Below the pieces are notes generated by a model that saw only the letters and a program-made list of their open reading frames with translations, had not been told where the DNA came from and searched no databases. A DNA stretch of 64,000 nt from Azotosporobacter soli. Lineage in GTDB: Bacteria; Bacillota; Negativicutes; SG130. A program made the translations under genes and the position numbers. Location of the stretch: positions 124,001 through 188,000 of the forward strand of contig NZ_JAUAOA010000001.1 of the NCBI RefSeq assembly GCF_030542965.1, in the 5' to 3' direction. Below are positions 1-64,000 of the stretch, in pieces. Every line of letters starts with the position of its first letter. Positions within the stretch are counted from its first letter, which is position 1.

Positions 1-345
1 CGGCATTTGAATTACGATATTGTCGCCCGGATTCGTAAAGGCGCGCATCGCATAGACGATTGCAGGAATAACGGCAGGCGTATACTCGACCCAGTCCACT
101 TCCACATCCCAATTAAAGCGCTTCTTTTGCCAGTTAACAATCGACTGCTCAAAGGTTTTGACGTTCATCGGATAGCCGTAAACGCCATGTTGTACGCGTT
201 CCAGCATCGCATCAATCACCGGTTGCGGACATTTGAAATCCGTATCCGCAATCCAAAGCGGCATTACATCGTCCTTATAGGTATCCCACTTTTTACAATC
301 GGTTCCCTTGCGATCGATCAGTTCGTCAAAATCATGCTGCATCAT
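1..345 (-). CDS. MalY/PatB-type C-S lyase (partial, C-terminus outside window)
   Basis: This is the N-terminal 115 codons of a fold-type I PLP enzyme of the MalY/PatB cystathionine beta-lyase family, which cleaves C-S bonds in cystathionine or cysteine to give pyruvate, ammonia and a thiol. The start of the family is recognisable: FDELIDRKGTDCKKWD, then MPLWIADTDF, GVYGYP and a PAVIPAI segment. The PLP lysine lies beyond the window. I chose the ATG at 345 because GGTGG precedes it by five bases; an in-frame ATG at 357 is also possible. The gene follows the DUF1847 gene by about 45 bases on the same strand and is probably the third gene of the dcuC operon. Confidence 0.85.
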   Translation of the reverse strand, partial: MMQHDFDELIDRKGTDCKKWDTYKDDVMPLWIADTDFKCPQPVIDAMLERVQHGVYGYPMNVKTFEQSIVNWQKKRFNWDVEVDWVEYTPAVIPAIVYAMRAFTNPGDNIVIQMP

Positions 346-389
346 TTCGTCCACCATCCTCAACATTTTTTGTCTGCCAAAAGGCGCGA

Positions 390-983
390 TCAGACTTGTC
401 CTTCGGGATTGATGCCGAGTTTCCGACGCCAGTAGCGCGAATACACTGCGCCCAGCGGATTGTGGGCCAGCACTCTGTCTTTTGCCACGAGGCAGGTAAC
501 CGGCGTCGTGCACGCGCTGTTAAACAGTGCGTCATGTCCGACGCACAGGCCCACCGTGACGCAAAATTCCGCATGGTTGTCTGCAAGAACTTTCGCCTGC
601 ATCACAGGATTGCACATCGTTTCGTGCACGCCTTCTTTAATTTGTTCCAGGCCCAGCTTGTCTTTGCCGACGCCGCAGACCTTGCAGCAGACCGATTCGA
701 CTTCAAAGAACTTGGCAAAATATTTTTCGATCAATTCGGCTTCTTGATTGAGACCAATGCAAAAAGCCAGGCCGATTTTTTTGTAGCCCATGAATTTACA
801 AAACTCAACCGTTTCCTCTAAGCGGGTAAGCTCGTTATAAAAGCGCCCTTCCGTGCAGGCCGCCGCCTTCATGATTTCAAAACGCTCGCCTTCATAGGCG
901 CCCTTCACTTCTTCCTCGCCGATTTTAGTACAGTTTTGACCTTCCAAATAACATTTTCTGTGAGTACATTTTGCACATTTCAA
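390..983 (-). CDS. DUF1847 cysteine-rich putative metal-binding protein
   Basis: A 197-residue protein of the DUF1847 family, predicted to bind metal; its biochemical role is unknown. It opens with clustered cysteines (CAKCTHRKC and a following NC) and has further Cys-rich motifs in the middle (VCCKVCGVG, then a Cys in ETMCNP, VGLCVGHDALF and NSACTTPVTCLVAKDR). The start is TTG, preceded by AAAGGAG at a ten-base spacing. It begins 15 bases after the dcuC stop, so the two are probably co-transcribed. Its place between a C4-dicarboxylate carrier and a C-S lyase suggests a role in amino acid or sulfur compound metabolism, but that is only inferred from context. Confidence 0.85.
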   Translation of the reverse strand: MKCAKCTHRKCYLEGQNCTKIGEEEVKGAYEGERFEIMKAAACTEGRFYNELTRLEETVEFCKFMGYKKIGLAFCIGLNQEAELIEKYFAKFFEVESVCCKVCGVGKDKLGLEQIKEGVHETMCNPVMQAKVLADNHAEFCVTVGLCVGHDALFNSACTTPVTCLVAKDRVLAHNPLGAVYSRYWRRKLGINPEGQV

Positions 984-998
984 AATAAAACATCTCCT

Positions 999-2354
999 TT
1001 ATGAATTGATAAAGATAAATGCCACGTTAATTATCGCGGCGACCAGCATAGGGATAGCCGTTCTCTTTACGACCTGAACCGGGGATACCCCCGCCACACC
1101 GGCAATGGCGACGATCGCCGCGGTGATCGGCGATACGACGCGGCCAAAGCTTGTCATAATCTGCATCGGCAGGAGCAGCGTGATGACCTCGATCTTAAGC
1201 GTCGCAGCAATTTTAGGCGCAAGCGCCGCAAACGAGAAGAACGCCGCATTGCCTGATCCCATCAAAAACGCACAACCGGCAATGACAATGCAGAACAGGA
1301 TAATCAGCCCATGAATGCCAAGACCCAAGTTTTGTGCGCCTGACGTCAGCGCATCGACTGCGCCGATTTTCGTCAGGCCGCCGGCAAACACTTCACCGGC
1401 CACGATTAAGGTTACCACCGTGGCGAAGCTGTTGCCCATGCCTTCATATAAGTATTTCAAACTTTGCAGCGTAGCGCGAATGTCGCGCGTACGTACATAC
1501 TCGAACGCCATGCTGATGAAGGTACTCAAAAACATCGCGGTGACGACGTCCATCTTGATTTTACTGTGAAAAAGCGGGCTGAAACCAAGAATGAAGAGCA
1601 TCGGAATAATCGGCAGAATCGCATAAATGAGCGGCGGACGCGTTTCATCTTCTTCGGCAAAATCAGCCAGCGCGTCATTGCCGGTAAAGCCTTCTTTCTT
1701 GTCCCACCACTTTTGCACGAAATAATGCGTAATGCCGAGAAGCAGCGTCGTCACGACGAAGATCGGCAGCTGATAAGTAACGAAATATACCGCCGGATCC
1801 AGCTTGCAGATGTTGGCCGCCAGAATCGCATTGCCCGAACCGGGGCCGACATCCATATACTGTGCGCAGCCAATCACTCCCAAAGCCGATAATTTGCTGA
1901 CGCCAGCGCGGATCAAAATAGGATACAACATCACCATTAAGAGCAAGCCAAGCCCGGCATGACTCGGAATAAAGAGCACCAGGAACTGGCTTAAGAAAAA
2001 ACTGAGGACAAGCAGAATATACGGCGACCTGATGTGTTTTAACGGCGACGCAACCACCGCAAACAACGACTTGCTTGCGCCAATGTACTCCATATACCTG
2101 GCAAAACCGGCAATCGACATGATCGTCAGGCCAAGACCGGCAACGCGTGAACTTAGCAGCACGTTTAATGTATGAAAAACATCGAGAAACGCGGAACCGG
2201 ACGATTCTTTCGCAGACAGTATCGGATTACCAATAAAATAAGCGGCCATAGTCAGGGTTATCCCGGCAATCAAAAGAACCGCTTGCGGATAGTGTTTTTT
2301 TATGATCATATACACGACCCAGGCAACCACTAAAATTGAAATGATAATACCCAT
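999..2354 (-). CDS. dcuC: DcuC-family C4-dicarboxylate carrier
   Basis: A 451-residue integral membrane protein with about 12 hydrophobic segments, matching the DcuC family of anaerobic C4-dicarboxylate transporters in length and in motifs such as FIPSHAGLGLLLMVMLYP, GPGSGNAILAA and MGSGNAAFFSF. DcuC proteins exchange or export succinate, fumarate and related acids in the cytoplasmic membrane. The ATG start follows GGGAGGATTAG. It is the first gene of a probable operon with the DUF1847 gene and the C-S lyase gene. A palindrome shared with the neighbouring GntR gene lies 97 bases upstream of the start, so control by that repressor is likely. The real substrate is not certain from sequence. Confidence 0.85.
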   Translation of the reverse strand: MGIIISILVVAWVVYMIIKKHYPQAVLLIAGITLTMAAYFIGNPILSAKESSGSAFLDVFHTLNVLLSSRVAGLGLTIMSIAGFARYMEYIGASKSLFAVVASPLKHIRSPYILLVLSFFLSQFLVLFIPSHAGLGLLLMVMLYPILIRAGVSKLSALGVIGCAQYMDVGPGSGNAILAANICKLDPAVYFVTYQLPIFVVTTLLLGITHYFVQKWWDKKEGFTGNDALADFAEEDETRPPLIYAILPIIPMLFILGFSPLFHSKIKMDVVTAMFLSTFISMAFEYVRTRDIRATLQSLKYLYEGMGNSFATVVTLIVAGEVFAGGLTKIGAVDALTSGAQNLGLGIHGLIILFCIVIAGCAFLMGSGNAAFFSFAALAPKIAATLKIEVITLLLPMQIMTSFGRVVSPITAAIVAIAGVAGVSPVQVVKRTAIPMLVAAIINVAFIFINS

Positions 2355-2450
2355 GCTTCACTAATCCTCCCTCTAAAATCCCCTCTGCTCCCTCTAACTG
2401 ACATGGACTTTTTATTTTTACTGACGCATCTTATGCACCAAATTATTTTC

Positions 2451-2467
2451 GGTATACTGGTATACCA
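2451..2467. promoter_or_regulatory. GntR operator copy A upstream of dcuC
   Basis: GGTATACTGGTATACCA, containing the perfect palindrome TGGTATACCA (2458-2467). It differs by one base from the site at 3293-3309. It lies in the 134-base gap between the GntR gene and dcuC, so it probably links dcuC to this regulator. Confidence 0.75.
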
Positions 2468-2488
2468 ATGAGATTAAAGAAAAACATT

Positions 2489-3247
2489 TTAGTTTTTCTT
2501 TTCCTCCTGCAGCATTTTTTGAATCGCAATTTGCGCATTGCTCAAATGCTCTTGCATCGTTAATACTGCCGCCGCAGCATCTTTTTCGATAATATGCCGT
2601 AGAATTTGTTGATGATACTGCAATGAAGTCACGTGTCGCGTAACGTCGCTCAACGATTTTTGCCGCGAATAACTCAGCAAGTCCGATAAAAATTCGTTAA
2701 CCTCGTTGATCACTTCATTATGCGCCGCTGCGATAACCGCCGTATGAAATTTGACTGACACATCACAGACCGGCTTGCCGGAGGCAATCAAGACTTCCAT
2801 CTCCAACAGCAATTGCTGCATCGCCTCAATATCCTCTGCGGTTCTTCGCTCTGCAGCCAGACGAACCGCCTGAATTTCAAACGCTTCACGCGCTTCGAAC
2901 AAATTCACCAGTTGATCGGCCGGGTTGGTCATCATAAAATCAAGCGTATGCAAGATCCGCTTCATTTCAATTTTTTTCACGAAAGCGCCTTCGCCCCGTA
3001 CATAACGGATCGCGCCGAGAAATTCCAGCACCTTTAACGCTTCCCTTACCGGGACGCGACTCACGCTAAACATTTCGGCCAATTCTCGCTCCGAAGGCAA
3101 CTTATCTCCTTCTTTCAAATGGCCTTCGCGCATAAGCTGCTGAATGCGGCTGACAATTTGCACATAGAGCGCATCCGACGCGTCTTCGGTGAATTTTTTT
3201 AATGGTTCTTCTACAAAAAATTTCTTCATTTTCAATCTGTGTTTCAC
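2489..3247 (-). CDS. GntR-family regulator, FadR/FCD subfamily
   Basis: A 252-residue (or 246 from the internal ATG) regulator with an N-terminal winged helix (DALYVQIVSRIQQLMREGHLK, then KLPSERELAEMFSVSRVPVREALKVLE) and an all-helical FCD effector domain (about 95-245) carrying the usual acidic and histidine metal-binding positions (EAREAFE, FHTAVIAAAHN, H near HHIIEKD). FCD regulators usually sense carboxylic acids, which suits the adjacent dcuC. The 3247 start is GTG after GAAGAAG; an ATG six codons later is also possible. A consensus promoter lies upstream, with an operator placed just past the expected transcription start, so autorepression is likely. Confidence 0.9.
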   Translation of the reverse strand: MKHRLKMKKFFVEEPLKKFTEDASDALYVQIVSRIQQLMREGHLKEGDKLPSERELAEMFSVSRVPVREALKVLEFLGAIRYVRGEGAFVKKIEMKRILHTLDFMMTNPADQLVNLFEAREAFEIQAVRLAAERRTAEDIEAMQQLLLEMEVLIASGKPVCDVSVKFHTAVIAAAHNEVINEVNEFLSDLLSYSRQKSLSDVTRHVTSLQYHQQILRHIIEKDAAAAVLTMQEHLSNAQIAIQKMLQEEKKN

Positions 3248-3292
3248 TTTCTTCTTCGATAGTAACGCTGCTTTCCTTCAGTAAAGCGACTT

Positions 3293-3309
3293 GGTATTCT
3301 GGTATACCA
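3293..3309. promoter_or_regulatory. GntR operator copy B upstream of gntR
   Basis: GGTATTCTGGTATACCA, containing the same perfect palindrome TGGTATACCA (3300-3309) as the site beside dcuC. It sits about 10-25 bases downstream of the expected transcription start of the GntR gene, a position suited to repression. Confidence 0.75.
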
Positions 3310-3325
3310 GTTTATGCATACGTTA

Positions 3326-3354
3326 ATTATAAAAATTCAATTCAAAACTGTCAA
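3326..3354 (-). promoter_or_regulatory. Consensus sigma-A promoter of the GntR gene
   Basis: On the minus strand, TTGACA (3349-3354), a 17-base spacer and TATAAT (3326-3331): both hexamers match the vegetative consensus exactly. Confidence 0.85.
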
Positions 3355-3383
3355 TCAATTTTAATTTCTTTTTCTTTTAAACA

Positions 3384-3430
3384 AAATGCACGCCCACGTT
3401 CTCCCGCTGGAGTAACGTGAGCGTGCATTT
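3384..3430. terminator. Hairpin terminator after the metallo-hydrolase
   Basis: Arms AAATGCACGCCCACGTT and AACGTGAGCGTGCATTT pair over 16 of 17 positions with a 13-base loop, six bases past the stop of the minus-strand gene. Confidence 0.75.
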
Positions 3431-3435
3431 GATTT

Positions 3436-4401
3436 TTAATCGATCGGTACAAATTTAAATCCTTCTTCGCCGTCGCTTGTCACATGGCCAATGCCCGGAA
3501 AGGCGAGGTGCGCGCCGCCGACAAGCGTATTATTCTTCGCAGCCTCACGCAAAATCTTTTGCCGCACTTTGGCAGCGTTCTCTTGGTCGCTGTCGTAGGC
3601 AATCGTCACTGCGGGATTTTCAAACTGCACCGCAGCGACGTGAATTACATCGCCCCACAAAATCAGCGTCTCACCTTTACTTTCAACAACATAAGCGACA
3701 TGACCAGGCGTATGGCCGAAAAGTTCTTTCGCGCTGATGCCGGGAGTCAGCTGCGTATTGCCGTCAAAGATATTGAATTTCCCCGCAGTCAGATACGGCG
3801 TAAGCATTTCTTTTACCGCCTGAAACGTTCTTTTCTGCGTCTCGGAAGCCGTCGTCAGATTGCTCGCGTTCAACCAGTAATCCGCCTCGTTTTTATCGAC
3901 GTAAAGCGTCGCATTGCTGAAGACGCGCTGTCCGTCGCTTGAGAGGCCGCCGATATGATCCGGATGCATATGCGTCAGATAAATCTCGTCAATTTCCTCC
4001 GGCTGATAACCGGCGGCGCGTAAGTTATCGACGACATGCCCCATCAGCGGCTTGCCTTTTACCCCGTTTCCCGTATCAACCAGCACCAGCTTCGAGCCAG
4101 TATTAATCAAAAAGGCATTTACTGTCGCCTCCATCTGGCCGCTTGGATAGGTCTCTTCCAATCGCGTGGCGATTTTATCCTTATCGCCTTGCAGCAGTTG
4201 CGCTTGCTGCAGAGTCGCACGTTGGCTGACGCCGTCCGAGAGCGTAATCACTTCTATCTCTCCAACCAGTACACGGCCTTTCTTGCCCTCAAGCGATCCG
4301 CCCTCCTCGCCAGCGGCAAAAGCAAAATTCATATTGCAGAGCAGCAAGGTTATCGTTAAAAACGCCGTCAAAAATCCGAGCGTCATTCCCGATCGTTCCA
4401 T
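3436..4401 (-). CDS. Exported metallo-beta-lactamase-fold hydrolase
   Basis: A 321-residue protein with an N-terminal signal peptide (hydrophobic TLGFLTAFLTITLLLC, likely cleavage after AFA) and a metallo-beta-lactamase fold. The metal site is visible as THMHPDHIGG (HxHxDH) with later ELFGHTPGH and WGDVIH, and a C-terminal GGAHLAFPG supplies the final His. It most resembles the methyl parathion hydrolase / quorum-quenching lactonase-like branch, but the substrate cannot be told from sequence. The ATG is preceded by GAGGAGG at nine bases. It stands alone, with a terminator downstream. Confidence 0.85.
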   Translation of the reverse strand: MERSGMTLGFLTAFLTITLLLCNMNFAFAAGEEGGSLEGKKGRVLVGEIEVITLSDGVSQRATLQQAQLLQGDKDKIATRLEETYPSGQMEATVNAFLINTGSKLVLVDTGNGVKGKPLMGHVVDNLRAAGYQPEEIDEIYLTHMHPDHIGGLSSDGQRVFSNATLYVDKNEADYWLNASNLTTASETQKRTFQAVKEMLTPYLTAGKFNIFDGNTQLTPGISAKELFGHTPGHVAYVVESKGETLILWGDVIHVAAVQFENPAVTIAYDSDQENAAKVRQKILREAAKNNTLVGGAHLAFPGIGHVTSDGEEGFKFVPID

Positions 4402-4613
4402 AAAAATCGACCTCCTCTTTTCTCGTCGCTTTCTTAGAGGTTCGCCTCATAAAACAGAAATCCTGCCCTGACAAAGTTGCTATTGATCCGTCACTCGCAG
4501 TTGCTTAGCTGCACAGTTATAATTAAGCTGTCCCCTGTTATGAAAGGAGACTGTGTCATAAATATCTGCGCTGTTGAAAAAGTTTCGACAGTCCGCGCTA
4601 AGGAGCTATCGTT

Positions 4614-5414
4614 TTGAAAAAACTCATTCTTATTGTCGTCATATTTGCGGCAGCATTCGCCTGCTTGAGCAAAGAAACGTTTTTTCCTGCAACGGACGGA
4701 TCACAGACCGCCGTTACAGCAGGCAACGCGGAACCGATAGCTCGCTCGGATCGTTTTGTAGAAAAGAAGGCGATTTTTCGCTATAAAGACCAGACTCTGC
4801 AATACCTGCTTATTTTTCCCGCGCAATACACGCAAACAAGTAATCGCTGGCCCCTGATTTTATTTTTGCACGGCAGTTCGCTGCGCGGGCAAAATCTGGA
4901 TTTAGTCAAAGAATATGGGCCAACCTGGCTTGCCGAACAGCGCAATGATTTTCCTTTTGTTGTCCTTGCGCCGCAATGCCCCGAAAATGACGATTGGCTG
5001 AACAAACTTGAAATCTTAGCAGCGCTTTTGGATGAAGTTCTTCCCGCATACCGCATCGATCCGGATAGAGTGTATCTGACCGGAACGAGCCTTGGCGGCA
5101 GAGGAACGTGGGCTTTAGCGACGCAACGCCCGGACTACTTTGCCGCCATCGTTCCGCTCGCCGCTGCCAAGCCGCTCCTTCCGACAACTTGGCCTAAACA
5201 AATGCTGACGTTGCCCGTCTGGGCATTCCATGGCGAAAACGATCGTATCGCGCCATTAGAAAATCATGAAGCCCTTCTTGCCTCGCTGCGCAGTCAAGGC
5301 GCAGCGCCGCGTCTCACCATTTTACCCAATCAGGGACATAATATTGCCGGCATCTATAAAAATCAGGAGATTTACGATTGGCTTCTCAGCCAAAAACGTG
5401 CTTCCACGCAATAG
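4614..5414 (+). CDS. Secreted alpha/beta hydrolase (PHB-depolymerase/peptidase-like esterase)
   Basis: A 266-residue protein with a short N-terminal membrane or lipoprotein-type signal (LILIVVIFAAAFAC) and an alpha/beta-hydrolase domain. The nucleophile elbow is GTSLGGRG, the acid is probably the Asp in HGENDR, and the catalytic His is in QGHN. The oxyanion region reads LFLHGSSLRG. The layout is like COG4099-type predicted peptidases and esterases that act on extracellular esters. The start is TTG, fixed by AAGGAG eight bases upstream. A strong hairpin follows the stop. The signal looks like a lipobox but is not canonical, so anchoring is uncertain. Confidence 0.8.
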   Translation: MKKLILIVVIFAAAFACLSKETFFPATDGSQTAVTAGNAEPIARSDRFVEKKAIFRYKDQTLQYLLIFPAQYTQTSNRWPLILFLHGSSLRGQNLDLVKEYGPTWLAEQRNDFPFVVLAPQCPENDDWLNKLEILAALLDEVLPAYRIDPDRVYLTGTSLGGRGTWALATQRPDYFAAIVPLAAAKPLLPTTWPKQMLTLPVWAFHGENDRIAPLENHEALLASLRSQGAAPRLTILPNQGHNIAGIYKNQEIYDWLLSQKRASTQ

Positions 5415-5460
5415 AAAAGAGCTGTCGCAAGATCGTCTCATCCTGCGACAGCTCTTTTTT
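5415..5460. terminator. Bidirectional terminator
   Basis: AAAAGAGCTGTCGCA pairs with TGCGACAGCTCTTTT followed by more T. It lies between two convergent genes and belongs to a hairpin family seen several times in the window. Confidence 0.85.
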
Positions 5461-5463
5461 ACT

Positions 5464-7158
5464 TTATACCTGGAACTTCGCGACAACCTGGCGCAGCGTT
5501 TCGGCCATATTGGCCAATGCGCGGCTGGCTGTGGCGATTTCTTCCATCGAAGCCGCCTGTTCTTCGGTGGCGGCGGAGATCCCTTCGGCCTGATCGCAAA
5601 CGTTGTTGCTGATGCCGTCGATCTTCTGCACCGACTGAACGATCTGTTCGCTGCTGCTGGCAATCTCCTGCACCGCAGCCGAAATATCGGTCACCTGATA
5701 CGACAGATCGTTGATCAGGCTGACAATCTGCTGGAAGGTCTGTCCCGCACTGGTGACGACTTCGGTGCCTTTCTTCACTTCCTGATTGCCGACTTCCATC
5801 GCCGTAACCGCCGCATCGGTATCGTTTTGAATTTCCTTGATCAGCCCGGCGATTTGCTGCGCCGCAGCCTGCGACTGTTCGGCGAGTTTGCGTACTTCCT
5901 CGGCTACGACCGCGAAACCGCGCCCCTGTTCGCCGGCGCGCGCCGCTTCAATTGCGGCATTGAGCGCCAAGAGGTTGGTCTGGCCGGAAATACTCGCGAT
6001 CGTATCGACGATCTGTCCGATTTCCTTGGAGCGCTCGCCAAGCTTGCCGACGACCACAGCCGTATTAGCCACCGACTGCTCGATGCTTTGCATCTGGTTG
6101 GTCGCTTCGTTGACCGCTTTGCCGCCTTCCTGCGCCGCATTGGAGGTTTTTTCCGCCACACCGGCTACGTTGGTGGCATTATCGGCGACCTGATGGATGC
6201 CGATCGCGATCTGCTCGACGATGCCCTTGGTATCGCCGACGATGCTGACCTGACCGGCAGCGCCTTTCGCCACATCGGTGATCGAAATCGCCACTTCGTT
6301 CGAGGCGGCAGCCGACTGGTCGGCGCTGGCCAGCAGTTCTTCCGAAGAAGCAGCCATCTGCTCCGACGAAGTCCCCAGCTGCTTGATGATCTCGCGCATA
6401 CTGAGAATCATCTTATCCATCGCCCGCGCCATTACGCCGGTCTCATCCTTGGCCGCGAGTAGTTGGCCGTCAATCCGCTGCGTAAAATCGTTGGCCGCCA
6501 TCAAATCCAAATGATGCACCGCCGCCGCGAGCGGCCGTGTGATCATTCGCGTAATCACGAACGCGACTGCACCGCCGACCAAGAGCGCGATTAGCAAGCT
6601 GATCAAGCTCATTTTCATCGTCTGTTCGATCTGATCCTGCTCTTGATCGAGAATCGTGTTGAAGCGATCAAGACGATATTTTTCGTAGGCCTCCATATGC
6701 TTGGCCGTAGCCGCTGCTGCCGGGGCCAATTCGTTGGCCATCAAAGCGAATAGCTCTTCTTTTTTCCCGGCCTGTGCTAACGGCACCGCTTTTTCAAAGG
6801 CAATCTTCTGATAAGCATCATCGAGTCGCTTCGCCTCGGCCGCCATTTCCTTGCCCTTCGGCGTCAACGACCCATCCATCAGCTTTTTGCTTATTTCATC
6901 ATCTTCCTTGTCCAGCGCTTTGTACTCATCGAGAAATGAAGTCTTGCCCGTGATCACGAAGCCACGGATCGCAGCGACTTTCTGCGCGCTATGCACCGCC
7001 AGCTTATTCGTCTGCGTCAGCATCGGCAGCGCCGATTCCTGGTTCTCGTTGCTCATGACGAGAACCTGACCGAGAAGATAATAACTGATGCCGCCGGAAA
7101 TCAGCATTACGGCCAGCACCGCCAGGAATCCTGAGACAATCTTCGCACCAATCTTCAT
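5464..7158 (-). CDS. Methyl-accepting chemotaxis protein with four-helix sensor
   Basis: A transmembrane chemoreceptor of 564 residues from the chosen ATG. It has an N-terminal membrane helix ([21 protein letters not shown]), a periplasmic 4HB_MCP-type four-helix sensor, a second membrane helix near residues 190-210, HAMP ([19 protein letters not shown]), and a long signalling coiled coil with the conserved tip [19 protein letters not shown]. It ends AKFQV with no CheR-binding pentapeptide. The frame opens at a GTG at 7212, adding 18 polar residues, but I prefer 7158, where the membrane helix starts properly. No good ribosome site directly precedes 7158; a hairpin in the leader may bring AGGTGAG close. 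No chemotaxis genes adjoin it. Confidence 0.9.
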
Positions 7159-7165
7159 CGTTTCC

Positions 7166-7189
7166 GGTTGCCGAGCGGCAACCTCACCT
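7166..7189 (-). promoter_or_regulatory. Leader hairpin between Shine-Dalgarno-like AGGTGAG and MCP start
   Basis: On the minus strand AGGTGAG (7183-7189) runs into a seven-base-pair stem GGTTGCC/GGCAACC with a four-base loop, then GGAAACG and the ATG. Folding would shorten the effective spacing from about 25 to about 7 bases. Confidence 0.4.
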
Positions 7190-7414
7190 GCCCTTCGTTC
7201 TAATTTCTCCACCTGCCAGTTGAGAATGATCTAGAGCCACTCACTATGAAGAGATACCGTCTCCCTTTTCCCGCTCCCCCGGTTGCGCCGGTTGTTTCCT
7301 TTTTCAAGGTATAGTTTCTATTCGACACCTTCCATTTTTTCCCTTTTAGTTATACGGTAAATTTTGTAATACTTTTGTTATTTTTTTGCTTCGCTTTTCC
7401 CCCACTACCTTCCT

Positions 7415-8152
7415 TTAAATCCGCCCCATCAGTAACAGCATGCCGAGCGCCGCAATCGCGACCAAAACGATTCGTTTGAACCAGTCATACGATACCTTCG
7501 GCAGCAGTCTCCCGCCAATCAGCGTTCCGGCGACCGAAGCGCAGACGACGAGCGCCAATAATGCCGCATGTTCTTCCATTGCATGAAACTGCGTATAGGC
7601 ATAAACCGGTATTCGCGTCACATCAATCAACACTGCGATCAACGCCGCCGAGGCAATCAACTCTTCTTTGCCGAGACCCTGCTGCAGCAGATAAAGCGAA
7701 CGGATCGCTCCTTGGTTGCCGATCAGACCGCCCAGCAGACCGGATAAGAAACCGCCCAGTGCATCCATGCTTTTCGGCAACGCGAAATTGAGGCCGCGCG
7801 GCAATAATGAGAATGCGCCATAAAGAAGCAGAAAAAGGCCGACGCCGCTTTTCAGCCAGTCGCCGCTCAGATACAGCTGCGCATAAGAGCCGATAAACGC
7901 CCCGACCACGCTGACGCTGCCGAAACGCCGGATCACCCGCCAGTCGATGGCTTGGCGGTACAACACGATGCGCGACAGATTATTGCAGCCATGCACGATG
8001 GCCGTCAAGAAAATCGCGACCTTGACGTCGAAGAACAGCGCCATCACCGGCATCAGCACGGTACCGACGCCGAAGCCGGTGAACAGCGTGACGACGGAAG
8101 TCGCCAGCGTAACCAAAAGCAGTGAAAGAACCGACGGCTGCAACAGTTCCAT
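7415..8152 (-). CDS. TauE/SafE-family sulfite exporter-like permease
   Basis: A 245-residue membrane protein with about eight hydrophobic segments in two related halves, typical of TauE/SafE (formerly DUF81) permeases that move sulfite, sulfonates or other organic anions. Family-like elements are TGFGVGTVLMPVMALFF near the N-terminus and GGFLSGLLGGLIGNQGAIRS in the second half. The ATG at 8152 is fixed by GAGGTG at seven bases; the open frame extends seven codons further. It lies between the chemoreceptor and a HAD phosphatase, both on the same strand, with no obvious shared function. The substrate is unknown. Confidence 0.85.
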   Translation of the reverse strand: MELLQPSVLSLLLVTLATSVVTLFTGFGVGTVLMPVMALFFDVKVAIFLTAIVHGCNNLSRIVLYRQAIDWRVIRRFGSVSVVGAFIGSYAQLYLSGDWLKSGVGLFLLLYGAFSLLPRGLNFALPKSMDALGGFLSGLLGGLIGNQGAIRSLYLLQQGLGKEELIASAALIAVLIDVTRIPVYAYTQFHAMEEHAALLALVVCASVAGTLIGGRLLPKVSYDWFKRIVLVAIAALGMLLLMGRI

Positions 8153-8215
8153 ATTCCACACCTCGCTTCGCAAATTCTCTTCCGCTCTTCTGTCGAGACG
8201 TTTTACAGGGCAGCT

Positions 8216-8869
8216 CTATTCTGCGCAGACGATTTTTTCGATTTCGTCCACTCTTTCAACGATATAATCCGCACCGGCTTTTTCATGTTCCGCGCGGTCG
8301 CCGTAGCCGAACAGGACACCAAGCGAAGCAATGCCGATCTTTTTTGCACCAAGTACGTCATGTTCCCGGTCGCCGATCATGATCGTTTTTGTCAAATCGG
8401 TAATCTTACAGCTTTCGAGAGCATAGGCGATTACTTCGTCTTTCTTCACCCTTGTCCCGTCGAGATTGCTGCCTGCAATAAAGCTAAAGTACTGCGCAAT
8501 CGCAAAATGCTCCAAGATTTGTTTGGCAAACACTTCCGGTTTCGTTGTCGCCACAAGCAACTGTCTGTGTTTTTCTTGCAGCGTTTTAAGCAGTTCTTCA
8601 ATGCCGTCATAGATCACATTTTCAAAGATACCTTGAGCGCGGTAGTATTCGCGAAAATATTCCACCGCCTGATTCGCCTTCTCTTCTGAAAAACCATAAT
8701 ATTTTTCAAACGACTCCGCCAGCGGCGGCCCGATAAACTTAAACAGTTCGCTTCGCTCGCCGACTTCGATGCCGTATTTTTTCAGCGCATAGATAATGGA
8801 ATTGCTTATGCCGAGCGCAGGGTCCGTCAGCGTGCCGTCAAGGTCGAACAATATGTATTCATAACGCAT
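8216..8869 (-). CDS. HAD-superfamily phosphatase (phosphoglycolate phosphatase-like)
   Basis: A 217-residue HAD subfamily IA hydrolase. Motif I is FDLDGTLTD, motif II is VATTKP, the motif III lysine lies near KKDEV, and motif IV is MIGDREHDVLGAK. The helical cap inserted after motif I matches the Gph/PgmB group, so it is probably a cytoplasmic phosphatase of phosphoglycolate, nucleotides or a sugar phosphate. The ATG at 8869 lies eight bases after GGGAG; the ATG two codons earlier is too close to it. It lies about 60 bases upstream of the TauE gene on the same strand, so co-transcription is possible. Confidence 0.85.
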   Translation of the reverse strand: MRYEYILFDLDGTLTDPALGISNSIIYALKKYGIEVGERSELFKFIGPPLAESFEKYYGFSEEKANQAVEYFREYYRAQGIFENVIYDGIEELLKTLQEKHRQLLVATTKPEVFAKQILEHFAIAQYFSFIAGSNLDGTRVKKDEVIAYALESCKITDLTKTIMIGDREHDVLGAKKIGIASLGVLFGYGDRAEHEKAGADYIVERVDEIEKIVCAE

Positions 8870-8967
8870 CTTCATTTCTCCCTCTCTGCTTTCCTATTTT
8901 CCTTTTTCTATTTCCGCGCTGCAGCGAAAATCTCCTACCCTACAGCACTTTCTTTGCCGGCTTTCGA

Positions 8968-9546
8968 CTATTTCAGCACAATATCCAAATGACGCAGCAG
9001 CCCGACCGCCCCCGGCAACGTGAATACGGCTTTCTTGAGCGTATTGTTTTGCGAATGGATCTGATACCCTTCCGCATAGGAAAAATCGGCTTTTGTTAAA
9101 TTGCAATGATGAAAGACCGTGCATTCAAACACAGCGCCGGTAAATTCACTACTCACCAGTTGCGTATCGATAAAATCATTTTCGATGAGTTTGCATTCGC
9201 GAAATGCCGTCTTATTTAAATTCAAATTTGAAAAATTACAGCTTTGCATCAGGCAACTGAGAAAGTCCACATTCAAAATAAAGGGATCACAAGCGCAAAA
9301 TAAAATGCCAAGCAGTTTGCATTTATTAAACGTCACTTTAGCTAAGCGGCTATCGTTAAATTTAGCCATCGACAGGTTGCAGTCATTAAAACTGCAATTT
9401 TCAAAGACCGAATAAGAAAAATCCACCTGCGAAAAATCACAGGCATTGAATTCACAGTTTATAAATTCTTTTTTCGTTAACGACTTGTTGCCTTCCGTCA
9501 ATTTTCCGTTGGCAATGACCAGATTTTCATACGTCGTATTTTCCAT
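8968..9546 (-). CDS. Pentapeptide-repeat protein
   Basis: A 192-residue protein made almost wholly of pentapeptide repeats (A/C-D/N-L/F-x-x), for example CEFNACDFSQVDFSYSVFEN, CSFNDCNLSMAKFNDSRL and CNFSNLNLNKTAFRECKL. Such repeats fold into a right-handed square beta-helix. Some members (Qnr, McbG, MfpA) mimic DNA and protect gyrase, and the size and C-terminal LLRHLDIVLK resemble that group, but gyrase protection cannot be claimed from sequence. Cysteine is unusually common at repeat positions. It is a single gene, followed by another minus-strand gene only after about 100 bases. Confidence 0.85.
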   Translation of the reverse strand: MENTTYENLVIANGKLTEGNKSLTKKEFINCEFNACDFSQVDFSYSVFENCSFNDCNLSMAKFNDSRLAKVTFNKCKLLGILFCACDPFILNVDFLSCLMQSCNFSNLNLNKTAFRECKLIENDFIDTQLVSSEFTGAVFECTVFHHCNLTKADFSYAEGYQIHSQNNTLKKAVFTLPGAVGLLRHLDIVLK

Positions 9547-9685
9547 CGCACCGTTGCTCCTTTTATGCCAAATCGGCAGCGCCTCTTTTGTTCAGCATAA
9601 CAAACTTTCGTTTTATTTTCAAAAGAGGATGGACGTGTGCAATAAACTTTTAAGCATACGCAGCCATTTTAAGAGTACAACAAGC

Positions 9686-9730
9686 AAAAAGCAGGCAAAG
9701 TTTCTCTAAGGAAACCTCGCCTGCTTTTTT
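9686..9730. terminator. Terminator of the MFS/cysteine-desulfidase operon
   Basis: AAAAAGCAGGC pairs with GCCTGCTTTTTT, with an inner GTTTC/GAAAC stem. It lies downstream of the MFS gene on the minus strand. Confidence 0.8.
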
Positions 9731-9786
9731 CTCTTTTACATTTCTTCGCTCCACTTAAGCAATTTGTTGCAGTAAATAAACCTTGC

Positions 9787-11043
9787 TTAACCGGCCGCCG
9801 ATTCGAGTTGCGTTTCCGCTTTCGGCGGCAGTTTGACCAGCGATACGACCAAGGCGGTGAAGACCAACGCCCCGCCCATGAAGACGAACGCAGCGTTGTA
9901 ACCAGACATGCCGACCAGGTAGCCGATGATGATCGGCGACAAGATACCGCCGATGCTGCCACCTGCATTCATGACGCCGGTCGCCATGCCGACATGGCTG
10001 CGTTTGACCGATTCCATCGGCATCGCCCAGAGCGGACCGAAGGCCAAACCGACCAGAAAACCTGTACCGACCAATAGCGCCATTGCGACCGTTTCCGTCG
10101 GTGCGGCCACTACGCCATACAGCACCGGGCCCGCCGCGAGGTTCACCACGATGGCCTGCACTTTCCGCTTGCCGCTGAATACCTTGTCGGAAAGCCAACC
10201 GCCGAGCGGCTGCGCGATCCCGAGCGCCAGAAATGGCAAACCGGAGAAGATGCCCATTTTCACCAGTTCAAAACCGCGCGCTTTGACCAGATAGCTGGGC
10301 AGCCAGGAGAGTAAACCAAAGAAGGCGCACATAAAGCCGAAGTAGGTCAGCGCCAACAAGGCGATGTTCCGGTTTTTCAGGACGCTCATCAGACCGACGC
10401 TGACTTCGTCCGTAGCGGCTGTCGCGATTTCCGTCTGCCCGCTTTTGATGTACTGCAGTTCTTCCTTGCTGATTTCCGGATCTTCTTCCGGCGAGTTCTT
10501 CACTAAAAAGTACAATAAGGGAAGAACGACAAAACCGAGACCACCGAAGATATAAAAGAGCGCATGCCAGCCCCAAAGGCCGATAATCGCGACCGCGATC
10601 GGCGGCGCGATCGCCGGTCCGAACGAGCAGGCCGAAGTAAAGATCGCGTTAGCGGTCGCCCGTTCCTGATTCGGAAACCAATTGCTGTTCAGCTTGAAGG
10701 CGCAGGGCGGTTGAAAACCTTCGCCGATGCCGAACAGTACGCGTACGATGAAGAATTGGGAAAAAGAACGCGCCACGCCTGTCGCGATCGTCATGATCGA
10801 CCACCAGACCAGAGCCACCAAGAGCACCTTTTTCGGCCCGACTTTATCGCTCAGATAGCCGCCGGGGATTTGAAAGACAGTATATGAAATAAAGAAGGCG
10901 CTAAACAGATAACCGACCTGCTCCGGCGACAATGAGAACTCCTTGGATATCAGGGGCATCGCGACTGATAAGTTTACCCGATCCAGAAACGCCACGAAAA
11001 ATATGAGCCAAGATACAGCTAAGACAACCCAACGTTTTTTCAT
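9787..11043 (-). CDS. MFS transporter, anion:cation symporter (ACS) type
   Basis: A 418-residue, 12-helix major facilitator. FLDRVNLSVAMPLI and GYLSDKVGPKKVLL are the signature of the ACS family (ExuT, GudP, DgoT and others), which import organic anions such as hexuronates, glucarate or allantoate-like compounds with protons. The C-terminal half has GGWLSDKVFSGKRK. A good AGGAGGGG site precedes the ATG. It is the last gene of a minus-strand operon after an ATC hydrolase and a CyuA-like enzyme, so it is a candidate importer of their substrate. That link is contextual only. Confidence 0.85.
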   Translation of the reverse strand: MKKRWVVLAVSWLIFFVAFLDRVNLSVAMPLISKEFSLSPEQVGYLFSAFFISYTVFQIPGGYLSDKVGPKKVLLVALVWWSIMTIATGVARSFSQFFIVRVLFGIGEGFQPPCAFKLNSNWFPNQERATANAIFTSACSFGPAIAPPIAVAIIGLWGWHALFYIFGGLGFVVLPLLYFLVKNSPEEDPEISKEELQYIKSGQTEIATAATDEVSVGLMSVLKNRNIALLALTYFGFMCAFFGLLSWLPSYLVKARGFELVKMGIFSGLPFLALGIAQPLGGWLSDKVFSGKRKVQAIVVNLAAGPVLYGVVAAPTETVAMALLVGTGFLVGLAFGPLWAMPMESVKRSHVGMATGVMNAGGSIGGILSPIIIGYLVGMSGYNAAFVFMGGALVFTALVVSLVKLPPKAETQLESAAG

Positions 11044-11116
11044 CTAATTTCCCCTCCTGTAGATTTCCTTCCTCGATCTGCAAGGTCTGCCGCCTAGTTT
11101 CTTTTCGCCTGCCGCT

Positions 11117-12385
11117 TTAGTTTCCAATCATGATGTTCAGGATTTCCACGTCGGTGGATCGCATGCCGCAGCAGCCCATGCGCCCGATATTTTGTACGGT
11201 CTGTTCATAATCTTTTTCCACCAGACCTTCGCCGAATGGGAAAAAGAGATTTTGTTTCGCCATTTCATAACCCATGATTCCTGCATCAACGGCGGTTGAA
11301 ATCTTCGCTGCGCATGACGCCTTCGCACCGTCGCATACGATGCCGCCGACATTGCCGAGCGAATTGACCAGCGTCTTGCCGATGATATCATAATCCGCAC
11401 CGTGCAGTAGGTAGGCGATGCCGCAAGCGGCCGCCGCGCCGGCCGACACCGCGCCGCAATACGCGGAAAGATTGCCGATGTAGCGTTTTTGATGCAGCGA
11501 AAGCAGGTTGGCGACGACAAGCGCGCGGTAAAGGCGCTCTTCACTGACCCCTAGCTCCTTCGCATAAACGACGACCGGCATCGTACAGGTGATCCCCTGG
11601 TTGCCGCTGCCTGAATTGATGACGACCGGCAGTGCGCAGCCGTTCATTCGCGCGTCGGAACCCGCGGCAGCAGCCGCTCTGGCTCTGGTGCGCACATCAT
11701 TGTTGCCGAGGCTGGCAAACATCCGCCCGACCTGCGCGCCCCATTTATTCGTCAGACCTTCTTCGGATATCGCCGAATTGAACTGAATCTGGCGGGCAAT
11801 GATTCCGCTTACGTCTTTCAGTTCCACCGCATCGGCGAATTCGAGGATGTCCCGGATATTGAGCTTTGACTTGTCACCGAACGCTTGCGTTGAGACGCCC
11901 GCTTGTTCGAAGATCACGATTCCGTTCTTCTCGATCCGCTGAATGTGTGAGTGCTTGTTGCGCACTTCTACGACCGCCGTTTCGTCGCCCGCGCTCAGCT
12001 CCGCCCGGATGAAGAGGTTCTCTTCGCCTTCCGCCAACCGACAGCTGCAGATTCCCGCTTCGCACAATGCCTTAGCCCCGGCAATTTCCTCTTCGCTCAC
12101 CCGGCTGATGACTTCCAGTTCAAGCGTCGCGTCACCAGCCAGCGCGCCTAAGACGGCCGCCGCTTCGACGCCTTTTTGTCCGCCGGAATTCGGCACGATG
12201 ACACCCTTCACGTTCTTGATGATATTGCCGCTGCAAGAAACGACGATTTTTTCCGGCATCCTGCCGAGCACCGCGCGCGCCTTTGCCGCCGCGAATGCGA
12301 TCGCGATCGGCTCCGTGCAGCCCATCGCCGGAACCAGCTCACCTTTTAAGATCGTAAGATAATTATCGTATTGCGCCTTATCCAT
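11117..12385 (-). CDS. UPF0597/CyuA-family L-cysteine desulfidase or serine dehydratase-like enzyme
   Basis: A 422-residue protein of the UPF0597 family (CyuA, YhaM), related to the alpha part of iron-sulfur L-serine dehydratase. Known members convert L-cysteine to pyruvate, ammonia and hydrogen sulfide. Conserved features seen are MGCTEPIAIAFAAAKA at the N-terminus, SGSGNQGITCTMPVV in the middle and MGCCGMRSTDVEIL at the C-terminus, with the cysteines expected to bind the cluster. AAAGGAG precedes the ATG. It lies between an ATC hydrolase gene and an MFS gene on one strand with gaps of 29 and about 70 bases, which supports a cysteine-related catabolic operon. Confidence 0.85.
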   Translation of the reverse strand: MDKAQYDNYLTILKGELVPAMGCTEPIAIAFAAAKARAVLGRMPEKIVVSCSGNIIKNVKGVIVPNSGGQKGVEAAAVLGALAGDATLELEVISRVSEEEIAGAKALCEAGICSCRLAEGEENLFIRAELSAGDETAVVEVRNKHSHIQRIEKNGIVIFEQAGVSTQAFGDKSKLNIRDILEFADAVELKDVSGIIARQIQFNSAISEEGLTNKWGAQVGRMFASLGNNDVRTRARAAAAAGSDARMNGCALPVVINSGSGNQGITCTMPVVVYAKELGVSEERLYRALVVANLLSLHQKRYIGNLSAYCGAVSAGAAAACGIAYLLHGADYDIIGKTLVNSLGNVGGIVCDGAKASCAAKISTAVDAGIMGYEMAKQNLFFPFGEGLVEKDYEQTVQNIGRMGCCGMRSTDVEILNIMIGN

Positions 12386-12414
12386 AAAAGCCGACTCCTT
12401 TATGCATTGCTTGC

Positions 12415-12921
12415 TTATTTCCCTTTCTTGAAGAACGATACCTGACAGGTGCTTTTTCCGTTTGCAATCGTGTCGCCCAAATGAAATTCAAAGCCCATCG
12501 CCTTGGCAATCCCTCTGTCTCCGTCCATCGCCATATCGCATAATTTTTCGCAGGTCGCATCGTCGAAGCCAAGATCCTGCCAGCCTTTCAAGAGCGGGCA
12601 ATGATGGAATTCCAGTTCGACCCGGTCTGCCGTTTTCGTCTTGAATTCGATTTCAAAGGTCTTGAGTACATTCGGCGTCAAAAACGTTTCGGCAAAACAG
12701 GTCACGTTTTGCGGCTCTTTGCACTGGGCTTTGATTTCAGCGCCTTGGAATTCTCCCGTTTCCGAAATCGCTTCGCGGATGAATTTTTCCGCCTGCTCCG
12801 CCATGCCTGCTTCTCTGGCCTTCGTATACGTCAGGCCGGTCCAGATCGCGCGATGTCCGATCGCGCCTCTTTGGATGTCCACTACCGCGTCGCCTTTGAT
12901 GCTGATCTTGTTGTCAATCAT
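12415..12921 (-). CDS. L-2-amino-thiazoline-4-carboxylate (ATC) hydrolase-family protein
   Basis: A 168-residue protein of the ATC_hydro family, whose founding enzyme opens 2-amino-thiazoline-4-carboxylate to N-carbamoyl-L-cysteine in bacterial cysteine synthesis from thiazolines. Visible family landmarks are HRAIWTGLTYTKAREAGM, CPLLKGWQDLG and CDMAMDGDRGIAKAMG. Many anaerobes carry such genes without proven activity. The ATG at 12921 is eight bases after AAAGGGG; the ATG two codons earlier is too close. It heads the operon with the CyuA-like and MFS genes, divergent from a GntR gene across 408 bases. No carbamoylase gene for the next step is seen nearby. Confidence 0.8.
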   Translation of the reverse strand: MIDNKISIKGDAVVDIQRGAIGHRAIWTGLTYTKAREAGMAEQAEKFIREAISETGEFQGAEIKAQCKEPQNVTCFAETFLTPNVLKTFEIEFKTKTADRVELEFHHCPLLKGWQDLGFDDATCEKLCDMAMDGDRGIAKAMGFEFHLGDTIANGKSTCQVSFFKKGK

Positions 12922-12927
12922 CTTCAT

Positions 12928-13335
12928 TTCCCCTTTGCTTTTTTATAAATTAATTGTCGCCGCCGTTTTTTTGACACCAACAATAAATTCACGTCCCCTT
13001 GCTGATATGATTAGCTATTTTATTTTAAAACCTCTTTAAGTAAGCTTTTCTTCTTATTCTTTCTTATTTTTTCAGTATTTTTATTTGCGCTAATCATATC
13101 ACCACTCTTTTTTATCGTCAATATATTTTTTGTTTATTTACACAATTGCCATTTTTCTTCTATTTATCTCCCAAGAGAAGGCGAACAGCATTTCACTCGC
13201 GCACTTTTTTCGCTTTTGTAATATGATCACAATTTTATTCATTCTCTTTTTCGGTAACGTTTCCGCCGTTTTTCAATTGACTCTCCTTTTTTTTCAATAT
13301 ATAATAGCTTGATAATTCGATTAAGGAGATAGCGC
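12928..13335. promoter_or_regulatory. AT-rich divergent control region with 13-bp inverted repeat
   Basis: No gene is seen here. The region separates the ATC hydrolase operon from the GntR gene. TGATATGATTAGC (13003-13015) recurs in inverted form as GCTAATCATATCA (13089-13101), a perfect 13-base match 73 bases apart. These are candidate regulator sites with possible looping. The promoter of the minus-strand operon is not clear. Confidence 0.6.
13277..13305 (+). promoter_or_regulatory. Sigma-A promoter of the second GntR gene
   Basis: TTGACT (13277-13282), 17 bases, TATAAT (13300-13305), followed by AAGGAGAT before the ATG at 13336. Confidence 0.8.
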
Positions 13336-13977
13336 ATGAACAAAAGAACGAATGACAGTTTGAAAGACCAGGTCTATGACGCTTTGTTCTCTGATATCAT
13401 CAACGGCGCCTATCCTGCCGATACGATTCTGACTGAAAAATTCCTGATGGAAAAATACAGCGTCAGCCGCGCACCGATCCGCGAAGCGCTCACACAGTTG
13501 ACCGGCACGCAAATTCTCTCCAGCATCCCGCGGCACGGCTACAAGATCCTCCAACCCAGCGAACAGCAGCTCTTGGAAGTCATAAAATTCCGTTCCGCAC
13601 TCGAATGTTCGTTTCTCACCACCTATTGCACTTACATCGACCGCGAGCGCATCAGCGAATTGCGTACCATCTGCATGGACTACGTCAATTGCGCCAGCAA
13701 CGATTTTAAATCGCACTGGCATTATAACTGCCAGTTCCATCTGAAACTGTTCGCCATCTACGGCAACCACTACGCCTATAAACTCCTGGAAGAAGCGCTG
13801 AACATCCAAACGATCTATTTCGTACAGAAAAAGCACAGCGCGACAATGGATCTACACCTGGCCTTGGTCGACTATCTGGAGAAAAACGATATCCCGATGG
13901 CGATCACGCTTTTGAAGGCCGATATCGAAAATTTGTTATTGCCGAACACAGCGCCGACTCCGGTAGACAGAACCTGA
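13336..13977 (+). CDS. GntR-family regulator, FCD subfamily
   Basis: A 213-residue regulator with the GntR winged helix (DQVYDALFSDIINGAYP, LTEKFLMEKYSVSRAPIREALTQL) and a C-terminal helical FCD-type domain (about 75-205) with FHLKLFAIYGNHYAY. The domain is somewhat short and has fewer obvious metal-binding histidines than usual. AAGGAGAT lies seven bases before the ATG, and a consensus promoter is present. It is divergent from the ATC hydrolase operon and followed, after a terminator, by the hydroxy-acid oxidase gene. It is the natural candidate regulator of the divergent operon. Confidence 0.9.
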   Translation: MNKRTNDSLKDQVYDALFSDIINGAYPADTILTEKFLMEKYSVSRAPIREALTQLTGTQILSSIPRHGYKILQPSEQQLLEVIKFRSALECSFLTTYCTYIDRERISELRTICMDYVNCASNDFKSHWHYNCQFHLKLFAIYGNHYAYKLLEEALNIQTIYFVQKKHSATMDLHLALVDYLEKNDIPMAITLLKADIENLLLPNTAPTPVDRT

Positions 13978-14002
13978 CGTCTGCGGTATTTCCCCGCAGC
14001 CA

Positions 14003-14046
14003 AAAGGCGCCGCCTCGAAGTTAACTCTTCAAGGCGGCGCCTTTTT
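14003..14046 (+). terminator. Intrinsic terminator after GntR
   Basis: AAAGGCGCCGCCT pairs with AAGGCGGCGCCTTTTT (GC-rich stem, T tract). Confidence 0.9.
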
Positions 14047-14130
14047 CGACCCTACTGTATTTTTTTCGCATCACGCTCTTCGATGATTATTACATAACAT
14101 CATAACGCTCATAGCGAAAAAATATTTTAC

Positions 14131-14159
14131 TTGTCCACTAAACAATCATACAATAAAAT
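14131..14159 (+). promoter_or_regulatory. Probable promoter of the FMN hydroxy-acid oxidase
   Basis: TTGTCC (14131-14136), 17 bases, TAAAAT (14154-14159), upstream of AAGGAG at 14191. Confidence 0.55.
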
Positions 14160-14205
14160 GGAGTTATTTTACGCTACAGCATAGGAGATAAAGGAGAGAA
14201 TGCGT

Positions 14206-15222
14206 ATGAATTACAACGATGTACTGAAAACCGCACGCACCTGTATCGGAAACTATTGCAAGGCCTGCACGATCTGCAACGGCATCGCCTGCAAAAACAG
14301 CCTCCCCGGACCCGGCGCAAAAGGCGTCGGCGACACCGCGATCCGCAACTATCAGAAATGGCAGGAAATCCGCGTCAATATGGACACCCTGTTTGCGCCA
14401 CAAAGCGTCGACACCAGTCTGACTTTGTTCGGCCAAACCTTCCAATACCCCTTCTTCGCCGGCCCGGTCGGCGCAGTCAATCTGCATTACGGCGATAAAT
14501 TGAATGACATGTCGTATAACGAAATTCTCGTTTCAGCCTGCAAAGAGAACGGCATCGCCGCTTTCACCGGCGACGGCACCGACCCGCGCGTCATGGAAAG
14601 TGCAACGGCCGCGATTGCGAACGCGGACGGACGTGGCATTCCGACCGTCAAACCTTGGAATCTTGACCTCATTCGGGAAAAAGTAAAACTGGCTCACAAA
14701 GCAGGAGCTTTCGCTGTTGCGATGGATATCGACGCGGCCGGTCTGCCCTTCTTAAAGAACATGACCCCGCCGGCGGGCGGAAAGTCGGTCGCCGAACTGC
14801 GTCAAATTTCAGATTTGGTTGGCGTCCCTTTCATCGTGAAAGGCGTGATGACCGTAAACGGCGCGCTAAAGGCTAAGGAAGCGGGCGCAAGCGCGATCGT
14901 CGTCTCGAATCACGGCGGACGCGTACTGGATCAATGCCCAGCGACGGCCGAAGTACTGCCGGAAATCGCCGCGGCGGTCGGAAGCGAAATGAAAGTCCTC
15001 GTCGACGGCGGCATCCGCTCCGGCACGGATATCTTTAAGGCACTCGCGCTCGGCGCACATGGCGTTCTGATCTGCCGCCCGTTTGTGACCGCCGTTTTCG
15101 GCGGCGAAAAAGAAGGCGTGAAGAGCTATATCGACAAACTCGCGGACGAATTAAAAGACGCGATGACGATGTGCGGCGCGTTCCGCTTAAGCGAAATCAC
15201 GCGCGACATGGTGCGTAAATAA
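14206..15222 (+). CDS. FMN-dependent alpha-hydroxy-acid oxidase/dehydrogenase with N-terminal Cys cluster
   Basis: A 338-residue TIM-barrel flavoprotein of the lactate/glycolate oxidase family, which oxidises L-2-hydroxy acids to 2-oxo acids. Family motifs are PFFAGPVGAVN, VKGVMTVNGALKAKEAGA, VSNHGGRVLD (catalytic His, substrate Arg), VDGGIRSGTDIFKALALGA and CRPF. Unlike the classical enzymes it carries five cysteines near the N-terminus (residues 13, 18, 21, 24, 29), suggesting a metal or iron-sulfur site; anaerobe homologues often show this. The ATG at 14206 is nine bases after AAGGAG; an ATG two codons earlier is too close. It has its own probable promoter and terminator. Lactate oxidation is possible, but the substrate is not proven. 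Confidence 0.85.
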   Translation: MNYNDVLKTARTCIGNYCKACTICNGIACKNSLPGPGAKGVGDTAIRNYQKWQEIRVNMDTLFAPQSVDTSLTLFGQTFQYPFFAGPVGAVNLHYGDKLNDMSYNEILVSACKENGIAAFTGDGTDPRVMESATAAIANADGRGIPTVKPWNLDLIREKVKLAHKAGAFAVAMDIDAAGLPFLKNMTPPAGGKSVAELRQISDLVGVPFIVKGVMTVNGALKAKEAGASAIVVSNHGGRVLDQCPATAEVLPEIAAAVGSEMKVLVDGGIRSGTDIFKALALGAHGVLICRPFVTAVFGGEKEGVKSYIDKLADELKDAMTMCGAFRLSEITRDMVRK

Positions 15223-15238
15223 GAAGATGACTCCCTCA

Positions 15239-15290
15239 AAAAGGAGCTGTCGCAAAAGGCGTTCATTCGCCTCTTTGCAACAGCTCCTTC
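15239..15290. terminator. Bidirectional terminator (AGCTGTCGCA family)
   Basis: Outer stem AAGGAGCTGTCGCAAA with TTTGCAACAGCTCCTT, inner stem AGGCG/CGCCT. It lies between convergent genes. Confidence 0.8.
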
Positions 15291-15291
15291 T

Positions 15292-15645
15292 TTATCTTGC
15301 CGTACCGCTTTCCTTCGTATTATGAAACTCCACATAGCGGTCGCCCCAACTTTTAAGGCTGTCTAGCACCTGCGAGAAATCTTTGCCGATGTCACTCAGC
15401 TCATACTCCACCTTAGGCGGCACCTGTGCATAAACAGTTCGCGTGATCATGCCGTATTCTTCCAGCGTCCGCAGTTGTTTGGTCAGCGTCGCCTGCGTCA
15501 TCTCCGGTAAACGGCGTTGCAGTTCGTTGAAGCGAAGCTTTTCCTCATTCAAAAAGTGCAGGATCATCAGCGCCCATTTGCCGGACAAGATCTTCTGCGC
15601 GGTTGCGTACGGACATTTGCCGAACAGTTCTTCTAATGTAAGCAT
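15292..15645 (-). CDS. HxlR-family transcriptional regulator
   Basis: A 117-residue winged-helix protein of the HxlR/YodB/YtfH type: CPYATAQKILSGKWALMILHFL, RFNELQRRLPEMTQATLTKQLRTLEEYGMI and PPKVEYELSDIG. The cysteine at residue 11 matches the redox-sensing Cys of several members. It is divergent from a QorB-like quinone reductase gene, as ytfH is next to qorB (ytfG) in enterobacteria, and probably represses that gene in the absence of quinone or electrophile stress. A candidate operator lies directly upstream of its start. Confidence 0.9.
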   Translation of the reverse strand: MLTLEELFGKCPYATAQKILSGKWALMILHFLNEEKLRFNELQRRLPEMTQATLTKQLRTLEEYGMITRTVYAQVPPKVEYELSDIGKDFSQVLDSLKSWGDRYVEFHNTKESGTAR

Positions 15646-15659
15646 GCTATCCCCTCCAT

Positions 15660-15679
15660 TAGTATCTTTTTTAATACTA
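15660..15679. promoter_or_regulatory. Candidate HxlR operator
   Basis: TAGTAT, eight bases, ATACTA: an inverted repeat in the divergent gap, next to the HxlR start. Confidence 0.5.
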
Positions 15680-15795
15680 TCTATTAAATAAAATCGTACT
15701 TTTATTTTTTATCGTTGCAGACTATACTTTGTGTAAGGTTGATTGTAGCACTAAAGGTTGCGACAAGCAATGAAAAATGATCTGGAGGGATTCTC

Positions 15796-16665
15796 ATGAA
15801 AACATTAGTAACCGGTGCAACCGGGAAATTAGGCTCAAAAGTCGTCGCGGAGCTGCTGAAAAAATTGCGCCCCAGCGAATTGGCGGTCAGCGTCCGCACC
15901 CCGGAAAAAGCAGCACACTTAAAAGCACTCGGCGTCGACGTTCGCCAGGCAGATTTTGATCAGCCGGAGACATTAACACGCGCCTTCAGCGGCATCGATA
16001 AACTGTTGCTCATTTCCGCCGACGGCGACAACGAAACGCGCATCCGGCAGCATGCCAACGCAGTCGCAGCAGCCAAGCAGGCGCAAGTCAAATTCATCGC
16101 CTACACCAGCGTCGGCAACGCAAGCGAAAGTTCGCTCTTCCTCGCGCCGGTTCATAAACTGACCGAAGAGGCAATCCGAAAGACCGGCATTCCCTTCTCT
16201 TTCCTGCGCAATAACTGGTATCTGGAAAACGAGACCGGCACCATCCAGGCCGTCCTGGCCGGAGCGCCGTGGCTGACCGCCGCCAAAGACGGTAAAGTCG
16301 GCTGGGCCCTGCAGCAAGACTACGCCGAAGCCGCCGCTGCTGTTCTCTTAGGCAGCGAACACGAAAACAGCGTCTACGAACTGTCCGGCAAACCGCTGAC
16401 GCAAGAAGAGCTGGCCGCCGCACTCGGCGAAGTTCTGCAGAAAGACGTACCCGTAAAGCAGGTCGATGATGCGACCTACGCCGAAATCATGGGCCAAGTC
16501 GGCGTACCCGACTTCGTCGTTCCGATCCTGGTCGAAATCCAGCGCGCGATCCGCGCCGGCGCGCTTGATCTGCCGCGCAGCGATTTCGAAGCCTTGCTCG
16601 GCCGTCCTTTAACGCCGCTCAACCAAGGTTTGTCCCAGATTGTTGAAGGACTGGCAAAAAAATAA
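15796..16665 (+). CDS. qorB: NmrA-like NAD(P)H:quinone oxidoreductase (QorB-like)
   Basis: A 289-residue atypical SDR of the NmrA/QorB group. It has the N-terminal nucleotide-binding motif TGATGKLG, the segment KLLLISADGDNETRIRQHANAV, FIAYTSVGNASES and a C-terminal EALLGRPLTPL. QorB (YtfG) reduces quinones with NADPH and protects against quinone stress. GGAGGG precedes the ATG. It is divergent from an HxlR regulator across 150 bases, the same arrangement as qorB/ytfH, which supports the assignment. A hairpin terminator follows. Confidence 0.85.
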   Translation: MKTLVTGATGKLGSKVVAELLKKLRPSELAVSVRTPEKAAHLKALGVDVRQADFDQPETLTRAFSGIDKLLLISADGDNETRIRQHANAVAAAKQAQVKFIAYTSVGNASESSLFLAPVHKLTEEAIRKTGIPFSFLRNNWYLENETGTIQAVLAGAPWLTAAKDGKVGWALQQDYAEAAAAVLLGSEHENSVYELSGKPLTQEELAAALGEVLQKDVPVKQVDDATYAEIMGQVGVPDFVVPILVEIQRAIRAGALDLPRSDFEALLGRPLTPLNQGLSQIVEGLAKK

Positions 16666-16681
16666 TCACCGAAAGAAACAC

Positions 16682-16722
16682 AAAAGCAGCAAACTGCCTC
16701 ACCACGGCAGCTTGCTGCTTTT
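16682..16722. terminator. Bidirectional terminator
   Basis: AAAAGCAGCAA/TTGCTGCTTTT with inner CTGCC/GGCAG, between the convergent qorB-like and iadA genes. Confidence 0.85.
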
Positions 16723-16747
16723 CTCGTCGGAAACCTATTTTTTCGAG

Positions 16748-17950
16748 TTATTGCTTGCCGTTCTTTTCAAATGTACCAAAGACGCATTGCTGTTTTTTCT
16801 CTACCATCATGTTTCCTTTAGCAAACACGTATTGAATGTTTTTCACTTCGTCTAAAATCACCAAATCGGCGTCGCTGCCGACCTGGATACAGCCTTTTTT
16901 CGGGTACAGTTTCAAGTTTTTCGCCGGATTTTCAGTAATCAAGCGAATCGCACTTTCCAGCGTCAGAGCCCCTTCTTCCATCAATTCCTGCACCGTTTCA
17001 AATAAACTGCCTATGCGTGCCGCTTCCAAGCCGATTAGTCGTCCGTCACCGTCAAACGCCGGCATGCTTCCGTTGCCATCGGAGCTCAGCGTAATCTGCT
17101 CCGTCCCCACGCCTTGCGCGAGACAATAGCGCACGGCTTTCGCGGCCGTAATGCCTGTTCTTTTGCCGGGAATGTTCGCACTACTGGTCGTAATGTCAAT
17201 TTTCCCGCCCAGCTTGGCAAAACGAATTCCCTCTTCCAGCAATTCAGGATTACGGCTGATATGCGTCGGCAGGAATTGCGTTATCGGAATTTCGCCCTCT
17301 GCGGCAATGGCAAACAAATCCGCCAGTTTTTTCTTGCCGTCGCCGACGTGCAGTTGCAGCACTCCAGCCTTACCGCTCAGCATCCCGCCGACGCGGCTCT
17401 GTGCAGCCAAGTTGGCAATTTCTTCTTTGCTTGGCTGCGCCGAGCGATGGTCTGCAATCGCAATTTCGCCGCAGCCAATGACTTTATCAATCAAGATAAT
17501 ATCGTCGCGCACGCTGCGCGTGATCGTATTGGTCGGCACTTCGTACGATCCGGTATAGATGTACGTCGTCACGCCTTCTTCTTCCAAACCGCGCGCTTTG
17601 GCCAACAGGCTGGACATATGCCGCGTTGTTCCGTCCGTCCCCAGACAGCCGACGACCGTCGTGACTCCGGCGTTGATCACATCGCCCAGTTGTACTTCCG
17701 GCGTGCGCGTCGCATAACCGCCTTCGCCGCCGCCGCCGATCAGATGCACATGTCCGTCGATAAAGCCAGGCACAGCCGAACACGACTCTAAATCAATCAC
17801 GCGGCAATCCCAGCCCGCCGGAACTTCGATTTCTTGCTCCAATGCGGCAATTTTATCGCCAGCAATCAATATGTCCCTCTTGCCAATTTTATCAGGCGCA
17901 AACACCTCGACTCCTTTGAGCAAAGTGAAAAAATGTTTCTCGTTCTGCAT
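16748..17950 (-). CDS. iadA: Isoaspartyl dipeptidase
   Basis: A 400-residue binuclear metal amidohydrolase that cleaves beta-aspartyl dipeptides arising from damaged proteins. Seen are the metal-binding GFIDGHVHLIGGGGEGG, the substrate loop ATRTPEV, EIAIADHRS, LQLHVGDGK, PTHISRN and the catalytic LSSDGNGSMP, all as in IadA. AAGGAGG precedes the ATG at seven bases. It is the last gene of yjiH-yjiG-iadA, the same gene set as in Escherichia coli, which supports linked dipeptide or aspartate transport and hydrolysis. The operon has a sigma-54 promoter. Confidence 0.95.
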   Translation of the reverse strand: MQNEKHFFTLLKGVEVFAPDKIGKRDILIAGDKIAALEQEIEVPAGWDCRVIDLESCSAVPGFIDGHVHLIGGGGEGGYATRTPEVQLGDVINAGVTTVVGCLGTDGTTRHMSSLLAKARGLEEEGVTTYIYTGSYEVPTNTITRSVRDDIILIDKVIGCGEIAIADHRSAQPSKEEIANLAAQSRVGGMLSGKAGVLQLHVGDGKKKLADLFAIAAEGEIPITQFLPTHISRNPELLEEGIRFAKLGGKIDITTSSANIPGKRTGITAAKAVRYCLAQGVGTEQITLSSDGNGSMPAFDGDGRLIGLEAARIGSLFETVQELMEEGALTLESAIRLITENPAKNLKLYPKKGCIQVGSDADLVILDEVKNIQYVFAKGNMMVEKKQQCVFGTFEKNGKQ

Positions 17951-17981
17951 GAAAATGCCTCCTTAGCATACGGGCGCTTTA

Positions 17982-18461
17982 TTATTTGATAAATTGCAGC
18001 AATAGCTGCATGACCCAGATCGACAGCATCGCATTAATCGCGCCAATCGCTAAAATAGCGGCATAGTGACGCGGATTCGTCTCCGAAAGTCCGAGCACCC
18101 GTCCAACATTTTGCACCGGATTGCCCATCAGATAAATGGCCGGCAGCAACGCACTGATATGCAATGAAGTCAGATGTCCCGAAGTATACAAGCTGGCCGC
18201 GACGCCGACAGCGCCGCCCATACTCATGACGGATGCTAAAATCACAGCAGCCGCTTCACCGGGTAAGCCCCACATCATCATGACCGGCCCGCAAACATCG
18301 CCTACCACTTTCAGCAATCCGGTTACCTCCAAGACACGAATCAAAACGAAGGCCATGACCAACGCCGGAATCAAATTATGTACGCCGATCCGATAACCAT
18401 TGCGCGCTCCATCCATAAACATGTCCAAAACATTCCGTTTATCTTTTATCTCTTCCATCAT
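17982..18461 (-). CDS. yjiG: YjiG-like nucleoside-recognition (Gate) domain membrane protein
   Basis: A 159-residue membrane protein with four or five hydrophobic segments and the Gate/nucleoside-recognition fold shared with spore maturation protein B. It contains MSMGGAVGVAASLYTSGH and AIYLMGNPVQNVGRVLGLS. Its start overlaps the stop of the yjiH-like gene by four bases (ATGA), so translation is coupled. With YjiH it probably forms a two-part transporter for the iadA pathway; the substrate is not established. Confidence 0.85.
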   Translation of the reverse strand: MMEEIKDKRNVLDMFMDGARNGYRIGVHNLIPALVMAFVLIRVLEVTGLLKVVGDVCGPVMMMWGLPGEAAAVILASVMSMGGAVGVAASLYTSGHLTSLHISALLPAIYLMGNPVQNVGRVLGLSETNPRHYAAILAIGAINAMLSIWVMQLLLQFIK

Positions 18462-19120
18462 GCTTTACCCTCCTGCTTCGCAACTTGTCCCGCTTCAAAA
18501 CGCAAGTATGCACGCATCAAATTTGCCCCGACCACCTTGAACACAAAAATAACCAAGAGCGGCAAAATGATCGGTCCCACCATCAAACCAAATAGTGCGG
18601 CGCCTGATGAAAAATAGTTTGATATCATACCGCTGGCGCTGGACTGGTAGGCAATGAAAACAGAACGCTGTCCATCATCAATTTGCTTCTTTTCATACAT
18701 TTCTTTTGCCATACCCGCACCGGCATCGGTACTCTGCATATTAGCAATCAGCGCCAAGCCGCAAGTTCCCGGCAAGCCCATCAACGGTTTTAAAACTGGC
18801 GTCAGCAACTTTTGCGCCACGCGCAAACCGCCAAGCCCCTCTACCACTTCTACCACGCCAAGAGCCAGGATGATGGCCGGCATCAATTCCAGCGCAAATA
18901 AAAAACCGTCCCGTGCGCCACTGCCGCCTGCACCTCTAAACGTAAAACTTTTTCCCGCTTCGCCGCTGATTTTGCCAAATGCGCCATTTAGCACCGTAAA
19001 GTCAATTGCCCGATACCATTCCTGACTTGTAGCAAGCAAGCCGGAAAAGAACAGGATTGCAAAGGCAAACACTACATAGGCCTTTACGCCGACTTTTGGC
19101 TGTTTGTTATTCCCCTCCAT
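18458..19120 (-). CDS. yjiH: YjiH-like nucleoside-recognition (Gate) domain membrane protein
   Basis: A 220-residue membrane protein, partner of the YjiG-like protein and related to spore maturation protein A. It has an N-terminal helix (AYVVFAFAILFFSGLLA), FALELMPAIILALGVVEVVEGLGG, CGLALIANMQSTDAGAGM and a C-terminal membrane helix. AAGGAGG lies seven bases before the ATG. It is the first gene of the iadA operon, and a -24/-12 promoter lies about 50 bases upstream, tying the operon to the divergent sigma-54 activator. Confidence 0.85.
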   Translation of the reverse strand: MEGNNKQPKVGVKAYVVFAFAILFFSGLLATSQEWYRAIDFTVLNGAFGKISGEAGKSFTFRGAGGSGARDGFLFALELMPAIILALGVVEVVEGLGGLRVAQKLLTPVLKPLMGLPGTCGLALIANMQSTDAGAGMAKEMYEKKQIDDGQRSVFIAYQSSASGMISNYFSSGAALFGLMVGPIILPLLVIFVFKVVGANLMRAYLRFEAGQVAKQEGKA

Positions 19121-19168
19121 TTTTGTCCCTCCTTAAAAAATATAATTCCATCTACCGAAAACACTATA

Positions 19169-19185
19169 TGCAATTACCATGCCAA
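19169..19185 (-). promoter_or_regulatory. Sigma-54 promoter of yjiH-yjiG-iadA
   Basis: Minus strand TTGGCATGGTAATTGCA: GG at -24 and GC at -12 are separated by exactly ten bases, with the conserved TTGGCA and TTGCA contexts. Transcription should start near 19157. Confidence 0.85.
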
Positions 19186-19324
19186 CTTGAACCTCATCCT
19201 TCACGCCTTGTATTTCCTTTCTCTAAGCAGGACTTTTACAAGCACAGCGCGAAATCAGCCCTTTATTGTCCCTTTTACTTTCCCTTTTAATACGCCCTTT
19301 TCCCATTAAAGGAGGACTATTAAC

Positions 19325-21325
19325 TTGAAACATCTTACACTGATAACCAAAGGCAGAAACACCTGGCAAACTTTGTCCGAACAACTGGCGGCGCTGCTCG
19401 GTAATCACGTGACCATATCCGGTTACCACCTCGGTTCAGCTTTGCCGGATCGTTTGCAAGGCGATTTAGTCCTGCTCTCCAGCAATGAACTGTTACCGCA
19501 TGTGCGAAACCTGATTCCTGCTTCTTGTCCGGTTCTTATCACTAGACGTTCGATCAATTATCATGAGGTGGAAAAACTCTTCGACATCCCGGACGGCAGT
19601 GATGTTTTGCTCGTCAACGACGATATGAGTACCGCGCGCGAAACAATTTCACTGCTCTTGGCGCTCGGCATCGACCATGTTCGCTATCATCCCTACGCCC
19701 CCGGCTTGCGCGACTATCCGCAGCTGAAACTGGCCGTCACGCCCGGCGAGCCCGACTGCGCCCCGCCCTGCGTCGAAAGGATAATCGACATTCATTCACG
19801 CACCGTCGATATCACCACCCTTGTCGAAATTGCGGACAAACTTGCGCTGTTAGATGCCAATGCCAACATCTTGTCGGCCAACTACATGCGCGATGTGATC
19901 CGGCTTATTAAAACAAATAAACAAAACGCGACGATCAGCCACATTTTGAATAACAAGCTACATGCCGTCATTAATACCGTCCACGACGGGATTATCGCAA
20001 TTGATGAAAATCAAGCCATTTCGGTCATTAATCCCGTAGCTGAAGAGTTGTTGTCATTACCGGCCGAGCAAGTCACCGGCCAAAAGATCGATGCCGCATT
20101 AAACAGCCAACTGGAAAAATTCCTGACGCAACTATCTCCACAACAAGAGGAGAATTTTATTTCCTATAACAATCGCCAACTCGTCGCCAATGCGGCTGCA
20201 ATCGGTAATAACGAAAAACCGTCCGGCTTCATCTACACATTCAAAGACGTCTCGGAAATTCAGCGTTTAGAAGAAGAATTGCGCCGCAAAACCGTACGCG
20301 AGCAACAAGTCGCCCGCTATACGCTGTCACAAATCATCGGCAACAGCAAGCCAATTCAAAGCGCAATTGAAAAAGCCACCTGTCTGGCCGCCTCCGATTC
20401 GCCGATTCTGATTCAGGGTGAAAGCGGCACCGGCAAAGAATTGCTGGCGCAAGGAATACATAACGCATCCGCCCGGCGGCACGGCCCCTTTATCGCGATC
20501 AATTTTGCCGCACTCAGCGAAACGTTGTTGGAAAGCGAATTGTTCGGCTATGAAGAAGGTTCTTTTACCGGAGCGCGAAAAGGCGGCGCTGCCGGTTTGT
20601 TTGAGCAGGCGCACAAAGGGACTCTTTTCTTGGATGAAATCGGCGATTCGCCGCTTACCTTTCAAGTCCGCATCTTGCGTGTTTTGCAGGAAAAACAGGT
20701 CCGCCGCATCGGCAGCACGCGAAACATCCCAATCGACGTCCGCGTTATTTCGGCCACCAACCAAAACGTAAAAGACCTGGTCGCGCGCGGTTTGTTCCGC
20801 CAAGACCTTTACTACCGCCTCAATGTTCTGCCGCTTGCGCTGCCGTCGCTGAAAGAGCGAAAAGAAGACATCCTCGCACTGGCAACGCATTACTACGAAC
20901 GATTCAAGCCAGCCGCCGATAAACAAAACGCCGCCGATTACTTCCAGCATGTCGCGCCTTATTTTCTCGCCTACGACTGGCCCGGCAACATTCGCGAACT
21001 GCAAAACGTCGTCGAATACCTGGTTAACATTTGTCCGAGCGTGCCGCCGAAAGCGGATCTTTTAAACGACGAGCTGCGCCATTATGATCTTCTTTTGCGC
21101 AACGTCAGACAAAACAATCCGTCCCAAACGACAGAAAGAACACTGCACGAAAAAGTGCTGGAAGAAATCGCCCGCTGCAATCAGCAAGGCATCTCGGTCG
21201 GCCGCCGCTCGCTCGCTCACATGCTCCAGGTGCCGGAAAGCAACATTAGAAAAACCATTTTGCAATTGAAAGCAACCGGACAAATTGAAATTTGCAAAGG
21301 CCGCAAAGGTTTACTTCTTATCTGA
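19325..21325 (+). CDS. Sigma-54-dependent activator with PAS domain
   Basis: A 666-residue bacterial enhancer-binding protein. Residues 1-190 form a PrpR_N-like sensor region. A PAS domain follows at about 210-315 (NTVHDGIIAIDENQAISVINP), then the AAA+ domain at about 335-570 with GESGTGKE (Walker A), ESELFGYEEGSFTGA (sigma-54 contact), GTLFLDEIGDSPL (Walker B) and an arginine finger region. The C-terminus (about 610-666) is a winged-helix-like DNA-binding segment rather than a plain Fis helix. The start is TTG, nine bases after GGAGG. It is divergent from the iadA operon, which has a sigma-54 promoter, so it is very probably its activator. Confidence 0.9.
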   Translation: MKHLTLITKGRNTWQTLSEQLAALLGNHVTISGYHLGSALPDRLQGDLVLLSSNELLPHVRNLIPASCPVLITRRSINYHEVEKLFDIPDGSDVLLVNDDMSTARETISLLLALGIDHVRYHPYAPGLRDYPQLKLAVTPGEPDCAPPCVERIIDIHSRTVDITTLVEIADKLALLDANANILSANYMRDVIRLIKTNKQNATISHILNNKLHAVINTVHDGIIAIDENQAISVINPVAEELLSLPAEQVTGQKIDAALNSQLEKFLTQLSPQQEENFISYNNRQLVANAAAIGNNEKPSGFIYTFKDVSEIQRLEEELRRKTVREQQVARYTLSQIIGNSKPIQSAIEKATCLAASDSPILIQGESGTGKELLAQGIHNASARRHGPFIAINFAALSETLLESELFGYEEGSFTGARKGGAAGLFEQAHKGTLFLDEIGDSPLTFQVRILRVLQEKQVRRIGSTRNIPIDVRVISATNQNVKDLVARGLFRQDLYYRLNVLPLALPSLKERKEDILALATHYYERFKPAADKQNAADYFQHVAPYFLAYDWPGNIRELQNVVEYLVNICPSVPPKADLLNDELRHYDLLLRNVRQNNPSQTTERTLHEKVLEEIARCNQQGISVGRRSLAHMLQVPESNIRKTILQLKATGQIEICKGRKGLLLI

Positions 21326-21332
21326 TGAAAAC

Positions 21333-21379
21333 AAAAAGCGTCTCACGTTTTTGCTTATAGCAAAAGTGAGACGCTTTTT
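21333..21379. terminator. Bidirectional terminator after the sigma-54 activator
   Basis: AAAAAGCGTCTCAC pairs with GTGAGACGCTTTTT, with an inner TTTGC/GCAAA stem. Confidence 0.85.
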
Positions 21380-21402
21380 ATTTTGCACTATCTTTTCAGC
21401 CT

Positions 21403-21480
21403 TTAGTAATTGCTCAACAATACCATGCTAAGCATCCAAGTCATCGACACCATCAGTGGCATAATTTGGTTTTTCCGCAT
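21403..21480 (-). CDS. 25-residue Met-rich hydrophobic micropeptide
   Basis: A short frame reading MRKNQIMPLMVSM then TWMLSMVLLSNY. It has seven methionines, a basic N-terminus and one membrane-length hydrophobic stretch. It is supported by a strong GGGGAGGGG site about seven bases before the ATG and by its position 50 bases after another small gene on the same strand, ahead of a terminator. No family is recognised. It may be a small membrane peptide. Confidence 0.5.
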   Translation of the reverse strand: MRKNQIMPLMVSMTWMLSMVLLSNY

Positions 21481-21529
21481 GACATTCCCCTCCCCTTAAA
21501 CGCTAATCTCGCCTCATTTCGCCGCCACG

Positions 21530-21805
21530 TTATGATCTGGTCCGAAATTCAAGTTGATGGATAAAATGCGGATGATGCTTACATACGCGTTCCAGTTGAT
21601 TACAGTCTACCGCTTCCGGCGATTGAATTACCACACTACCCAAATAAGTATAAAGTTCTCCGCAAAAAACCAGTTCAACATCTCTTTCATCCATCCGAAT
21701 TTCCGTTATATCTGTGGCAATTATTTGTTTATTTAGCCACTCGCTTACAACGCCAATTGAAATTTCCTTATCAACAGAAAACGTAACCATCATTCGTTGT
21801 TTCAT
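21530..21805 (-). CDS. Small hypothetical protein (91 aa)
   Basis: A 91-residue soluble protein with mixed alpha/beta pattern (MMVTFSVDKEISIGVVSEW, DVELVFCGELYTYLGSVVI, ERVCKHHPHFIHQLEF). I do not recognise a family. AGAGGCG precedes the ATG at eight to ten bases. The upstream 150 bases are AT-rich and probably hold its promoter. The 25-residue micropeptide gene follows on the same strand. Composition is more AT-rich than the neighbours. Confidence 0.6.
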   Translation of the reverse strand: MKQRMMVTFSVDKEISIGVVSEWLNKQIIATDITEIRMDERDVELVFCGELYTYLGSVVIQSPEAVDCNQLERVCKHHPHFIHQLEFRTRS

Positions 21806-21947
21806 AATTAATTCGCCTCTTTTCCAATATAACGCCCAACATTATTTTCTACTCTCATTATAAAAACGGTTGCATAAAAACAGTGTAAATATTTGCTGTG
21901 TTTATATTAAAATAATATAAATCCGCGCAATTCCGCAAAACACAAAC

Positions 21948-21993
21948 AAAAAACCGGCTCCTTCGTCGCTTTGACGGAAGGGAGCCGGTTTTT
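21948..21993. terminator. Terminator after the FrhB-like gene
   Basis: AAAAACCGGCTCC pairs with GGAGCCGGTTTTT, followed by the minus-strand stop of the FrhB-like gene at 22005. Confidence 0.85.
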
Positions 21994-22004
21994 CAAAAAA
22001 ACCT

Positions 22005-23108
22005 TCACCATTTTTCGATGATATGTGCAAAGCCGAACTGTTTATATTCCTGCCAAAAACGACTGCGTTCCGGCGGAAGTTGCACCGGTTCACGCAGACG
22101 CTTCTGCTCGCTAAGACTTTCTTCTTTCTCCCGTTCCTCGCTGAGTAAATCCTCTTTGCAGCGGGCAAACAAGTCCGCTCCTTTGACTGAGTTCAGCATA
22201 ATCAAGGAAACACCCAACGGATCAAACCACTGTGGACTGTATTTCTCAATGCCCCAATAATCCGCGATCGTCAAGTCGGATGCACGCTGGAGATCGGTAA
22301 AGCGGCAGGCCGAACAGGACGACCTTGTAATCGCGCCTACTTTGAAAAACAAATGATAGAATCGATCGTCCTCCTGCAGCCGCGAGTCGCTTTCGGTACG
22401 AAAGAGAAAGCCTTTGTTGCTGTTTGCACGACTCCAACCGTCTTTCTTCGAACGGAATTGCACGCCAGCCAGCTTCGCGCCTTGTTCGCGTTCCAGCAGT
22501 TTTTTATACTCTTCCCAGATCAACGGACTGGGAATACTGTGGCAGACCAAGTCGCAACAATACAGCTTCTTTGCCAGCGGCGAATCGCCGATAAAGGCGC
22601 GCACGCCTGCGGTTTGACACGGAGTACCAGTAAACAACACCATGCGCCCCTCTTTCAGATCACTCTTTATTTGCGCATGGACTTGCGTTATATCGCTCTG
22701 CACATATTTAGAGATCCGCATCCGGTCACGCTCCGCGCTCGTTTCCGCCCGCCGGTGCAGTACACGAAAATCCTCATCATAGTCCGCGCCGTAAATGACG
22801 CCATTTTGCCGCAAGACCGCGTCGGACAGCGCCGTGAAAGCTCCGCCGGAGGTCGACTGAAGCAGAACGTCCGCCGACTTATGCCGCGCCACGTAAAAAC
22901 GCGACAACTCTTGCTCCTTATAATGCCCTTCGTGCAAGAGCGGACAAACAGCGCGGCAAATGCCGCAATCCAGGCACTGCGCCGCGTCAATTTTCGGGTA
23001 GAGAAACCCCTCTTCATCCGCTTCCATCGTGATCGCCTGCTCGGGACAACGGCTAAAGCAAGCACCGCAGCCGCTGCAGTCTTCTTTTCCTGCATAAACA
23101 GATTCCAT
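22005..23108 (-). CDS. FrhB/FdhB-like iron-sulfur flavoprotein (coenzyme F420 hydrogenase beta-subunit family)
   Basis: A 367-residue protein with two N-terminal 4Fe-4S ferredoxin motifs (CSGCGACFSRCP and CLDCGICRAVCP), then the FrhB_FdhB N and C domains with STSGGAFTALSDAVL, VLFTGTPCQTAGV, CDLVCHSIPSP, CSACRFTD and the terminal DLTIADYWG. The family carries flavin and iron-sulfur clusters and passes electrons between ferredoxin or F420 and a partner. In Firmicutes it often occurs as a stand-alone reductase or beside polysaccharide genes. The start at 23108 follows AAAGGATGGG; a start four codons earlier is less likely. Partner and substrate are unknown. Confidence 0.85.
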   Translation of the reverse strand: MESVYAGKEDCSGCGACFSRCPEQAITMEADEEGFLYPKIDAAQCLDCGICRAVCPLLHEGHYKEQELSRFYVARHKSADVLLQSTSGGAFTALSDAVLRQNGVIYGADYDEDFRVLHRRAETSAERDRMRISKYVQSDITQVHAQIKSDLKEGRMVLFTGTPCQTAGVRAFIGDSPLAKKLYCCDLVCHSIPSPLIWEEYKKLLEREQGAKLAGVQFRSKKDGWSRANSNKGFLFRTESDSRLQEDDRFYHLFFKVGAITRSSCSACRFTDLQRASDLTIADYWGIEKYSPQWFDPLGVSLIMLNSVKGADLFARCKEDLLSEEREKEESLSEQKRLREPVQLPPERSRFWQEYKQFGFAHIIEKW

Positions 23109-23151
23109 GTTTCGGCCCATCCTTTCTTTTTATTCTCACGGATGTTTTTTC

Positions 23152-23340
23152 TTATCGCGCACCGCTGACTGCCGTTTTCTTTTTTCTCAGTTTGTATTGC
23201 AGCCACCGTTCACAATCCGTCCAAACAGCAACCGCCGCCAATCCGCCAAGAAAAAGGCGCATCCAATTGATCCCGCTATAAAATTGATCAACAATCGTAA
23301 ACAACACCCCAATAAAACAAAGCCAACTGCAGGCGCGCAT
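23152..23340 (-). CDS. Small membrane protein (62 aa)
   Basis: A 62-residue protein with two hydrophobic stretches (SWLCFIGVLFTIVDQFY and MRLFLGGLAAVAVW) and a basic C-terminus (YKLRKKKTAVSGAR). AGGAGGTAGGACG directly precedes the ATG, which makes it a likely real gene. It lies between the FrhB-like gene (about 45 bases) and the LysE-type exporter gene (about 42 bases), all on the minus strand, so the three may be one transcript. No family is recognised. Confidence 0.65.
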   Translation of the reverse strand: MRACSWLCFIGVLFTIVDQFYSGINWMRLFLGGLAAVAVWTDCERWLQYKLRKKKTAVSGAR

Positions 23341-23382
23341 CGTCCTACCTCCTGTGCATTTCGAAATTCACTGCAGCTGCTT

Positions 23383-24030
23383 TTACTTCAAAAGCATGAC
23401 GATTGCCGTCACCAACAGCAGCGAACTCGTAGCCATTTTTATCATTCGCTGGACTTCACTATCAAGCAGATACCTGCGAATGCGAAAAATCAATGCGATC
23501 AAAAGACTGTACCAAGTCACCAGCATCGCAATAAAAATAAGCGTCAGAAACAAGGATTGCGAAAGCAAGCTCTGATCCTGATTCATGTATTGCGGGAAAA
23601 TTGAAAGAAAAACCAATGAGGTCTGGATATTCAAGACATTCGTCGTAAAGCCCTTCGCAAAAAAACCGCGTCCTTTTTCCTCTCCGCTTTTCTGCACTGC
23701 GTCAGTCTGATCCAAGGCGTTCAAAGGCGTCCTGCGCGCACTCGCCATACCGCTGAGCGCCAAATACATAAGATAGATGCAGCCTAGTCCTTTGAACAAG
23801 CTGAGCAAACTTGGCGACTGCAACATGACAAGCGCGACCCCCAAGCCCGACAGCATCATATGCACAAACATCGAAGCGGTAATTCCGGCCACATTATATA
23901 TCGCCGCTTTGTGTCCAAAATTCAAGCCCGATTGAAAAACTAAAATCTGATTTGCTCCGGGTGTAACCAGCATCAACAACATCACAAGCATAAATGAATA
24001 TAATTCCGCCCCGCTGATTGGCAAACTCAA
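23383..24030 (-). CDS. LysE/RhtB-family amino acid exporter
   Basis: A 215-residue membrane protein with six hydrophobic segments of the LysE/RhtB superfamily, which exports amino acids. The family N-terminal motif is TPGANQILVFQSGLNFGHKAA, and GFTTNVLNIQTSLVFLSIFPQY matches the conserved middle region. It is divergent from a LysR regulator across 169 bases, the classical arrangement for an exporter induced by its substrate. The amino acid exported cannot be told. Confidence 0.85.
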   Translation of the reverse strand: MSLPISGAELYSFMLVMLLMLVTPGANQILVFQSGLNFGHKAAIYNVAGITASMFVHMMLSGLGVALVMLQSPSLLSLFKGLGCIYLMYLALSGMASARRTPLNALDQTDAVQKSGEEKGRGFFAKGFTTNVLNIQTSLVFLSIFPQYMNQDQSLLSQSLFLTLIFIAMLVTWYSLLIALIFRIRRYLLDSEVQRMIKMATSSLLLVTAIVMLLK

Positions 24031-24148
24031 AACGCACCGCCCCTTTATCGTTTTTCATTTCATCACAGAGCATTTTACAGGACACTTCCCGACACTTCAT
24101 TCCTCTGATTTGTTGCCATTGTAACACAGGCTAAACTATAATAAAATT

Positions 24149-24188
24149 ATCAAAAACGCATGTTAGCTATATCAAAAACACATGTTAG
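24149..24188. promoter_or_regulatory. Two direct repeats in the LysE/LysR gap
   Basis: ATCAAAAACGCATGTTAG (24149-24166) and ATCAAAAACACATGTTAG (24171-24188) differ by one base and are spaced 22 bases, about two helical turns. The second overlaps the ribosome site of the LysR gene. TATAAT at 24138-24143 with TTGCCA at 24114-24119 may be its promoter. Confidence 0.6.
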
Positions 24189-24199
24189 GTGGCGATACG

Positions 24200-25081
24200 A
24201 TGGATATTCGCGATATGAAAGTATTTTCTGCGATTGCAGAAGAGGGAAACATCAGCAATGCCGCCAAGCGTCTGAACATTGCGCAGCCCGCCCTCAGTCG
24301 GCAGATGAAGCAATTAGAAGAGGAACTTGGCGTCCAATTGTTCGAACGAGGCAGCCGCAGAATCCGTTTAACGGAAGCTGGGCAACTTTTCCGTGAGCGA
24401 GCCGCGCAAATCCTTGCCTTGGCTGACGCTACCGCAAACGAAATGAGTGACTTTCACTCCGGCCTCGGCGGCGTCATCTCGCTTGGCGCGGTCACCACTT
24501 CCGGCGTCGCTTTGCTGCCGAATTTAATCAGCAGGTTTTATCAACTTTACCCCAATGTCACCTTTCAACTCTGGGAAGGCGACGGTTTTCGCGTCTTGGA
24601 GCTTTTGAACACCGGCATCATCGAAGTCGGCATCATCCGTGCACCGTTTGATTCAGAACTTTACGAATCGATCCTTTTGCCGCCGGAACCGCTCGCCGTC
24701 GCAATGAAAAAAAATGCCTGCTATTGCGGCAAACGAGAAGACAGCGTCAAACTCTCGGAACTGGCCGAACAACCCCTAATCATTCCGCTTCGCTGGAAAG
24801 AAATGTTTCTCGACTGGTGCGCCAAAGCCGGTTTCACGCCCAAAATCATCTGCGTCAGCGACAGCATTACGCTGAATATTTTGTGGACAAAACAAGGCCT
24901 CGGCATGGCGCTGGTGCCAAAATCAACCGAAGACCTCTTCTCCGACCCGTCGTTGCGCTACAAGATCATTGCAGAGCCATCTCTAGCAACGCAAACCGCC
25001 ATCGTCTGGTTACGAAACCGCAGACTTTCTGCCAGCAGCCGCCATTTTCTTGATTTGTTGCAAAAAGACATCTTTCAATAG
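24200..25081 (+). CDS. LysR-family regulator of the adjacent exporter
   Basis: A 293-residue LysR regulator with an N-terminal winged helix (MKVFSAIAEEGNISNAAKRLNIAQPALSR) and a two-lobed periplasmic-binding-like effector domain (about 90-290). The ATG at 24200 is seven bases after AGGTGG. It is divergent from the LysE-type exporter gene. Near-identical 18-base direct repeats lie just upstream and are candidate binding sites for autoregulation and exporter control. Confidence 0.9.
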   Translation: MDIRDMKVFSAIAEEGNISNAAKRLNIAQPALSRQMKQLEEELGVQLFERGSRRIRLTEAGQLFRERAAQILALADATANEMSDFHSGLGGVISLGAVTTSGVALLPNLISRFYQLYPNVTFQLWEGDGFRVLELLNTGIIEVGIIRAPFDSELYESILLPPEPLAVAMKKNACYCGKREDSVKLSELAEQPLIIPLRWKEMFLDWCAKAGFTPKIICVSDSITLNILWTKQGLGMALVPKSTEDLFSDPSLRYKIIAEPSLATQTAIVWLRNRRLSASSRHFLDLLQKDIFQ

Positions 25082-25348
25082 GGAGAAGAAATAAGAACCG
25101 ATCGCTTCTATCACACGGATGGAAGCGGTTGTTCTTTATTTGACATCTCTTGCATACGCTTTCCCTGAATAAATCCCCATTCACCGCGTAAAAGTTTTCC
25201 GCAACTCGTCATCTGCACTTCAACAAATTCAGATTAACCTCTGTTATTTTTAAAAAATCGTTACGACTCGCTTCCGAAAAAACGAAAGCAATTCGGGTCA
25301 AGTCCGCCCCTTCCCTGTATGCTATCCTATATCTCAGGAGGTGAAGTT

Positions 25349-26263
25349 GTGAATGCAATCGATAATTTAGACGCCGTCAATGCCGTTCAGCGCGTGCAGG
25401 ATTATATCGAATCGCACCTCGGCGAACCGATAACGCTTTATATGCTGTCGCGCGCAGCCGGTTATTCTCCCTGGCATACGTCCCGCTTATTCAAGGAACT
25501 GACCGGAAAAACATTGCCTGAATATATTCGCATTCTGCGCCTTTCGCGTGCCGCGCTGACGCTTCGCGACGGCGACAGCAAGATTATCGATGTCGCACTT
25601 GATTTCGCGTTCGACTCGCATGAAGGTTTCACGCGCGCCTTCACAAAAAACTTCGGCATCGCCCCACAAACGTATCGCAAAAAAGCGCCGCCCATTTCCC
25701 TTTTCCTGCCGAGTCCGATCCGTTCTTATTACATCCTATTGCAGAAGGGAGCATCCGCCATGCCAAAAAATTCATTTGCTAAAACTGTTTTCGTCCAGGT
25801 CATCGAACGTCCCGCCCGAAAATTAATTTTGAAGCGAGGTCATCTTGCCGATAACTATTTTGATTACTGCAAAGAAGTGAGTTGCGAAGTCTGGGGATTG
25901 TTGTGCAGCATAAAAGAAGCACTGTATGAACCGATCGGCGTGTGGCTTCCGTCCAGATTCCGCAAAGAGAACACTTCCTTTTATGCGCAGGGCGTCGAAG
26001 TGCCTGTCGATTACAGCGGCGAAATTCCCGCCGGTTTTGACGTCATCGACTTGCCCGCCTGCAAAATGATGGTCTTTCAAGGCCAACCTTTTGCAGCCGA
26101 CGATTTCATGGAAGCGATCGAAGAAGTCTGGCAAGGCATCAAAACCTATACGCCCGAACTTTACGGCTTTCAATGGGCGGATGAAGAGAGTCCGCGTTTC
26201 CAACTGGAGCCGGTATGCGAGCGAGGTTACATCGAAGCCCGCCCGGTACGTTCTCTGTCATAG
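25349..26263 (+). CDS. AraC-family regulator with GyrI-like ligand domain
   Basis: A 304-residue regulator. The N-terminal half holds two AraC helix-turn-helix units (ITLYMLSRAAGYSPWHTSRLFKELTGKTLPEYI, then IIDVALDFAFDSHEGFTRAFTKNFG). After a linker near residues 100-125 comes a GyrI/SOUL-like effector domain (about 130-300) that usually binds hydrophobic or drug-like compounds. The GTG start at 25349 lies five bases after AGGAGGTG; the frame extends ten codons upstream without a better site. It is not next to a transporter or efflux gene, so the target is unknown. A terminator follows. Confidence 0.88.
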   Translation: MNAIDNLDAVNAVQRVQDYIESHLGEPITLYMLSRAAGYSPWHTSRLFKELTGKTLPEYIRILRLSRAALTLRDGDSKIIDVALDFAFDSHEGFTRAFTKNFGIAPQTYRKKAPPISLFLPSPIRSYYILLQKGASAMPKNSFAKTVFVQVIERPARKLILKRGHLADNYFDYCKEVSCEVWGLLCSIKEALYEPIGVWLPSRFRKENTSFYAQGVEVPVDYSGEIPAGFDVIDLPACKMMVFQGQPFAADDFMEAIEEVWQGIKTYTPELYGFQWADEESPRFQLEPVCERGYIEARPVRSLS

Positions 26264-26281
26264 CCCTATCATCACAGAAAC

Positions 26282-26334
26282 AAAAAGAACGACACCCTTC
26301 TGCTTCACGCAGGAACGGGAATCGTTCTTTTTTT
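26282..26334 (+). terminator. Terminator after the AraC gene
   Basis: AAAAAGAACGA pairs with TCGTTCTTTTTTT, with an inner loop of about 28 bases. Confidence 0.7.
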
Positions 26335-26494
26335 GTTTCTCTCGCAATATTTTTGTTCCAATCTTCTGCTCCCAACGTTTAATATTCTTAGCGATATGAA
26401 GATATACCACTGCGAGCGATGAGAGGATACACACGCTTTAGCGAAAGAGATCCGAATAGATCGCCGAATTTAAAATGGATTGGGGGAATGAAAA

Positions 26495-27796
26495 ATGGAA
26501 CAAAAACTCATCTTAAAAAATAGCAACGGCTCCTTGAGCGCAGACGGCAAGACGTTAACAGGAACTAGCGGTACACATTGGGCATTTGCTTCCGTCGATG
26601 ACGTTCAGTACAGTTCGGGAAAGCATCGCTTTGCTTTTCGCTATGATGGGCTTATAACAGGACTCGGCATTGCCAGCGTTGATTCAAACTTAGACGGCTA
26701 TTGGCTTATTGGACGGAACACTCCAGGAAAACAACGCGGTCTTTGTGTTGCAGGAAACAGTTTTGTTAATGCTACGGCAGGTTCAAAATATCCTGACGAT
26801 GCTGCTTATTGCCAACCGTTTTCAATCGGTGACATTGTTGAAATGGAAGTGGATTTTGATAATGGAACCATGGAATTTTTTAAAAACTCCATCTCACTCG
26901 AAGTATGCTTTACTGACATAAACACCTTACCTAAACCAATGTATATTATTGTATGCGCCGTAAGAGAAGGTGGCTCTGGTCAAATTACCATTGTTGAAAC
27001 GCCAACACCAACCACCCCTATCGCAATCCCCGCCAATCTGGCGACAAACGCAGGAGATGCAAAGGTATCACTTTCCTGGACAGCAGTAACCGATGCCGCC
27101 GGCTACAACGTCAAACGTGCTACCACTGCAGGCGGTCCGTATACGACAATCGCCAGCAACGTTAGCGGCGCGACCTATGTGGACGGCAGTGTGACCAACG
27201 GTACGACATACTATTACGTGGTAAGCAGTGTGGCGACTGCGGGCGAAAGCGGCAATTCGAATGAAGCCTCGGCAACGCCGAATAAAATTCTTATTCCAAC
27301 GCCAGTTAATCTAACCGCAAGCGCAGGCGATGCTCAGGTGTCTCTTTCCTGGACGACGGTAACCGGTGCCGCCGGTTACAACGTCAAACGCGCCACCACT
27401 GCAGGCGGTCCGTATACGACGATCGCTAGCAACGTTAGCGGTGCGACCTATGTTGACGGCAGCGTAACCAACGGTACGACATATTATTATGTGGTAAGCG
27501 CTGTGTCGGCTGCGGGGGAAAGCGGCAATTCGAACGAAGCCGCGGCAACGCCGAACAAGGCAGTTACGCCGCCTGTTCCTGGCGGTAATGTCCTACTGCG
27601 CATCGTTATGAGCGATTCCAGCGAGCGCGAATACACGGTGAGCAAAAGCGAGGTCACGACGTTTGTTAGCTGGTACAACCGAACGGTGAACACCGGCAAC
27701 ACTTGCTATACGTTTACAGATAGCATCGACGGCAGCCTCGAGTACCTGGCTTTTGAAAAAATCATTAGCTTTAAAGTTCTACAACTAAGCAAGTAA
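26495..27796 (+). CDS. SPRY-like / two-Fn3 domain protein
   Basis: A 433-residue modular protein with no signal peptide. Residues 1-165 resemble a SPRY/B30.2 beta-sandwich (HRFAFRYDGLITGLGIA, GYWLIGRNTPGKQRGLC, IGDIVEMEVDFDNGTMEFFKN). A Pro/Thr linker leads to two fibronectin type III domains (about 180-263 and 270-352) that are nearly identical in protein and DNA. The C-terminal domain (about 363-433) has REYTVSKSEVTTFVSWYNRT and a FEKIISFKV ending, seen in Fn3 proteins of other Firmicutes. GGGGGAATG precedes the ATG. It is a single gene with its own terminator. A binding or structural role, perhaps at the surface or in a phage-like particle, is possible but not shown. Confidence 0.75.
   Translation: MEQKLILKNSNGSLSADGKTLTGTSGTHWAFASVDDVQYSSGKHRFAFRYDGLITGLGIASVDSNLDGYWLIGRNTPGKQRGLCVAGNSFVNATAGSKYPDDAAYCQPFSIGDIVEMEVDFDNGTMEFFKNSISLEVCFTDINTLPKPMYIIVCAVREGGSGQITIVETPTPTTPIAIPANLATNAGDAKVSLSWTAVTDAAGYNVKRATTAGGPYTTIASNVSGATYVDGSVTNGTTYYYVVSSVATAGESGNSNEASATPNKILIPTPVNLTASAGDAQVSLSWTTVTGAAGYNVKRATTAGGPYTTIASNVSGATYVDGSVTNGTTYYYVVSAVSAAGESGNSNEAAATPNKAVTPPVPGGNVLLRIVMSDSSEREYTVSKSEVTTFVSWYNRTVNTGNTCYTFTDSIDGSLEYLAFEKIISFKVLQLSK
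27050..27555 (+). repeat. Tandem in-frame duplication encoding two Fn3 domains
   Basis: The segments around 27050-27285 and 27317-27552 are nearly identical over most of their length, including long runs of identical bases, which points to a recent duplication or active gene conversion. Confidence 0.8.
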
Positions 27797-27803
27797 GCAA
27801 AAG

Positions 27804-27845
27804 AAAGCCCCGCCAAATTCCGAAATGGAATTGGGCGGGGCTTTT
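27804..27845. terminator. Bidirectional terminator
   Basis: AAAGCCCCGCC and GGCGGGGCTTTT with inner AATTCC/GGAATT, between convergent genes. Confidence 0.9.
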
Positions 27846-27866
27846 CGCTTTATATGGCCGATTCTC

Positions 27867-29099
27867 CTACTCACTAAAATAAAAATCCACGCATAATATG
27901 TACTCCTTGCCGTCCGCGGCGCGAAAGAGGCGCGAAATGGTTCGGTTCAAATTCCCGGTCGCGTAGGAAACATAGGGATCGCTGACATACATTTCCCGTC
28001 CGGCCATGATGTGTAGGCAGTAGTTTTTTGCCGATTGATCGCTGCCCTTTGTGGCCGGCTGGAAGAGACGCTTGCTGCAGCCCAGCTTTTCCTGGCAGAG
28101 ACTTTCGGTCACCTGTACGCCGCGGCTATTTAATACGTAGAGGCATTCGACCGAGTTTTCGCAAAGCATACTGCGCAATACGGCGCTAAAATCGTCGGGC
28201 TGGCAGCTTTTTATTCTTTGCAGCAGCTTTTCAACGACCAGCTTATACTGCGTTTGTCGTTCGTAACTCCGGGCAATTTTTTCGATCTTATATTGTTGAT
28301 AATCAGCAGCGGTCTCTTTCATTTTTGCATTGACCGCATCGCACTGCAGCCTGTCGGCGGCAACCGGGCGGCCGTAGTAATAGCCCTGCGCAAGATCAGC
28401 GCCGAGTTCCCACGCCGCCATCGCTTCTTCTTCCGTCTCGACGCCCTCGGCGACCGTCAATGCGCCAACACGGCGCGCCAGCGTTACCAAGGCGGAAAAG
28501 ATTTCCCGCTTGTATGCGTCCTGCATTAAGTTTTGCACCATGCAGCGGTCAATTTTGATTACGTCCGGCTTGGCAATTAAGATGCGGGCAAAATTGGAAT
28601 CGCCGACGCCGACGTCATCCAACGCGATCATGAAACCATGCCGCCGATACTGGTCGATGAAACGTTCCAACAAGAGCGGACTTTGATTTCCATTTTCTGA
28701 TATTTCGATGACCACGCGTTCCGGTTCCACTCCCTTTGCACGGACGGATTCGAGCAGGTAGTCCGAACCGACGACGCCTTCCGTTAAGATGCTGGCATCG
28801 ATGTTGACGAACAGCAGCCAGTCCTCGCCCTGCCTCGCTTGAAACGCGGCAAATGCGCGATCGCGGCAAAGGCGATCCAAGTGCAAGCGTTGCCCTAATT
28901 GATCCGCCTGCTCAAATAAGACACTCGGCATAACCAGCGTCTCTTGATGCCAGCCGCGCGTCAGCGCTTCGACGCCCATCACCTTGCCGCCCTTTAAGGA
29001 AACCAACGGTTGAAAATATGTCGTAAGCAAACCTTGCTCAATAATCTCTTTTACGATCGAGCGTTGTTCCTGTTCGACCGCTTCTTGCGCTTCTTTCAT
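27867..29099 (-). CDS. EAL-domain cyclic-di-GMP phosphodiesterase
   Basis: A 410-residue protein with an EAL domain at about 10-250, which degrades cyclic di-GMP. Catalytic motifs are kept: GVEALTRG, FVNIDASIL, EISENG, ALDDVGVGDSN (in place of the common DDFGTG), VIKIDR and AEGVETEEE, followed by GYYYGRP. The C-terminal part (about 260-410) looks like a Cache-type sensor (SVECLYVLNSRGVQVTESL, MYVSDPYVSYATGNLNRTISRLF, EYILCVDFYF) and has no membrane helices. GGGGAGG precedes the ATG at 29099. Its leader has a perfect promoter followed by a terminator-like hairpin. Confidence 0.9.
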   Translation of the reverse strand: MKEAQEAVEQEQRSIVKEIIEQGLLTTYFQPLVSLKGGKVMGVEALTRGWHQETLVMPSVLFEQADQLGQRLHLDRLCRDRAFAAFQARQGEDWLLFVNIDASILTEGVVGSDYLLESVRAKGVEPERVVIEISENGNQSPLLLERFIDQYRRHGFMIALDDVGVGDSNFARILIAKPDVIKIDRCMVQNLMQDAYKREIFSALVTLARRVGALTVAEGVETEEEAMAAWELGADLAQGYYYGRPVAADRLQCDAVNAKMKETAADYQQYKIEKIARSYERQTQYKLVVEKLLQRIKSCQPDDFSAVLRSMLCENSVECLYVLNSRGVQVTESLCQEKLGCSKRLFQPATKGSDQSAKNYCLHIMAGREMYVSDPYVSYATGNLNRTISRLFRAADGKEYILCVDFYFSE

Positions 29100-29122
29100 C
29101 CTGTGTCGCCTCCCCGTTAAGC

Positions 29123-29164
29123 AAAAAACGGCCGCAAGAATCCCTTCCGGGTTTCTCGCGGCCG
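29123..29164 (-). terminator. Terminator-like hairpin in the EAL gene leader
   Basis: CGGCCGC/GCGGCCG stem extended by an inner AGAAACCC/GGGATTCT stem (14 of 16 positions paired), then six T on the minus strand (29123-29128). It lies after the promoter and only about seven bases before the Shine-Dalgarno site, so it should attenuate EAL transcription. Confidence 0.8.
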
Positions 29165-29189
29165 CATTGCCGTGCAATCGATTGCTCTG

Positions 29190-29218
29190 ATTATACCGTT
29201 CCCTTTGCTTACTGTCAA
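29190..29218 (-). promoter_or_regulatory. Consensus sigma-A promoter of the EAL gene
   Basis: Minus strand TTGACA (29213-29218), 17 bases, TATAAT (29190-29195). Transcription should start near 29183, giving an 84-base leader. Confidence 0.85.
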
Positions 29219-29242
29219 ATCGTCCTTATCAATCGGGCATCT

Positions 29243-29764
29243 TCACTGCGTCAGTTCTAAGGCAACGCTCTTGCTTTTGGCAAACTGCTGAAAATACCCG
29301 GCCACGCGACCGAGCAAAATTCCGGTGCAAAGGCCGGACACGGCAAAGACGACGGCCAAAAGCGGCGTGTTGGGCACGCTGCCTTGCCCGAGCGCCGACG
29401 CATAGCCGACGCCGACTTTACCGGCAATGACCAGCAGCATGATAATCAACGTACTCCATGTGCCGGGCAGCTTCACCAGGCGGTTCGCATGATCGAATGT
29501 CAGCGTAAGTCGCATCGCAACCATCCAGCCACCGAAGCCTCCGAGCAGCAGGCCGATAATCCAGGTCGTCACATTGGCGTGTCCAAGCACCGCCTGATTC
29601 CAAAAACTTTCCACCGCCAGAAAAACCAAAAGCAGCGGTGCGAGAAAGAGTTTTTTTAGCGGCACCACCCGCGTTTGTGACGCTTGGACGCCAATCTTAA
29701 CGATCATCAATGCAACCAGATAAACCCACCAAGGAATTCCGGCCATGACTTGCGCGATATTCAT
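29243..29764 (-). CDS. Hypothetical integral membrane protein
   Basis: A 173-residue protein with five or six hydrophobic segments (WWVYLVALMIVKIGVQA, LFLAPLLLVFLAVESFW, WIIGLLLGGFGGWMVAM, STLIIMLLVIAGKVGVGY, PLLAVVFAVSGLCTGILLG). It resembles DUF6622 or DUF1453-like proteins of unknown function, though the match is from memory of the pattern only. It is on the same strand as the EAL gene and 144 bases upstream of it, but the EAL gene has its own promoter. No clear partner is seen. Confidence 0.7.
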   Translation of the reverse strand: MNIAQVMAGIPWWVYLVALMIVKIGVQASQTRVVPLKKLFLAPLLLVFLAVESFWNQAVLGHANVTTWIIGLLLGGFGGWMVAMRLTLTFDHANRLVKLPGTWSTLIIMLLVIAGKVGVGYASALGQGSVPNTPLLAVVFAVSGLCTGILLGRVAGYFQQFAKSKSVALELTQ

Positions 29765-29884
29765 CGTTTATGCCTCCCTGCCATTTTTTCATTAATGCTA
29801 CACATATTCCCTTCTTATCGTATCAAATTGCTTTGCTTTTCGCACTAGCCAAACAGTTAGTATGACATATTTTTTCCGCATACG

Positions 29885-29922
29885 AAAAACAAGACTGTAT
29901 TTTTCAACAGTCTTGTTTTTTT
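29885..29922. terminator. Terminator of the mannose-family PTS operon
   Basis: AAAAACAAGACTGT pairs with ACAGTCTTGTTTTTTT, just past the stop of the LevR gene. Confidence 0.85.
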
Positions 29923-29932
29923 GTATTGCTCT

Positions 29933-32713
29933 TTAGTTTTCTTCCGGCATCAACATTTTGCCGACGTAGTATTTCTCGTCCTCCGTCAATGCAATGTTCA
30001 ATGCCGCCTTGAACAGTTCGCAAGTCTTATCGACTGCCCGTTTGATTTCTGCGTCGACCGGTTCTTTTTCCGTTTCGCATTTCAGGTCTTCGCCAATGAC
30101 GCTGCGCTCCAGCGCATAGCCCATATGAACCACGATTCGAATCTTTACGGCGTTGTCAAATTCCGCTTTCAGTTCCCGCTGCAAGGTCTCGACAAAATTC
30201 AATAGCAAGCCGATGATTTTATGCGGATTCAAAAACGTGAGAAACTGCGCGAGATTTTCTTCGCACAAATCTTTGATCACGACGCTTTCTTGCTGCGGTA
30301 AGATTTCCAGCTGCCGTCCTTTGATGATTTCGCGCAGCACCGCTTCGCCGTTTCCGTCGATTAAGCGCTCCAATGGGATGAATGGAATGTTGACTTTCGC
30401 CTTTTTCACGCCGACGACCGCCAGCACCTCATACTTTTCCTGCAGCACTCTGACCTTTTTATCCAGCTCACTGATTTCCAGCGGGAAGACCTGGATCGTT
30501 TCCGTCGTCAACGTGCGCACTACATTTTCCACGATTTCTTTTAACTTTAGTGCGGTCCCTTTGCCCGACGTGCATACCGTTACGATCGCCTTGTTCCCGT
30601 CATTTTTTTCGCTCGCTTCGTTATTGTAGCCCTTGAACGCGCGCAGTGACTGGTAAATCTCCTCCAGTTCCATATCAAAGACACTGGATTTTCTGACCGC
30701 TTCCAGTACCAACGGCGTAGAGACCATGTCGATCGTCCGCACGTTGCTGCCCGTCTTTTCGATAATCGTCGCTTCAAATTTGTAGAGCGAGCCCATATCG
30801 ACGAGCAGCAAGACGCCGCTTCCCTTGTCCATGATTTTCACTTTTTCGATGATGACTTCAAGAATTTCTTTCGGGCTGACGTGCAGCGGCATATCGACCG
30901 CGCAAATCGGCATGCCGTCGCCCAACAGCTCGCGCACGAGGCTGACCATGCTGCTGGCGGTGCTGCTGCCGTGCGCGGCGACAATGATGCCGACCGGATC
31001 TTCCTTTTCCTCATCGACCGATTTTAATAAGATCGCAATGTACGCGACTTCCGCCTCCGGCACCTCGACTTGGAATGTCTCGCTCATAATCTCTTTGATC
31101 TTCAAAGCCACCTTTAGTTCCGCGTCACTGTCCGCCAGTGAACTGATACAGCCTTTGGCGTCATATTTTTCTTCTTTCAGCCGTTTGAAGAAGAGGCTCA
31201 AATGAAAGCTCAGCGCATAAATGAAGCGGTCGCTGTATTTGCGCGCCAGTTCGGTCTCCGCCAGCGTCTTCATCTGTTCGGCAAAATCAAGGATTTCCTT
31301 ATCGATGATTTTCGAGATCCGGTTCCGGTCTTTATTGCCTTTGTTGAAGGTGGTATAAAACTTTTTCAATTTGCCGTTCAGCTCGGCAATAATGAACTGA
31401 TTGATGCCGCTGTCCGGCATCCCTTCTTCGCGCAGCAGGCTAATCCGGTCTTCGATCAGCTTATACAGGTTGATCGGCACTTCTTCCGTCTCTTCGATAA
31501 TCGCCTTATAGCGCTCCGGGCTCACCAAAAGCGGCGCAGCGAGGATGTGATCCAGTTCGGCAAATTCCTTGTGGTTTCTGCCGATCTCAAAGAGCCCGCT
31601 CTTGATGTCGGAGGAAAGCGTCTTAAAATCCAATTCGATGCATTCGCTGCGTTTGTTGATGCTGTTAAGAAATCCTTTGGCGCAGGTCAGCTGGATATTG
31701 GATTTGAGCTGCCCGATGTTGCCGTACGATACGCTGCCGATCAAGGCCTTGACGACTTCGCCGGATATCTTGATCGTCTTGTTCACCCGGTGCGCCTCAT
31801 TGACGAACAGGTGCTTGATGATGTCGATTTTCTCCTGTATCGTCCGTTCCGTGAGCGAAGGAATGCTGATGTTGATCGGTATTCTGCGCATAAACGTCTT
31901 TAGCATGTACGAACCCGGATCTTCGGTCGTCGCGCCGATGATCAATACGCTGGCTTTTCGTTTCCGTTCCGTTTCGCCCAGTTTGTTGTAGCTGCCGGTA
32001 TCCATGAAATAGAAGATCATTTCCTGCCCTTCCGGCGGCAGGCGGTGTATCTCATCCAAGAACAGGATGCCTTCGTTCGCTTTTTCGATCAGACCTTCTT
32101 TTTCCTGCTCCGCGCCGGTAAACGAACCTTTGCTGTGTCCGAAGATATGCGCCAGCAAAAGCTGCGGATTGTTGTAGTAATCCGCGCAGTTAAAGGTAAT
32201 GAACGGCGTGTCGTCGGTAAATTTTCCGACATGTTTGCCGTAGTTATACATCATTTTGGCGAACAGCGTCTTGCCGACGCCGGTTTGGCCGAAGATCAGC
32301 GTATTCAGTCCGACCGGCGGATATAGGATCGCCGCTTTGGCCTGCTCGACCTGATTTTTCAAACTCATTTCCGCGCCGATGATATTGCGAAACGGATCTT
32401 CGTCTTCTTTTTCGGCCAAAAGCTGCGCGACGCTGTCCACTTCTACGCAACACTCGCCTATTTTTATCTGCAGCACTGCTTCAAGAGCGCTTTTGTCCAG
32501 AAATTTTACTGGCCTGCCTTTTATTTTTATGATCTTATCGGCGCGCAGCAGTTCCTGCAGCTCTTTGCTGACATTATTGCGTAAGATATCCAGCCGATCT
32601 GCCATTTCGCCCGTTTCAAACCCCTTGTCGCCCAGCAAATCTTCCCGTGAAAGTTTCTGCGTATTTTCATGCAAGTAAGCATAAATTTTATCAATTCTTT
32701 TCATGTACAGCAC
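29933..32713 (-). CDS. levR: LevR-type sigma-54 activator with PRD and PTS domains
   Basis: A 926-residue regulator with LevR architecture: helix-turn-helix (1-75), AAA+ sigma-54 interaction domain with GQTGVGKT, GHSKGSFTGA and GILFLDEIHRLP (about 130-340), a first PRD (about 455-560, with SFHLSLFFKRL), an EIIA-Man-like domain (GIIVAAHGSSTASSM), an EIIB-Gat-like domain (VTVCTSGKGTALKLKEIV) and a second PRD (VVHMGYALERS). PTS phosphorylation of the PRD histidines sets its activity. The first codon is GTG with a weak site; an ATG three codons on is also possible. It is the distal gene of the operon that starts at 36901, whose promoter is of the sigma-54 type, so it probably activates its own operon. 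Confidence 0.93.
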   Translation of the reverse strand: MLYMKRIDKIYAYLHENTQKLSREDLLGDKGFETGEMADRLDILRNNVSKELQELLRADKIIKIKGRPVKFLDKSALEAVLQIKIGECCVEVDSVAQLLAEKEDEDPFRNIIGAEMSLKNQVEQAKAAILYPPVGLNTLIFGQTGVGKTLFAKMMYNYGKHVGKFTDDTPFITFNCADYYNNPQLLLAHIFGHSKGSFTGAEQEKEGLIEKANEGILFLDEIHRLPPEGQEMIFYFMDTGSYNKLGETERKRKASVLIIGATTEDPGSYMLKTFMRRIPINISIPSLTERTIQEKIDIIKHLFVNEAHRVNKTIKISGEVVKALIGSVSYGNIGQLKSNIQLTCAKGFLNSINKRSECIELDFKTLSSDIKSGLFEIGRNHKEFAELDHILAAPLLVSPERYKAIIEETEEVPINLYKLIEDRISLLREEGMPDSGINQFIIAELNGKLKKFYTTFNKGNKDRNRISKIIDKEILDFAEQMKTLAETELARKYSDRFIYALSFHLSLFFKRLKEEKYDAKGCISSLADSDAELKVALKIKEIMSETFQVEVPEAEVAYIAILLKSVDEEKEDPVGIIVAAHGSSTASSMVSLVRELLGDGMPICAVDMPLHVSPKEILEVIIEKVKIMDKGSGVLLLVDMGSLYKFEATIIEKTGSNVRTIDMVSTPLVLEAVRKSSVFDMELEEIYQSLRAFKGYNNEASEKNDGNKAIVTVCTSGKGTALKLKEIVENVVRTLTTETIQVFPLEISELDKKVRVLQEKYEVLAVVGVKKAKVNIPFIPLERLIDGNGEAVLREIIKGRQLEILPQQESVVIKDLCEENLAQFLTFLNPHKIIGLLLNFVETLQRELKAEFDNAVKIRIVVHMGYALERSVIGEDLKCETEKEPVDAEIKRAVDKTCELFKAALNIALTEDEKYYVGKMLMPEEN

Positions 32714-32730
32714 TACTTTCCACTTTAAAT

Positions 32731-33222
32731 TCAGGCATCGCCAAACGGCAATTCAAGGCTCATCAGATCGACTTTTCTATCGCTCGCCACTTTTCTCAGC
32801 TCCAGTTCAATACCTCGCGCATGAAGCTGCTTAAAGGCCGCGACATCCTGCTTGCCGACCGATACCGCGCCGGTAATCAGCATCGTTCCATCCTTATAGC
32901 ACATGCCGCCGACATTCACCGACGTAATCGCCACGCCCGCTTCCACCATGCGCAAAACGTCAGTCGGATTCGTAAAGAGAAAGAGCGTTTTAAAATCGGC
33001 ATACTTTGGATTTTTGTACGCTTCGATGGCTTTGTCGATCGGCAGCACGTAGGCCTTCGCGCCGGGCGGCGCCATCTGCAGCAACAGTGCCTTGCGCAGC
33101 GGATCGGCAGCAGCTTCGTCGCTGCAGGCAATAATTTTATCAGCGCCGACCGCCTTTACCCAGACAATCACCACTTGACCATGGATGAGCCGGTCATCAA
33201 TTCTCGCCAGACAAATCTTCAT
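32731..33222 (-). CDS. PTS mannose/fructose/sorbose-family IIB component, second copy
   Basis: A 163-residue IIB protein with the active-site histidine in ARIDDRLIHGQV. It is closely related to the other IIB of the operon (about three quarters of residues shared by eye), including the stretches AYKNPKY and SVNVGGMCYK. The ATG at 33222 follows AGGAGG at five bases; the frame runs 13 codons further without a site. It lies 18 bases before the LevR gene, at the far end of the operon, and may serve in signalling to LevR or with another IIC/IID pair. Confidence 0.85.
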   Translation of the reverse strand: MKICLARIDDRLIHGQVVIVWVKAVGADKIIACSDEAAADPLRKALLLQMAPPGAKAYVLPIDKAIEAYKNPKYADFKTLFLFTNPTDVLRMVEAGVAITSVNVGGMCYKDGTMLITGAVSVGKQDVAAFKQLHARGIELELRKVASDRKVDLMSLELPFGDA

Positions 33223-33264
33223 CGCAGCCTCCTGTCCGTTCGTTTCGCAGCCTCTTTGCAAAAC

Positions 33265-33381
33265 TTACATGTGCCGTAATACCGTCACAACAATAAAGAC
33301 GGCGATGCCGACGCCAAAAACCAATGCAAACCGCACGGCCTTTTCTTTCGCCGTTTGCGGTACATTTTTTTCATTACTCAT
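33265..33381 (-). CDS. 38-residue single-pass membrane peptide in the PTS operon
   Basis: A 38-residue frame with a polar N-terminus (MSNEKNVPQTAKEKAVRF) and one membrane helix (ALVFGVGIAVFIVVTVL) ending RHM. AAGGGGG lies seven bases before the ATG. It sits between the HAD gene and the second IIB gene, with operon-like spacing. No family is recognised; it could be a small accessory subunit of the permease. Confidence 0.65.
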   Translation of the reverse strand: MSNEKNVPQTAKEKAVRFALVFGVGIAVFIVVTVLRHM

Positions 33382-33473
33382 GTTTATTCCCCCTTCTTTC
33401 TTTTCACGAAAACGCTCTTAAGTTACAGCACTTTTCTCTTGTTTCCGTGGTTATGATAAACAACTTTATTAAA

Positions 33474-34277
33474 TCAGCACAACAGATAGGTATCTATCGC
33501 ATGCGCCACGCCGTCTTCTTCGTTGGACAGCGTGACCGCAACTGCCTGCAGTTTCACTTCGTCCGGTGCATTGCCCATCGCAATCCCAAGCCCCGCATAA
33601 CGGATCATATCGATGTCGTTGTAATTATCGCCGATCACCATCAACTCGCTACGGTCTATCTTATATTGCTTGATTAACGCTGAAATCGCAACACTTTTCG
33701 CAGCATTTTTCGCTATAATTTCCAGATACGTCGGCTTTGAAAGCGACAGATTCAACTTCTCGCCAAACAGCTCTGTTAATTCCTTCTTAAGCGCGATGAG
33801 CTTTGTCGGCTCACCCATGCATAGTATTTTGTGGCAACCTTGCCGTCCCCACATCGCAAGCAGCGGCAGGCAATCGCCGATGGTCGCTTGTATTTTAACA
33901 ATTTCTTCTTCCTGCCGGATCCAAGCGTCTTCTTCGTCGCTATACCATTCATCTTCTCTATATAAACTGACGCTTGCACCCTGTTTTTTCCCGCGCAAAT
34001 AAATTTCTTTTACATATTGAGACTCAATCCGAAGATCGTCAAGTATTTTTCCATTATAACCGATTGTCAGCGCGCCATTGTAACAAATCATCGGCGCATC
34101 GAGTTTTAACTCTTCCGCCAAAAAGCGCATCCCTTTCGGCATCCGTGCTGAAACCAGGACAACCGGAATTTTTTTCTCCTGCGTCGCTTTTGCAATGGCC
34201 GCCTTTGTTTGCTCTGTAATCTGGTGCCGCGAATTCAAAAGCGTTCCGTCAATGTCCAAACATAGCATCTTATACAT
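33474..34277 (-). CDS. Cof-type HAD phosphatase
   Basis: A 267-residue HAD phosphatase of the Cof/YidA type (subfamily IIB cap). Motif I is LCLDIDGTLLNS, motif II is VLVSAR, the lysine lies near AKNAAKSVA and motif IV is VIGDNYNDIDMIRYAGLGIAMGNA. It acts in the cytoplasm on sugar phosphates or related metabolites. AAAGGAGG fixes the ATG at 34277; the frame is open 111 codons further upstream but that part overlaps the end of the IID gene in another frame and is not coding. Inside a PTS operon it may relieve sugar-phosphate stress. Confidence 0.9.
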   Translation of the reverse strand: MYKMLCLDIDGTLLNSRHQITEQTKAAIAKATQEKKIPVVLVSARMPKGMRFLAEELKLDAPMICYNGALTIGYNGKILDDLRIESQYVKEIYLRGKKQGASVSLYREDEWYSDEEDAWIRQEEEIVKIQATIGDCLPLLAMWGRQGCHKILCMGEPTKLIALKKELTELFGEKLNLSLSKPTYLEIIAKNAAKSVAISALIKQYKIDRSELMVIGDNYNDIDMIRYAGLGIAMGNAPDEVKLQAVAVTLSNEEDGVAHAIDTYLLC

Positions 34278-34378
34278 AGCGTCCTCCTTTGCATTTGCCA
34301 ACGCGGGCAGCACGTAAACGCGCCGAAGGATGCTCTGTTGCAGCGCATTCTCCAGCACGTTTCCGCCATGAGCTATTT

Positions 34379-35200
34379 TTATTTCAGGAACCCGCCCGCA
34401 TAACCTGCGATTCCCAGGGCAAAAAGTCCGAAGATAATCGCAATCGCATTGACTTTCCGTTTTAACAGATACATGCAAAGGAACGTCAACGCCAGCGGCA
34501 GCATGCCGGGCATCAATTGATCCAAGATCGTCTGAACCGTCGTGACCACCGTTTTGCCGTCCGCACCGGTGACCGTCGAGACGACGAGCGGCACATTCAT
34601 GCTGGTCCACTTTGAAACCAGACAGCCCATAACGAACAGCCCTAAGATCGACGCGCCTTCCGTCAGCTTTTGCAGACGGTTGCCGGACATATCCGAAACG
34701 ATGCCCGTTCCGGTCGTGTAACCATATTGAAGGCCGTAGTATTTTGTCGCAAGCCGGATTACGTTAAAGGATAGGAAAAATAAGATCGGGCCTAGAATGG
34801 TGCCGCTCAAGGCCAGCGACGCTCCCAGCGCAGCGGTAACTGGACGTATCGTCCCCCAGAAGATCGGGTCGCCGACACCGGCAAGCGGCCCCATCAGGCC
34901 GATTTTCACGCCGCTGATCGACGCGTCGTCAATGTTCGCTCCATTCGCGCGCTGTTCTTCCATTGCGGCGGTGATCCCCATGATCGGCGCCGAGATGAAC
35001 GGTTGCGTATTGAAGAATTCCAAATGCCGTTTCAAAGCCTGTTTTAATTCTTCGCCTTTATATAAGCGTTTCAGCGCCGGAATCATGGTCACGCAAAAGC
35101 CCATCGACTGCATTCTTTCAAAATTAAAGGACGCCAACAAAAAATTAGAACGGATAAACATATTGAACAGATCGCCTTTGGTTAATTTCTTTTCACTCAT
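34379..35200 (-). CDS. PTS mannose-family IID component
   Basis: A 273-residue membrane subunit typical of IID: the N-terminal RSNFLLASFNFERMQSMGFC, PALKRLYKGEELKQALKRHLEFFNTQPF, GLMGPLAGVGDPIFWGT and a hydrophobic C-terminus. With IIC it forms the sugar channel across the cytoplasmic membrane. GGGAGG precedes the ATG. It starts 14 bases after the IIC stop. Confidence 0.95.
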   Translation of the reverse strand: MSEKKLTKGDLFNMFIRSNFLLASFNFERMQSMGFCVTMIPALKRLYKGEELKQALKRHLEFFNTQPFISAPIMGITAAMEEQRANGANIDDASISGVKIGLMGPLAGVGDPIFWGTIRPVTAALGASLALSGTILGPILFFLSFNVIRLATKYYGLQYGYTTGTGIVSDMSGNRLQKLTEGASILGLFVMGCLVSKWTSMNVPLVVSTVTGADGKTVVTTVQTILDQLMPGMLPLALTFLCMYLLKRKVNAIAIIFGLFALGIAGYAGGFLK

Positions 35201-35214
35201 TCTGGTCGCCCTCC

Positions 35215-35982
35215 CTATAAATCCAATTCATCTACGGTCTGCGTCGCTTCGCTGTATTTAGGGTTTAACTGGATATACAGAATCGCCAGTACCGTTCCCA
35301 CTACGCCGAAAGCAACCAGATTCAGATTGGTAAATGCAGCCACCACGAAGCCCAAGAAGAAAAATGGCATTAAATATTTGGCTTCCATCATGTTGATGAC
35401 CATCGCATACCCGACAACGACGATAAATCCGCCGGCAATTTGCAGACCGCGCGTAATGACTTCCGGTATCGACGCCAGCATCATATTAACGGTATCGGTT
35501 CCCGCAATCGCCGCAACCAATGCGGTCGGAATCGCGACGCGCAGCGCCTGCAGCGTCCAGGCAAGCAGGTGGCACATTTCAATGCCCCGGCAACTGCCGG
35601 CTTCGGCATACTTATCCGCCAGATGTTGAAAGAACGTCGTCGCCGACCGGACAAAGATCGTAAGCACCTGTCCCGCCGCCGCAATCGGAATTGCGACCGC
35701 GATGCCCGCGCCGATCGACTGTTTGCCGACGATGACCAAAATTGCGGCGATTACGCTGGCCAGCGCCGAATCCGGCGCCATCGACGCACCGACGTTCATC
35801 CAACCCAAAGCCATCAACTCCAGCGTACCGCCCAAAATAACCCCCGTCGTAACATCGCCTAAGACAAGACCGACCAGCGTACAGGCGATCAGCGGCCGAT
35901 GCCCCTGCCCTTCATCCACTACGCTTTCCAGACCTGTGATAGCCGCAACGATTATCAATAAGACCATTTGCAACTCGCTCAT
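35215..35982 (-). CDS. PTS mannose-family IIC component
   Basis: A 255-residue membrane protein of the mannose/fructose/sorbose IIC type, with ITGLESVVDEGQGHRPLIACTLVGLVLGD, GWMNVGASMAPDSALASVIAAILV and a row of hydrophobic helices. It forms the sugar translocation channel with IID. GGAGGGG precedes the ATG, 24 bases after the IIB stop. Specificity (mannose, fructose, sorbose, N-acetyl amino sugar) cannot be assigned from sequence. Confidence 0.93.
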   Translation of the reverse strand: MSELQMVLLIIVAAITGLESVVDEGQGHRPLIACTLVGLVLGDVTTGVILGGTLELMALGWMNVGASMAPDSALASVIAAILVIVGKQSIGAGIAVAIPIAAAGQVLTIFVRSATTFFQHLADKYAEAGSCRGIEMCHLLAWTLQALRVAIPTALVAAIAGTDTVNMMLASIPEVITRGLQIAGGFIVVVGYAMVINMMEAKYLMPFFFLGFVVAAFTNLNLVAFGVVGTVLAILYIQLNPKYSEATQTVDELDL

Positions 35983-36006
35983 TGCTACCCCTCCATTTAT
36001 ATCGTT

Positions 36007-36480
36007 TTATACCAGACTCATCAGATCAACCTTGCTGTCCCTGGCCACTTTTCTTACTTCCAACTCAATTCCTTTTGCATGTAATTTTTTAAATGCATCA
36101 ATATCCGCTTCATCTACCGCAACGGCTCCGGAGATCAACGTCTTGCCTTCTTTGTAACACATACCGCCGACATTCACCGATTTAATCGCTACCCCTCCTT
36201 CCACCAGCCGCAAGACATCATTTGGATTCGTGCACAGGAACATCGTTTTAAAATCGCTGTATTTCGGATTTTTATAGGCTTCCAACACCTTGTCAATCGG
36301 CAAAACATACGCCTTGATGCCCGGCGGCGTGACTTGCAGCAGCAGCGTCTTGCGCAAGGGATCGGCGGCGACTTCATCGCTGCAGGCAATGATCTTATTA
36401 CAGCCGGATTCCTTCACCCAAACCGTCGCTACCTGTCCATGGATTAATCGATCGTCAATGCGAGTCAAACAAATTTCCAT
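36007..36480 (-). CDS. PTS mannose/fructose/sorbose-family IIB component
   Basis: A 157-residue cytoplasmic IIB protein. TRIDDRLIHGQV carries the phosphorylated histidine, which accepts the phosphate from IIA and gives it to the sugar. GGAGG lies nine bases before the ATG, and the gene starts one base after the IIA stop, so translation is probably coupled. A close paralogue is encoded at the far end of the same operon. Confidence 0.93.
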   Translation of the reverse strand: MEICLTRIDDRLIHGQVATVWVKESGCNKIIACSDEVAADPLRKTLLLQVTPPGIKAYVLPIDKVLEAYKNPKYSDFKTMFLCTNPNDVLRLVEGGVAIKSVNVGGMCYKEGKTLISGAVAVDEADIDAFKKLHAKGIELEVRKVARDSKVDLMSLV

Positions 36481-36481
36481 C

Positions 36482-36901
36482 TTATAATTCCTCCTCCACT
36501 ACGTTTCCATATGTTCCGCTGAATGATTGCACCGCATTGCGCCCCGCCGTCATGGCCGTCTCCACCAAATCCGGCAACCCCATAAACGTACGCGGCATAT
36601 AAACTTCAAGCAGCATCGGCAAGTTAACTCCGGCAACAATGTCCATGTTCTCATGCTGCGCGACAATCCGGCTCGCCGCATTGTAAGGACTTCCGCCGAA
36701 TAAATCAACGACAAAAAGAACGCCATCTTTTTCGCCCAATTCCGCTATCGCCGTCTTATATTTTTCAACAAGCCCGTCCGCACTCTCGCCCGGTTCAAAC
36801 GTTATGCATTTTACTTTTTCCTGCTTGCCGAAGATCATCTCTGACGCCTTTACCAGTTCTTCTGAAAATTTCCCATGTGTACATACGATTAAGCCAATCA
36901 C
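36482..36901 (-). CDS. PTS mannose-family IIA component
   Basis: A 139-residue IIA domain protein with the active histidine in IVCTHGKFSEELVKA and the conserved VDLFGGSPYNAA. It accepts phosphate from HPr and passes it to IIB. The start is GTG, preceded by AAGGAGGGGG; an overlapping ATG is followed at once by a stop in another frame. It is the first gene of the operon, downstream of a sigma-54 promoter. Confidence 0.93.
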   Translation of the reverse strand: MIGLIVCTHGKFSEELVKASEMIFGKQEKVKCITFEPGESADGLVEKYKTAIAELGEKDGVLFVVDLFGGSPYNAASRIVAQHENMDIVAGVNLPMLLEVYMPRTFMGLPDLVETAMTAGRNAVQSFSGTYGNVVEEEL

Positions 36902-36933
36902 ATTTTCCCCCTCCTTTACTGCGTTATACTAAA

Positions 36934-36949
36934 GCAAATCGCGTGCCAA
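36934..36949 (-). promoter_or_regulatory. Sigma-54 promoter of the PTS operon
   Basis: Minus strand TTGGCACGCGATTTGC: GG and GC are ten bases apart and both boxes match the -24/-12 consensus. Transcription should begin near 36922, 20 bases before the GTG of IIA. Confidence 0.9.
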
Positions 36950-37020
36950 CTGGTGTATCATTCGCTTGAAGCGGCGCAGCAGCGCTTGTTTCCTCACTCT
37001 TCAAGACTTCATATTATTTA

Positions 37021-37080
37021 TTTGATACTCTGCTTCGTTTTTTGATACACTAGTAAGGTAGATTGCCCTTTCCGTGATAC
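37021..37080. promoter_or_regulatory. TGATAC repeat array, candidate LevR enhancer
   Basis: TGATAC at 37023-37028, 37043-37048 and 37075-37080, spaced 20 and 32 bases (about two and three helical turns), 100-160 bases upstream of the expected start. The first two share TTTGATAC. An inverted copy, GTATCA, lies at 36955-36960. Confidence 0.5.
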
Positions 37081-37202
37081 AAAATCGCCCTTCCTCTTTG
37101 TGTTGCCAATTTGAGTATTCTTACGATACTTAGTATAATCAACCTTGTCGTCGCTTTCGTTTCGTAACGCGGCACGGATTTTTTTACAGAAAGAAGACTT
37201 CG

Positions 37203-38102
37203 ATGAAAACAAGACATCTGAACGAGGGCATCGCCTATGCCCTACTGTCTTATATGATGTGGGGCTTTACGCCGGTTTACTGGAAACTGCTGCAACACAT
37301 ATCCTCCGCCGAAATCTTAGCACAACGGATTTGTTGGTCTTTTGTTTTTATGTTGGCGGTTCTATGCGTTAGCGGCAAAACTTCTGCGTTCGTTACGTTT
37401 CTTAACGATCTGCCCCGCCGACCAAGATCCTTTGGTGCGTTGTTTCTTGCCGCCGTACTAATCAGCGCAAACTGGGGTATTTTCATGTGGGCTGTGCTTA
37501 ACGGAAAGATCATCGAGGCAAGTCTTGGGCAGTACATCACGCCGCTTGTCAGCATGCTGGTAGGCGTAGTCGCGCTGAAAGAACGCCCCAGCCGCAGCGA
37601 AACGCTGGCATTTTTCCTGGCAGGAAGCGGCGTATTGCTCCTGACGCTTCACTACGGCGCTATTCCCTGGCTTGCGTTGAGTCTGGCGTTTAGCTTCGCT
37701 TTCTATGGCCTCGTCAAGAAAACGTTGCAAACGGACTCGTCCATCAGCCTCGCGCTTGAGACGCTGACGCTTGCGCCTCTTGCTTTGCTTTATTTATATC
37801 ATTTGTCGCTGCAAGCGCCTTTGCAATTTAACGACTCGTTTGTAAACGCAGCCTTGCTGGCCGGCAGCGGCGTCGTGACCGCACTGCCGCTCTTGCTCTT
37901 CACCAAGAGCGCTAAAACCGTTTCCTTATCCCGGCTCGTCATCCTGCAATATATTTCGCCGACGTTATCGCTGCTGACCGGTGTCTTCCTCTATCAAGAA
38001 ACGGTGAGCACCGTACATTGGCTCGCGTTTTTCTTCATCTGGTCAGCGCTGGCTTTGTATGCCTGTTCCTCTCTGCTGCAGCAACGAACGCGCGCAGCGT
38101 AA
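37203..38102 (+). CDS. rarD: RarD-type EamA-family transporter
   Basis: A 299-residue permease with ten hydrophobic segments of the EamA superfamily, RarD subgroup. Matching features are GIAYALLSYMMWGFTPVYWKLL near the N-terminus, EILAQRICWSFVFML, NWGIFMWAV and ASLGQYITPLVSMLVGVVALKERPS. RarD-like proteins are thought to export small metabolites or drugs; the substrate is not known. The ribosome site (AAAGAAG) is modest. It is divergent from the PTS operon and shares a terminator with sugE downstream. Confidence 0.9.
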   Translation: MKTRHLNEGIAYALLSYMMWGFTPVYWKLLQHISSAEILAQRICWSFVFMLAVLCVSGKTSAFVTFLNDLPRRPRSFGALFLAAVLISANWGIFMWAVLNGKIIEASLGQYITPLVSMLVGVVALKERPSRSETLAFFLAGSGVLLLTLHYGAIPWLALSLAFSFAFYGLVKKTLQTDSSISLALETLTLAPLALLYLYHLSLQAPLQFNDSFVNAALLAGSGVVTALPLLLFTKSAKTVSLSRLVILQYISPTLSLLTGVFLYQETVSTVHWLAFFFIWSALALYACSSLLQQRTRAA

Positions 38103-38123
38103 CCGTCTTGCACAAAGCCAAAA

Positions 38124-38167
38124 AGAAGGAGCCGTCTCAGAATGATCTGAGGCAGCTCCTCCTTTTT
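38124..38167. terminator. Bidirectional terminator (GTCTCAG family)
   Basis: AAGGAGCCGTCTCAG pairs with CTGAGGCAGCTCCT, then CCTTTTT, between convergent rarD and sugE. Confidence 0.8.
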
Positions 38168-38201
38168 ATCTTCCTTTATCTAAGTTTTTCCAGCGCATCC
38201 T

Positions 38202-38522
38202 CTAATGCGCCAGTTTCAAGCCGATCACCCCTGCAATAATCAAGAGTACGGACCCGATTCGCAGCGTCCCGATCGGGTCGTTATAGAGTATAATCCCCAA
38301 AACAAACGTACCAGCAGCGCCGATTCCGGTCCAGACCGCATACGCGGTGCCCATCGGGATGTCTTTCTGCGCCATGAACAGGCAATAACCACTAATCGCC
38401 ATCGATATCACCGCGATTGTAATGCCGGTTACCTGTTTTCCCTCTACCATCTGCGCCATTTTCAGTCCCAATGGCCAACCGATTTCAAACAATCCTGCAG
38501 TAATCAAATAAACCCACGCCAT
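38202..38522 (-). CDS. sugE: SMR-family guanidinium exporter (SugE/Gdx type)
   Basis: A 106-residue small multidrug resistance protein with four membrane helices. The catalytic Glu lies in LITAGLFEIGWPLGLK and the SugE/Gdx signature AYAVWTGIGAAGTFVLG is complete, followed by GVIGLKLAH. Gdx proteins exchange guanidinium for protons. AAAGGAG precedes the ATG at 38522; the open frame extends 29 codons further but has no site. A damaged second SMR gene lies about 440 bases upstream, so this was perhaps once a pair. I found no guanidine riboswitch in the leader. Confidence 0.9.
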   Translation of the reverse strand: MAWVYLITAGLFEIGWPLGLKMAQMVEGKQVTGITIAVISMAISGYCLFMAQKDIPMGTAYAVWTGIGAAGTFVLGIILYNDPIGTLRIGSVLLIIAGVIGLKLAH

Positions 38523-38896
38523 AACAGTATCACTCCTTTTCGTAATTTCATATCTTAGCATCAATAAGCCGCAACCGGTGCCGCTCACGCCGCCAGACTG
38601 CAGGAACAACGCTTCGTTTAAATAAAGAAAAACTTTTTCTTACCGTTTAGCCATCGCTTCCTGCAAGAAGGAACTATAGCGTTTGTCCGTATTTGCGATA
38701 TGGTCGCCCCCCTTTTTTTGCTTTTATTACTAAAGAACTTCGTTTTATCCCATTTTTTTCCTTCTTTTCTTGTTCGATTTTCTTTTTCGTTACACGATAA
38801 AAAAGATCTCTGCCTTCATTAAAAATCCAGTCGGCGACCGCTAACTCATTTTCTCAGTAGTTTAAGCGTCGCGCCGCTCAAACGTTCCGGGATAAA
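38523..38896. other. 374-base gap upstream of sugE
   Basis: AT-rich sequence with no gene seen. It has a short palindrome AAGAAAAAGTTTTTCTT near 38630 and a TTCCT/AGGAA hairpin near 38665, but no known riboswitch core. Confidence 0.4.
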
Positions 38897-38897
38897 G

Positions 38898-38934
38898 CGA
38901 AAGCTGTCTCAGTTTCGCACCGAGACAGCTTTCG
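38898..38934. terminator. Hairpin after the SMR remnant
   Basis: CGAAAGCTGTCTC pairs with GAGACAGCTTTCG; a perfect 13-base stem. It would have terminated the now degraded SMR gene. Confidence 0.7.
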
Positions 38935-38956
38935 TCTAATTTCTAACTCATTTCCT

Positions 38957-39040
38957 TCAATGCGACAATTTCAAGCCGTACGATCCCGCAATGATCAAAA
39001 GCACGAGAGCGCTGCGCATCGTTTCAACCGGATACCCCCT
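38957..39040 (-). pseudogene. C-terminal remnant of a second SMR-family gene
   Basis: Minus-strand translation gives GYPVETMRSALVLLIIAGS then YGLKLSH and a stop, matching the SugE tail DPIGTLRIGSVLLIIAGVIGLKLAH next door. Upstream of this an in-frame stop and then the end of the DAC-like gene follow at once, so the first three quarters of the gene are lost. Nucleotide similarity to the intact sugE end is plain. SMR genes often come as pairs, which fits loss of one partner. Confidence 0.8.
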
Positions 39041-39045
39041 AAGAT

Positions 39046-40104
39046 CTATGCATCGCGCTTCACGCCTTTATAGATCACCTGCCCGTCTTGCGACTGGAAA
39101 TAAGCGCCGACAAGTTCCGGAACGCCGCTTTCGAGCAACGCCATCATCGCTCTTTTTCTCGCTCCGCCGCTGACGCGCTTGGCGGTCGCTTGCGCCTCAA
39201 CGAACGCGTTATACGCCAAAAGACGGCCTTTCGTATCCATCACCGTGATCCCGTCCATATTGAACATTTCTAAAACCACGTCGATCAAGCCGTAGAATTT
39301 TTCGTCCATATATATATCCGTTATATCCTTAAGCAACGCCAATGCAATTGTTGAAATGTCGATCGGTTCCGGAAGCCAGATGCCGTCTTCGAGTATCGTA
39401 AGCGGCATCTGCGTATCCGCTTTTACAACTGCGCAAAGCGTTCCATGCACCTGCGCGACTGAGAGTTTGAAGATCTTATCAAAGACCCTGCACAAAATTT
39501 CCTTGTCACGAAGGTCTTTGATGCCGCTGACGATATCCTCTACCGCCGCGCCTATCACATCTTCCATTCTGGAGTTTTCGCTTCCGCACAGCCTGAAGTC
39601 AATGATCATTTCCCTTTTGAAGCCTTTGAATTTCAACTCAAAGTCGCTGAGAACCTCGATGCAGACGGCCGCGACATCTTCTTGCGCCGCATCCTCCGAA
39701 CGGAACAGAGAATCTGTTACACAATCGCCCATCGGGCCGCTGAAGAAACGGAAGATTCCATAGCCCACACTTTCCCCTTCCACATCGATGTATACATGCC
39801 ATCCGCTACGGCAGAAAGGGATCAGCGATTTTAAGTTCTTTTCAAAATGAAGTTCCCCGACTCTCACTTTTTTGATCGGCACTATATAGGCGTTGCTGAT
39901 CCGTTCCACGATCCTGGATTTGATCAGATTCCTGCTCAACACGATCCTCGGTTTAATTCTCCGCCCCTCTTCTTCATAACTACAGGCGCGCGACAGAAAA
40001 GAGAAAAACTGATCCGCCCATGGCGTGATGCAGACAATCCCTTCCGCGGTCAAAAAATCTGTAATCGTTTCCTGGCCGGACGAAAACACATATCTTTGCA
40101 CCAT
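39046..40104 (-). CDS. Uncharacterised protein with DisA/DAC-like C-terminal domain
   Basis: A protein of 352 residues from the chosen ATG. The C-terminal 150 residues resemble the diadenylate cyclase fold: MDGITVMDTKGRLLAYNAFV followed by GGARKRAMMALLES and YFQSQDGQVIYKGV. In true cyclases the motifs are DGA and RHR; here they read DGI and RKR, so catalysis is doubtful and a nucleotide-sensing role (as proposed for DACNV-type domains) is more likely. The N-terminal 200 residues are not recognised. GGGAG precedes the ATG at 40104; a start at 40242 after AAAGGAGG is possible but too close to that site. It is a single gene with no evident partner. Confidence 0.6.
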   Translation of the reverse strand: MVQRYVFSSGQETITDFLTAEGIVCITPWADQFFSFLSRACSYEEEGRRIKPRIVLSRNLIKSRIVERISNAYIVPIKKVRVGELHFEKNLKSLIPFCRSGWHVYIDVEGESVGYGIFRFFSGPMGDCVTDSLFRSEDAAQEDVAAVCIEVLSDFELKFKGFKREMIIDFRLCGSENSRMEDVIGAAVEDIVSGIKDLRDKEILCRVFDKIFKLSVAQVHGTLCAVVKADTQMPLTILEDGIWLPEPIDISTIALALLKDITDIYMDEKFYGLIDVVLEMFNMDGITVMDTKGRLLAYNAFVEAQATAKRVSGGARKRAMMALLESGVPELVGAYFQSQDGQVIYKGVKRDA

Positions 40105-40287
40105 CTTGCACACTCTCCCTGTTTTTTCACTTCGCTTTCCCCCGGCGCTTACAAATTTTTCATCCGGTGACGGCATGGGATACAGCGCATTTTTTTCTTT
40201 TATCTTATCATAACCGAGTAAATAGCAAAGCGCAAAGAACATCGCCTCCTTTCACGCGGATAAGAAAAAGCTCCATTAGCTGCGACA

Positions 40288-40334
40288 ATAAAACAAGGTC
40301 AACGGATAAGAACAAATCCGTTGACCTTGTTTTA
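40288..40334. terminator. Strong terminator after DUF3795
   Basis: A 20-base perfect stem, AAACAAGGTCAACGGAT with ATCCGTTGACCTTGTTT extended by AT pairs, 14 bases past the DUF3795 stop. Confidence 0.9.
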
Positions 40335-40347
40335 TCGTCCATACAAC

Positions 40348-40626
40348 TCAAGCCCGTTTCAATTCGACAAGTCGCTCTTGAATCTTTCTTTGATGTTCTT
40401 CTTCACTCCGGGCGGGGTCTTTTAACGAAAACCACAGATCACAGGGAACTTGCGCGCAAGCGCCGCAGGTCGGATAACCTTTTTCTTTTACGCAGCTAAA
40501 AATCGGACAGCAATCTTTCTCAATATACTTGGTCCAAAAAACTTTGCCCGCCTGTGCGTCGCATCCCGCGCACTCTTTGTTAAAATCGGGACATTTCGTA
40601 CAATCCACTCCACATACGCTGCTCAT
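40348..40626 (-). CDS. DUF3795-like cysteine-rich protein
   Basis: A 92-residue protein with ten cysteines in pairs (CGVDCTKCPDF, CAGCDA, DCCPIFSC, CGACAQVPCDLW), typical of DUF3795 proteins, probably a small zinc or iron-sulfur protein of unknown role. The ATG at 40626 is chosen because the family begins there and GGAGGG precedes it; the frame extends 19 codons upstream. It lies 75 bases after a WYL regulator gene on the same strand and is likely transcribed with it. Confidence 0.75.
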   Translation of the reverse strand: MSSVCGVDCTKCPDFNKECAGCDAQAGKVFWTKYIEKDCCPIFSCVKEKGYPTCGACAQVPCDLWFSLKDPARSEEEHQRKIQERLVELKRA

Positions 40627-40701
40627 TTCATACCCTCCGTAAAAATGTATTTTTTTAGAATTATACAGAGGATAATACGACAACTGTATGTCATATTTAA
40701 A

Positions 40702-41613
40702 TTACGCTTCGTATATTTTCACCGCTTGCCGTATTCGCGCCGCAACGTTGGCTCTGATATGCGGCGGTTCCAAGACCTCGACAAAAGCGCCGAACGATAA
40801 AATATAATTATACAGCCATTCATTTTCCGGAAACGAGACGGTCACGTCGTAATGGCCTGCTTCCTCTTTGCTGATAAAGGCATCGTCAAACTCGTCGTAC
40901 AAACGGTTCAGAACCTGCGGCTGAAAGCGCATTTTTATCGGCACAAGCGGTTCCGTAAATGCCTTATTCTCCTCGCACGCCGTTTCGGCAAGCGGGCAGC
41001 GCGTAAATTTCTCCTCGCTTATTTCCACATTTTTAATCCGCGACATGCGAAAAATTCGCTGCTGCCGGCGTTGTCGGCAAAACGCGATCAAATACCATGC
41101 ATAGCCTTTAAAGAGCAATTTCTCCGGCTCTGCAAAGCGGCAACTCCTCTTGCCGTCGCCGTTTACATATTCAAAACGAATCACCTTTCTCTCCAGCATC
41201 GCCTTTCGGATGTCGTTAAACTTGTTTTGCTCGTTCGGCGTACTGCTCCAAGCGGAAAAATCAATTTCAATCCAATCGTTTGGCGGCGCATTTTTAAACA
41301 GCGCCCCCATTTTTTCAAGAATCACATCCACATCCGGATAGTTGGTCACTTGCAGCGTCCTGACCGCCAACAGCAAGCTTTCGCTTTCCTGATCGGAAAT
41401 GATCGTCCGGTTGAGCGCATAGTCTTCCAGCAGCGCTATGCCGCCGCCATTGCCTTTACTCATATACACCGGCACGCCGGCTGACGACAGCACATCCACA
41501 TCACGATAAATCGTCCGGGTCGATACGCCGAAGCGGTCGGCGAGTTCCTTTGCGGTCACGCTTCCCTTATTAAGCAGCACCGTCGTGATTTCAAACAAGC
41601 GGTTGAGTTTCAT
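40702..41613 (-). CDS. WYL-domain transcriptional regulator (YafY-like)
   Basis: A 303-residue regulator with an N-terminal helix-turn-helix (RLFEITTVLLNKGSVTAKELA, RFGVSTRTIYRDVDVLSSAGVPVY) and a WYL ligand-binding domain (about 130-210, with GYAWYLIAFCRQRRQQRIFRMSRI), then a WYL C-terminal extension. Such proteins sense nucleic-acid or small ligands and repress or activate nearby genes. The ATG at 41613 is eight bases after AGAGGG. The only adjoining gene on the strand is DUF3795. Confidence 0.88.
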   Translation of the reverse strand: MKLNRLFEITTVLLNKGSVTAKELADRFGVSTRTIYRDVDVLSSAGVPVYMSKGNGGGIALLEDYALNRTIISDQESESLLLAVRTLQVTNYPDVDVILEKMGALFKNAPPNDWIEIDFSAWSSTPNEQNKFNDIRKAMLERKVIRFEYVNGDGKRSCRFAEPEKLLFKGYAWYLIAFCRQRRQQRIFRMSRIKNVEISEEKFTRCPLAETACEENKAFTEPLVPIKMRFQPQVLNRLYDEFDDAFISKEEAGHYDVTVSFPENEWLYNYILSFGAFVEVLEPPHIRANVAARIRQAVKIYEA

Positions 41614-41695
41614 TTTCATCACCCTCTTCAGTATAGCATCTAATATGACATTTACTTGTCACAGCTTTTAAAATTGCAATCCAAGATGAAAAAAA

Positions 41696-41729
41696 CAGCA
41701 ATTCGGCCATCTTCACGGCTGAATTGCTG
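41696..41729. terminator. Terminator after the CPCC gene
   Basis: CAGCAATTCGGCC pairs with GGCTGAATTGCTG, 16 bases past the stop of the minus-strand gene. Confidence 0.75.
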
Positions 41730-41745
41730 CTTCTGTAAAATCCTA

Positions 41746-42180
41746 TCAGTCCTCTAAATTCCTTTCCTTGTAAAATTGGTTGATTTTCAGACTTGTAATT
41801 TCATCTAGCTTGTTTTCAAGGTTAATTATTTCTTCCCAAATTTCATCCGCCCTGCATTGATTATTTAAAGTCTTACTTTCCTCGAATAATTTGATTAGAG
41901 ATTTCTTAATCTCTATTTCTTCGGGCCAATCACCAGAAACTATCCTTGTATCATTATCTGGAGAATACATTATTAGATACTTCTTAAAGTTAGCTCTTGC
42001 TTCTGTTAAGGAATATCTTTGATTAGGTCCGCCATATACTCTATCAGCATCTCTATCAGTCTGGCCATCATCTTCCCAATGACATAAGCCGCAAATATCC
42101 CATTGCGGCATTTGAGGGTGCATTCTTTTCGGTAATGTAAGATAGCCACAACAAGGACAACAGTCTCTAGAATTTGTCAT
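41746..42180 (-). CDS. CPCC-family cysteine-rich protein, possible immunity protein
   Basis: A 144-residue protein whose first 45 residues match the CPCC domain: CCPCCGYLTL, then WDICGLCHWEDDGQ, a likely zinc site, followed by GGPNQRYSLTEARANFKKY. CPCC proteins are common in the immunity gene arrays of polymorphic toxin systems, though their function is untested. The gene is markedly AT-rich against its neighbours, as is the next one upstream, suggesting acquisition together. No toxin gene is present. Confidence 0.75.
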   Translation of the reverse strand: MTNSRDCCPCCGYLTLPKRMHPQMPQWDICGLCHWEDDGQTDRDADRVYGGPNQRYSLTEARANFKKYLIMYSPDNDTRIVSGDWPEEIEIKKSLIKLFEESKTLNNQCRADEIWEEIINLENKLDEITSLKINQFYKERNLED

Positions 42181-42279
42181 TTCAGTTCTCCATTATTTTA
42201 ATGTTAAACTATTCCTGAATATATTCTGCTAAATTAGAAATAGCCATAATAGTCTTTTCTTTGTTTCCTGAAGCCCTAA

Positions 42280-42708
42280 TTATTCTAACAGTTTAGTTTT
42301 CAAAGTCTCAAGATTAACTGAAAATTCTTTTTTGCAAGACTCTGACATCCACTCAAAATTTTCAAGCAAATTATTGTTAGTCAACTGAAAAATTATTGCT
42401 TTTAACTTTATTCGAAGACTATCATTTTTGCACCAAAATTCTTGACTTAACTTAGATATCTCAGCTAGTCCTTCCCCATCATATATCCCCATCGTCGGAT
42501 TTTCCAACAGTCTATTTGTAGCTTCAAACACTGCATACTTTACGATTACACCTTGCCTAATAAGCCTAGAAATATCCTCATCTTTAATTTCTTTCAATTT
42601 CTTGTTTTGCAATGCTTTAAACCAGTCCGAAAGTCCATATCCCAATTTCGAATTTAGAATCCCCCCAACAATTTCACCAACTGTAGAATTTCTCATATTT
42701 TCATTCAT
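42280..42708 (-). CDS. CdiI-like immunity protein (contact-dependent inhibition type)
   Basis: A 142-residue AT-rich protein. The run KALQNKKLKEIKDEDISRLI, then IRQGVIVKYAVFEATNRLLENP and YDGEGL followed by EFW, fits the pattern of CdiI-type contact-dependent inhibition immunity proteins (leucine-rich start, KPLSEFTVEDLRxxIxQG, LExNP, GDLL, W). The match is by pattern memory and needs a profile search. It neighbours the CPCC gene at 100 bases, and no cognate CdiA, WXG or Rhs toxin is seen in the window, so it is an orphan antidote. Confidence 0.65.
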   Translation of the reverse strand: MNENMRNSTVGEIVGGILNSKLGYGLSDWFKALQNKKLKEIKDEDISRLIRQGVIVKYAVFEATNRLLENPTMGIYDGEGLAEISKLSQEFWCKNDSLRIKLKAIIFQLTNNNLLENFEWMSESCKKEFSVNLETLKTKLLE

Positions 42709-42737
42709 TGCTTAGCTCCTCCAACGAGCGAAAATAA

Positions 42738-43658
42738 TTACTTGGTTAGGCAAGCAGGTTCATCCCCACAAGATTTTATAAAAACCGTTTCCGTCACCTC
42801 GATAAACGTGCTCAGAATCGACGATATCCACTTGTCTTTGTGGTACCCCATCTGGACCCGCGTCGCGAACGCTTCGCCGCTCCATTTCAGATCGGCCAGT
42901 TCGCCGCGCGCCAGTTCTTTCTCTACGACAAAACGCGGCAGGAACGCGATCCCCAAACCGCTTTTGGCGCATTGCAGGATCGCGGTCACGCTGTCGAGTT
43001 CCATGAGCGTCTCCGGGTAAATATTTTCTTTCGCCAGGATGTCTTCGAGTATCACGCGGTAACTGCAGTCGCGTTCTCCCAAGATCAGCGTCTCGCCTGC
43101 CAGCGCCGCCGGGCTGAGAGATTCTTCGCAGGACCGGCGATAGCCCGGTTTGGCAACCGCGACGATCTCCTCCTCCGTCAGCGGCTTAATCACAAAATCC
43201 GAATGACGCAGACTGCGTTGAAAGAAGAATGCGATGTCGATCTGGTTGTTCTTAAGCCAGTATTGAAATTCCTTATACGCGCCCATCTTCAGGATGATTT
43301 TCACCGCTGGATAGCGCGCATGATATTCCTGCAGCAACAAGGGCAGCCGCGTCGCGCACAGCGATTCCGGCGCGCCGATCGTAATCGTGCCGCGCGGCGT
43401 GCAGGCCGCTGCGCTCAGTCCTTTTGCCTGCTCGGCCAGCGATAAAATTTGTTTGGCATACGGCAAAAAGCGCCGCCCGTTTTCGGTCAGCACCACGCGT
43501 TTTCCTAAACGGTCAAACAGTTTCATCTCGAGTTCCTGCTCCAGCAATTGAACCTGCGTCGTAATGCTGGACTGCGCATAGCCGAGAAATTCAGCGGCTT
43601 TCGTAAAACTGGCGCTTCGCGCCACCGCAGAAAACGCCTGCAATTGTCGAAATTCCAT
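42738..43658 (-). CDS. LysR-family regulator
   Basis: A 306-residue LysR protein. The helix-turn-helix is QLQAFSAVARSASFTKAAEFLGYAQSSITTQV, and the effector domain follows at about 90-295 (TITIGAPESLCATRLPLLL, ILGERDCSYRVILEDIL, AKSGLGIAFLPRFVVEKEL). The ATG at 43658 is chosen by the conserved MEFRQLQAF beginning; five more codons are open. It is divergent from the nhaC gene across 142 bases and is probably its regulator. Confidence 0.88.
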   Translation of the reverse strand: MEFRQLQAFSAVARSASFTKAAEFLGYAQSSITTQVQLLEQELEMKLFDRLGKRVVLTENGRRFLPYAKQILSLAEQAKGLSAAACTPRGTITIGAPESLCATRLPLLLQEYHARYPAVKIILKMGAYKEFQYWLKNNQIDIAFFFQRSLRHSDFVIKPLTEEEIVAVAKPGYRRSCEESLSPAALAGETLILGERDCSYRVILEDILAKENIYPETLMELDSVTAILQCAKSGLGIAFLPRFVVEKELARGELADLKWSGEAFATRVQMGYHKDKWISSILSTFIEVTETVFIKSCGDEPACLTK

Positions 43659-43747
43659 ACGCACCTCCATCAATTCAGTCGATCATCTTTATCTAAACGT
43701 TCAATTTTACACATTACTGATTATGATGATACCATGTCAGTAACGGC

Positions 43748-43775
43748 AGCGCCAGTTCGAGTTCCCCTGGCGCTT
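43748..43775 (+). promoter_or_regulatory. Leader hairpin upstream of nhaC
   Basis: AGCGCCAG pairs with CTGGCGCT over an eleven-base loop, about 25 bases before the nhaC start. Its role is unknown. Confidence 0.4.
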
Positions 43776-43800
43776 GCAGATTTTCTATGAGGTGATTGCA

Positions 43801-45153
43801 TTGGATATAAGTATCGCGTTTTTTATTTTTTTCGGCTCTTTATTTTTTTCTCTCAGCAAGGGAATCACGGTCCTGCTGCCGCTTTTGCTCGGCCTTGCCG
43901 CCTTCCTCTTTGCGGCGCTGCGGCGCGGCCATAAGCTAAGCGCGCTGTGCAGCATGATGCAGCACGCTGCCAAAAAGTCGATGATCGTACTGAAAATCTT
44001 TCTCCTGATCGGCATCCTTACCGCGGTCTGGCGCGCCTGCGGCACGATTTCTTTCATCGTCTATCACGCAATCGCTTTCATGAGCGCAGAGTACTTTCTT
44101 CTCTCCGCTTTCGTACTCTGCTGTCTTGTTTCTGCATTACTGGGAACATCGTTCGGCACGGTCGGGACGATCGGCGTCGTCTTGATGGTGCTTGCGCAAA
44201 GCGGCCAGGCCGACCCCACAATGACCGCCGGGGCGATCATCGCGGGCGCTTATTTCGGCGACCGTTGTTCCCCGTTATCATCGAGCGCCAATCTGGTTTC
44301 CGCGCTGACGCAAACCGAGCTGCATTTAAATCTGAAGAACATGCTTAAGACGACGCTGCTGCCGCTCGCGCTCTCGCTCGCAGCCTATGCATATCTCTCG
44401 CAGTTTTCGCCGCTGCATTTTTACAACGATCAAATGTCCCATGAAATCACGCAAATGTTCCGTTTGGATGCGATCGTATTCTTGCCCGCGCTGCTGATTC
44501 TGCTGCTCACTTTGTTCAAGGTCGACGTGAAACGGTCGATGGCGCTCAGCATCCTCTGCGGCATTTTGATCGCAATCTTCATTCAGGGAATTTCGCCGGA
44601 GCAAATGCTACAATACATTGTCAGCGGCTACCGCGTCGAAGGCGGCGGCCCGTTTGCCGCCATCATCCAGGGCGGCGGCCTGTACTCGATGCTAAACGTC
44701 GCTTTGATCGTCCTGATCTCCTCCGCCTATTCCGGCATTTTTTCCGGAACCGGCTTTCTGCGCGATTTGGAGGAACTGTTTGCCACGCTCGGCGACAAAA
44801 TCGGTCTCTATGCTTCCACGATCCTCGCCAGCATAATCACCGCGTCCTTTAGCTGCAATCAGACGCTGGCCGTGATGCTGACGCATCAATTCCTGCACAA
44901 GAGTTACGCTGCACGCCGCCTTTCCTCCTATCGCCTCGCGGTCGACCTGGAGAACACCGTCATCGTCATTTCGCCGCTGATCCCCTGGAACATCGCCGGC
45001 GCCTTTCCGGCCGCCGCGTTGTCGGTCGACTCCGGTTTCATTCTTTATGCGTTTTATCTCTTCCTGGTTCCGCTCTGCAATTTATGTTTTCCCGCTTCCC
45101 GACTGTCTGTGCCGGTTTGCAACGATGCACCTCTCTGCACAAAAGAATCATAA
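43801..45153 (+). CDS. nhaC: NhaC-family Na+/H+ antiporter
   Basis: A 450-residue membrane protein with about 11 helices, NhaC family (ion or ion-coupled amino acid/dicarboxylate exchange). Features: GTSFGTVGTIGVVLMVLAQ, AGAIIAGAYFGDRCSPLSSSANLVSAL and ASIITASFSCNQTLAVMLT. The proposed start is TTG at 43801, with GAGGTGATT eight bases before; a TTG nine codons earlier is less likely. It is divergent from a LysR regulator. Family members next to LysR genes often exchange organic ions, so the real substrate is uncertain. Confidence 0.88.
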   Translation: MDISIAFFIFFGSLFFSLSKGITVLLPLLLGLAAFLFAALRRGHKLSALCSMMQHAAKKSMIVLKIFLLIGILTAVWRACGTISFIVYHAIAFMSAEYFLLSAFVLCCLVSALLGTSFGTVGTIGVVLMVLAQSGQADPTMTAGAIIAGAYFGDRCSPLSSSANLVSALTQTELHLNLKNMLKTTLLPLALSLAAYAYLSQFSPLHFYNDQMSHEITQMFRLDAIVFLPALLILLLTLFKVDVKRSMALSILCGILIAIFIQGISPEQMLQYIVSGYRVEGGGPFAAIIQGGGLYSMLNVALIVLISSAYSGIFSGTGFLRDLEELFATLGDKIGLYASTILASIITASFSCNQTLAVMLTHQFLHKSYAARRLSSYRLAVDLENTVIVISPLIPWNIAGAFPAAALSVDSGFILYAFYLFLVPLCNLCFPASRLSVPVCNDAPLCTKES

Positions 45154-45165
45154 ATGCTCGCATTT

Positions 45166-45212
45166 AAAGAGGCCGGGAAGATTTCATACACTTTGAAATC
45201 TTCCCGGCCTCT
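45166..45212. terminator. Long bidirectional terminator
   Basis: AAGAGGCCGGGAAGATTTC pairs with GAAATCTTCCCGGCCTCTT; it ends nhaC and probably the minus-strand repeat-peptide transcript. Confidence 0.9.
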
Positions 45213-45268
45213 TATTCAAACAGCTTCGGATACGTTATCCGCAGCCGCCAATTTGCATCATATACTGA

Positions 45269-45583
45269 CTAGCTTTCGAGTGCCGACTCAAACGCTACGG
45301 CTTCTGCTTGCTCGCTTTTCTTACCAGGATCAACGGTCGCGAAACCTCTGCCGGGAAACGCGCAATTTTCTGCGGCAATTTTCGTCCGATCCGTTCTTGC
45401 AAAGCCCATCCCGGCCGTGCTGCAATCTTGTATCGCATGCTTAGTCTCCTGCTCGTTCACCGCAAAACCACGCGGCGGCAAACCACAACTTTCCGCTGCG
45501 ATTTTTATCCCATCAGTACGGGCAAACCCTTGGCCCGCCGTACTGCAATCCAGTATCCCGTTTTCATTCTTTTTCTCATTCAT
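45269..45583 (-). CDS. Repeat peptide with four Cys-x5-GFA units (104 aa)
   Basis: A 104-residue protein of a pattern I do not recognise. Two 41-residue repeats start at residues 12 and 53. Each splits into two about 20-residue units of the form C-x5-GFA-x2-[DE]: DCSTAGQGFARTD, SCGLPPRGFAVNE, DCSTAGMGFARTD and NCAFPGRGFATVD, with cysteines at 13, 33, 54 and 74. There is no signal peptide; the N-terminal 11 residues are charged (MNEKKNENG) and the tail is acidic. GAGGAGG precedes the ATG at nine bases. It lies 62 bases after the peroxiredoxin gene with no promoter between, so the two are probably one transcript. It may be a multi-core peptide precursor or a thiol/metal-binding protein. No modifying enzyme is nearby. 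Confidence 0.7.
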   Translation of the reverse strand: MNEKKNENGILDCSTAGQGFARTDGIKIAAESCGLPPRGFAVNEQETKHAIQDCSTAGMGFARTDRTKIAAENCAFPGRGFATVDPGKKSEQAEAVAFESALES

Positions 45584-45645
45584 CTTTTTATTCCTCCTCA
45601 TTTCTTTTTTTCGCTTTTCTACGCTTTGATGCTTTCACGCATAAA

Positions 45646-46182
45646 TCAGATCGTTTTTTCACCGGCCTGCCAGTCGATCGGGCACAAACCGCCGGTCTGC
45701 AAGGCCTGCAGCACGCGTATGATCTCGCCGACGCTGCGCCCGACATTCAGGTCGCTTACCACCTGATAGCGGACAACGCCTTCGGGGTCGATGATAAAGA
45801 GACCGCGCAGCGAAATCCCTTTTTCCTCAATCAACACGCCGTAATCCTGTGCGACTTGCTTCGTGATATCGGACGCCAGCGGATAATGCAGTTCGCCGAG
45901 TCCGCCTTCTTCCTGCGACGTTTTGATCCACGCGCGATGCGAATAAACACTGTCGGTACTTACGCCGAGTACTTCCGCGCCAAGCGCTCTGAGTTCCTCG
46001 ATCCGGGAATTGAAGCCTCTGATCTCGGTCGGGCAGACAAACGTGAAGTCCAACGGATAGAAAAAGAGAATCAACCATTTTCCCTGGTAATCGCCAAGCT
46101 GCACCACGTGATCCAGCGTATCGATATTTTCCGTAGTAGTCATTGTAAAATCCGGGGCTTTTTCGCCAACTTTAGCCGTCAT
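45646..46182 (-). CDS. Typical 2-Cys peroxiredoxin (AhpC/TSA)
   Basis: A 178-residue peroxiredoxin that reduces hydrogen peroxide and organic peroxides. The peroxidatic cysteine is C50 in DFTFVCPTE, the catalytic Thr/Arg environment is present, and the resolving cysteine is C167 in GGLCPIDW. The end is short, lacking an extended YF tail, which fits resistance to overoxidation. A consensus promoter and an A/T-rich Fur/PerR-like palindrome precede it. The four-Cys repeat peptide gene follows. No AhpF is nearby. Confidence 0.93.
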   Translation of the reverse strand: MTAKVGEKAPDFTMTTTENIDTLDHVVQLGDYQGKWLILFFYPLDFTFVCPTEIRGFNSRIEELRALGAEVLGVSTDSVYSHRAWIKTSQEEGGLGELHYPLASDITKQVAQDYGVLIEEKGISLRGLFIIDPEGVVRYQVVSDLNVGRSVGEIIRVLQALQTGGLCPIDWQAGEKTI

Positions 46183-46201
46183 TTTTATTCACTCCCTTTA
46201 C

Positions 46202-46222
46202 TTATAATTAATAATAATTATC
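46202..46222. promoter_or_regulatory. Fur/PerR-like operator upstream of the peroxiredoxin
   Basis: TTATAATTAATAATAATTAT, imperfectly matching the Per box (TTATAAT-N-ATTATAA) and Fur half-sites (GATAAT on the minus strand), just downstream of the promoter. Confidence 0.5.
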
Positions 46223-46239
46223 GTTTAGTATTTTTTCTT

Positions 46240-46268
46240 ATATTAACCTCAATGCAAAAACTTGTCAA
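46240..46268 (-). promoter_or_regulatory. Sigma-A promoter of the peroxiredoxin gene
   Basis: Minus strand TTGACA (46263-46268), 17 bases, TAATAT (46240-46245). Confidence 0.75.
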
Positions 46269-46304
46269 GCGAAAACGCTTTTATTTTTTTACAAAGAAAA
46301 AGAA

Positions 46305-46341
46305 GCTGCCTCAAAATAGATCATAACTATTTTGAGACAGC
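46305..46341. terminator. Orphan hairpin of the GTCTCA family
   Basis: GCTGCCTCAAAATA pairs with TATTTTGAGACAGC. It lies between two gene starts (peroxiredoxin minus, hypothetical plus), so no gene ends at it. The 310-base gap 46183-46492 holds this, the peroxiredoxin promoter and operator, and the unknown promoter of the next gene. Confidence 0.65.
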
Positions 46342-46492
46342 CCCTAAACCTTTTCAAACAGCATTACAGTTTACTATAGGAAATAGTGGTCTGTAATGCA
46401 ATGGAACAAAAAGACAGTTCTATGCTGACAGGATTAATTTAACATACGTTGAATTTATCTTAGCACTGGGAGATTGAAGGGATAGCGCTGCT

Positions 46493-46870
46493 ATGAAAAA
46501 GATGATAACCGTCATTCTATGTGCCATATTCGTTATTCTTGTTCCGTTCGTTATGGCAAAACTCTATCACAATTTCATATTTGGATTTGCTGTGCCTATA
46601 GAATCACTAAATGTAAGTAGCATAACTGTATCCGATAATATCGTTTATATTTCAGGCGATGTATTTAGTTCGTCGCTGGGCTTTTCCGGGTACAGTGCTG
46701 AGCTGAACAAAACGCGACTGTTGATAACACCCCGCTACAGCATCGTCTCATGGCTTCACCCAAACCGTGCATTTGAAATCATGTATGACACAAAAGCTGA
46801 AACCATTGACGAAATTTTTATCCTTGGCAACGGTGCTAATGACCAAAAACAGATTTGGCCTGCAAAGTAA
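46493..46870 (+). CDS. Hypothetical membrane-anchored protein (125 aa)
   Basis: A 125-residue protein with one N-terminal membrane helix (MITVILCAIFVILVPFVMA) and a soluble extracytoplasmic part with beta-strand pattern (NVSSITVSDNIVYISGDVF, TRLLITPRYSIVSWLHP, IDEIFILGNG). I do not recognise a family. The ribosome site (GAAGGGATAG) is weak. It is a single gene; the 185 bases after it hold nothing recognised apart from a possible 30-residue coding remnant on the minus strand. Confidence 0.55.
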   Translation: MKKMITVILCAIFVILVPFVMAKLYHNFIFGFAVPIESLNVSSITVSDNIVYISGDVFSSSLGFSGYSAELNKTRLLITPRYSIVSWLHPNRAFEIMYDTKAETIDEIFILGNGANDQKQIWPAK

Positions 46871-47055
46871 TCTACGTACTTTTGACTCTCATTTGTCACA
46901 CGGTTTCGTTATCGTCATTCGGATGAATGCTGACGCGATCAGATCGCAAGGCCTCTATCGAACACAACTTTGGCGCAGCGTTCGGCAGCGTTCAGCACGC
47001 CAAACGGCGCGACCTCGACCAGTTTCATATACTTTGCCTATTTTTAACGCACTGT

Positions 47056-47097
47056 AAAAAAGAGCAAGGCTTCGGACTTCTCCGACCTTGCTCTTTT
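47056..47097. terminator. Terminator after fbaB
   Basis: AAAAAGAGCAAGG pairs with CCTTGCTCTTTT, with an inner GGA/TCC stem. Confidence 0.85.
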
Positions 47098-47106
47098 CAT
47101 TTTTCA

Positions 47107-48186
47107 TCAGGCAATTGTGATTTCCGGGTTTAAGTACACATCCTGAATGGCCTGCAACAAACGCACGCCTTCTTCAAACGGTTTTTGAAACGCCTTGCGC
47201 CCGGCAATCAATCCACTGCCTCCGGCCCGCTTGTTGATGACAGCGGTTTTCACCGCATCGGCCAGATCATTTTCGCCGGATGCGCCGCCTGAGTTGATCA
47301 AGCCGATTTTCCCCCGATAATTGTTGAGCACCTGATAACGCGCCAGGTCAATCGGATGTTCCGACAGCAGATCACTGTACATGCGTTGGTCAAATTTTCC
47401 GTAGCTACTGTCGCCCATGTTCAGCGCCGTATAGCCGCCGAAATTGGTCGGCAGCTTCTGTTTGATCAAGTCGGCGGCAATCGTCACGCCCAAATGATTC
47501 GCCTGCCCGGTTAAATCCGCCGATTCGTGATAGTCTTTGTCTTTTTTGAAAGCCGGATTGCGCAGATAGCACCAAAGGATCGTAAACAAGCCCTTTTGGT
47601 GCGCATAATCAAACGCTTCGCTAACCTCAACGATTTGCCGCCCCGACTCCGACGAACCGAAATAAATCGTCGCGCCGATTCCGGCAGCGCCCATTTCATA
47701 AGCTTGATCCACCGACGCGAACAAGATTTGATCCGCCTTGTTGGGATAAGTCAGCAATTCATTGTGATTAATCTTTACGATAAACGGGATCTTATGCGCA
47801 TAGCGCCGCGACACCAGTCCCAGAACTCCGAGCGTCGACGCAACACCGTTGCAGCCCGCCTCCAACGCCAAGCGGACAATATGCTCCGGGTCAAAATACA
47901 GCGGATTGGCGGCAAAAGACGCTCCCGCCGAATGCTCAATCCCCTGATCAACCGGAAAAATCGACAAATAACCCGAGCCGCCCAAGCGCCCTGACTGATA
48001 CAAACGCGCCAAATTACCAATCACCCGGTTGTTCCGGTCCGAATCGGTAAACACATCTTCCAAAAAAGTTGGGCCGGGCGTTCTCAGCATCGTCTTCGCA
48101 ATCTTCGGCGCGGAAAACCCGAGCAAGAATGTCGCATCCTCGCCGAGTAACGCCGCGATTTGATTCGTTGTCAATCCATAACTCAT
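47107..48186 (-). CDS. fbaB: Class I fructose-bisphosphate aldolase
   Basis: A 359-residue DhnA-type aldolase that cleaves fructose 1,6-bisphosphate in glycolysis or makes it in gluconeogenesis, by a Schiff-base lysine. It matches FbaB throughout: [77 protein letters not shown] and [14 protein letters not shown]. The ATG at 48186 starts the family homology (MSYGLTT) with AGGGGGCG ahead; the upstream open frame is basic and unrelated. It is a single gene. Confidence 0.95.
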
Positions 48187-48287
48187 CAGTTGTCGCCCCC
48201 TTTGCCTTTTGCGGCCGTGCCGCCTTCTCCCAGTATACCTCAATTCCTTTCTTTTTTTCGTTATTTTTTCCTTAAATTTACAAAACA

Positions 48288-49805
48288 TCACTCTAGTAAT
48301 GTATCCTGTTTTTCCTCTTCCGCCGTTTCACCTGCCGCCAAATGATGAATCCGCTTCAAAAACGGCACAACAAAGAGATAGAGCAGCGCCACCGAAAGCA
48401 TTGCTGCTGCGCAGTATAAGAAAAGCGTTGCATATAGCTGCGCATAGGTTTCCACGCTCGCTCCGGGCGCAACATCGCCGCCCACCCACGCGGTCAACAG
48501 CCCCGATACATAACCGCCCGCCGCCATCGAAAAAAACATCGATCCCATCATGAAGCCGCTAATATTTTTCGGCGCAAGCTGGGCAATCAAAGACAGACTG
48601 ATCGGCCCACTTAAAACATCAGAAATCGTAAAAATAAAGAATCCCAAGATGACCAACCAAATAGATGCCTTTGCACCCGTGACCGCTCCCTGGGCCGTCA
48701 ATCCGAACACGAGAAAGCTGAGCGACATGACCGACAAGGCGAGGAAAAACTTAACCGGCGTCGAAGGTTCCCAATCCCTTTTCCCAAGCCAGCTGTACAG
48801 CGTAGCCAAGAGCGGCGCTAATACAATAACGAACAAACTATTGAACAGCAGACTGGCTGCGCCCGAGGAAATGCTGATTCCGGCAACTTGCATATCGACG
48901 ACCCGGTCCATAAAGAGGATGATCGTATCGCTGACCTGTTGGTAGAGCGAAAAGTAAGCAATTTGGTATACTACGTACACCAAAATCGCCAGGATTCCGC
49001 CGCGTTCACGCCGACTTTCATGCCGCTTCCATTGCCAGACAATCGTCGCGATAACCGCGATGCTGACCAGCAGCATGAAATAGTTTGTCACCGCTGGCGT
49101 CGTGAAGAAAAATACGATCAGCGGCAGCAACAGTAAAAATCCCGTCGCCAGCCAGAGCTTGTTCGCTACGCCGTAGCTTTTTTCATACAAAGCGGCTTTG
49201 CTTTCAATCCGCGCGCTCCCTTTGTACTGCCTGCGTCCAAGCAAAAAAATGACTAGTCCCAATAGCATGCCCACCGTCGCCAGCGCAAACCCAATGCTCC
49301 AGTTTTCACTGCGTTCGGCAATTTCGTTGATGCCTGCCGACAGCGTCGCGCCAATGTTTATAAAGAGATAGAAGATCGTATACGCCCTGTCGATGCGGGG
49401 ATCACCGTCTTCAAACAGCATGCCGACCAGAATCGAAATCGATGATTTCAGCAACCCCGTCCCCAAAATGATAAACGCCAAGCCAAGAAAAAAAGTCAGC
49501 AGTCCATCGCTGTGCAACGCTAAAATCAAATTGCCGACGAAGATACCCAAACCGCCCAACTTGATCGCGTTAACCTGCCCCAGCAAATTGTCCGCTAACC
49601 AGCCGCCAAGCACCGGCGACATCCAGGTAAAGGAAATGTAGGTGCCGACAATGAGTCCCGCCTGCGCGTCATCGATCCCCAGCCCTTTCGTTAAATACAA
49701 AATCAGCACCGACATGATGCCATAGTAGCTGAACCGTTCCCACATCTCCGTGCCTGCCAGGAAGAACATGCCCCGCGGATAGCCGACCTGTCCCTTATTG
49801 TCCAC
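48288..49805 (-). CDS. POT-family proton-dependent oligopeptide transporter
   Basis: A 505-residue membrane protein with 14 likely helices, of the proton-coupled POT/PTR family (DtpT, YclF). The proton-coupling motif is [10 protein letters not shown], the PTR signature is [12 protein letters not shown], and [27 protein letters not shown] is the conserved late motif. It imports di- and tripeptides with protons. It is followed by fbaB on the same strand 100 bases away, but each probably has its own promoter. An upstream hairpin ends the lnt transcript. Confidence 0.92.
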
Positions 49806-49947
49806 TGCTGTCGCCTCCTTTTATCGCATTGTATTTACTTCTCCCTTCTTTTTCCCATTTCCTTCCATCGTTTTATATCTAATTCGCCATCTTCCACCAA
49901 GAGTAACCAGAACGTTTTTCAATTTTCGCCTCACTCCTTTATAGCAA

Positions 49948-49979
49948 GAAAGGACGTTTCCACTTAGAAACGTCCTTTC
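49948..49979. terminator. Hairpin terminator after lnt
   Basis: GAAAGGACGTTTC pairs perfectly with GAAACGTCCTTTC over a six-base loop, about 70 bases past the stop of lnt on the minus strand. Confidence 0.75.
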
Positions 49980-50046
49980 AAGCTTGTCTTACCTGATTTC
50001 ATAAGAAATATTCTTCGCTTTTTTAAAAGCAACGCTTATCCAATCA

Positions 50047-51525
50047 CTACTCCACTTCACCGTTTTCTTTTTTCAATTGAAGAAAGAAAACAAGCAATGC
50101 AACAAATAACCCCGCGGAAAAATAGGCGAACCAGTCGCCCCAGCAGCTGTAGAGCGACTGCCCTTGGCCAAGTTGCACTTCGCCTACCAACAGTACCGCT
50201 TCCTCATCACCGCTACTCTCCATCATTTTAAGCATGCGCCCTTTGTTGTCGCTCAGACTCAGCAAGCCCCACTGCCCAGCGCGCGCCACCGCATAGTTGT
50301 ACTCAACGCCGCGCACAATCGCAACGCGCGCATGCAATAACGCATCGGTCTTAAAATCGAGCGCAGGCACAAGCAAGAGCTGCGTCCCCGCCTGGCCATA
50401 GGCACGGCTCGGTTCTGGAAAGTCCATATCTTTGCAGATGGCAACGCCCCAGACTCCGCCGTCTTTTTGCACGCTCACACCAAGCTTTTCCCCCGCAGTA
50501 TATTTTCCTTCGGAAAACGGCAGCAAATGTTGCTTGTCATAGCGCAACGCATTTCCCCCACTTGGCAAAAACAAATAGGCCGTGTTGTAAAAACGCCCGT
50601 CCTGCTCTACATCCAGCGCTGCAATTAGCGCGACCTGATATTGGCGGGCCGCCGCAGCAAAGACATCCAACACCTGCGCCCGCTCATTCAGATTCAAACC
50701 GGCAATTTTTTCCGGCAACACGACTAGCTTGACGCCGGAGCGCGCAAGGCGTTCCACACAAGCAATATATTGGCTGATCATCTCGTCCGCACGTTGCGGC
50801 TGTTTGCGCGACAGCAAATCTTCTACCTTCACCGGAATCGACGCCATGCCGATTTTCACTGTCGGCCCTTGGTTCGCTACGGATAAACGGCAGATGCCAA
50901 ACAGCAGCGTAAGAAGAAGAATGCATAATGGAATCAAACTCGCCTGCAAACATATTTTTCTGTTTTTACGGTAATGCCAGGCTAAGGCAAGACCGGACGG
51001 AACCAACAGCAGCAAAAAGGATATGCCCCAGATTCCCGTGATCGAGGCAATTTGGAGCAGCGGCAAATTAAACACCTGCGTATACGCGATGCTGTCAATC
51101 GTCCCTGCCTTTGAATATTGTGCAACGATCCACTCAAACGCCGTCCAACCGCTGGCCAAAAGAAAACTCCCTATCCAGTGTGCTTTACGTAATGCCAGAT
51201 AACGAAACAACATGACCAAACTTGTAAAAGCAACGGCGCTTATTAGATTTCCGTAAACAAGAAACGAGACGGGAATAATAGTCTGCGCATAGGCAAAGAC
51301 GACATTGGAAAAGCCCGCAAAGCAAACGACAAACGCGGCCAACGCGCTGCAGCGCGTGGATGCCCGCAGTGTATATACCAAAAGCGGAAGCGGCGCCAAC
51401 CACGTCAGCAACCAATTATTATAGACTCCGGTCGAAAAGTAATAGGCCAGCGAACTACAGAGCATCGTTGCCGCCAGTTCCATCAATCTCAATCCGCCTT
51501 GCATAATCTGCTTGCTATCCTGCAT
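50047..51525 (-). CDS. lnt: Apolipoprotein N-acyltransferase-like nitrilase-fold protein
   Basis: A 492-residue protein with about seven N-terminal membrane helices, a nitrilase-fold domain (about 215-455) and a final membrane helix, the layout of Lnt, which adds a third acyl chain to lipoproteins. The catalytic triad is visible as Glu in VLPEKIAG, Lys in RYDKQHLLPFSEG and Cys in VAICKDMDFP. Lnt is mostly found in diderm bacteria, so it hints at an outer membrane here. Starts at 51525 (ATG) and 51534 (GTG) both have weak sites. It stands apart from other lipoprotein genes and may be a paralogue with another nitrilase-like role. Confidence 0.85.
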   Translation of the reverse strand: MQDSKQIMQGGLRLMELAATMLCSSLAYYFSTGVYNNWLLTWLAPLPLLVYTLRASTRCSALAAFVVCFAGFSNVVFAYAQTIIPVSFLVYGNLISAVAFTSLVMLFRYLALRKAHWIGSFLLASGWTAFEWIVAQYSKAGTIDSIAYTQVFNLPLLQIASITGIWGISFLLLLVPSGLALAWHYRKNRKICLQASLIPLCILLLTLLFGICRLSVANQGPTVKIGMASIPVKVEDLLSRKQPQRADEMISQYIACVERLARSGVKLVVLPEKIAGLNLNERAQVLDVFAAAARQYQVALIAALDVEQDGRFYNTAYLFLPSGGNALRYDKQHLLPFSEGKYTAGEKLGVSVQKDGGVWGVAICKDMDFPEPSRAYGQAGTQLLLVPALDFKTDALLHARVAIVRGVEYNYAVARAGQWGLLSLSDNKGRMLKMMESSGDEEAVLLVGEVQLGQGQSLYSCWGDWFAYFSAGLFVALLVFFLQLKKENGEVE

Positions 51526-51567
51526 TGCCGTCACCGCTTTCTTTCGTCAAATATAATCATTACTTCT

Positions 51568-52425
51568 CTACTTTATCGGAATGCACAAGTAATATCGCGC
51601 AGCCGCATCATTGGGAATGAACGTTTCGTCAAACAGCTCAAAATCATAATCGCCACAGGGTTCAATCTTCCACGCAAACAACAACTCGCCATAAATCCGT
51701 CGAATCGTTTTCGGAACCTCTTCAATAATCGCGGCAATCGGAAAGGCCGCATATTGGTTCGCGGGAATTTCGACGGAAACCAGGCCCGGCGGCAGTGGGT
51801 CTTCCGCGCCCGCTTCCACGCCTGCAACATACGTTAACACATTGCTGTCTTTGCGATCGTCGCCATATGTTTCAAAGCCATAGCTGAAGTTGGAATTTGC
51901 GGCATTTTTTATTTCTGCCATGCGCAACGCCAAACGGCTCCAAAGCTTCGGAATTTCCCGGTTCGAATTATCGCCTCTATACTGCAGCCCCACGATATTT
52001 ATTTTTCCCCGCTCGATAAAAATCGGCTCGATCCTGTCTTCGCCTTTTTTCAGACTGAGTATCGCCTCGTTAAAAATCACTTGATCCAAATTGGCAAAAT
52101 GCGTTTTATTTACCCGATAGGCTTTGGGCGTGAAACCATACATCGCTTTAAAACCTCTGGTGAACGCGGCTTGCGATTCGTAGCCGCAGGCAAATGCGAT
52201 ATCGATAATCGCTTTTTTCGTTTCCACCAAATCCAGAGCCGCACGGCTCAGCTTTCTCCGCCGTATATACTCGCTCAGCGTGATGCCGGTAAGCGCTTTA
52301 AAAATGCGGCTGTAATGAAATTTTGACAGCCGCGTCAGTTGCATTATATCGTCAAGCCAAATATCGTCGTCCAGATTGCTCTCAATGAACGTTACGATTC
52401 GATTCGTGTCCTCTAAAAATTTCAT
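51568..52425 (-). CDS. AraC-family regulator with GyrI-like ligand domain
   Basis: A 285-residue regulator with two AraC helix-turn-helix units (WLDDIMQLTRLSKFHYSRIF, IIDIAFACGYESQAAFTRGFKAMYGFTP) and a GyrI-like C-terminal domain (about 125-285, FIERGKINIVGLQYRG, YGFETYGDD, LVSVEIPANQYAAFPI, CIPIK). It is a second member of the type present near 25.3 kb. It follows aspD downstream of a terminator and precedes lnt on the same strand, without clear functional links. Ligand unknown. Confidence 0.88.
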   Translation of the reverse strand: MKFLEDTNRIVTFIESNLDDDIWLDDIMQLTRLSKFHYSRIFKALTGITLSEYIRRRKLSRAALDLVETKKAIIDIAFACGYESQAAFTRGFKAMYGFTPKAYRVNKTHFANLDQVIFNEAILSLKKGEDRIEPIFIERGKINIVGLQYRGDNSNREIPKLWSRLALRMAEIKNAANSNFSYGFETYGDDRKDSNVLTYVAGVEAGAEDPLPPGLVSVEIPANQYAAFPIAAIIEEVPKTIRRIYGELLFAWKIEPCGDYDFELFDETFIPNDAAARYYLCIPIK

Positions 52426-52520
52426 CCTCCAACCTCCTGCATCTCTTCTTATTATATACGCAGCGAATTTTATTTTTTTGATATAAATTGCTGTTTATCA
52501 GATGCAAATCGATAAAGATA

Positions 52521-52558
52521 AAAAAGTTGCCGCAAATTATTTTTCGCGACAACTTTTT
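52521..52558. terminator. Terminator after aspD
   Basis: AAAAAGTTGCCGC pairs with GCGACAACTTTTT, with one internal mismatch and a tail of T. Confidence 0.85.
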
Positions 52559-52567
52559 TATCTTTTC

Positions 52568-54193
52568 TTATCTCCGCTTCTCTTCTTCCCATTTCGCAAC
52601 GAACTCTTTTAATATTTTTCCGATCGCATCGCCGATATGGGAGTAGGCTTCATCCGTAAGGTTCGCCAGCGAGATCCGTATCGACCATTCCGATGCATGA
52701 AAGCCGTTGCCGCCCAGCAAGACGACGGAAAATTCCTCGGCCAAGCGCAGCAGGATATCGACCGGTTTATGATTCGCCTGCAGATAGTGGGCGAACTCCT
52801 TATTATAATAGTGCGCCGCCCATTCCAAAAGATCAAACTGCGTATAATAGGCCGCGTCGTGCTGGTCTTGTCGCAGCTTCAAGCCTAAGCTGTCGAAGAG
52901 TAGCTTCTTGCGACGGCGGCAGATATCTTTCGTCAAATTCTTATAGCGGTCTTCCTTATCCAAGAGCGCAAACAACGAGAAAAAAGCCATCTGAACCTGC
53001 TGCGGCGTAGAAAGCCCGGCGGTATGATTCAGCGCGACCTGACGGCTGTCGGCCACGATCCGCTCGATAAACGGAATGCTGTCCGGCTCAATTGAAAGGC
53101 CCTCATAGCGTTTTCGCGCGCGCAGCGTTTTGTCCTCCGCCTGATTGCGCAGCAGTTTATCAAAGACATTGTTTTCATACAAGGCAATCGTCCCCAGCCG
53201 CCAGCCGGTTACGCCGAAATACTTGGAAAACGAATACACGCCGATCGCATTATAAGGCAGCTCTGCCATCAACGACTGAAAGCCATCGACAAAGGTACTG
53301 TAGACGTCATCCGATATGATCATCAGATCCCGGTTATGAGTCTCCACGATCTCGCGCAACTGGCGCACCGTTTCCGGCTTCATCGCCACCGACGCCGGGT
53401 TGCTCGGGTTCACGATGAACAAGGCCTTGATCGACGGATCGCAAAGTTTCTTCATTTCTTCCGGCGGGTACTGCCAGGTATGGATGCCGTCGACCGTCAT
53501 CTCGTCGGCAAGCACCTCGACCACCTGCAAGTTATAGCGCGGCAGATGCGGAATCTCCAGGTAAGGCGTAAAGATCGGCGCCATCAGCGCGATCTTATCG
53601 CCCTTATCAAAGATATTATTGGCAATCAGGCTGTCGAAGATATAGCACATGCCCGCCGTCGCGCCTTCGACCGCAAAGAGGCTCAATTTGTCGCCGGATC
53701 GCTCCGGCAGCGACAATTCCTGCTCCAGATAGTCACGCACAACCGCTTCCACATGCCTGAGCATGCGGCTGGGCAGCGGATAATTATCGCCGATGATTCC
53801 GTCCGCCAGCTCATAGACCCACTCATCCGGCTCGAAGCCTTTCAGCGTGATGCCATAGGCAACGATCTTATTTAAAAGTTCCGCGCCGGGCATTGATGCA
53901 TGCTTTTCCAGATAGAACTTCAGCCGCTCTGCAATTCCCTCGCGCTTCGGCATGCCGGCCAGATCCTTATCCGCCCAAACCCGGCGCGTTTCTTCGACCG
54001 CGAACATGCCGAAAAGAAAGAACGCCTCACGCGGCGTCGCCGCTGTCCAATTCGGATTTCCCCGCCCTGCATCGAGCAGCGAATGCGCTTCGTTTTCCCT
54101 TGCCAAACCGATCAATTTGTCTTTGAGTTCAAACGGGCTGACTTTGCCGTAAATCCGCTCAATTTCATCACGCTGAAAATTATGTTTGCTCAT
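52568..54193 (-). CDS. aspD: Aspartate 4-decarboxylase / aspartate aminotransferase
   Basis: A 541-residue PLP enzyme of the bifunctional AspD type (L-aspartate to L-alanine and CO2, plus aminotransferase side activity). Length and motifs fit AspD: DAGRGNPNWTAATPREAFF, ADGIIGDNYPLPSRML, IVNPSNPASVAM, the lysine in YSFSKYFGVTGWRLG and a C-terminal GGNGFHASEWSIRISLANL. GGAGG lies nine bases before the ATG at 54193. AspD usually pairs with the AspT antiporter; here an MFS gene precedes it by about 130 bases, which might serve instead. AspD with transport can yield a proton gradient. Confidence 0.92.
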   Translation of the reverse strand: MSKHNFQRDEIERIYGKVSPFELKDKLIGLARENEAHSLLDAGRGNPNWTAATPREAFFLFGMFAVEETRRVWADKDLAGMPKREGIAERLKFYLEKHASMPGAELLNKIVAYGITLKGFEPDEWVYELADGIIGDNYPLPSRMLRHVEAVVRDYLEQELSLPERSGDKLSLFAVEGATAGMCYIFDSLIANNIFDKGDKIALMAPIFTPYLEIPHLPRYNLQVVEVLADEMTVDGIHTWQYPPEEMKKLCDPSIKALFIVNPSNPASVAMKPETVRQLREIVETHNRDLMIISDDVYSTFVDGFQSLMAELPYNAIGVYSFSKYFGVTGWRLGTIALYENNVFDKLLRNQAEDKTLRARKRYEGLSIEPDSIPFIERIVADSRQVALNHTAGLSTPQQVQMAFFSLFALLDKEDRYKNLTKDICRRRKKLLFDSLGLKLRQDQHDAAYYTQFDLLEWAAHYYNKEFAHYLQANHKPVDILLRLAEEFSVVLLGGNGFHASEWSIRISLANLTDEAYSHIGDAIGKILKEFVAKWEEEKRR

Positions 54194-54330
54194 GTCCATA
54201 ATCCTCCTTTAATCCGATACAGCTCTTGCGCTAAGCCTGTCTTCTTACAAGGATTTTTCCATTTACAACCAATTCTTTCCATTATTATACCATGTCCCGT
54301 GCGTGAGGATAGCAGCAGATTTTGTACAAA

Positions 54331-55536
54331 TCAGCGTTTGCCGCTAATTTTATTGCGCAGCGGCGCTGTCAGCGGCAGTGTAAGCAGCGCGACCAGCGCA
54401 ACGATAATGACGGCGGTCTTTACCCCGACGGAATCGCTGAGCATGCCGTAAAGAAACGGCGATACCGCACCGGAGCCGATCGTCAGCGTATAAAAGACCG
54501 CGAACGCCTGTTGGCGTCGTTCCTCCGTCACCAACTCCGGCACGCTGCCGTACAGCACCGATGAAGTGCCGTTCAGCGCAATGCCGATGAACGGCGAAAA
54601 CACGATCGCCGCCTGCAAAGGAAAGAGAATCATCGCAAAGATGCCCAGCGTCGTCATCAGTTCGGTCACAATCACAGAGCGCAGCACCCCAACCTTGAGC
54701 GCCAAAATCCCGCAGACCAGTTTTCCCGCCGCGCCTCCGGCAAAGATAAGCGAAAGCACCAGACCGATCGTCGCAATGCCCGCGCCTTTTTCCTGCAATA
54801 AAAACGGCAGGAACGTCAAGAACCCCATCCGCGTCGCACTGTCTATGACGCCGATCGTCGACAGAGACCAGAACGCTTCATACCCCCGCCAGCGCAAACG
54901 GCCGCCGGATGCTTTGCCCGCCTTCGCTTGCATAGCGCCCTCGCTTTGCCGTACATTCCGCTGGCTCAAAATAATGACAAGCGCAATGCCCGCCCCCAGC
55001 AGTCCGAACATCTGGCCGACCGACATCCAACTGTGATTCAGCAGCAGATAAGCGGCCGTTCCCGGCAACGCCAGTTTACCGATATCGCCTGCGACGTTGA
55101 ACGTGCTCAAGGCCGTCCGGCGCGCACTTACGCCGACATACGCATTCGAGATCAAAGACGACGCGATCGGATGCTGCACACTCGCACCCAAACCGCCAAG
55201 CACCAGAAAAACGCCGAGCGCCAGCGGCGTTGCCGCATAACCCCAGCAAAAGACCGTCACACTGGTCAAAACGATCCCTGCCGTCAGTAAGCGCAGCGAG
55301 CCGACCCGCTGCGCAAGCGAACTGGCCGGCACCTGAAAGCCCGCCATCGTGCCGGAAAAAAGCGTCTTCAAAAAGCCGATCTCCGCAAAACTCAACGCAA
55401 ACTGCGCCTGCCAAAGCGGGAAAAAGACATACAGCATATCCGAAAAGCCATCCTGGATAAAATGCGCCAGACTCCCTGTCAGCAGCGTCTTTTTTTCTTT
55501 TCTCGCAACCGGTTCACTACTTTCGATTTTAGCCAT
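54331..55536 (-). CDS. MFS transporter (Fsr-like)
   Basis: A 401-residue, 12-helix major facilitator. SLAHFIQDGFSDMLYVFFPLWQ near the N-terminus resembles the Fsr fosmidomycin-resistance family, and the mid-region has GGLGASVQHPIASSLISN and FNVAGDIGKLALPG. It lies between a LysR gene (16 bases upstream) and aspD (about 130 bases downstream), all on the minus strand, so it might move a substrate or product of aspartate metabolism. That is only a context guess. Substrate unknown. Confidence 0.85.
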   Translation of the reverse strand: MAKIESSEPVARKEKKTLLTGSLAHFIQDGFSDMLYVFFPLWQAQFALSFAEIGFLKTLFSGTMAGFQVPASSLAQRVGSLRLLTAGIVLTSVTVFCWGYAATPLALGVFLVLGGLGASVQHPIASSLISNAYVGVSARRTALSTFNVAGDIGKLALPGTAAYLLLNHSWMSVGQMFGLLGAGIALVIILSQRNVRQSEGAMQAKAGKASGGRLRWRGYEAFWSLSTIGVIDSATRMGFLTFLPFLLQEKGAGIATIGLVLSLIFAGGAAGKLVCGILALKVGVLRSVIVTELMTTLGIFAMILFPLQAAIVFSPFIGIALNGTSSVLYGSVPELVTEERRQQAFAVFYTLTIGSGAVSPFLYGMLSDSVGVKTAVIIVALVALLTLPLTAPLRNKISGKR

Positions 55537-55552
55537 TTTACCCCCTGCTTTT

Positions 55553-56446
55553 CTAATGCGCGCGCATGTATTCGAGCAATCCGCTCTCCCTGTTGCCGTG
55601 CCGGGCCAGCACTTCGAGCAAGGTGCGGATCGGCAGCGTAAATGTTTTTTCCCGATGAAAAATCAGCGAAAAATCAATCGTCAGCAAAGGCGCGTCCTCG
55701 AACGCGACCAGCGCCCCCTCCCTCAGGTCGTGTTTCACCAGCACTTCCGGCAATACGCCGACGCCCAGCCCGTTAAGCGCCGCTTGCCGAATTCCTTCCG
55801 AATCGCTGTATTCCAAAACCGGCCGTTTCTTGTTTTCCTTTAAGAGTCCGTCGTATTTTCCCCGGTAGATGGAGCCCTGCTTGAGCGCGATGAACGGGTG
55901 GAGCCAGACATCCTTACCGTATTTCGCAAGCAGATCCGGCCGGGCCACCCAGAGCAGCGGTTCGACGACGATATCGAATTTGACGATTCGTTTGTTGGCA
56001 ATTTCCTTGTGGACAATCGCAAAATCAAAACAATTATCCAACACGCCTTTCACCGCGGTCGGAACGTCAAGACAATGTTCAATTTGTACCGCAACATTGG
56101 GCAGCTGCGTTTGAAATTCCTGCAGAACAGGCGAGAGCGTATGCGCCGCGACCGCGGTACCCAGTCCAATCTTGATCACCCTGTCATAGGAAAACTCCTG
56201 CAAGGCCGCTTGCGCTTCGCCGTGCAAGAGCAGCATTTTTTCGGCATAGCCGATCAGGCGCGTTCCCGCTTCGGTTCGATACAGCTTCTTGCCCACCCGC
56301 TCAAAGAGCAAGACGCCAAAGTCTTCTTCCAGCGTTCTGATCTGCGTCGTCACGGTCGGCTGGCTGAATTTCAGCTGTTCTGCCGCCTGCGTGATATTCT
56401 CCATCTTCGCCACCATCAGAAACGTTTCCAATAAACGCAGTTCCAT
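55553..56446 (-). CDS. LysR-family regulator
   Basis: A 297-residue LysR protein: LLETFLMVAKMENITQAAEQLKFSQPTVTTQIRTLEEDFG at the N-terminus and an effector domain with IKIGLGTAVAAHTLSPVL, FDFAIVHKEIAN and LNGLGVGVLPEVL. The ATG at 56446 starts the family homology; the upstream 71 open codons are shared with a degraded copy and are not coding by homology. It is just ahead of the MFS and aspD genes on the same strand, so it may control them. Its first third and leader are duplicated at 59.4-59.7 kb. Confidence 0.88.
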   Translation of the reverse strand: MELRLLETFLMVAKMENITQAAEQLKFSQPTVTTQIRTLEEDFGVLLFERVGKKLYRTEAGTRLIGYAEKMLLLHGEAQAALQEFSYDRVIKIGLGTAVAAHTLSPVLQEFQTQLPNVAVQIEHCLDVPTAVKGVLDNCFDFAIVHKEIANKRIVKFDIVVEPLLWVARPDLLAKYGKDVWLHPFIALKQGSIYRGKYDGLLKENKKRPVLEYSDSEGIRQAALNGLGVGVLPEVLVKHDLREGALVAFEDAPLLTIDFSLIFHREKTFTLPIRTLLEVLARHGNRESGLLEYMRAH

Positions 56447-56938
56447 ATCCGCAACACATCCTACAATTTTACTTGCTCTCATTGTAAGACATCCTTGCGC
56501 GCCTGACAAATTTACAGCAACGGTTCTTCTCATTAAGCATACCCGTTCACGTCGTAAAAAGGAAATTGAAGTTCTTAATTGAGTCAATGCCTTTTTCAAA
56601 TGAATGCTTTTTTTGTAGCAGAAATGAAAAACGGCCCACGACGTAATGCCGTGAACCATTGATTCGCTTGGGCGGTTATGTTGTTGTCTCTTGTTAGGCC
56701 GTTTGGATGCAAATTCTGCAGCCTGGCTTTTTGTGTTTTTTTCCGTGTTTTTTCTTGGTCTGAAATAATTGATTTTATTGCTTGATAGGTTTGGATGCTT
56801 GGCTATTTTTTGGGGGAATTCCTTTTTGAATTGCGCTTCTGCTAAACCTCACACTTAGGAAAATACAAAACTATTGATAACCCCATCCACGTCATTTTTT
56901 GTTGGACAAATTCATCCAACAAACTTACCCAGTTCAAC
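56447..56938. other. 492-base gap upstream of LysR, AT-rich in part
   Basis: Holds the LysR leader (56447-56610), which is repeated at 59601-59750, then AT-rich sequence with no gene seen. A GGACTC-free hairpin TTGTTGGA/TCCAACAA lies at about 56901-56924 and a terminator-like hairpin at 56632-56656. Confidence 0.5.
56632..56656 (-). terminator. Weak terminator downstream of the 56.9 kb gene
   Basis: Minus strand GGTTCAC and GTGGGCC pair (two G-U), followed by GTTTTTC. Probably ends the transcript of the AT-rich hypothetical gene. Confidence 0.45.
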
Positions 56939-57370
56939 CTAATTTTCTTCAAATGCGATTTTCAACTCACCTGTGAAACAAATCTTCTGCCCCACTTCGA
57001 TACTTCCTATTTTTGCTTCAAACTCAACCAACACATCTTCTTTTAGTCCAATGTCGCAGACTGTACTCCAAGAATCAATAATCTTCATCACTTGCGCAGT
57101 TATTTTACTATGTGAAGAATTTTTTATAGGTTGTGATATTCCCAATACTTCACTTTCGCTCACCACCGTATATCGATTTACAAAGACAACTTTTATTTCT
57201 ATGTCAATATCTTGTCCAACTATAAATCGACTGTTCTCCTCCCCATTTTCTGCATACTCTCTTTCATCCAAAAAATAGAACCAAAAATCATTACATTCCG
57301 ATGTATTAAATATGATATTGATACACCTTTCATATCCATCTCCAATTATTTCACGGATTTTCCCTTTCAT
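56939..57370 (-). CDS. AT-rich hypothetical protein (143 aa)
   Basis: A 143-residue soluble protein rich in aspartate, glutamate and isoleucine (CINIIFNTSECNDFWFYFLD, GQDIDIEIKVVFVNRYTVVS, VGQKICFTGELKIAF). I recognise no family. It is clearly more AT-rich than its neighbours and lies just after an HxlR gene (33 bases), with no matching partner. Size and composition resemble orphan immunity-type genes such as the pair near 42 kb, but no evidence ties it to a toxin. Confidence 0.55.
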   Translation of the reverse strand: MKGKIREIIGDGYERCINIIFNTSECNDFWFYFLDEREYAENGEENSRFIVGQDIDIEIKVVFVNRYTVVSESEVLGISQPIKNSSHSKITAQVMKIIDSWSTVCDIGLKEDVLVEFEAKIGSIEVGQKICFTGELKIAFEEN

Positions 57371-57403
57371 TTCATCACTACTTTCTATTCCATTTTCAAA
57401 GTT

Positions 57404-57745
57404 TTATTCACACTGCCTGCACTGATGACATTTTATTGGTTGCTGCGTATTTTTCGTCAGTCCCCATTTCCGCATTTCCTGTAAAATCGTCAGCATACTG
57501 GTTCCCATTTCACTCAGCCCATATTCAACGCGCGGCGGCACTTCGGCAAATATCTTGCGCAAAATCAGTCCGTCTTCTTCCATTTCCCGCAGCTGTTGGG
57601 TCAAAACCTTGCTACTGATGCCCGTAATATTCTTATTCAGCGCTGTATAACGCACAGGCCCTTTGATCAGTTCCTTAAGAATAAGGATCTTCCACTTTCC
57701 GCTGAGCAACGATAGCGTTGTTTCAATCGGACAACCTGCTAACAT
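57404..57745 (-). CDS. HxlR-family regulator
   Basis: A 113-residue HxlR protein (CPIETTLSLLSGKWKILILKEL, RYTALNKNITGISSKVLTQQLREMEEDGLI, PPRVEYGLSEMG) with a cysteine at residue 5 and three cysteines at the C-terminus (CHQCRQC), which could add redox or metal sensing. It is divergent from the cupin-phzF genes across about 137 bases and is probably their regulator. Confidence 0.88.
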   Translation of the reverse strand: MLAGCPIETTLSLLSGKWKILILKELIKGPVRYTALNKNITGISSKVLTQQLREMEEDGLILRKIFAEVPPRVEYGLSEMGTSMLTILQEMRKWGLTKNTQQPIKCHQCRQCE

Positions 57746-57808
57746 GCCAACACCTCTACTTTCACAATACTTACCTTTTTACCGCCTACATTACAATAAG
57801 GTGCCTTG

Positions 57809-57837
57809 TTGCATATCGAATGTACTGGCTATATTAT
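57809..57837 (+). promoter_or_regulatory. Promoter of the cupin-phzF operon
   Basis: TTGCAT (57809-57814), 17 bases, TATTAT (57832-57837), upstream of the cupin start at 57883. Confidence 0.65.
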
Positions 57838-57882
57838 ATACTCAGCGGCCGCATAATCAAATATTTATCCGAAAGGCTGGCG

Positions 57883-58269
57883 ATGTTTATGCATATAAAG
57901 AACATTCATACCCTGTTTGAAGAACTGGTTCCGGATGAAAAAACAGACGTTCAACTGCGGACAATCATTGACGGAGAGACGGCTTTTATTCTTGCCGAAT
58001 TAAAACCCGGCAAATGTTTACGCGCGCACTATCATCATAGCGGTTCTGAAATATACCACGTGCTAGAGGGCAGCGGCGAGATGGAATTTGGAAGATGGGA
58101 CGGAGCAACCGTAACTTGGACGGAACGCTGTTCCTTGAAAGCGGGCGATGCGTTCGCAGTATTGCCGGATGTTGTTCACCGCTTATCCAACACGCACGAC
58201 GAGCGGTTACGCCTTGTCTTTTTGGCGCCGCCTGCGCATTTGTCGGATGAAGATCGATTTTTCGTTTAA
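57883..58269 (+). CDS. Cupin-domain protein
   Basis: A 128-residue single-domain cupin. The metal-binding motif is HYHHSGSEIYHVLEGSGEM with a second histidine in LPDVVHRLSN. ATGs at 57883 and 57889 are both possible behind AAAGG. Such small cupins bind metal and may act as isomerases or ligand sensors; no activity can be assigned. It precedes phzF by 17 bases with the same orientation and is divergent from an HxlR regulator. Confidence 0.85.
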   Translation: MFMHIKNIHTLFEELVPDEKTDVQLRTIIDGETAFILAELKPGKCLRAHYHHSGSEIYHVLEGSGEMEFGRWDGATVTWTERCSLKAGDAFAVLPDVVHRLSNTHDERLRLVFLAPPAHLSDEDRFFV

Positions 58270-58286
58270 TAAGGAGGGACAACAAT

Positions 58287-59183
58287 ATGCTCGAGTTTGC
58301 TTTTAAGAAGATGGATGCATTTACGACAGGCTTATCCTCCGGAAATCCGGCAGGTTACGTAGATCTGGACACTGCCCCTCTGCCCAGCGCAGAAGTCATG
58401 CAAAAGATCGCTGCGGAACTGAAGGGTTTCGTTAATGAAGTCGGCTATGTCAGCCGCCAGAAAGAACAGTTAACCCTGCGCTTTTACTCGTCGGAGTGCG
58501 AGGTCGCCTTTTGTGGCCATGCCACAATCGCAATCATGTACGATCTGCTGAAAAACAGCCCTGAGCTGCAAAGCGAAAGCGAAGTGTTCATTACGGTTCA
58601 GGCGGGAACGCTTTCTGTGTTTAACCGGATACAGGAAGAGAACGCAGTTTACATCATGGCTCCGCCGCCAGCGTTCTTAGAAAGGCAGCTTTCCCCTTCC
58701 GCAATCGCTGAAGCGCTTGGCGTCGGGCAAGACTCTCTTGATGCGCAAATGTCCTGCCAGGTTGTCGACGGCGGTCTGCGAACGCTGATCGTTCCGCTTC
58801 GCACGCTGGAAGATTGCCTCGCGCTGCAGCCCAATCAGGAACGGCTCCGTTTGTTCTGTTTAGCCAATGATTTTGACATCGTTCACGTTTCCAGCCGCGA
58901 AACCGTCTCCAGTGCGCACCAGTATCGCACGCGCGTTTTCGCGCCGAAATACGGTTATCTCGAAGACCCGGCAACCGGTTCGGGCAATTCCGCCTTTTGC
59001 TACTATCTGATAAAGAACGGCGTATGGCAAAACGACTTTTCCGTAGAGCAGGGCCCGTCCCGAAACAATCCGAACATCGTCAAGTTGAAACGCTATGCAA
59101 AAGACGGCGAAGCGCGCGTATTATTCGGCGGCTGCGCCACCACCCGCATTGACGGAAAATATTGTTTGCATGCTTTTGGCTAA
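58287..59183 (+). CDS. PhzF-family isomerase
   Basis: A 298-residue PhzF-like protein with two related domains. Conserved features are the catalytic Glu in GFVNEVGYV, the GHATI motif after EVAFC, and DPATGSGNSAF near the C-terminus. Family members isomerise or epimerise a range of metabolites; true phenazine synthesis is not implied since no other phz genes are present. It is the second gene after the cupin gene, and a terminator follows. Confidence 0.92.
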   Translation: MLEFAFKKMDAFTTGLSSGNPAGYVDLDTAPLPSAEVMQKIAAELKGFVNEVGYVSRQKEQLTLRFYSSECEVAFCGHATIAIMYDLLKNSPELQSESEVFITVQAGTLSVFNRIQEENAVYIMAPPPAFLERQLSPSAIAEALGVGQDSLDAQMSCQVVDGGLRTLIVPLRTLEDCLALQPNQERLRLFCLANDFDIVHVSSRETVSSAHQYRTRVFAPKYGYLEDPATGSGNSAFCYYLIKNGVWQNDFSVEQGPSRNNPNIVKLKRYAKDGEARVLFGGCATTRIDGKYCLHAFG

Positions 59184-59241
59184 GCGTGCTGCCGTTTTTC
59201 ATAGCTTTGTATAAGCGATCACCTTTTGTTAATTTCAACGC

Positions 59242-59282
59242 CAAAAAGCTTCCCTTGTGCGATCCGCAAAGGAAGCTTTTTG
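59242..59282 (+). terminator. Terminator after phzF
   Basis: CAAAAAGCTTCC pairs with GGAAGCTTTTTG, T-rich tail. Confidence 0.8.
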
Positions 59283-59298
59283 TGCCTTAGGCTCTTAG

Positions 59299-59375
59299 CT
59301 AAATTTGAAAACAATTCAGCGAGCCGCGCAAGCCCATTTCCAATCTGACTGGCCGAAGCAATCTCTTGCACCTCT
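59299..59375 (-). pseudogene. Remnant of an MCP C-terminus
   Basis: Minus-strand sequence encodes [10 protein letters not shown] and a NCFQI ending, matching [11 protein letters not shown] and NRFQI of the chemoreceptor at 62.8-64 kb. About 11 bases are missing relative to that gene, which breaks the frame. The first part of the gene is absent. It abuts the LysR remnant, with an inverted repeat AGGGGTCT/AGACCCCT (about 59376-59412) at the junction. Confidence 0.75.
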
Positions 59376-59421
59376 AGGGGTCTACCATTAGAAAAATAGA
59401 GGAAGACCCCTGGACTTTTTC

Positions 59422-59750
59422 GATACCGCTTCTTGCCGCCCTGCTCAAAAAGCAAGACGCCAAAGTCTTCTTCCAGCGTTCTGATCTGCGTCGTCACGGT
59501 CGGCTGACTGAATTTCAGTTATTCCGCCGCCTGCGTGATATTTTCTATCTTCAACACCATCAGAAACGTTTCCAATAAACGCAGCTCCATATTCGCAACA
59601 CATCCTACAATTTTACTTGCTCTCATTGCAAGACATCCTTGCGCGCCTGACAAATTTACAGCAACGGTTTTTCTCATTAAGCATACCCGTTCACGTCGCA
59701 AAGAGGAAGTTTAAATTCGTAAAACGGTCAATGTCTTTTTCAAATGAGCG
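59422..59750 (-). pseudogene. Duplicated 5' end of the LysR gene plus its leader
   Basis: About 330 bases closely match 56277-56610, the start and leader of the LysR gene. The copy keeps MELRLLETFLMV, NITQAAE and TTQIRTLEEDFGVLLFE but has a TAA in place of the glutamine after QAAE, and the rest of the gene is missing. It is therefore not functional. The shared leader shows the duplication took in non-coding sequence. Confidence 0.85.
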
Positions 59751-59760
59751 TTGCCAAAAG

Positions 59761-59802
59761 AAAAGAGAATGGTCTTCGCATTTTGCAAGACCGTTCTCTT
59801 TT
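59761..59802. terminator. Terminator after the DASS transporter
   Basis: AAAAGAGAATGGTCTT pairs with AAGACCGTTCTCTTTT, just past the minus-strand stop. Confidence 0.85.
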
Positions 59803-59815
59803 CAGCGTTATTCAC

Positions 59816-61372
59816 TCAATAGCCGACCCAGCGAACAATATAAATTGCGATTGGTATGGTGATGGCAAAAATGCCGATAAGATCGAGAATAAAGCCCGCT
59901 TTGATCATTTGTGTGATGGGGATGAAGCCGCTGGCGTAAACGATCGCATTCGGCGGCGTCGATACCGGAAGCATGAAACCCAGCGAAGACGCAAGAGCGA
60001 TTGCAACGGCGACAGGCACCGGATTTAACCCCGCCGCCAAAGCAACGGTGATGCCCAACGGACCGACCATATTCGTCGCTGCAGTATGTGACGTCAACTC
60101 AGACATGCACAACGAAAACAGTGCAAAAACCGTCACCAACGCCAATTGCGACTGTGCGCCGGTCGAATCGACAATGATCGCGCCGATCCATTTCGAAAGT
60201 CCGGTCGTATACATCATACTGCCTAACGACAGTCCGCCGCCGAAAAGCACCAACGTTCCCCAATCGATGCCCTTGACCGCTTCGGGCCAGGTCAAGGTGA
60301 ACTGCCGTTCTTTCCAGTCCGTAGGCAGCAAGAAGAGCAGCAAACCCGCGAGCATTGCAACCACCGCTTCCGAGAGGTACTTGTTATACGCCGTTAGGAT
60401 GGAATGATCCGAACCAAGAAACATCGCAAGAAAACCCGGCAGCACCCAAAGCGTTACCGCCACCGCGAATGCGATCACGGCGTTGATCTCACCCCTGCGC
60501 CAAGCGCCCAGTCGCGCGCGCTGTTCTCGAATCAACTCTTCCGCGCCTTCTATATGATCGACTTCAGAAGGAAACATTCGCTTAATGACGAGGAAGAGAA
60601 TCACAAAGTAAGCCGCCATGGCCGCTGCGCCCCAGATCATCCATTCAAAAAAAGGCACTTTTACCGCGCCAAGCTGTTCCAAAAGTCCGATCATGATAAG
60701 ATTGGGCGGCGTTCCTACCGGCGTCAATACGCCGCCTACCGAAGACGCATAGCCTGCCATCAGCATCAGTCCCGTAGCGTATTTATATTTGTGCAGATCC
60801 AATTCACCCTGTCCTGACGCGGCGTGCATATCCTTAATCGCCAAAAGCAGCCCCATCGCAATCGGCATCATCATAGCCGCGGTCGCAGTGTTGCTTACCC
60901 AGCCGGAGCAAAGCGCCGTCACCAAGCCCAGCGCCAACATAATGCGCGTCGGGCTCGACCCCACCCATTTCATCGAAAGAATGGCATATGCAAAGCGCTT
61001 ATCCAGTCCATGGCTCATCATCGCTGTCGCCAGCATAAAGCTGCCCATGAACAGAAAAATCAGGGGGTTGGCAAACGGTGCAAAAGCCTGGTTCGGCGTG
61101 ACGATGCCAAACAGCGTCGCCAACACCGGACCTAAAAGAGCGCTTACCGGAATCGGCACCGGTTCGGTAATCCACCAGACGGCAACAAAGGCAATCACAG
61201 CCAGCAGCCCATGCGCGGTCGCCGCCAGCCCTTCAAACGGCAGCCAATAAACGCTCAGCGCCAATGCCGGACCAAGGATAAAGCCCACGTTTTTACGCCG
61301 CCGATCAAACGCGGCCTCCGCCCGCTCAATTTTCATGTCCGTCGCATACTCCTCTTCCAGACGGTTCGCCAT
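59816..61372 (-). CDS. DASS-family divalent anion:sodium symporter
   Basis: A 518-residue membrane protein with about 12 helices of the SLC13/DASS family, which imports di- and tricarboxylates or sulfate with sodium. The two signature regions are visible as SNTATAAMMMPIAMGLLLA and TSHTAATNMVGPLGI, with TPVGTPPNLIMIG and LPVSTPPNAIVYASGFI (the latter is the family motif). The ATG at 61372 follows GGAGGCG; the open frame goes 23 codons further. It stands alone near the xdhC pair; a dicarboxylate substrate is likely but not proven. Confidence 0.92.
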   Translation of the reverse strand: MANRLEEEYATDMKIERAEAAFDRRRKNVGFILGPALALSVYWLPFEGLAATAHGLLAVIAFVAVWWITEPVPIPVSALLGPVLATLFGIVTPNQAFAPFANPLIFLFMGSFMLATAMMSHGLDKRFAYAILSMKWVGSSPTRIMLALGLVTALCSGWVSNTATAAMMMPIAMGLLLAIKDMHAASGQGELDLHKYKYATGLMLMAGYASSVGGVLTPVGTPPNLIMIGLLEQLGAVKVPFFEWMIWGAAAMAAYFVILFLVIKRMFPSEVDHIEGAEELIREQRARLGAWRRGEINAVIAFAVAVTLWVLPGFLAMFLGSDHSILTAYNKYLSEAVVAMLAGLLLFLLPTDWKERQFTLTWPEAVKGIDWGTLVLFGGGLSLGSMMYTTGLSKWIGAIIVDSTGAQSQLALVTVFALFSLCMSELTSHTAATNMVGPLGITVALAAGLNPVPVAVAIALASSLGFMLPVSTPPNAIVYASGFIPITQMIKAGFILDLIGIFAITIPIAIYIVRWVGY

Positions 61373-61453
61373 AATAACGCCTCCCACAGCAGACCGACGG
61401 CAATCGCTTCTCCTTCGGCCGCTTACAATATCGGATTGCATCGTTCTCTCTTT

Positions 61454-61765
61454 TTAAATCAAACTAATAAAAACATCCATTACGCCGCCGCAGACCATGC
61501 CCTCACTTGCGGCGACATCATTGAGCATCTCGATCCGATGCAAAAAGGGTTGGTTACTGTCAAGCGCCATCAGCGCCTGCCTTTTGATATCGGCTTCGGC
61601 GCAGCCGCCGCCGATGCTGCCGAGGCTTCTTCCGTCAGGCCAGATCAGCATTTTGCTGCCAGCTTTGCGCGGCGTTGAGCCCAATGTTTTAACGATGGTA
61701 ATGAGCGCCGCCCGTTCTCCGGCCGCCTTGGCTTTACAGATCGCTTCCAGCATCGTCCTGTCCAT
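61454..61765 (-). CDS. XdhC/CoxI N-terminal domain protein (short)
   Basis: A 103-residue protein of the XdhC_CoxI type, carrying only the N-terminal domain: ITIVKTLGSTPRKAGSKMLI and DGRSLGSIGGGCAEADI. It ends in a conserved region with CGGVMDVFISLI. XdhC proteins help insert or sulfurate the molybdenum cofactor in xanthine dehydrogenase-like enzymes. It starts one base after the stop of the larger XdhC gene, so the two are coupled. No molybdenum hydroxylase gene lies in the window. Confidence 0.85.
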   Translation of the reverse strand: MDRTMLEAICKAKAAGERAALITIVKTLGSTPRKAGSKMLIWPDGRSLGSIGGGCAEADIKRQALMALDSNQPFLHRIEMLNDVAASEGMVCGGVMDVFISLI

Positions 61766-61766
61766 A

Positions 61767-62534
61767 TCAGCATCCCTCCTGCAAACTGAGCGAAGCAAGC
61801 GAAGCGGCGTTGAAAACGCCCACGACCTGCGCCGCAATGCTCAGTGCGATTTCCGTCGGCGTCGCCGCGCCGATATCGATGCCGATCGGCGCATGCAGCT
61901 TGCGAATCGCTTCCGCCGAAAATCCTTCTTCTCTGATCAGTTCGATGATCCCGACGGTGCGTCGTTTGCTTCCGATCATGCCGATGTAGCCGGAATCCTG
62001 CGCAAGCGTCGCCTTCAAACAGTCGAGGTCATAGCGATGCCCGCGCGTGACGATGATCACGGCCGTATTCTTATCGATCGCAAGATCGCCTTTCAAGACG
62101 CGCGTGAAGGATTCGCAGATGACCTTTTTCGCCCAGGGGAATCTCGCCGCGTTGGCAAACTCGGGGCGATCATCCACCACGGTTACGGCAAAATCCATCC
62201 GCGAGAGAAACTCCACCAGCGGCAGGCTGATATGTCCTCCGCCAAAAACGAGCGCCCGTCGGCTGCTGCTATATTCTTCCCGGAAAAACTGACATGCGCT
62301 GTTTTGCTCCAGCTGAAAAACCTCCGGTTTATCTGAGCTGACGCGACGTGTATATTCAATCACCTGGGCGGTGACCGTCGCATCAATCAATACGCCATCC
62401 ACAGTACCATCGGGATAAAGGACGAGCGTTTGCCCCATTTGTTCGGCAAACTCGTTTGGACAGCCAATCAAAGTAATGACCTGTACAGGTATTCCCTCTT
62501 TAGCGGCAGCAAGCATCTTAGCATAGTCCGTCAA
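61767..62534 (-). CDS. xdhC: XdhC-family cofactor insertion protein with Rossmann domain
   Basis: A 255-residue protein with an XdhC_CoxI-like N-terminal part (AKMLAAAKEGIPVQVITLIG) and an XdhC_C Rossmann domain (ALVFGGGHISLPLVEFLSRM, VTVVDDRPEFAN, VIIVTRGHRYDLDCLK, YIGMIGSKRR). It is thought to carry and sulfurate molybdenum cofactor for hydroxylases. The start is TTG after GGGGGAAG. The short XdhC protein is encoded next to it, which suggests a two-part factor, but the target enzyme is elsewhere or absent. Confidence 0.88.
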   Translation of the reverse strand: MTDYAKMLAAAKEGIPVQVITLIGCPNEFAEQMGQTLVLYPDGTVDGVLIDATVTAQVIEYTRRVSSDKPEVFQLEQNSACQFFREEYSSSRRALVFGGGHISLPLVEFLSRMDFAVTVVDDRPEFANAARFPWAKKVICESFTRVLKGDLAIDKNTAVIIVTRGHRYDLDCLKATLAQDSGYIGMIGSKRRTVGIIELIREEGFSAEAIRKLHAPIGIDIGAATPTEIALSIAAQVVGVFNAASLASLSLQEGC

Positions 62535-62640
62535 ATCTTCTTCCCCCAGTCGCGCTCATTTTTCGCTGCGTTTTAACGCCCAGCGGCTTCGTAAAGACGT
62601 TCCCCATGCGGCAAAAAAACTCCTGCCGGATTCATTTTAA

Positions 62641-62676
62641 AAGAGTCCTTCGCCGTACTGTGCGAAGGACGCTTTT
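62641..62676. terminator. Hairpin between the MCP and xdhC genes (second of two)
   Basis: AAGAGTCCTTCGC pairs with GCGAAGGACGCTTTT. It lies between the xdhC start and the stronger hairpin that ends the MCP gene. Confidence 0.65.
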
Positions 62677-62723
62677 AACTGTCGACAGAACAAAATCAAG
62701 TAGGATGTTTTTACACGAAGAAT

Positions 62724-62770
62724 CGAAGAAGGGAAGCGGGTCGATCGTATCGGCCCGCTTCCCTTCTTCG
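62724..62770. terminator. Strong terminator after the MCP gene
   Basis: CGAAGAAGGGAAGCGGG pairs with CCCGCTTCCCTTCTTCG, 63 bases past the MCP stop. Confidence 0.85.
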
Positions 62771-62833
62771 TGTTATCGTTTCCTTTTATCTTTCGGTTCC
62801 TGCCCGTTCTTGCAGGCTTTTTTCCAAGTGACT

Positions 62834-64000
62834 TTAGATTTGGAAACGGTTCAGCGAACTGCGCAAGCCCATCGCCAGTTTAGCCAAAATCTGACTGGCC
62901 GAAGCGATTTCCTGCATCGAGGCGGACTGCTCCTCACTCGCCGCCGATACCGTCTGCGCTTCGCCTGACGTATCCTTGCTCAGCCGGTCGATCTGGCTGA
63001 CGGAATCGACAATGGTTTTGCTGTTTTGCTCGACATGCGCGATCGCGTCCGAGATCGCCTGCGTCTGCGTGGTAACAAGTTTCACCATGCCGCCGATTTC
63101 GTGGAAGGCCTTGCCGGATGCATTCACGACATCGGTGCCGCGGTTCACTTCTTGATTGCCGCGATTCATTGCAAGGATCGCCTTTTCCGTATCCTGCTGA
63201 ATCTCGCCGATCATCCGCGTGATCTGCTCGGCCGCCTGCTGCGACTGTTCAGCCAGCTTGCGCACCTCTTCCGCGACGACCGCGAAACCGCGTCCGTGTT
63301 CACCGGCCCGCGCCGCTTCGATCGCGGCGTTCAGCGCCAGCAGGTTCGTCTGGCTGGAGATGCCCGCGATCGCATCGACGATCTGTCCGATCTCTTTCGA
63401 ACGTTCACCGAGCGTACCGATGACTTCGGCCGATTCGCGGATCGTCTTTTCCGCGAGCGACATTTGGTTCATCGCCTGATCCGCGAGTTCGATGCCTTCG
63501 CTGGCCTTCTTGTTCGCATCGGCCGACTTATGGTTCGCTTCCGATGCGCCGCTGACAACCTGCGTAATATTGAGCGACATTTCTTCGACCGAGGATCGCG
63601 CGCCGTCAACCGCGCCGAGTTGTTCGGCAGCGCCGCGCGCCACTTCGGTGATCGAATGGGCCACCTGATTGATCGCCTGCGCCGATTGATCCGCACTCGC
63701 GGTCATCTCCTCGGCAGAAGCCGCCAACTGTTCGGCTGACTGATGAATTTCCGTCATCAGACGGCGAAGCTCTGAACGCATTTCCGCCAGGGAATCGCCC
63801 ACATCGCCGAACTCGTCATGCCGTTTCACTTTGCGCGCTTTATCGCGAAAATCGCCGTCCGCCATCTCCTTGGCGAAGAGCACCATCGCAGCCAGCGGGC
63901 CCGTGATCATCCGCGTGACGTTCCAGCCGAAGAAGCAGAGCACCAGCAGCGAAGCGAGCACCGTCAGCGACATCATCTTGGCCGCGCTGCCCATCGCCTC
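62834..64000 (-). CDS. Methyl-accepting chemotaxis protein (N-terminus outside window)
   Basis: The C-terminal 388 residues of a chemoreceptor; the frame is open to the window edge (Glu-Ala before the first Met), so the N-terminal sensor is missing. It has a membrane helix ([19 protein letters not shown]), HAMP ([13 protein letters not shown]) and the methylated signalling helix bundle with the tip [19 protein letters not shown]. It ends LNRFQI with no CheR pentapeptide. A degraded copy of its tail lies at 59.3 kb. A strong hairpin terminator follows. Confidence 0.92.

Follow-up and report, generated by a model that had tools for sequence, protein, structure and literature searches.

A conserved repeat protein with paired cysteines, a probable member of a PerR-type peroxide regulon in Azotosporobacter soli

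Azotosporobacter soli encodes a small repeat protein, here called Cys-GFA, whose gene lies directly 3' of a 2-Cys peroxiredoxin gene on the same strand. Its membership of a PerR-type peroxide regulon is well supported by comparison of upstream sequences in the host and its relatives. In several anaerobic bacteria the gene lies next to one for an enzyme that destroys peroxide and follows a PerR-type switch, so that Cys-GFA most probably belongs to oxidative-stress defence as a new component and is not the precursor of a peptide antibiotic. It is proposed, with a probability of about one half, that Cys-GFA is a peroxide-inducible cytoplasmic dithiol protein of this regulon that works with the peroxiredoxin, the thiol chemistry being the conjectural part of the proposal. 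What appears to be new is the Cys-GFA family, an undescribed component, and the PerR-type regulon to which it would belong is one already known.

The window, which is the whole stretch of 64,000 nucleotides that was analysed, carries the Cys-GFA gene on the minus strand at positions 45269..45583. An earlier note on this DNA, from which the strand was absent, had described at these coordinates a protein of two 41-residue repeats and four units, and all of these particulars proved exact. The 104-aa protein contains the units C-x5-GFA-x2-[DE] as C13-STAGQ-GFA-RT-D, C33-GLPPR-GFA-VN-E, C54-STAGM-GFA-RT-D and C74-AFPGR-GFA-TV-D, with a repeat period of 41 residues. Direct reading of the sequence showed a strong ribosome site (TGAGGAGGAATAAAAAGATG) with AGGAGG 9 nt 5' of the ATG. 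An alternative, longer frame of 110 aa begins at 45601; the start was placed at 45583 because the ribosome site and the homologues fit that position. The opinion that this was a likely real gene, based on the ribosome site, was borne out by that site, by relatives in 13 other genomes and by the dN/dS values given below.

When all members of the family were cut into modules, the unit was found to be a stretch of about 35 residues, C-S-T-A-G-x-G-F-A-R-T-x(7)-E-x-C-x-x-P-x-x-G-F-A-x-T-D, in which the second cysteine follows the first by 20 residues (21 in one case). The unit is more aptly described as a C-x19-C module with two cysteines than as a single-cysteine unit, each 41-residue repeat of the host protein being one such module. 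The number of units varies, as the earlier note had predicted, but it does so by two-cysteine modules: one in G051 and G044:C8, two in most members and three in G056 and G066 (G numbers denote the genomes compared, G000 being the host). Both cysteines are kept, at a spacing of 20 or 21, in 32 of the 33 modules. The sole exception is module 1 of G042, from which both are gone (C to G and C to Y), and module 2 of the same protein keeps both. The joint loss in this single case suggests that within a module both thiols function together. The GFART residues are conserved to the same degree as the cysteines, and in a tree of modules with few resolved forks, N-terminal modules tend to group together, as do C-terminal ones. 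Among the homologues, the third module in the Pelosinus genome G066 (L045:5968-6430) is out of frame with the first two, owing to a frameshift or an assembly error, and G044 carries a second, shortened copy with one intact and one truncated module (L051:6014-6211), which is possibly a decaying paralogue. Two Pelosinus-type genomes each carry a divergent paralogue of 63 aa with a single module (L070:1486-1677 and L072:1498-1689); both paralogues keep the same cysteine pair, and no PerR-type box was found near either of them.

The earlier note had also stated that the protein was not of a family known to it, and searches of Pfam, NCBIfam, PHROGs and PDB sequences with the protein or its alignment gave no significant match; moreover, literature searches turned up no description of it. 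Homologues, which the note had proposed to look for, do exist. Among 381 genomes of the class, a profile of eleven members detected the family in 14, host included, which represent six families and eight genera; E values in the 13 other genomes (Pelosinus, Propionispora, Anaerospora and others) came down to about 1e-47 (7e-47 with this profile), and whole-genome searches also gave strong relatives. Six Cys-GFA loci came out of a motif scan over 84,980 species genomes; they belong to Pelosinus, Propionispora, Anaerospora and an uncultured Selenomonadales. In a 399-genome sample of the phylum, the host was the only genome with a match, and therefore the family seems to be limited to one class. 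No relatives were found in viral contigs and plasmids. The dN/dS was about 0.14 between G005 and G044 (0.022/0.153) and about 0.17 between G027 and G009 (0.042/0.240), and values of about 0.1-0.2 point clearly to purifying selection on the Cys-GFA genes.

The peroxiredoxin and operator context of the gene was missed in the earlier note. A PerR/Fur-type operator (AAACGATAATTATTATTAATT, palindrome CGATAATTATTATTA) is located on the minus strand at 46206..46226, 41 bases before the peroxiredoxin start; it scores 23.9 with a matrix built from 13 sites, all of other genes, and is the only site scoring 12 or more in the window. A pattern search of the host genome for GATAATNATTATY gave five sites in all, against one in the reversed control. 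Four of these precede the peroxiredoxin/Cys-GFA pair, ferritin, a rubrerythrin-like gene divergent from thiol peroxidase (Tpx) and another rubrerythrin, and the fifth, at the dxs start, is probably due to chance. In G027, G042 and G056, A/T-centred sites precede the genes for AhpC, rubrerythrin, Tpx, ferritin, superoxide dismutase, cytochrome bd oxidase and a Fur-family regulator, among others, and the host counterpart of that regulator (G000:C4, 143 aa) is closest to the solved PerR of B. subtilis (2fe3, E 2e-27). PerR boxes resemble Fur boxes; this one was assigned to PerR because of its companion genes and because a box stands before the PerR-like gene itself. In the host, an operator thus precedes the unit, the same operator precedes peroxide-defence genes, and a PerR-like regulator is encoded. 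As a separate observation, rubrerythrin-like and thiol peroxidase genes diverge around one PerR-type box both in the host and in a Pelosinus-type genome (L106:927-2097 and L131:608-1834). In the relatives, symmetric G/C-centred boxes (GATAATSATTATC) precede FeoA-like and other apparently iron-related genes (L111, L113, L118, L120, L127 and L133), whereas the boxes at peroxide genes are A/T-centred, a contrast that may set Fur sites apart from PerR sites in sequence.

With peroxiredoxin starts corrected, the matrix score was 13.9-24 before the transcription unit in 10 of the 16 Cys-GFA genes, and the other six have no box directly before their unit. Across about 151 control upstream regions, the best independent control scored 13.8 and one gene was counted with a box; three higher-scoring "controls" were neighbours or overlapping frames sharing the Cys-GFA boxes. 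Furthermore, the solo Cys-GFA genes of G027, G009, G042 and G045 each have a box of their own. Since solo copies have boxes and independent controls score lower, the operator argument is independent of adjacency to the peroxiredoxin. The same operator evidence weighs against the reading of Cys-GFA as a constituent of spores in those members of the class that form them. That reading would accord with the finding of spoIVA in all 13 relatives except G066, which gave no match among those listed, but the operator and the neighbours indicate peroxide defence, and the host genome, which is 98.5% complete, is without a SpoIVA match and yet keeps Cys-GFA. The spore-gene reading was rejected because of this absence in the host, and it is considered very improbable.

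The neighbouring gene (45646..46182, minus strand) encodes a typical 2-Cys peroxiredoxin of 178 aa (Prx1/AhpC1 class; PF00578, E 2e-42) with both the peroxidatic (FVCPTE) and the resolving (GLCPIDW) cysteine; its closest solved structures are of the Prx1/Prx2 type (E 6e-58), and Cys-GFA itself has no sequence relation to this class. A promoter-like site, TTGACA-17-TAATAT (46240..46268, minus strand, 10 of 12 matches), precedes the peroxiredoxin gene, and a terminator-like hairpin of 19 pairs with a T tail (46301..46345, minus strand) lies 5' of this promoter and separates the unit from the preceding DNA, both features being consensus matches only. Downstream, a probable terminator (AGAGGCCGGGAAGATTTCA..., 45168..45212, no strand assigned), with a 19-bp hairpin, a 7-nt loop and a short T run, was missed by the terminator scan and read directly from the sequence; it is probably common to the Cys-GFA unit and a convergent Na+/H+ antiporter gene.

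Close orthologues of this peroxiredoxin (74-80% identity) were present in 13 of the 24 genomes searched, ten of which also hold Cys-GFA, and in eight of these ten the two genes adjoin. Their order varies, with the peroxiredoxin first in G000, G017 and G032 and Cys-GFA first in five Pelosinus-type genomes (G005, G044, G056, G061 and G066). Cys-GFA is not an obligate partner of the peroxiredoxin, because three genomes have the orthologous peroxiredoxin alone (G036, G064 and G071, the last only 85% complete) and four have Cys-GFA alone. When 15 homologous loci were compared with the window, no other neighbour recurred across genera.

This comparison also bears on one half of the earlier note's description, a "multi-core peptide precursor or small metal/thiol protein". 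A multi-core ribosomally made and modified peptide precursor would be small, with repeats of variable number and a charged N-terminus, as Cys-GFA is. The note had seen no modifying enzyme nearby, which holds for the window, where no maturase, protease or exporter was recognised, and the search for maturases that it had proposed for the homologues came out negative as well, none being recognised among the near neighbours of the 15 loci and no such gene recurring there. Moreover, no arrangement of leader and variable core was found: the start of the protein is short and unconserved, and the modules are highly conserved and nearly identical. PerR-type control also speaks against a peptide precursor, which is thus only a slight possibility. 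The precursor part of the description is not supported, no maturase having been recognised in the window or among the neighbours of the 15 loci and no distinct leader being present, and its thiol part is supported by the conserved cysteines, the link to the peroxiredoxin and the PerR-type operator.

The preferred reading, a dithiol protein of the peroxide regulon, would operate as follows. In the window, Cys-GFA would be the second gene of the peroxiredoxin operon, presumably co-transcribed with the first; when peroxide inactivates the PerR repressor, which is predicted to bind the operator, both the peroxiredoxin and Cys-GFA would be made. The product would be a cytoplasmic, probably flexible protein of two-cysteine modules, in which both thiols of a module may act jointly and cycle between dithiol and disulfide. 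It might take oxidising equivalents from the peroxiredoxin, give electrons to it or guard other thiols, and the conserved GFART and GFA-TD stretches may be the docking sequence. AlphaFold, working from only 15 sequences, found no fold for the protein (pLDDT 51.5, pTM 0.10), so that the disulfides receive no support from geometry; this low-confidence result fits a flexible peptide and proves nothing. In a narrower version, which is possible but doubtful, the C-x19-C modules would be disordered dithiol units, each docking on the adjacent 2-Cys peroxiredoxin to serve it alone as electron donor or redox relay, and a module of this kind would be a peroxiredoxin partner that lacks both the thioredoxin fold and the CxxC motif.

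The predicted disorder, the variable module number (1-3) and the conservation of the motif beyond the cysteines would also suit a multivalent docking scaffold, in which the repeated short motifs bind and cluster a partner, such as a peroxiredoxin decamer, and the cysteines are structural. However, such a scaffold would not account for cysteines that are almost invariant and were lost as a pair, and the neighbouring peroxiredoxin is missing in four genomes; a scaffold is rather unlikely. Alternatively, the cysteines and conserved acidic residues might be ligands for iron, zinc or heme and withhold it from Fenton chemistry under peroxide stress. Iron storage is among the functions of PerR regulons, and ferritin has the same box here; some members carry extra linker cysteines (ASCGCGPTDC in G027, ACCQGC in G045); and a PDB profile scan gave a weak resemblance to C2H2 zinc fingers. 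That match was not significant (E 0.05), however, and the host protein has neither CxC or CxxC clusters nor histidine pairs; its cysteine density is low (4 in 104), and its GFART residues are no less conserved than the cysteines. A metal-handling peptide is possible but doubtful. Metallothioneins and other cysteine-rich metal peptides are small proteins with repeated cysteines; Cys-GFA is like metallothioneins in these two respects and unlike them in its low cysteine density and lack of such clusters.

Thioredoxin, AhpD and glutaredoxin-like proteins are small thiol electron donors of peroxidases. Cys-GFA, as proposed here, would resemble them as the dithiol partner of a peroxidase. Unlike thioredoxin and AhpD, it contains no CxxC or other known redox motif, and neither a confidently predicted fold nor a Pfam match relates it to those proteins. 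If Cys-GFA does partner the peroxiredoxin, it would show that a disordered repeat peptide can take over the usual work of thioredoxin-like proteins. Accounts of peroxide-defence operons in strict anaerobes usually name known enzymes only, and a conserved PerR-associated repeat protein without a recognised domain would be a missing, small component of such operons. The regulon resembles those of the anaerobic Bacillota Clostridium acetobutylicum and C. difficile, in which a PerR-type repressor with its own box controls rubrerythrin, peroxidases and related genes. The parts of the literature consulted describe similar enzymes in clostridial PerR regulons and, in the rbr-perR-sor-CD0828 operon of C. 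difficile, a poorly understood gene, CD0828, that is needed for peroxide survival; no Cys-GFA protein is described there, whereas the present regulon includes this one-class family (PMC11980386).

Elsewhere on the minus strand of the window, a 398-aa open frame at 39046-40242 has no Pfam match. At 41746-42708, also on the minus strand, a Cys_rich_CPCC protein adjoins a CdiI_3 immunity-family protein, and the two are possibly an orphan immunity cluster.
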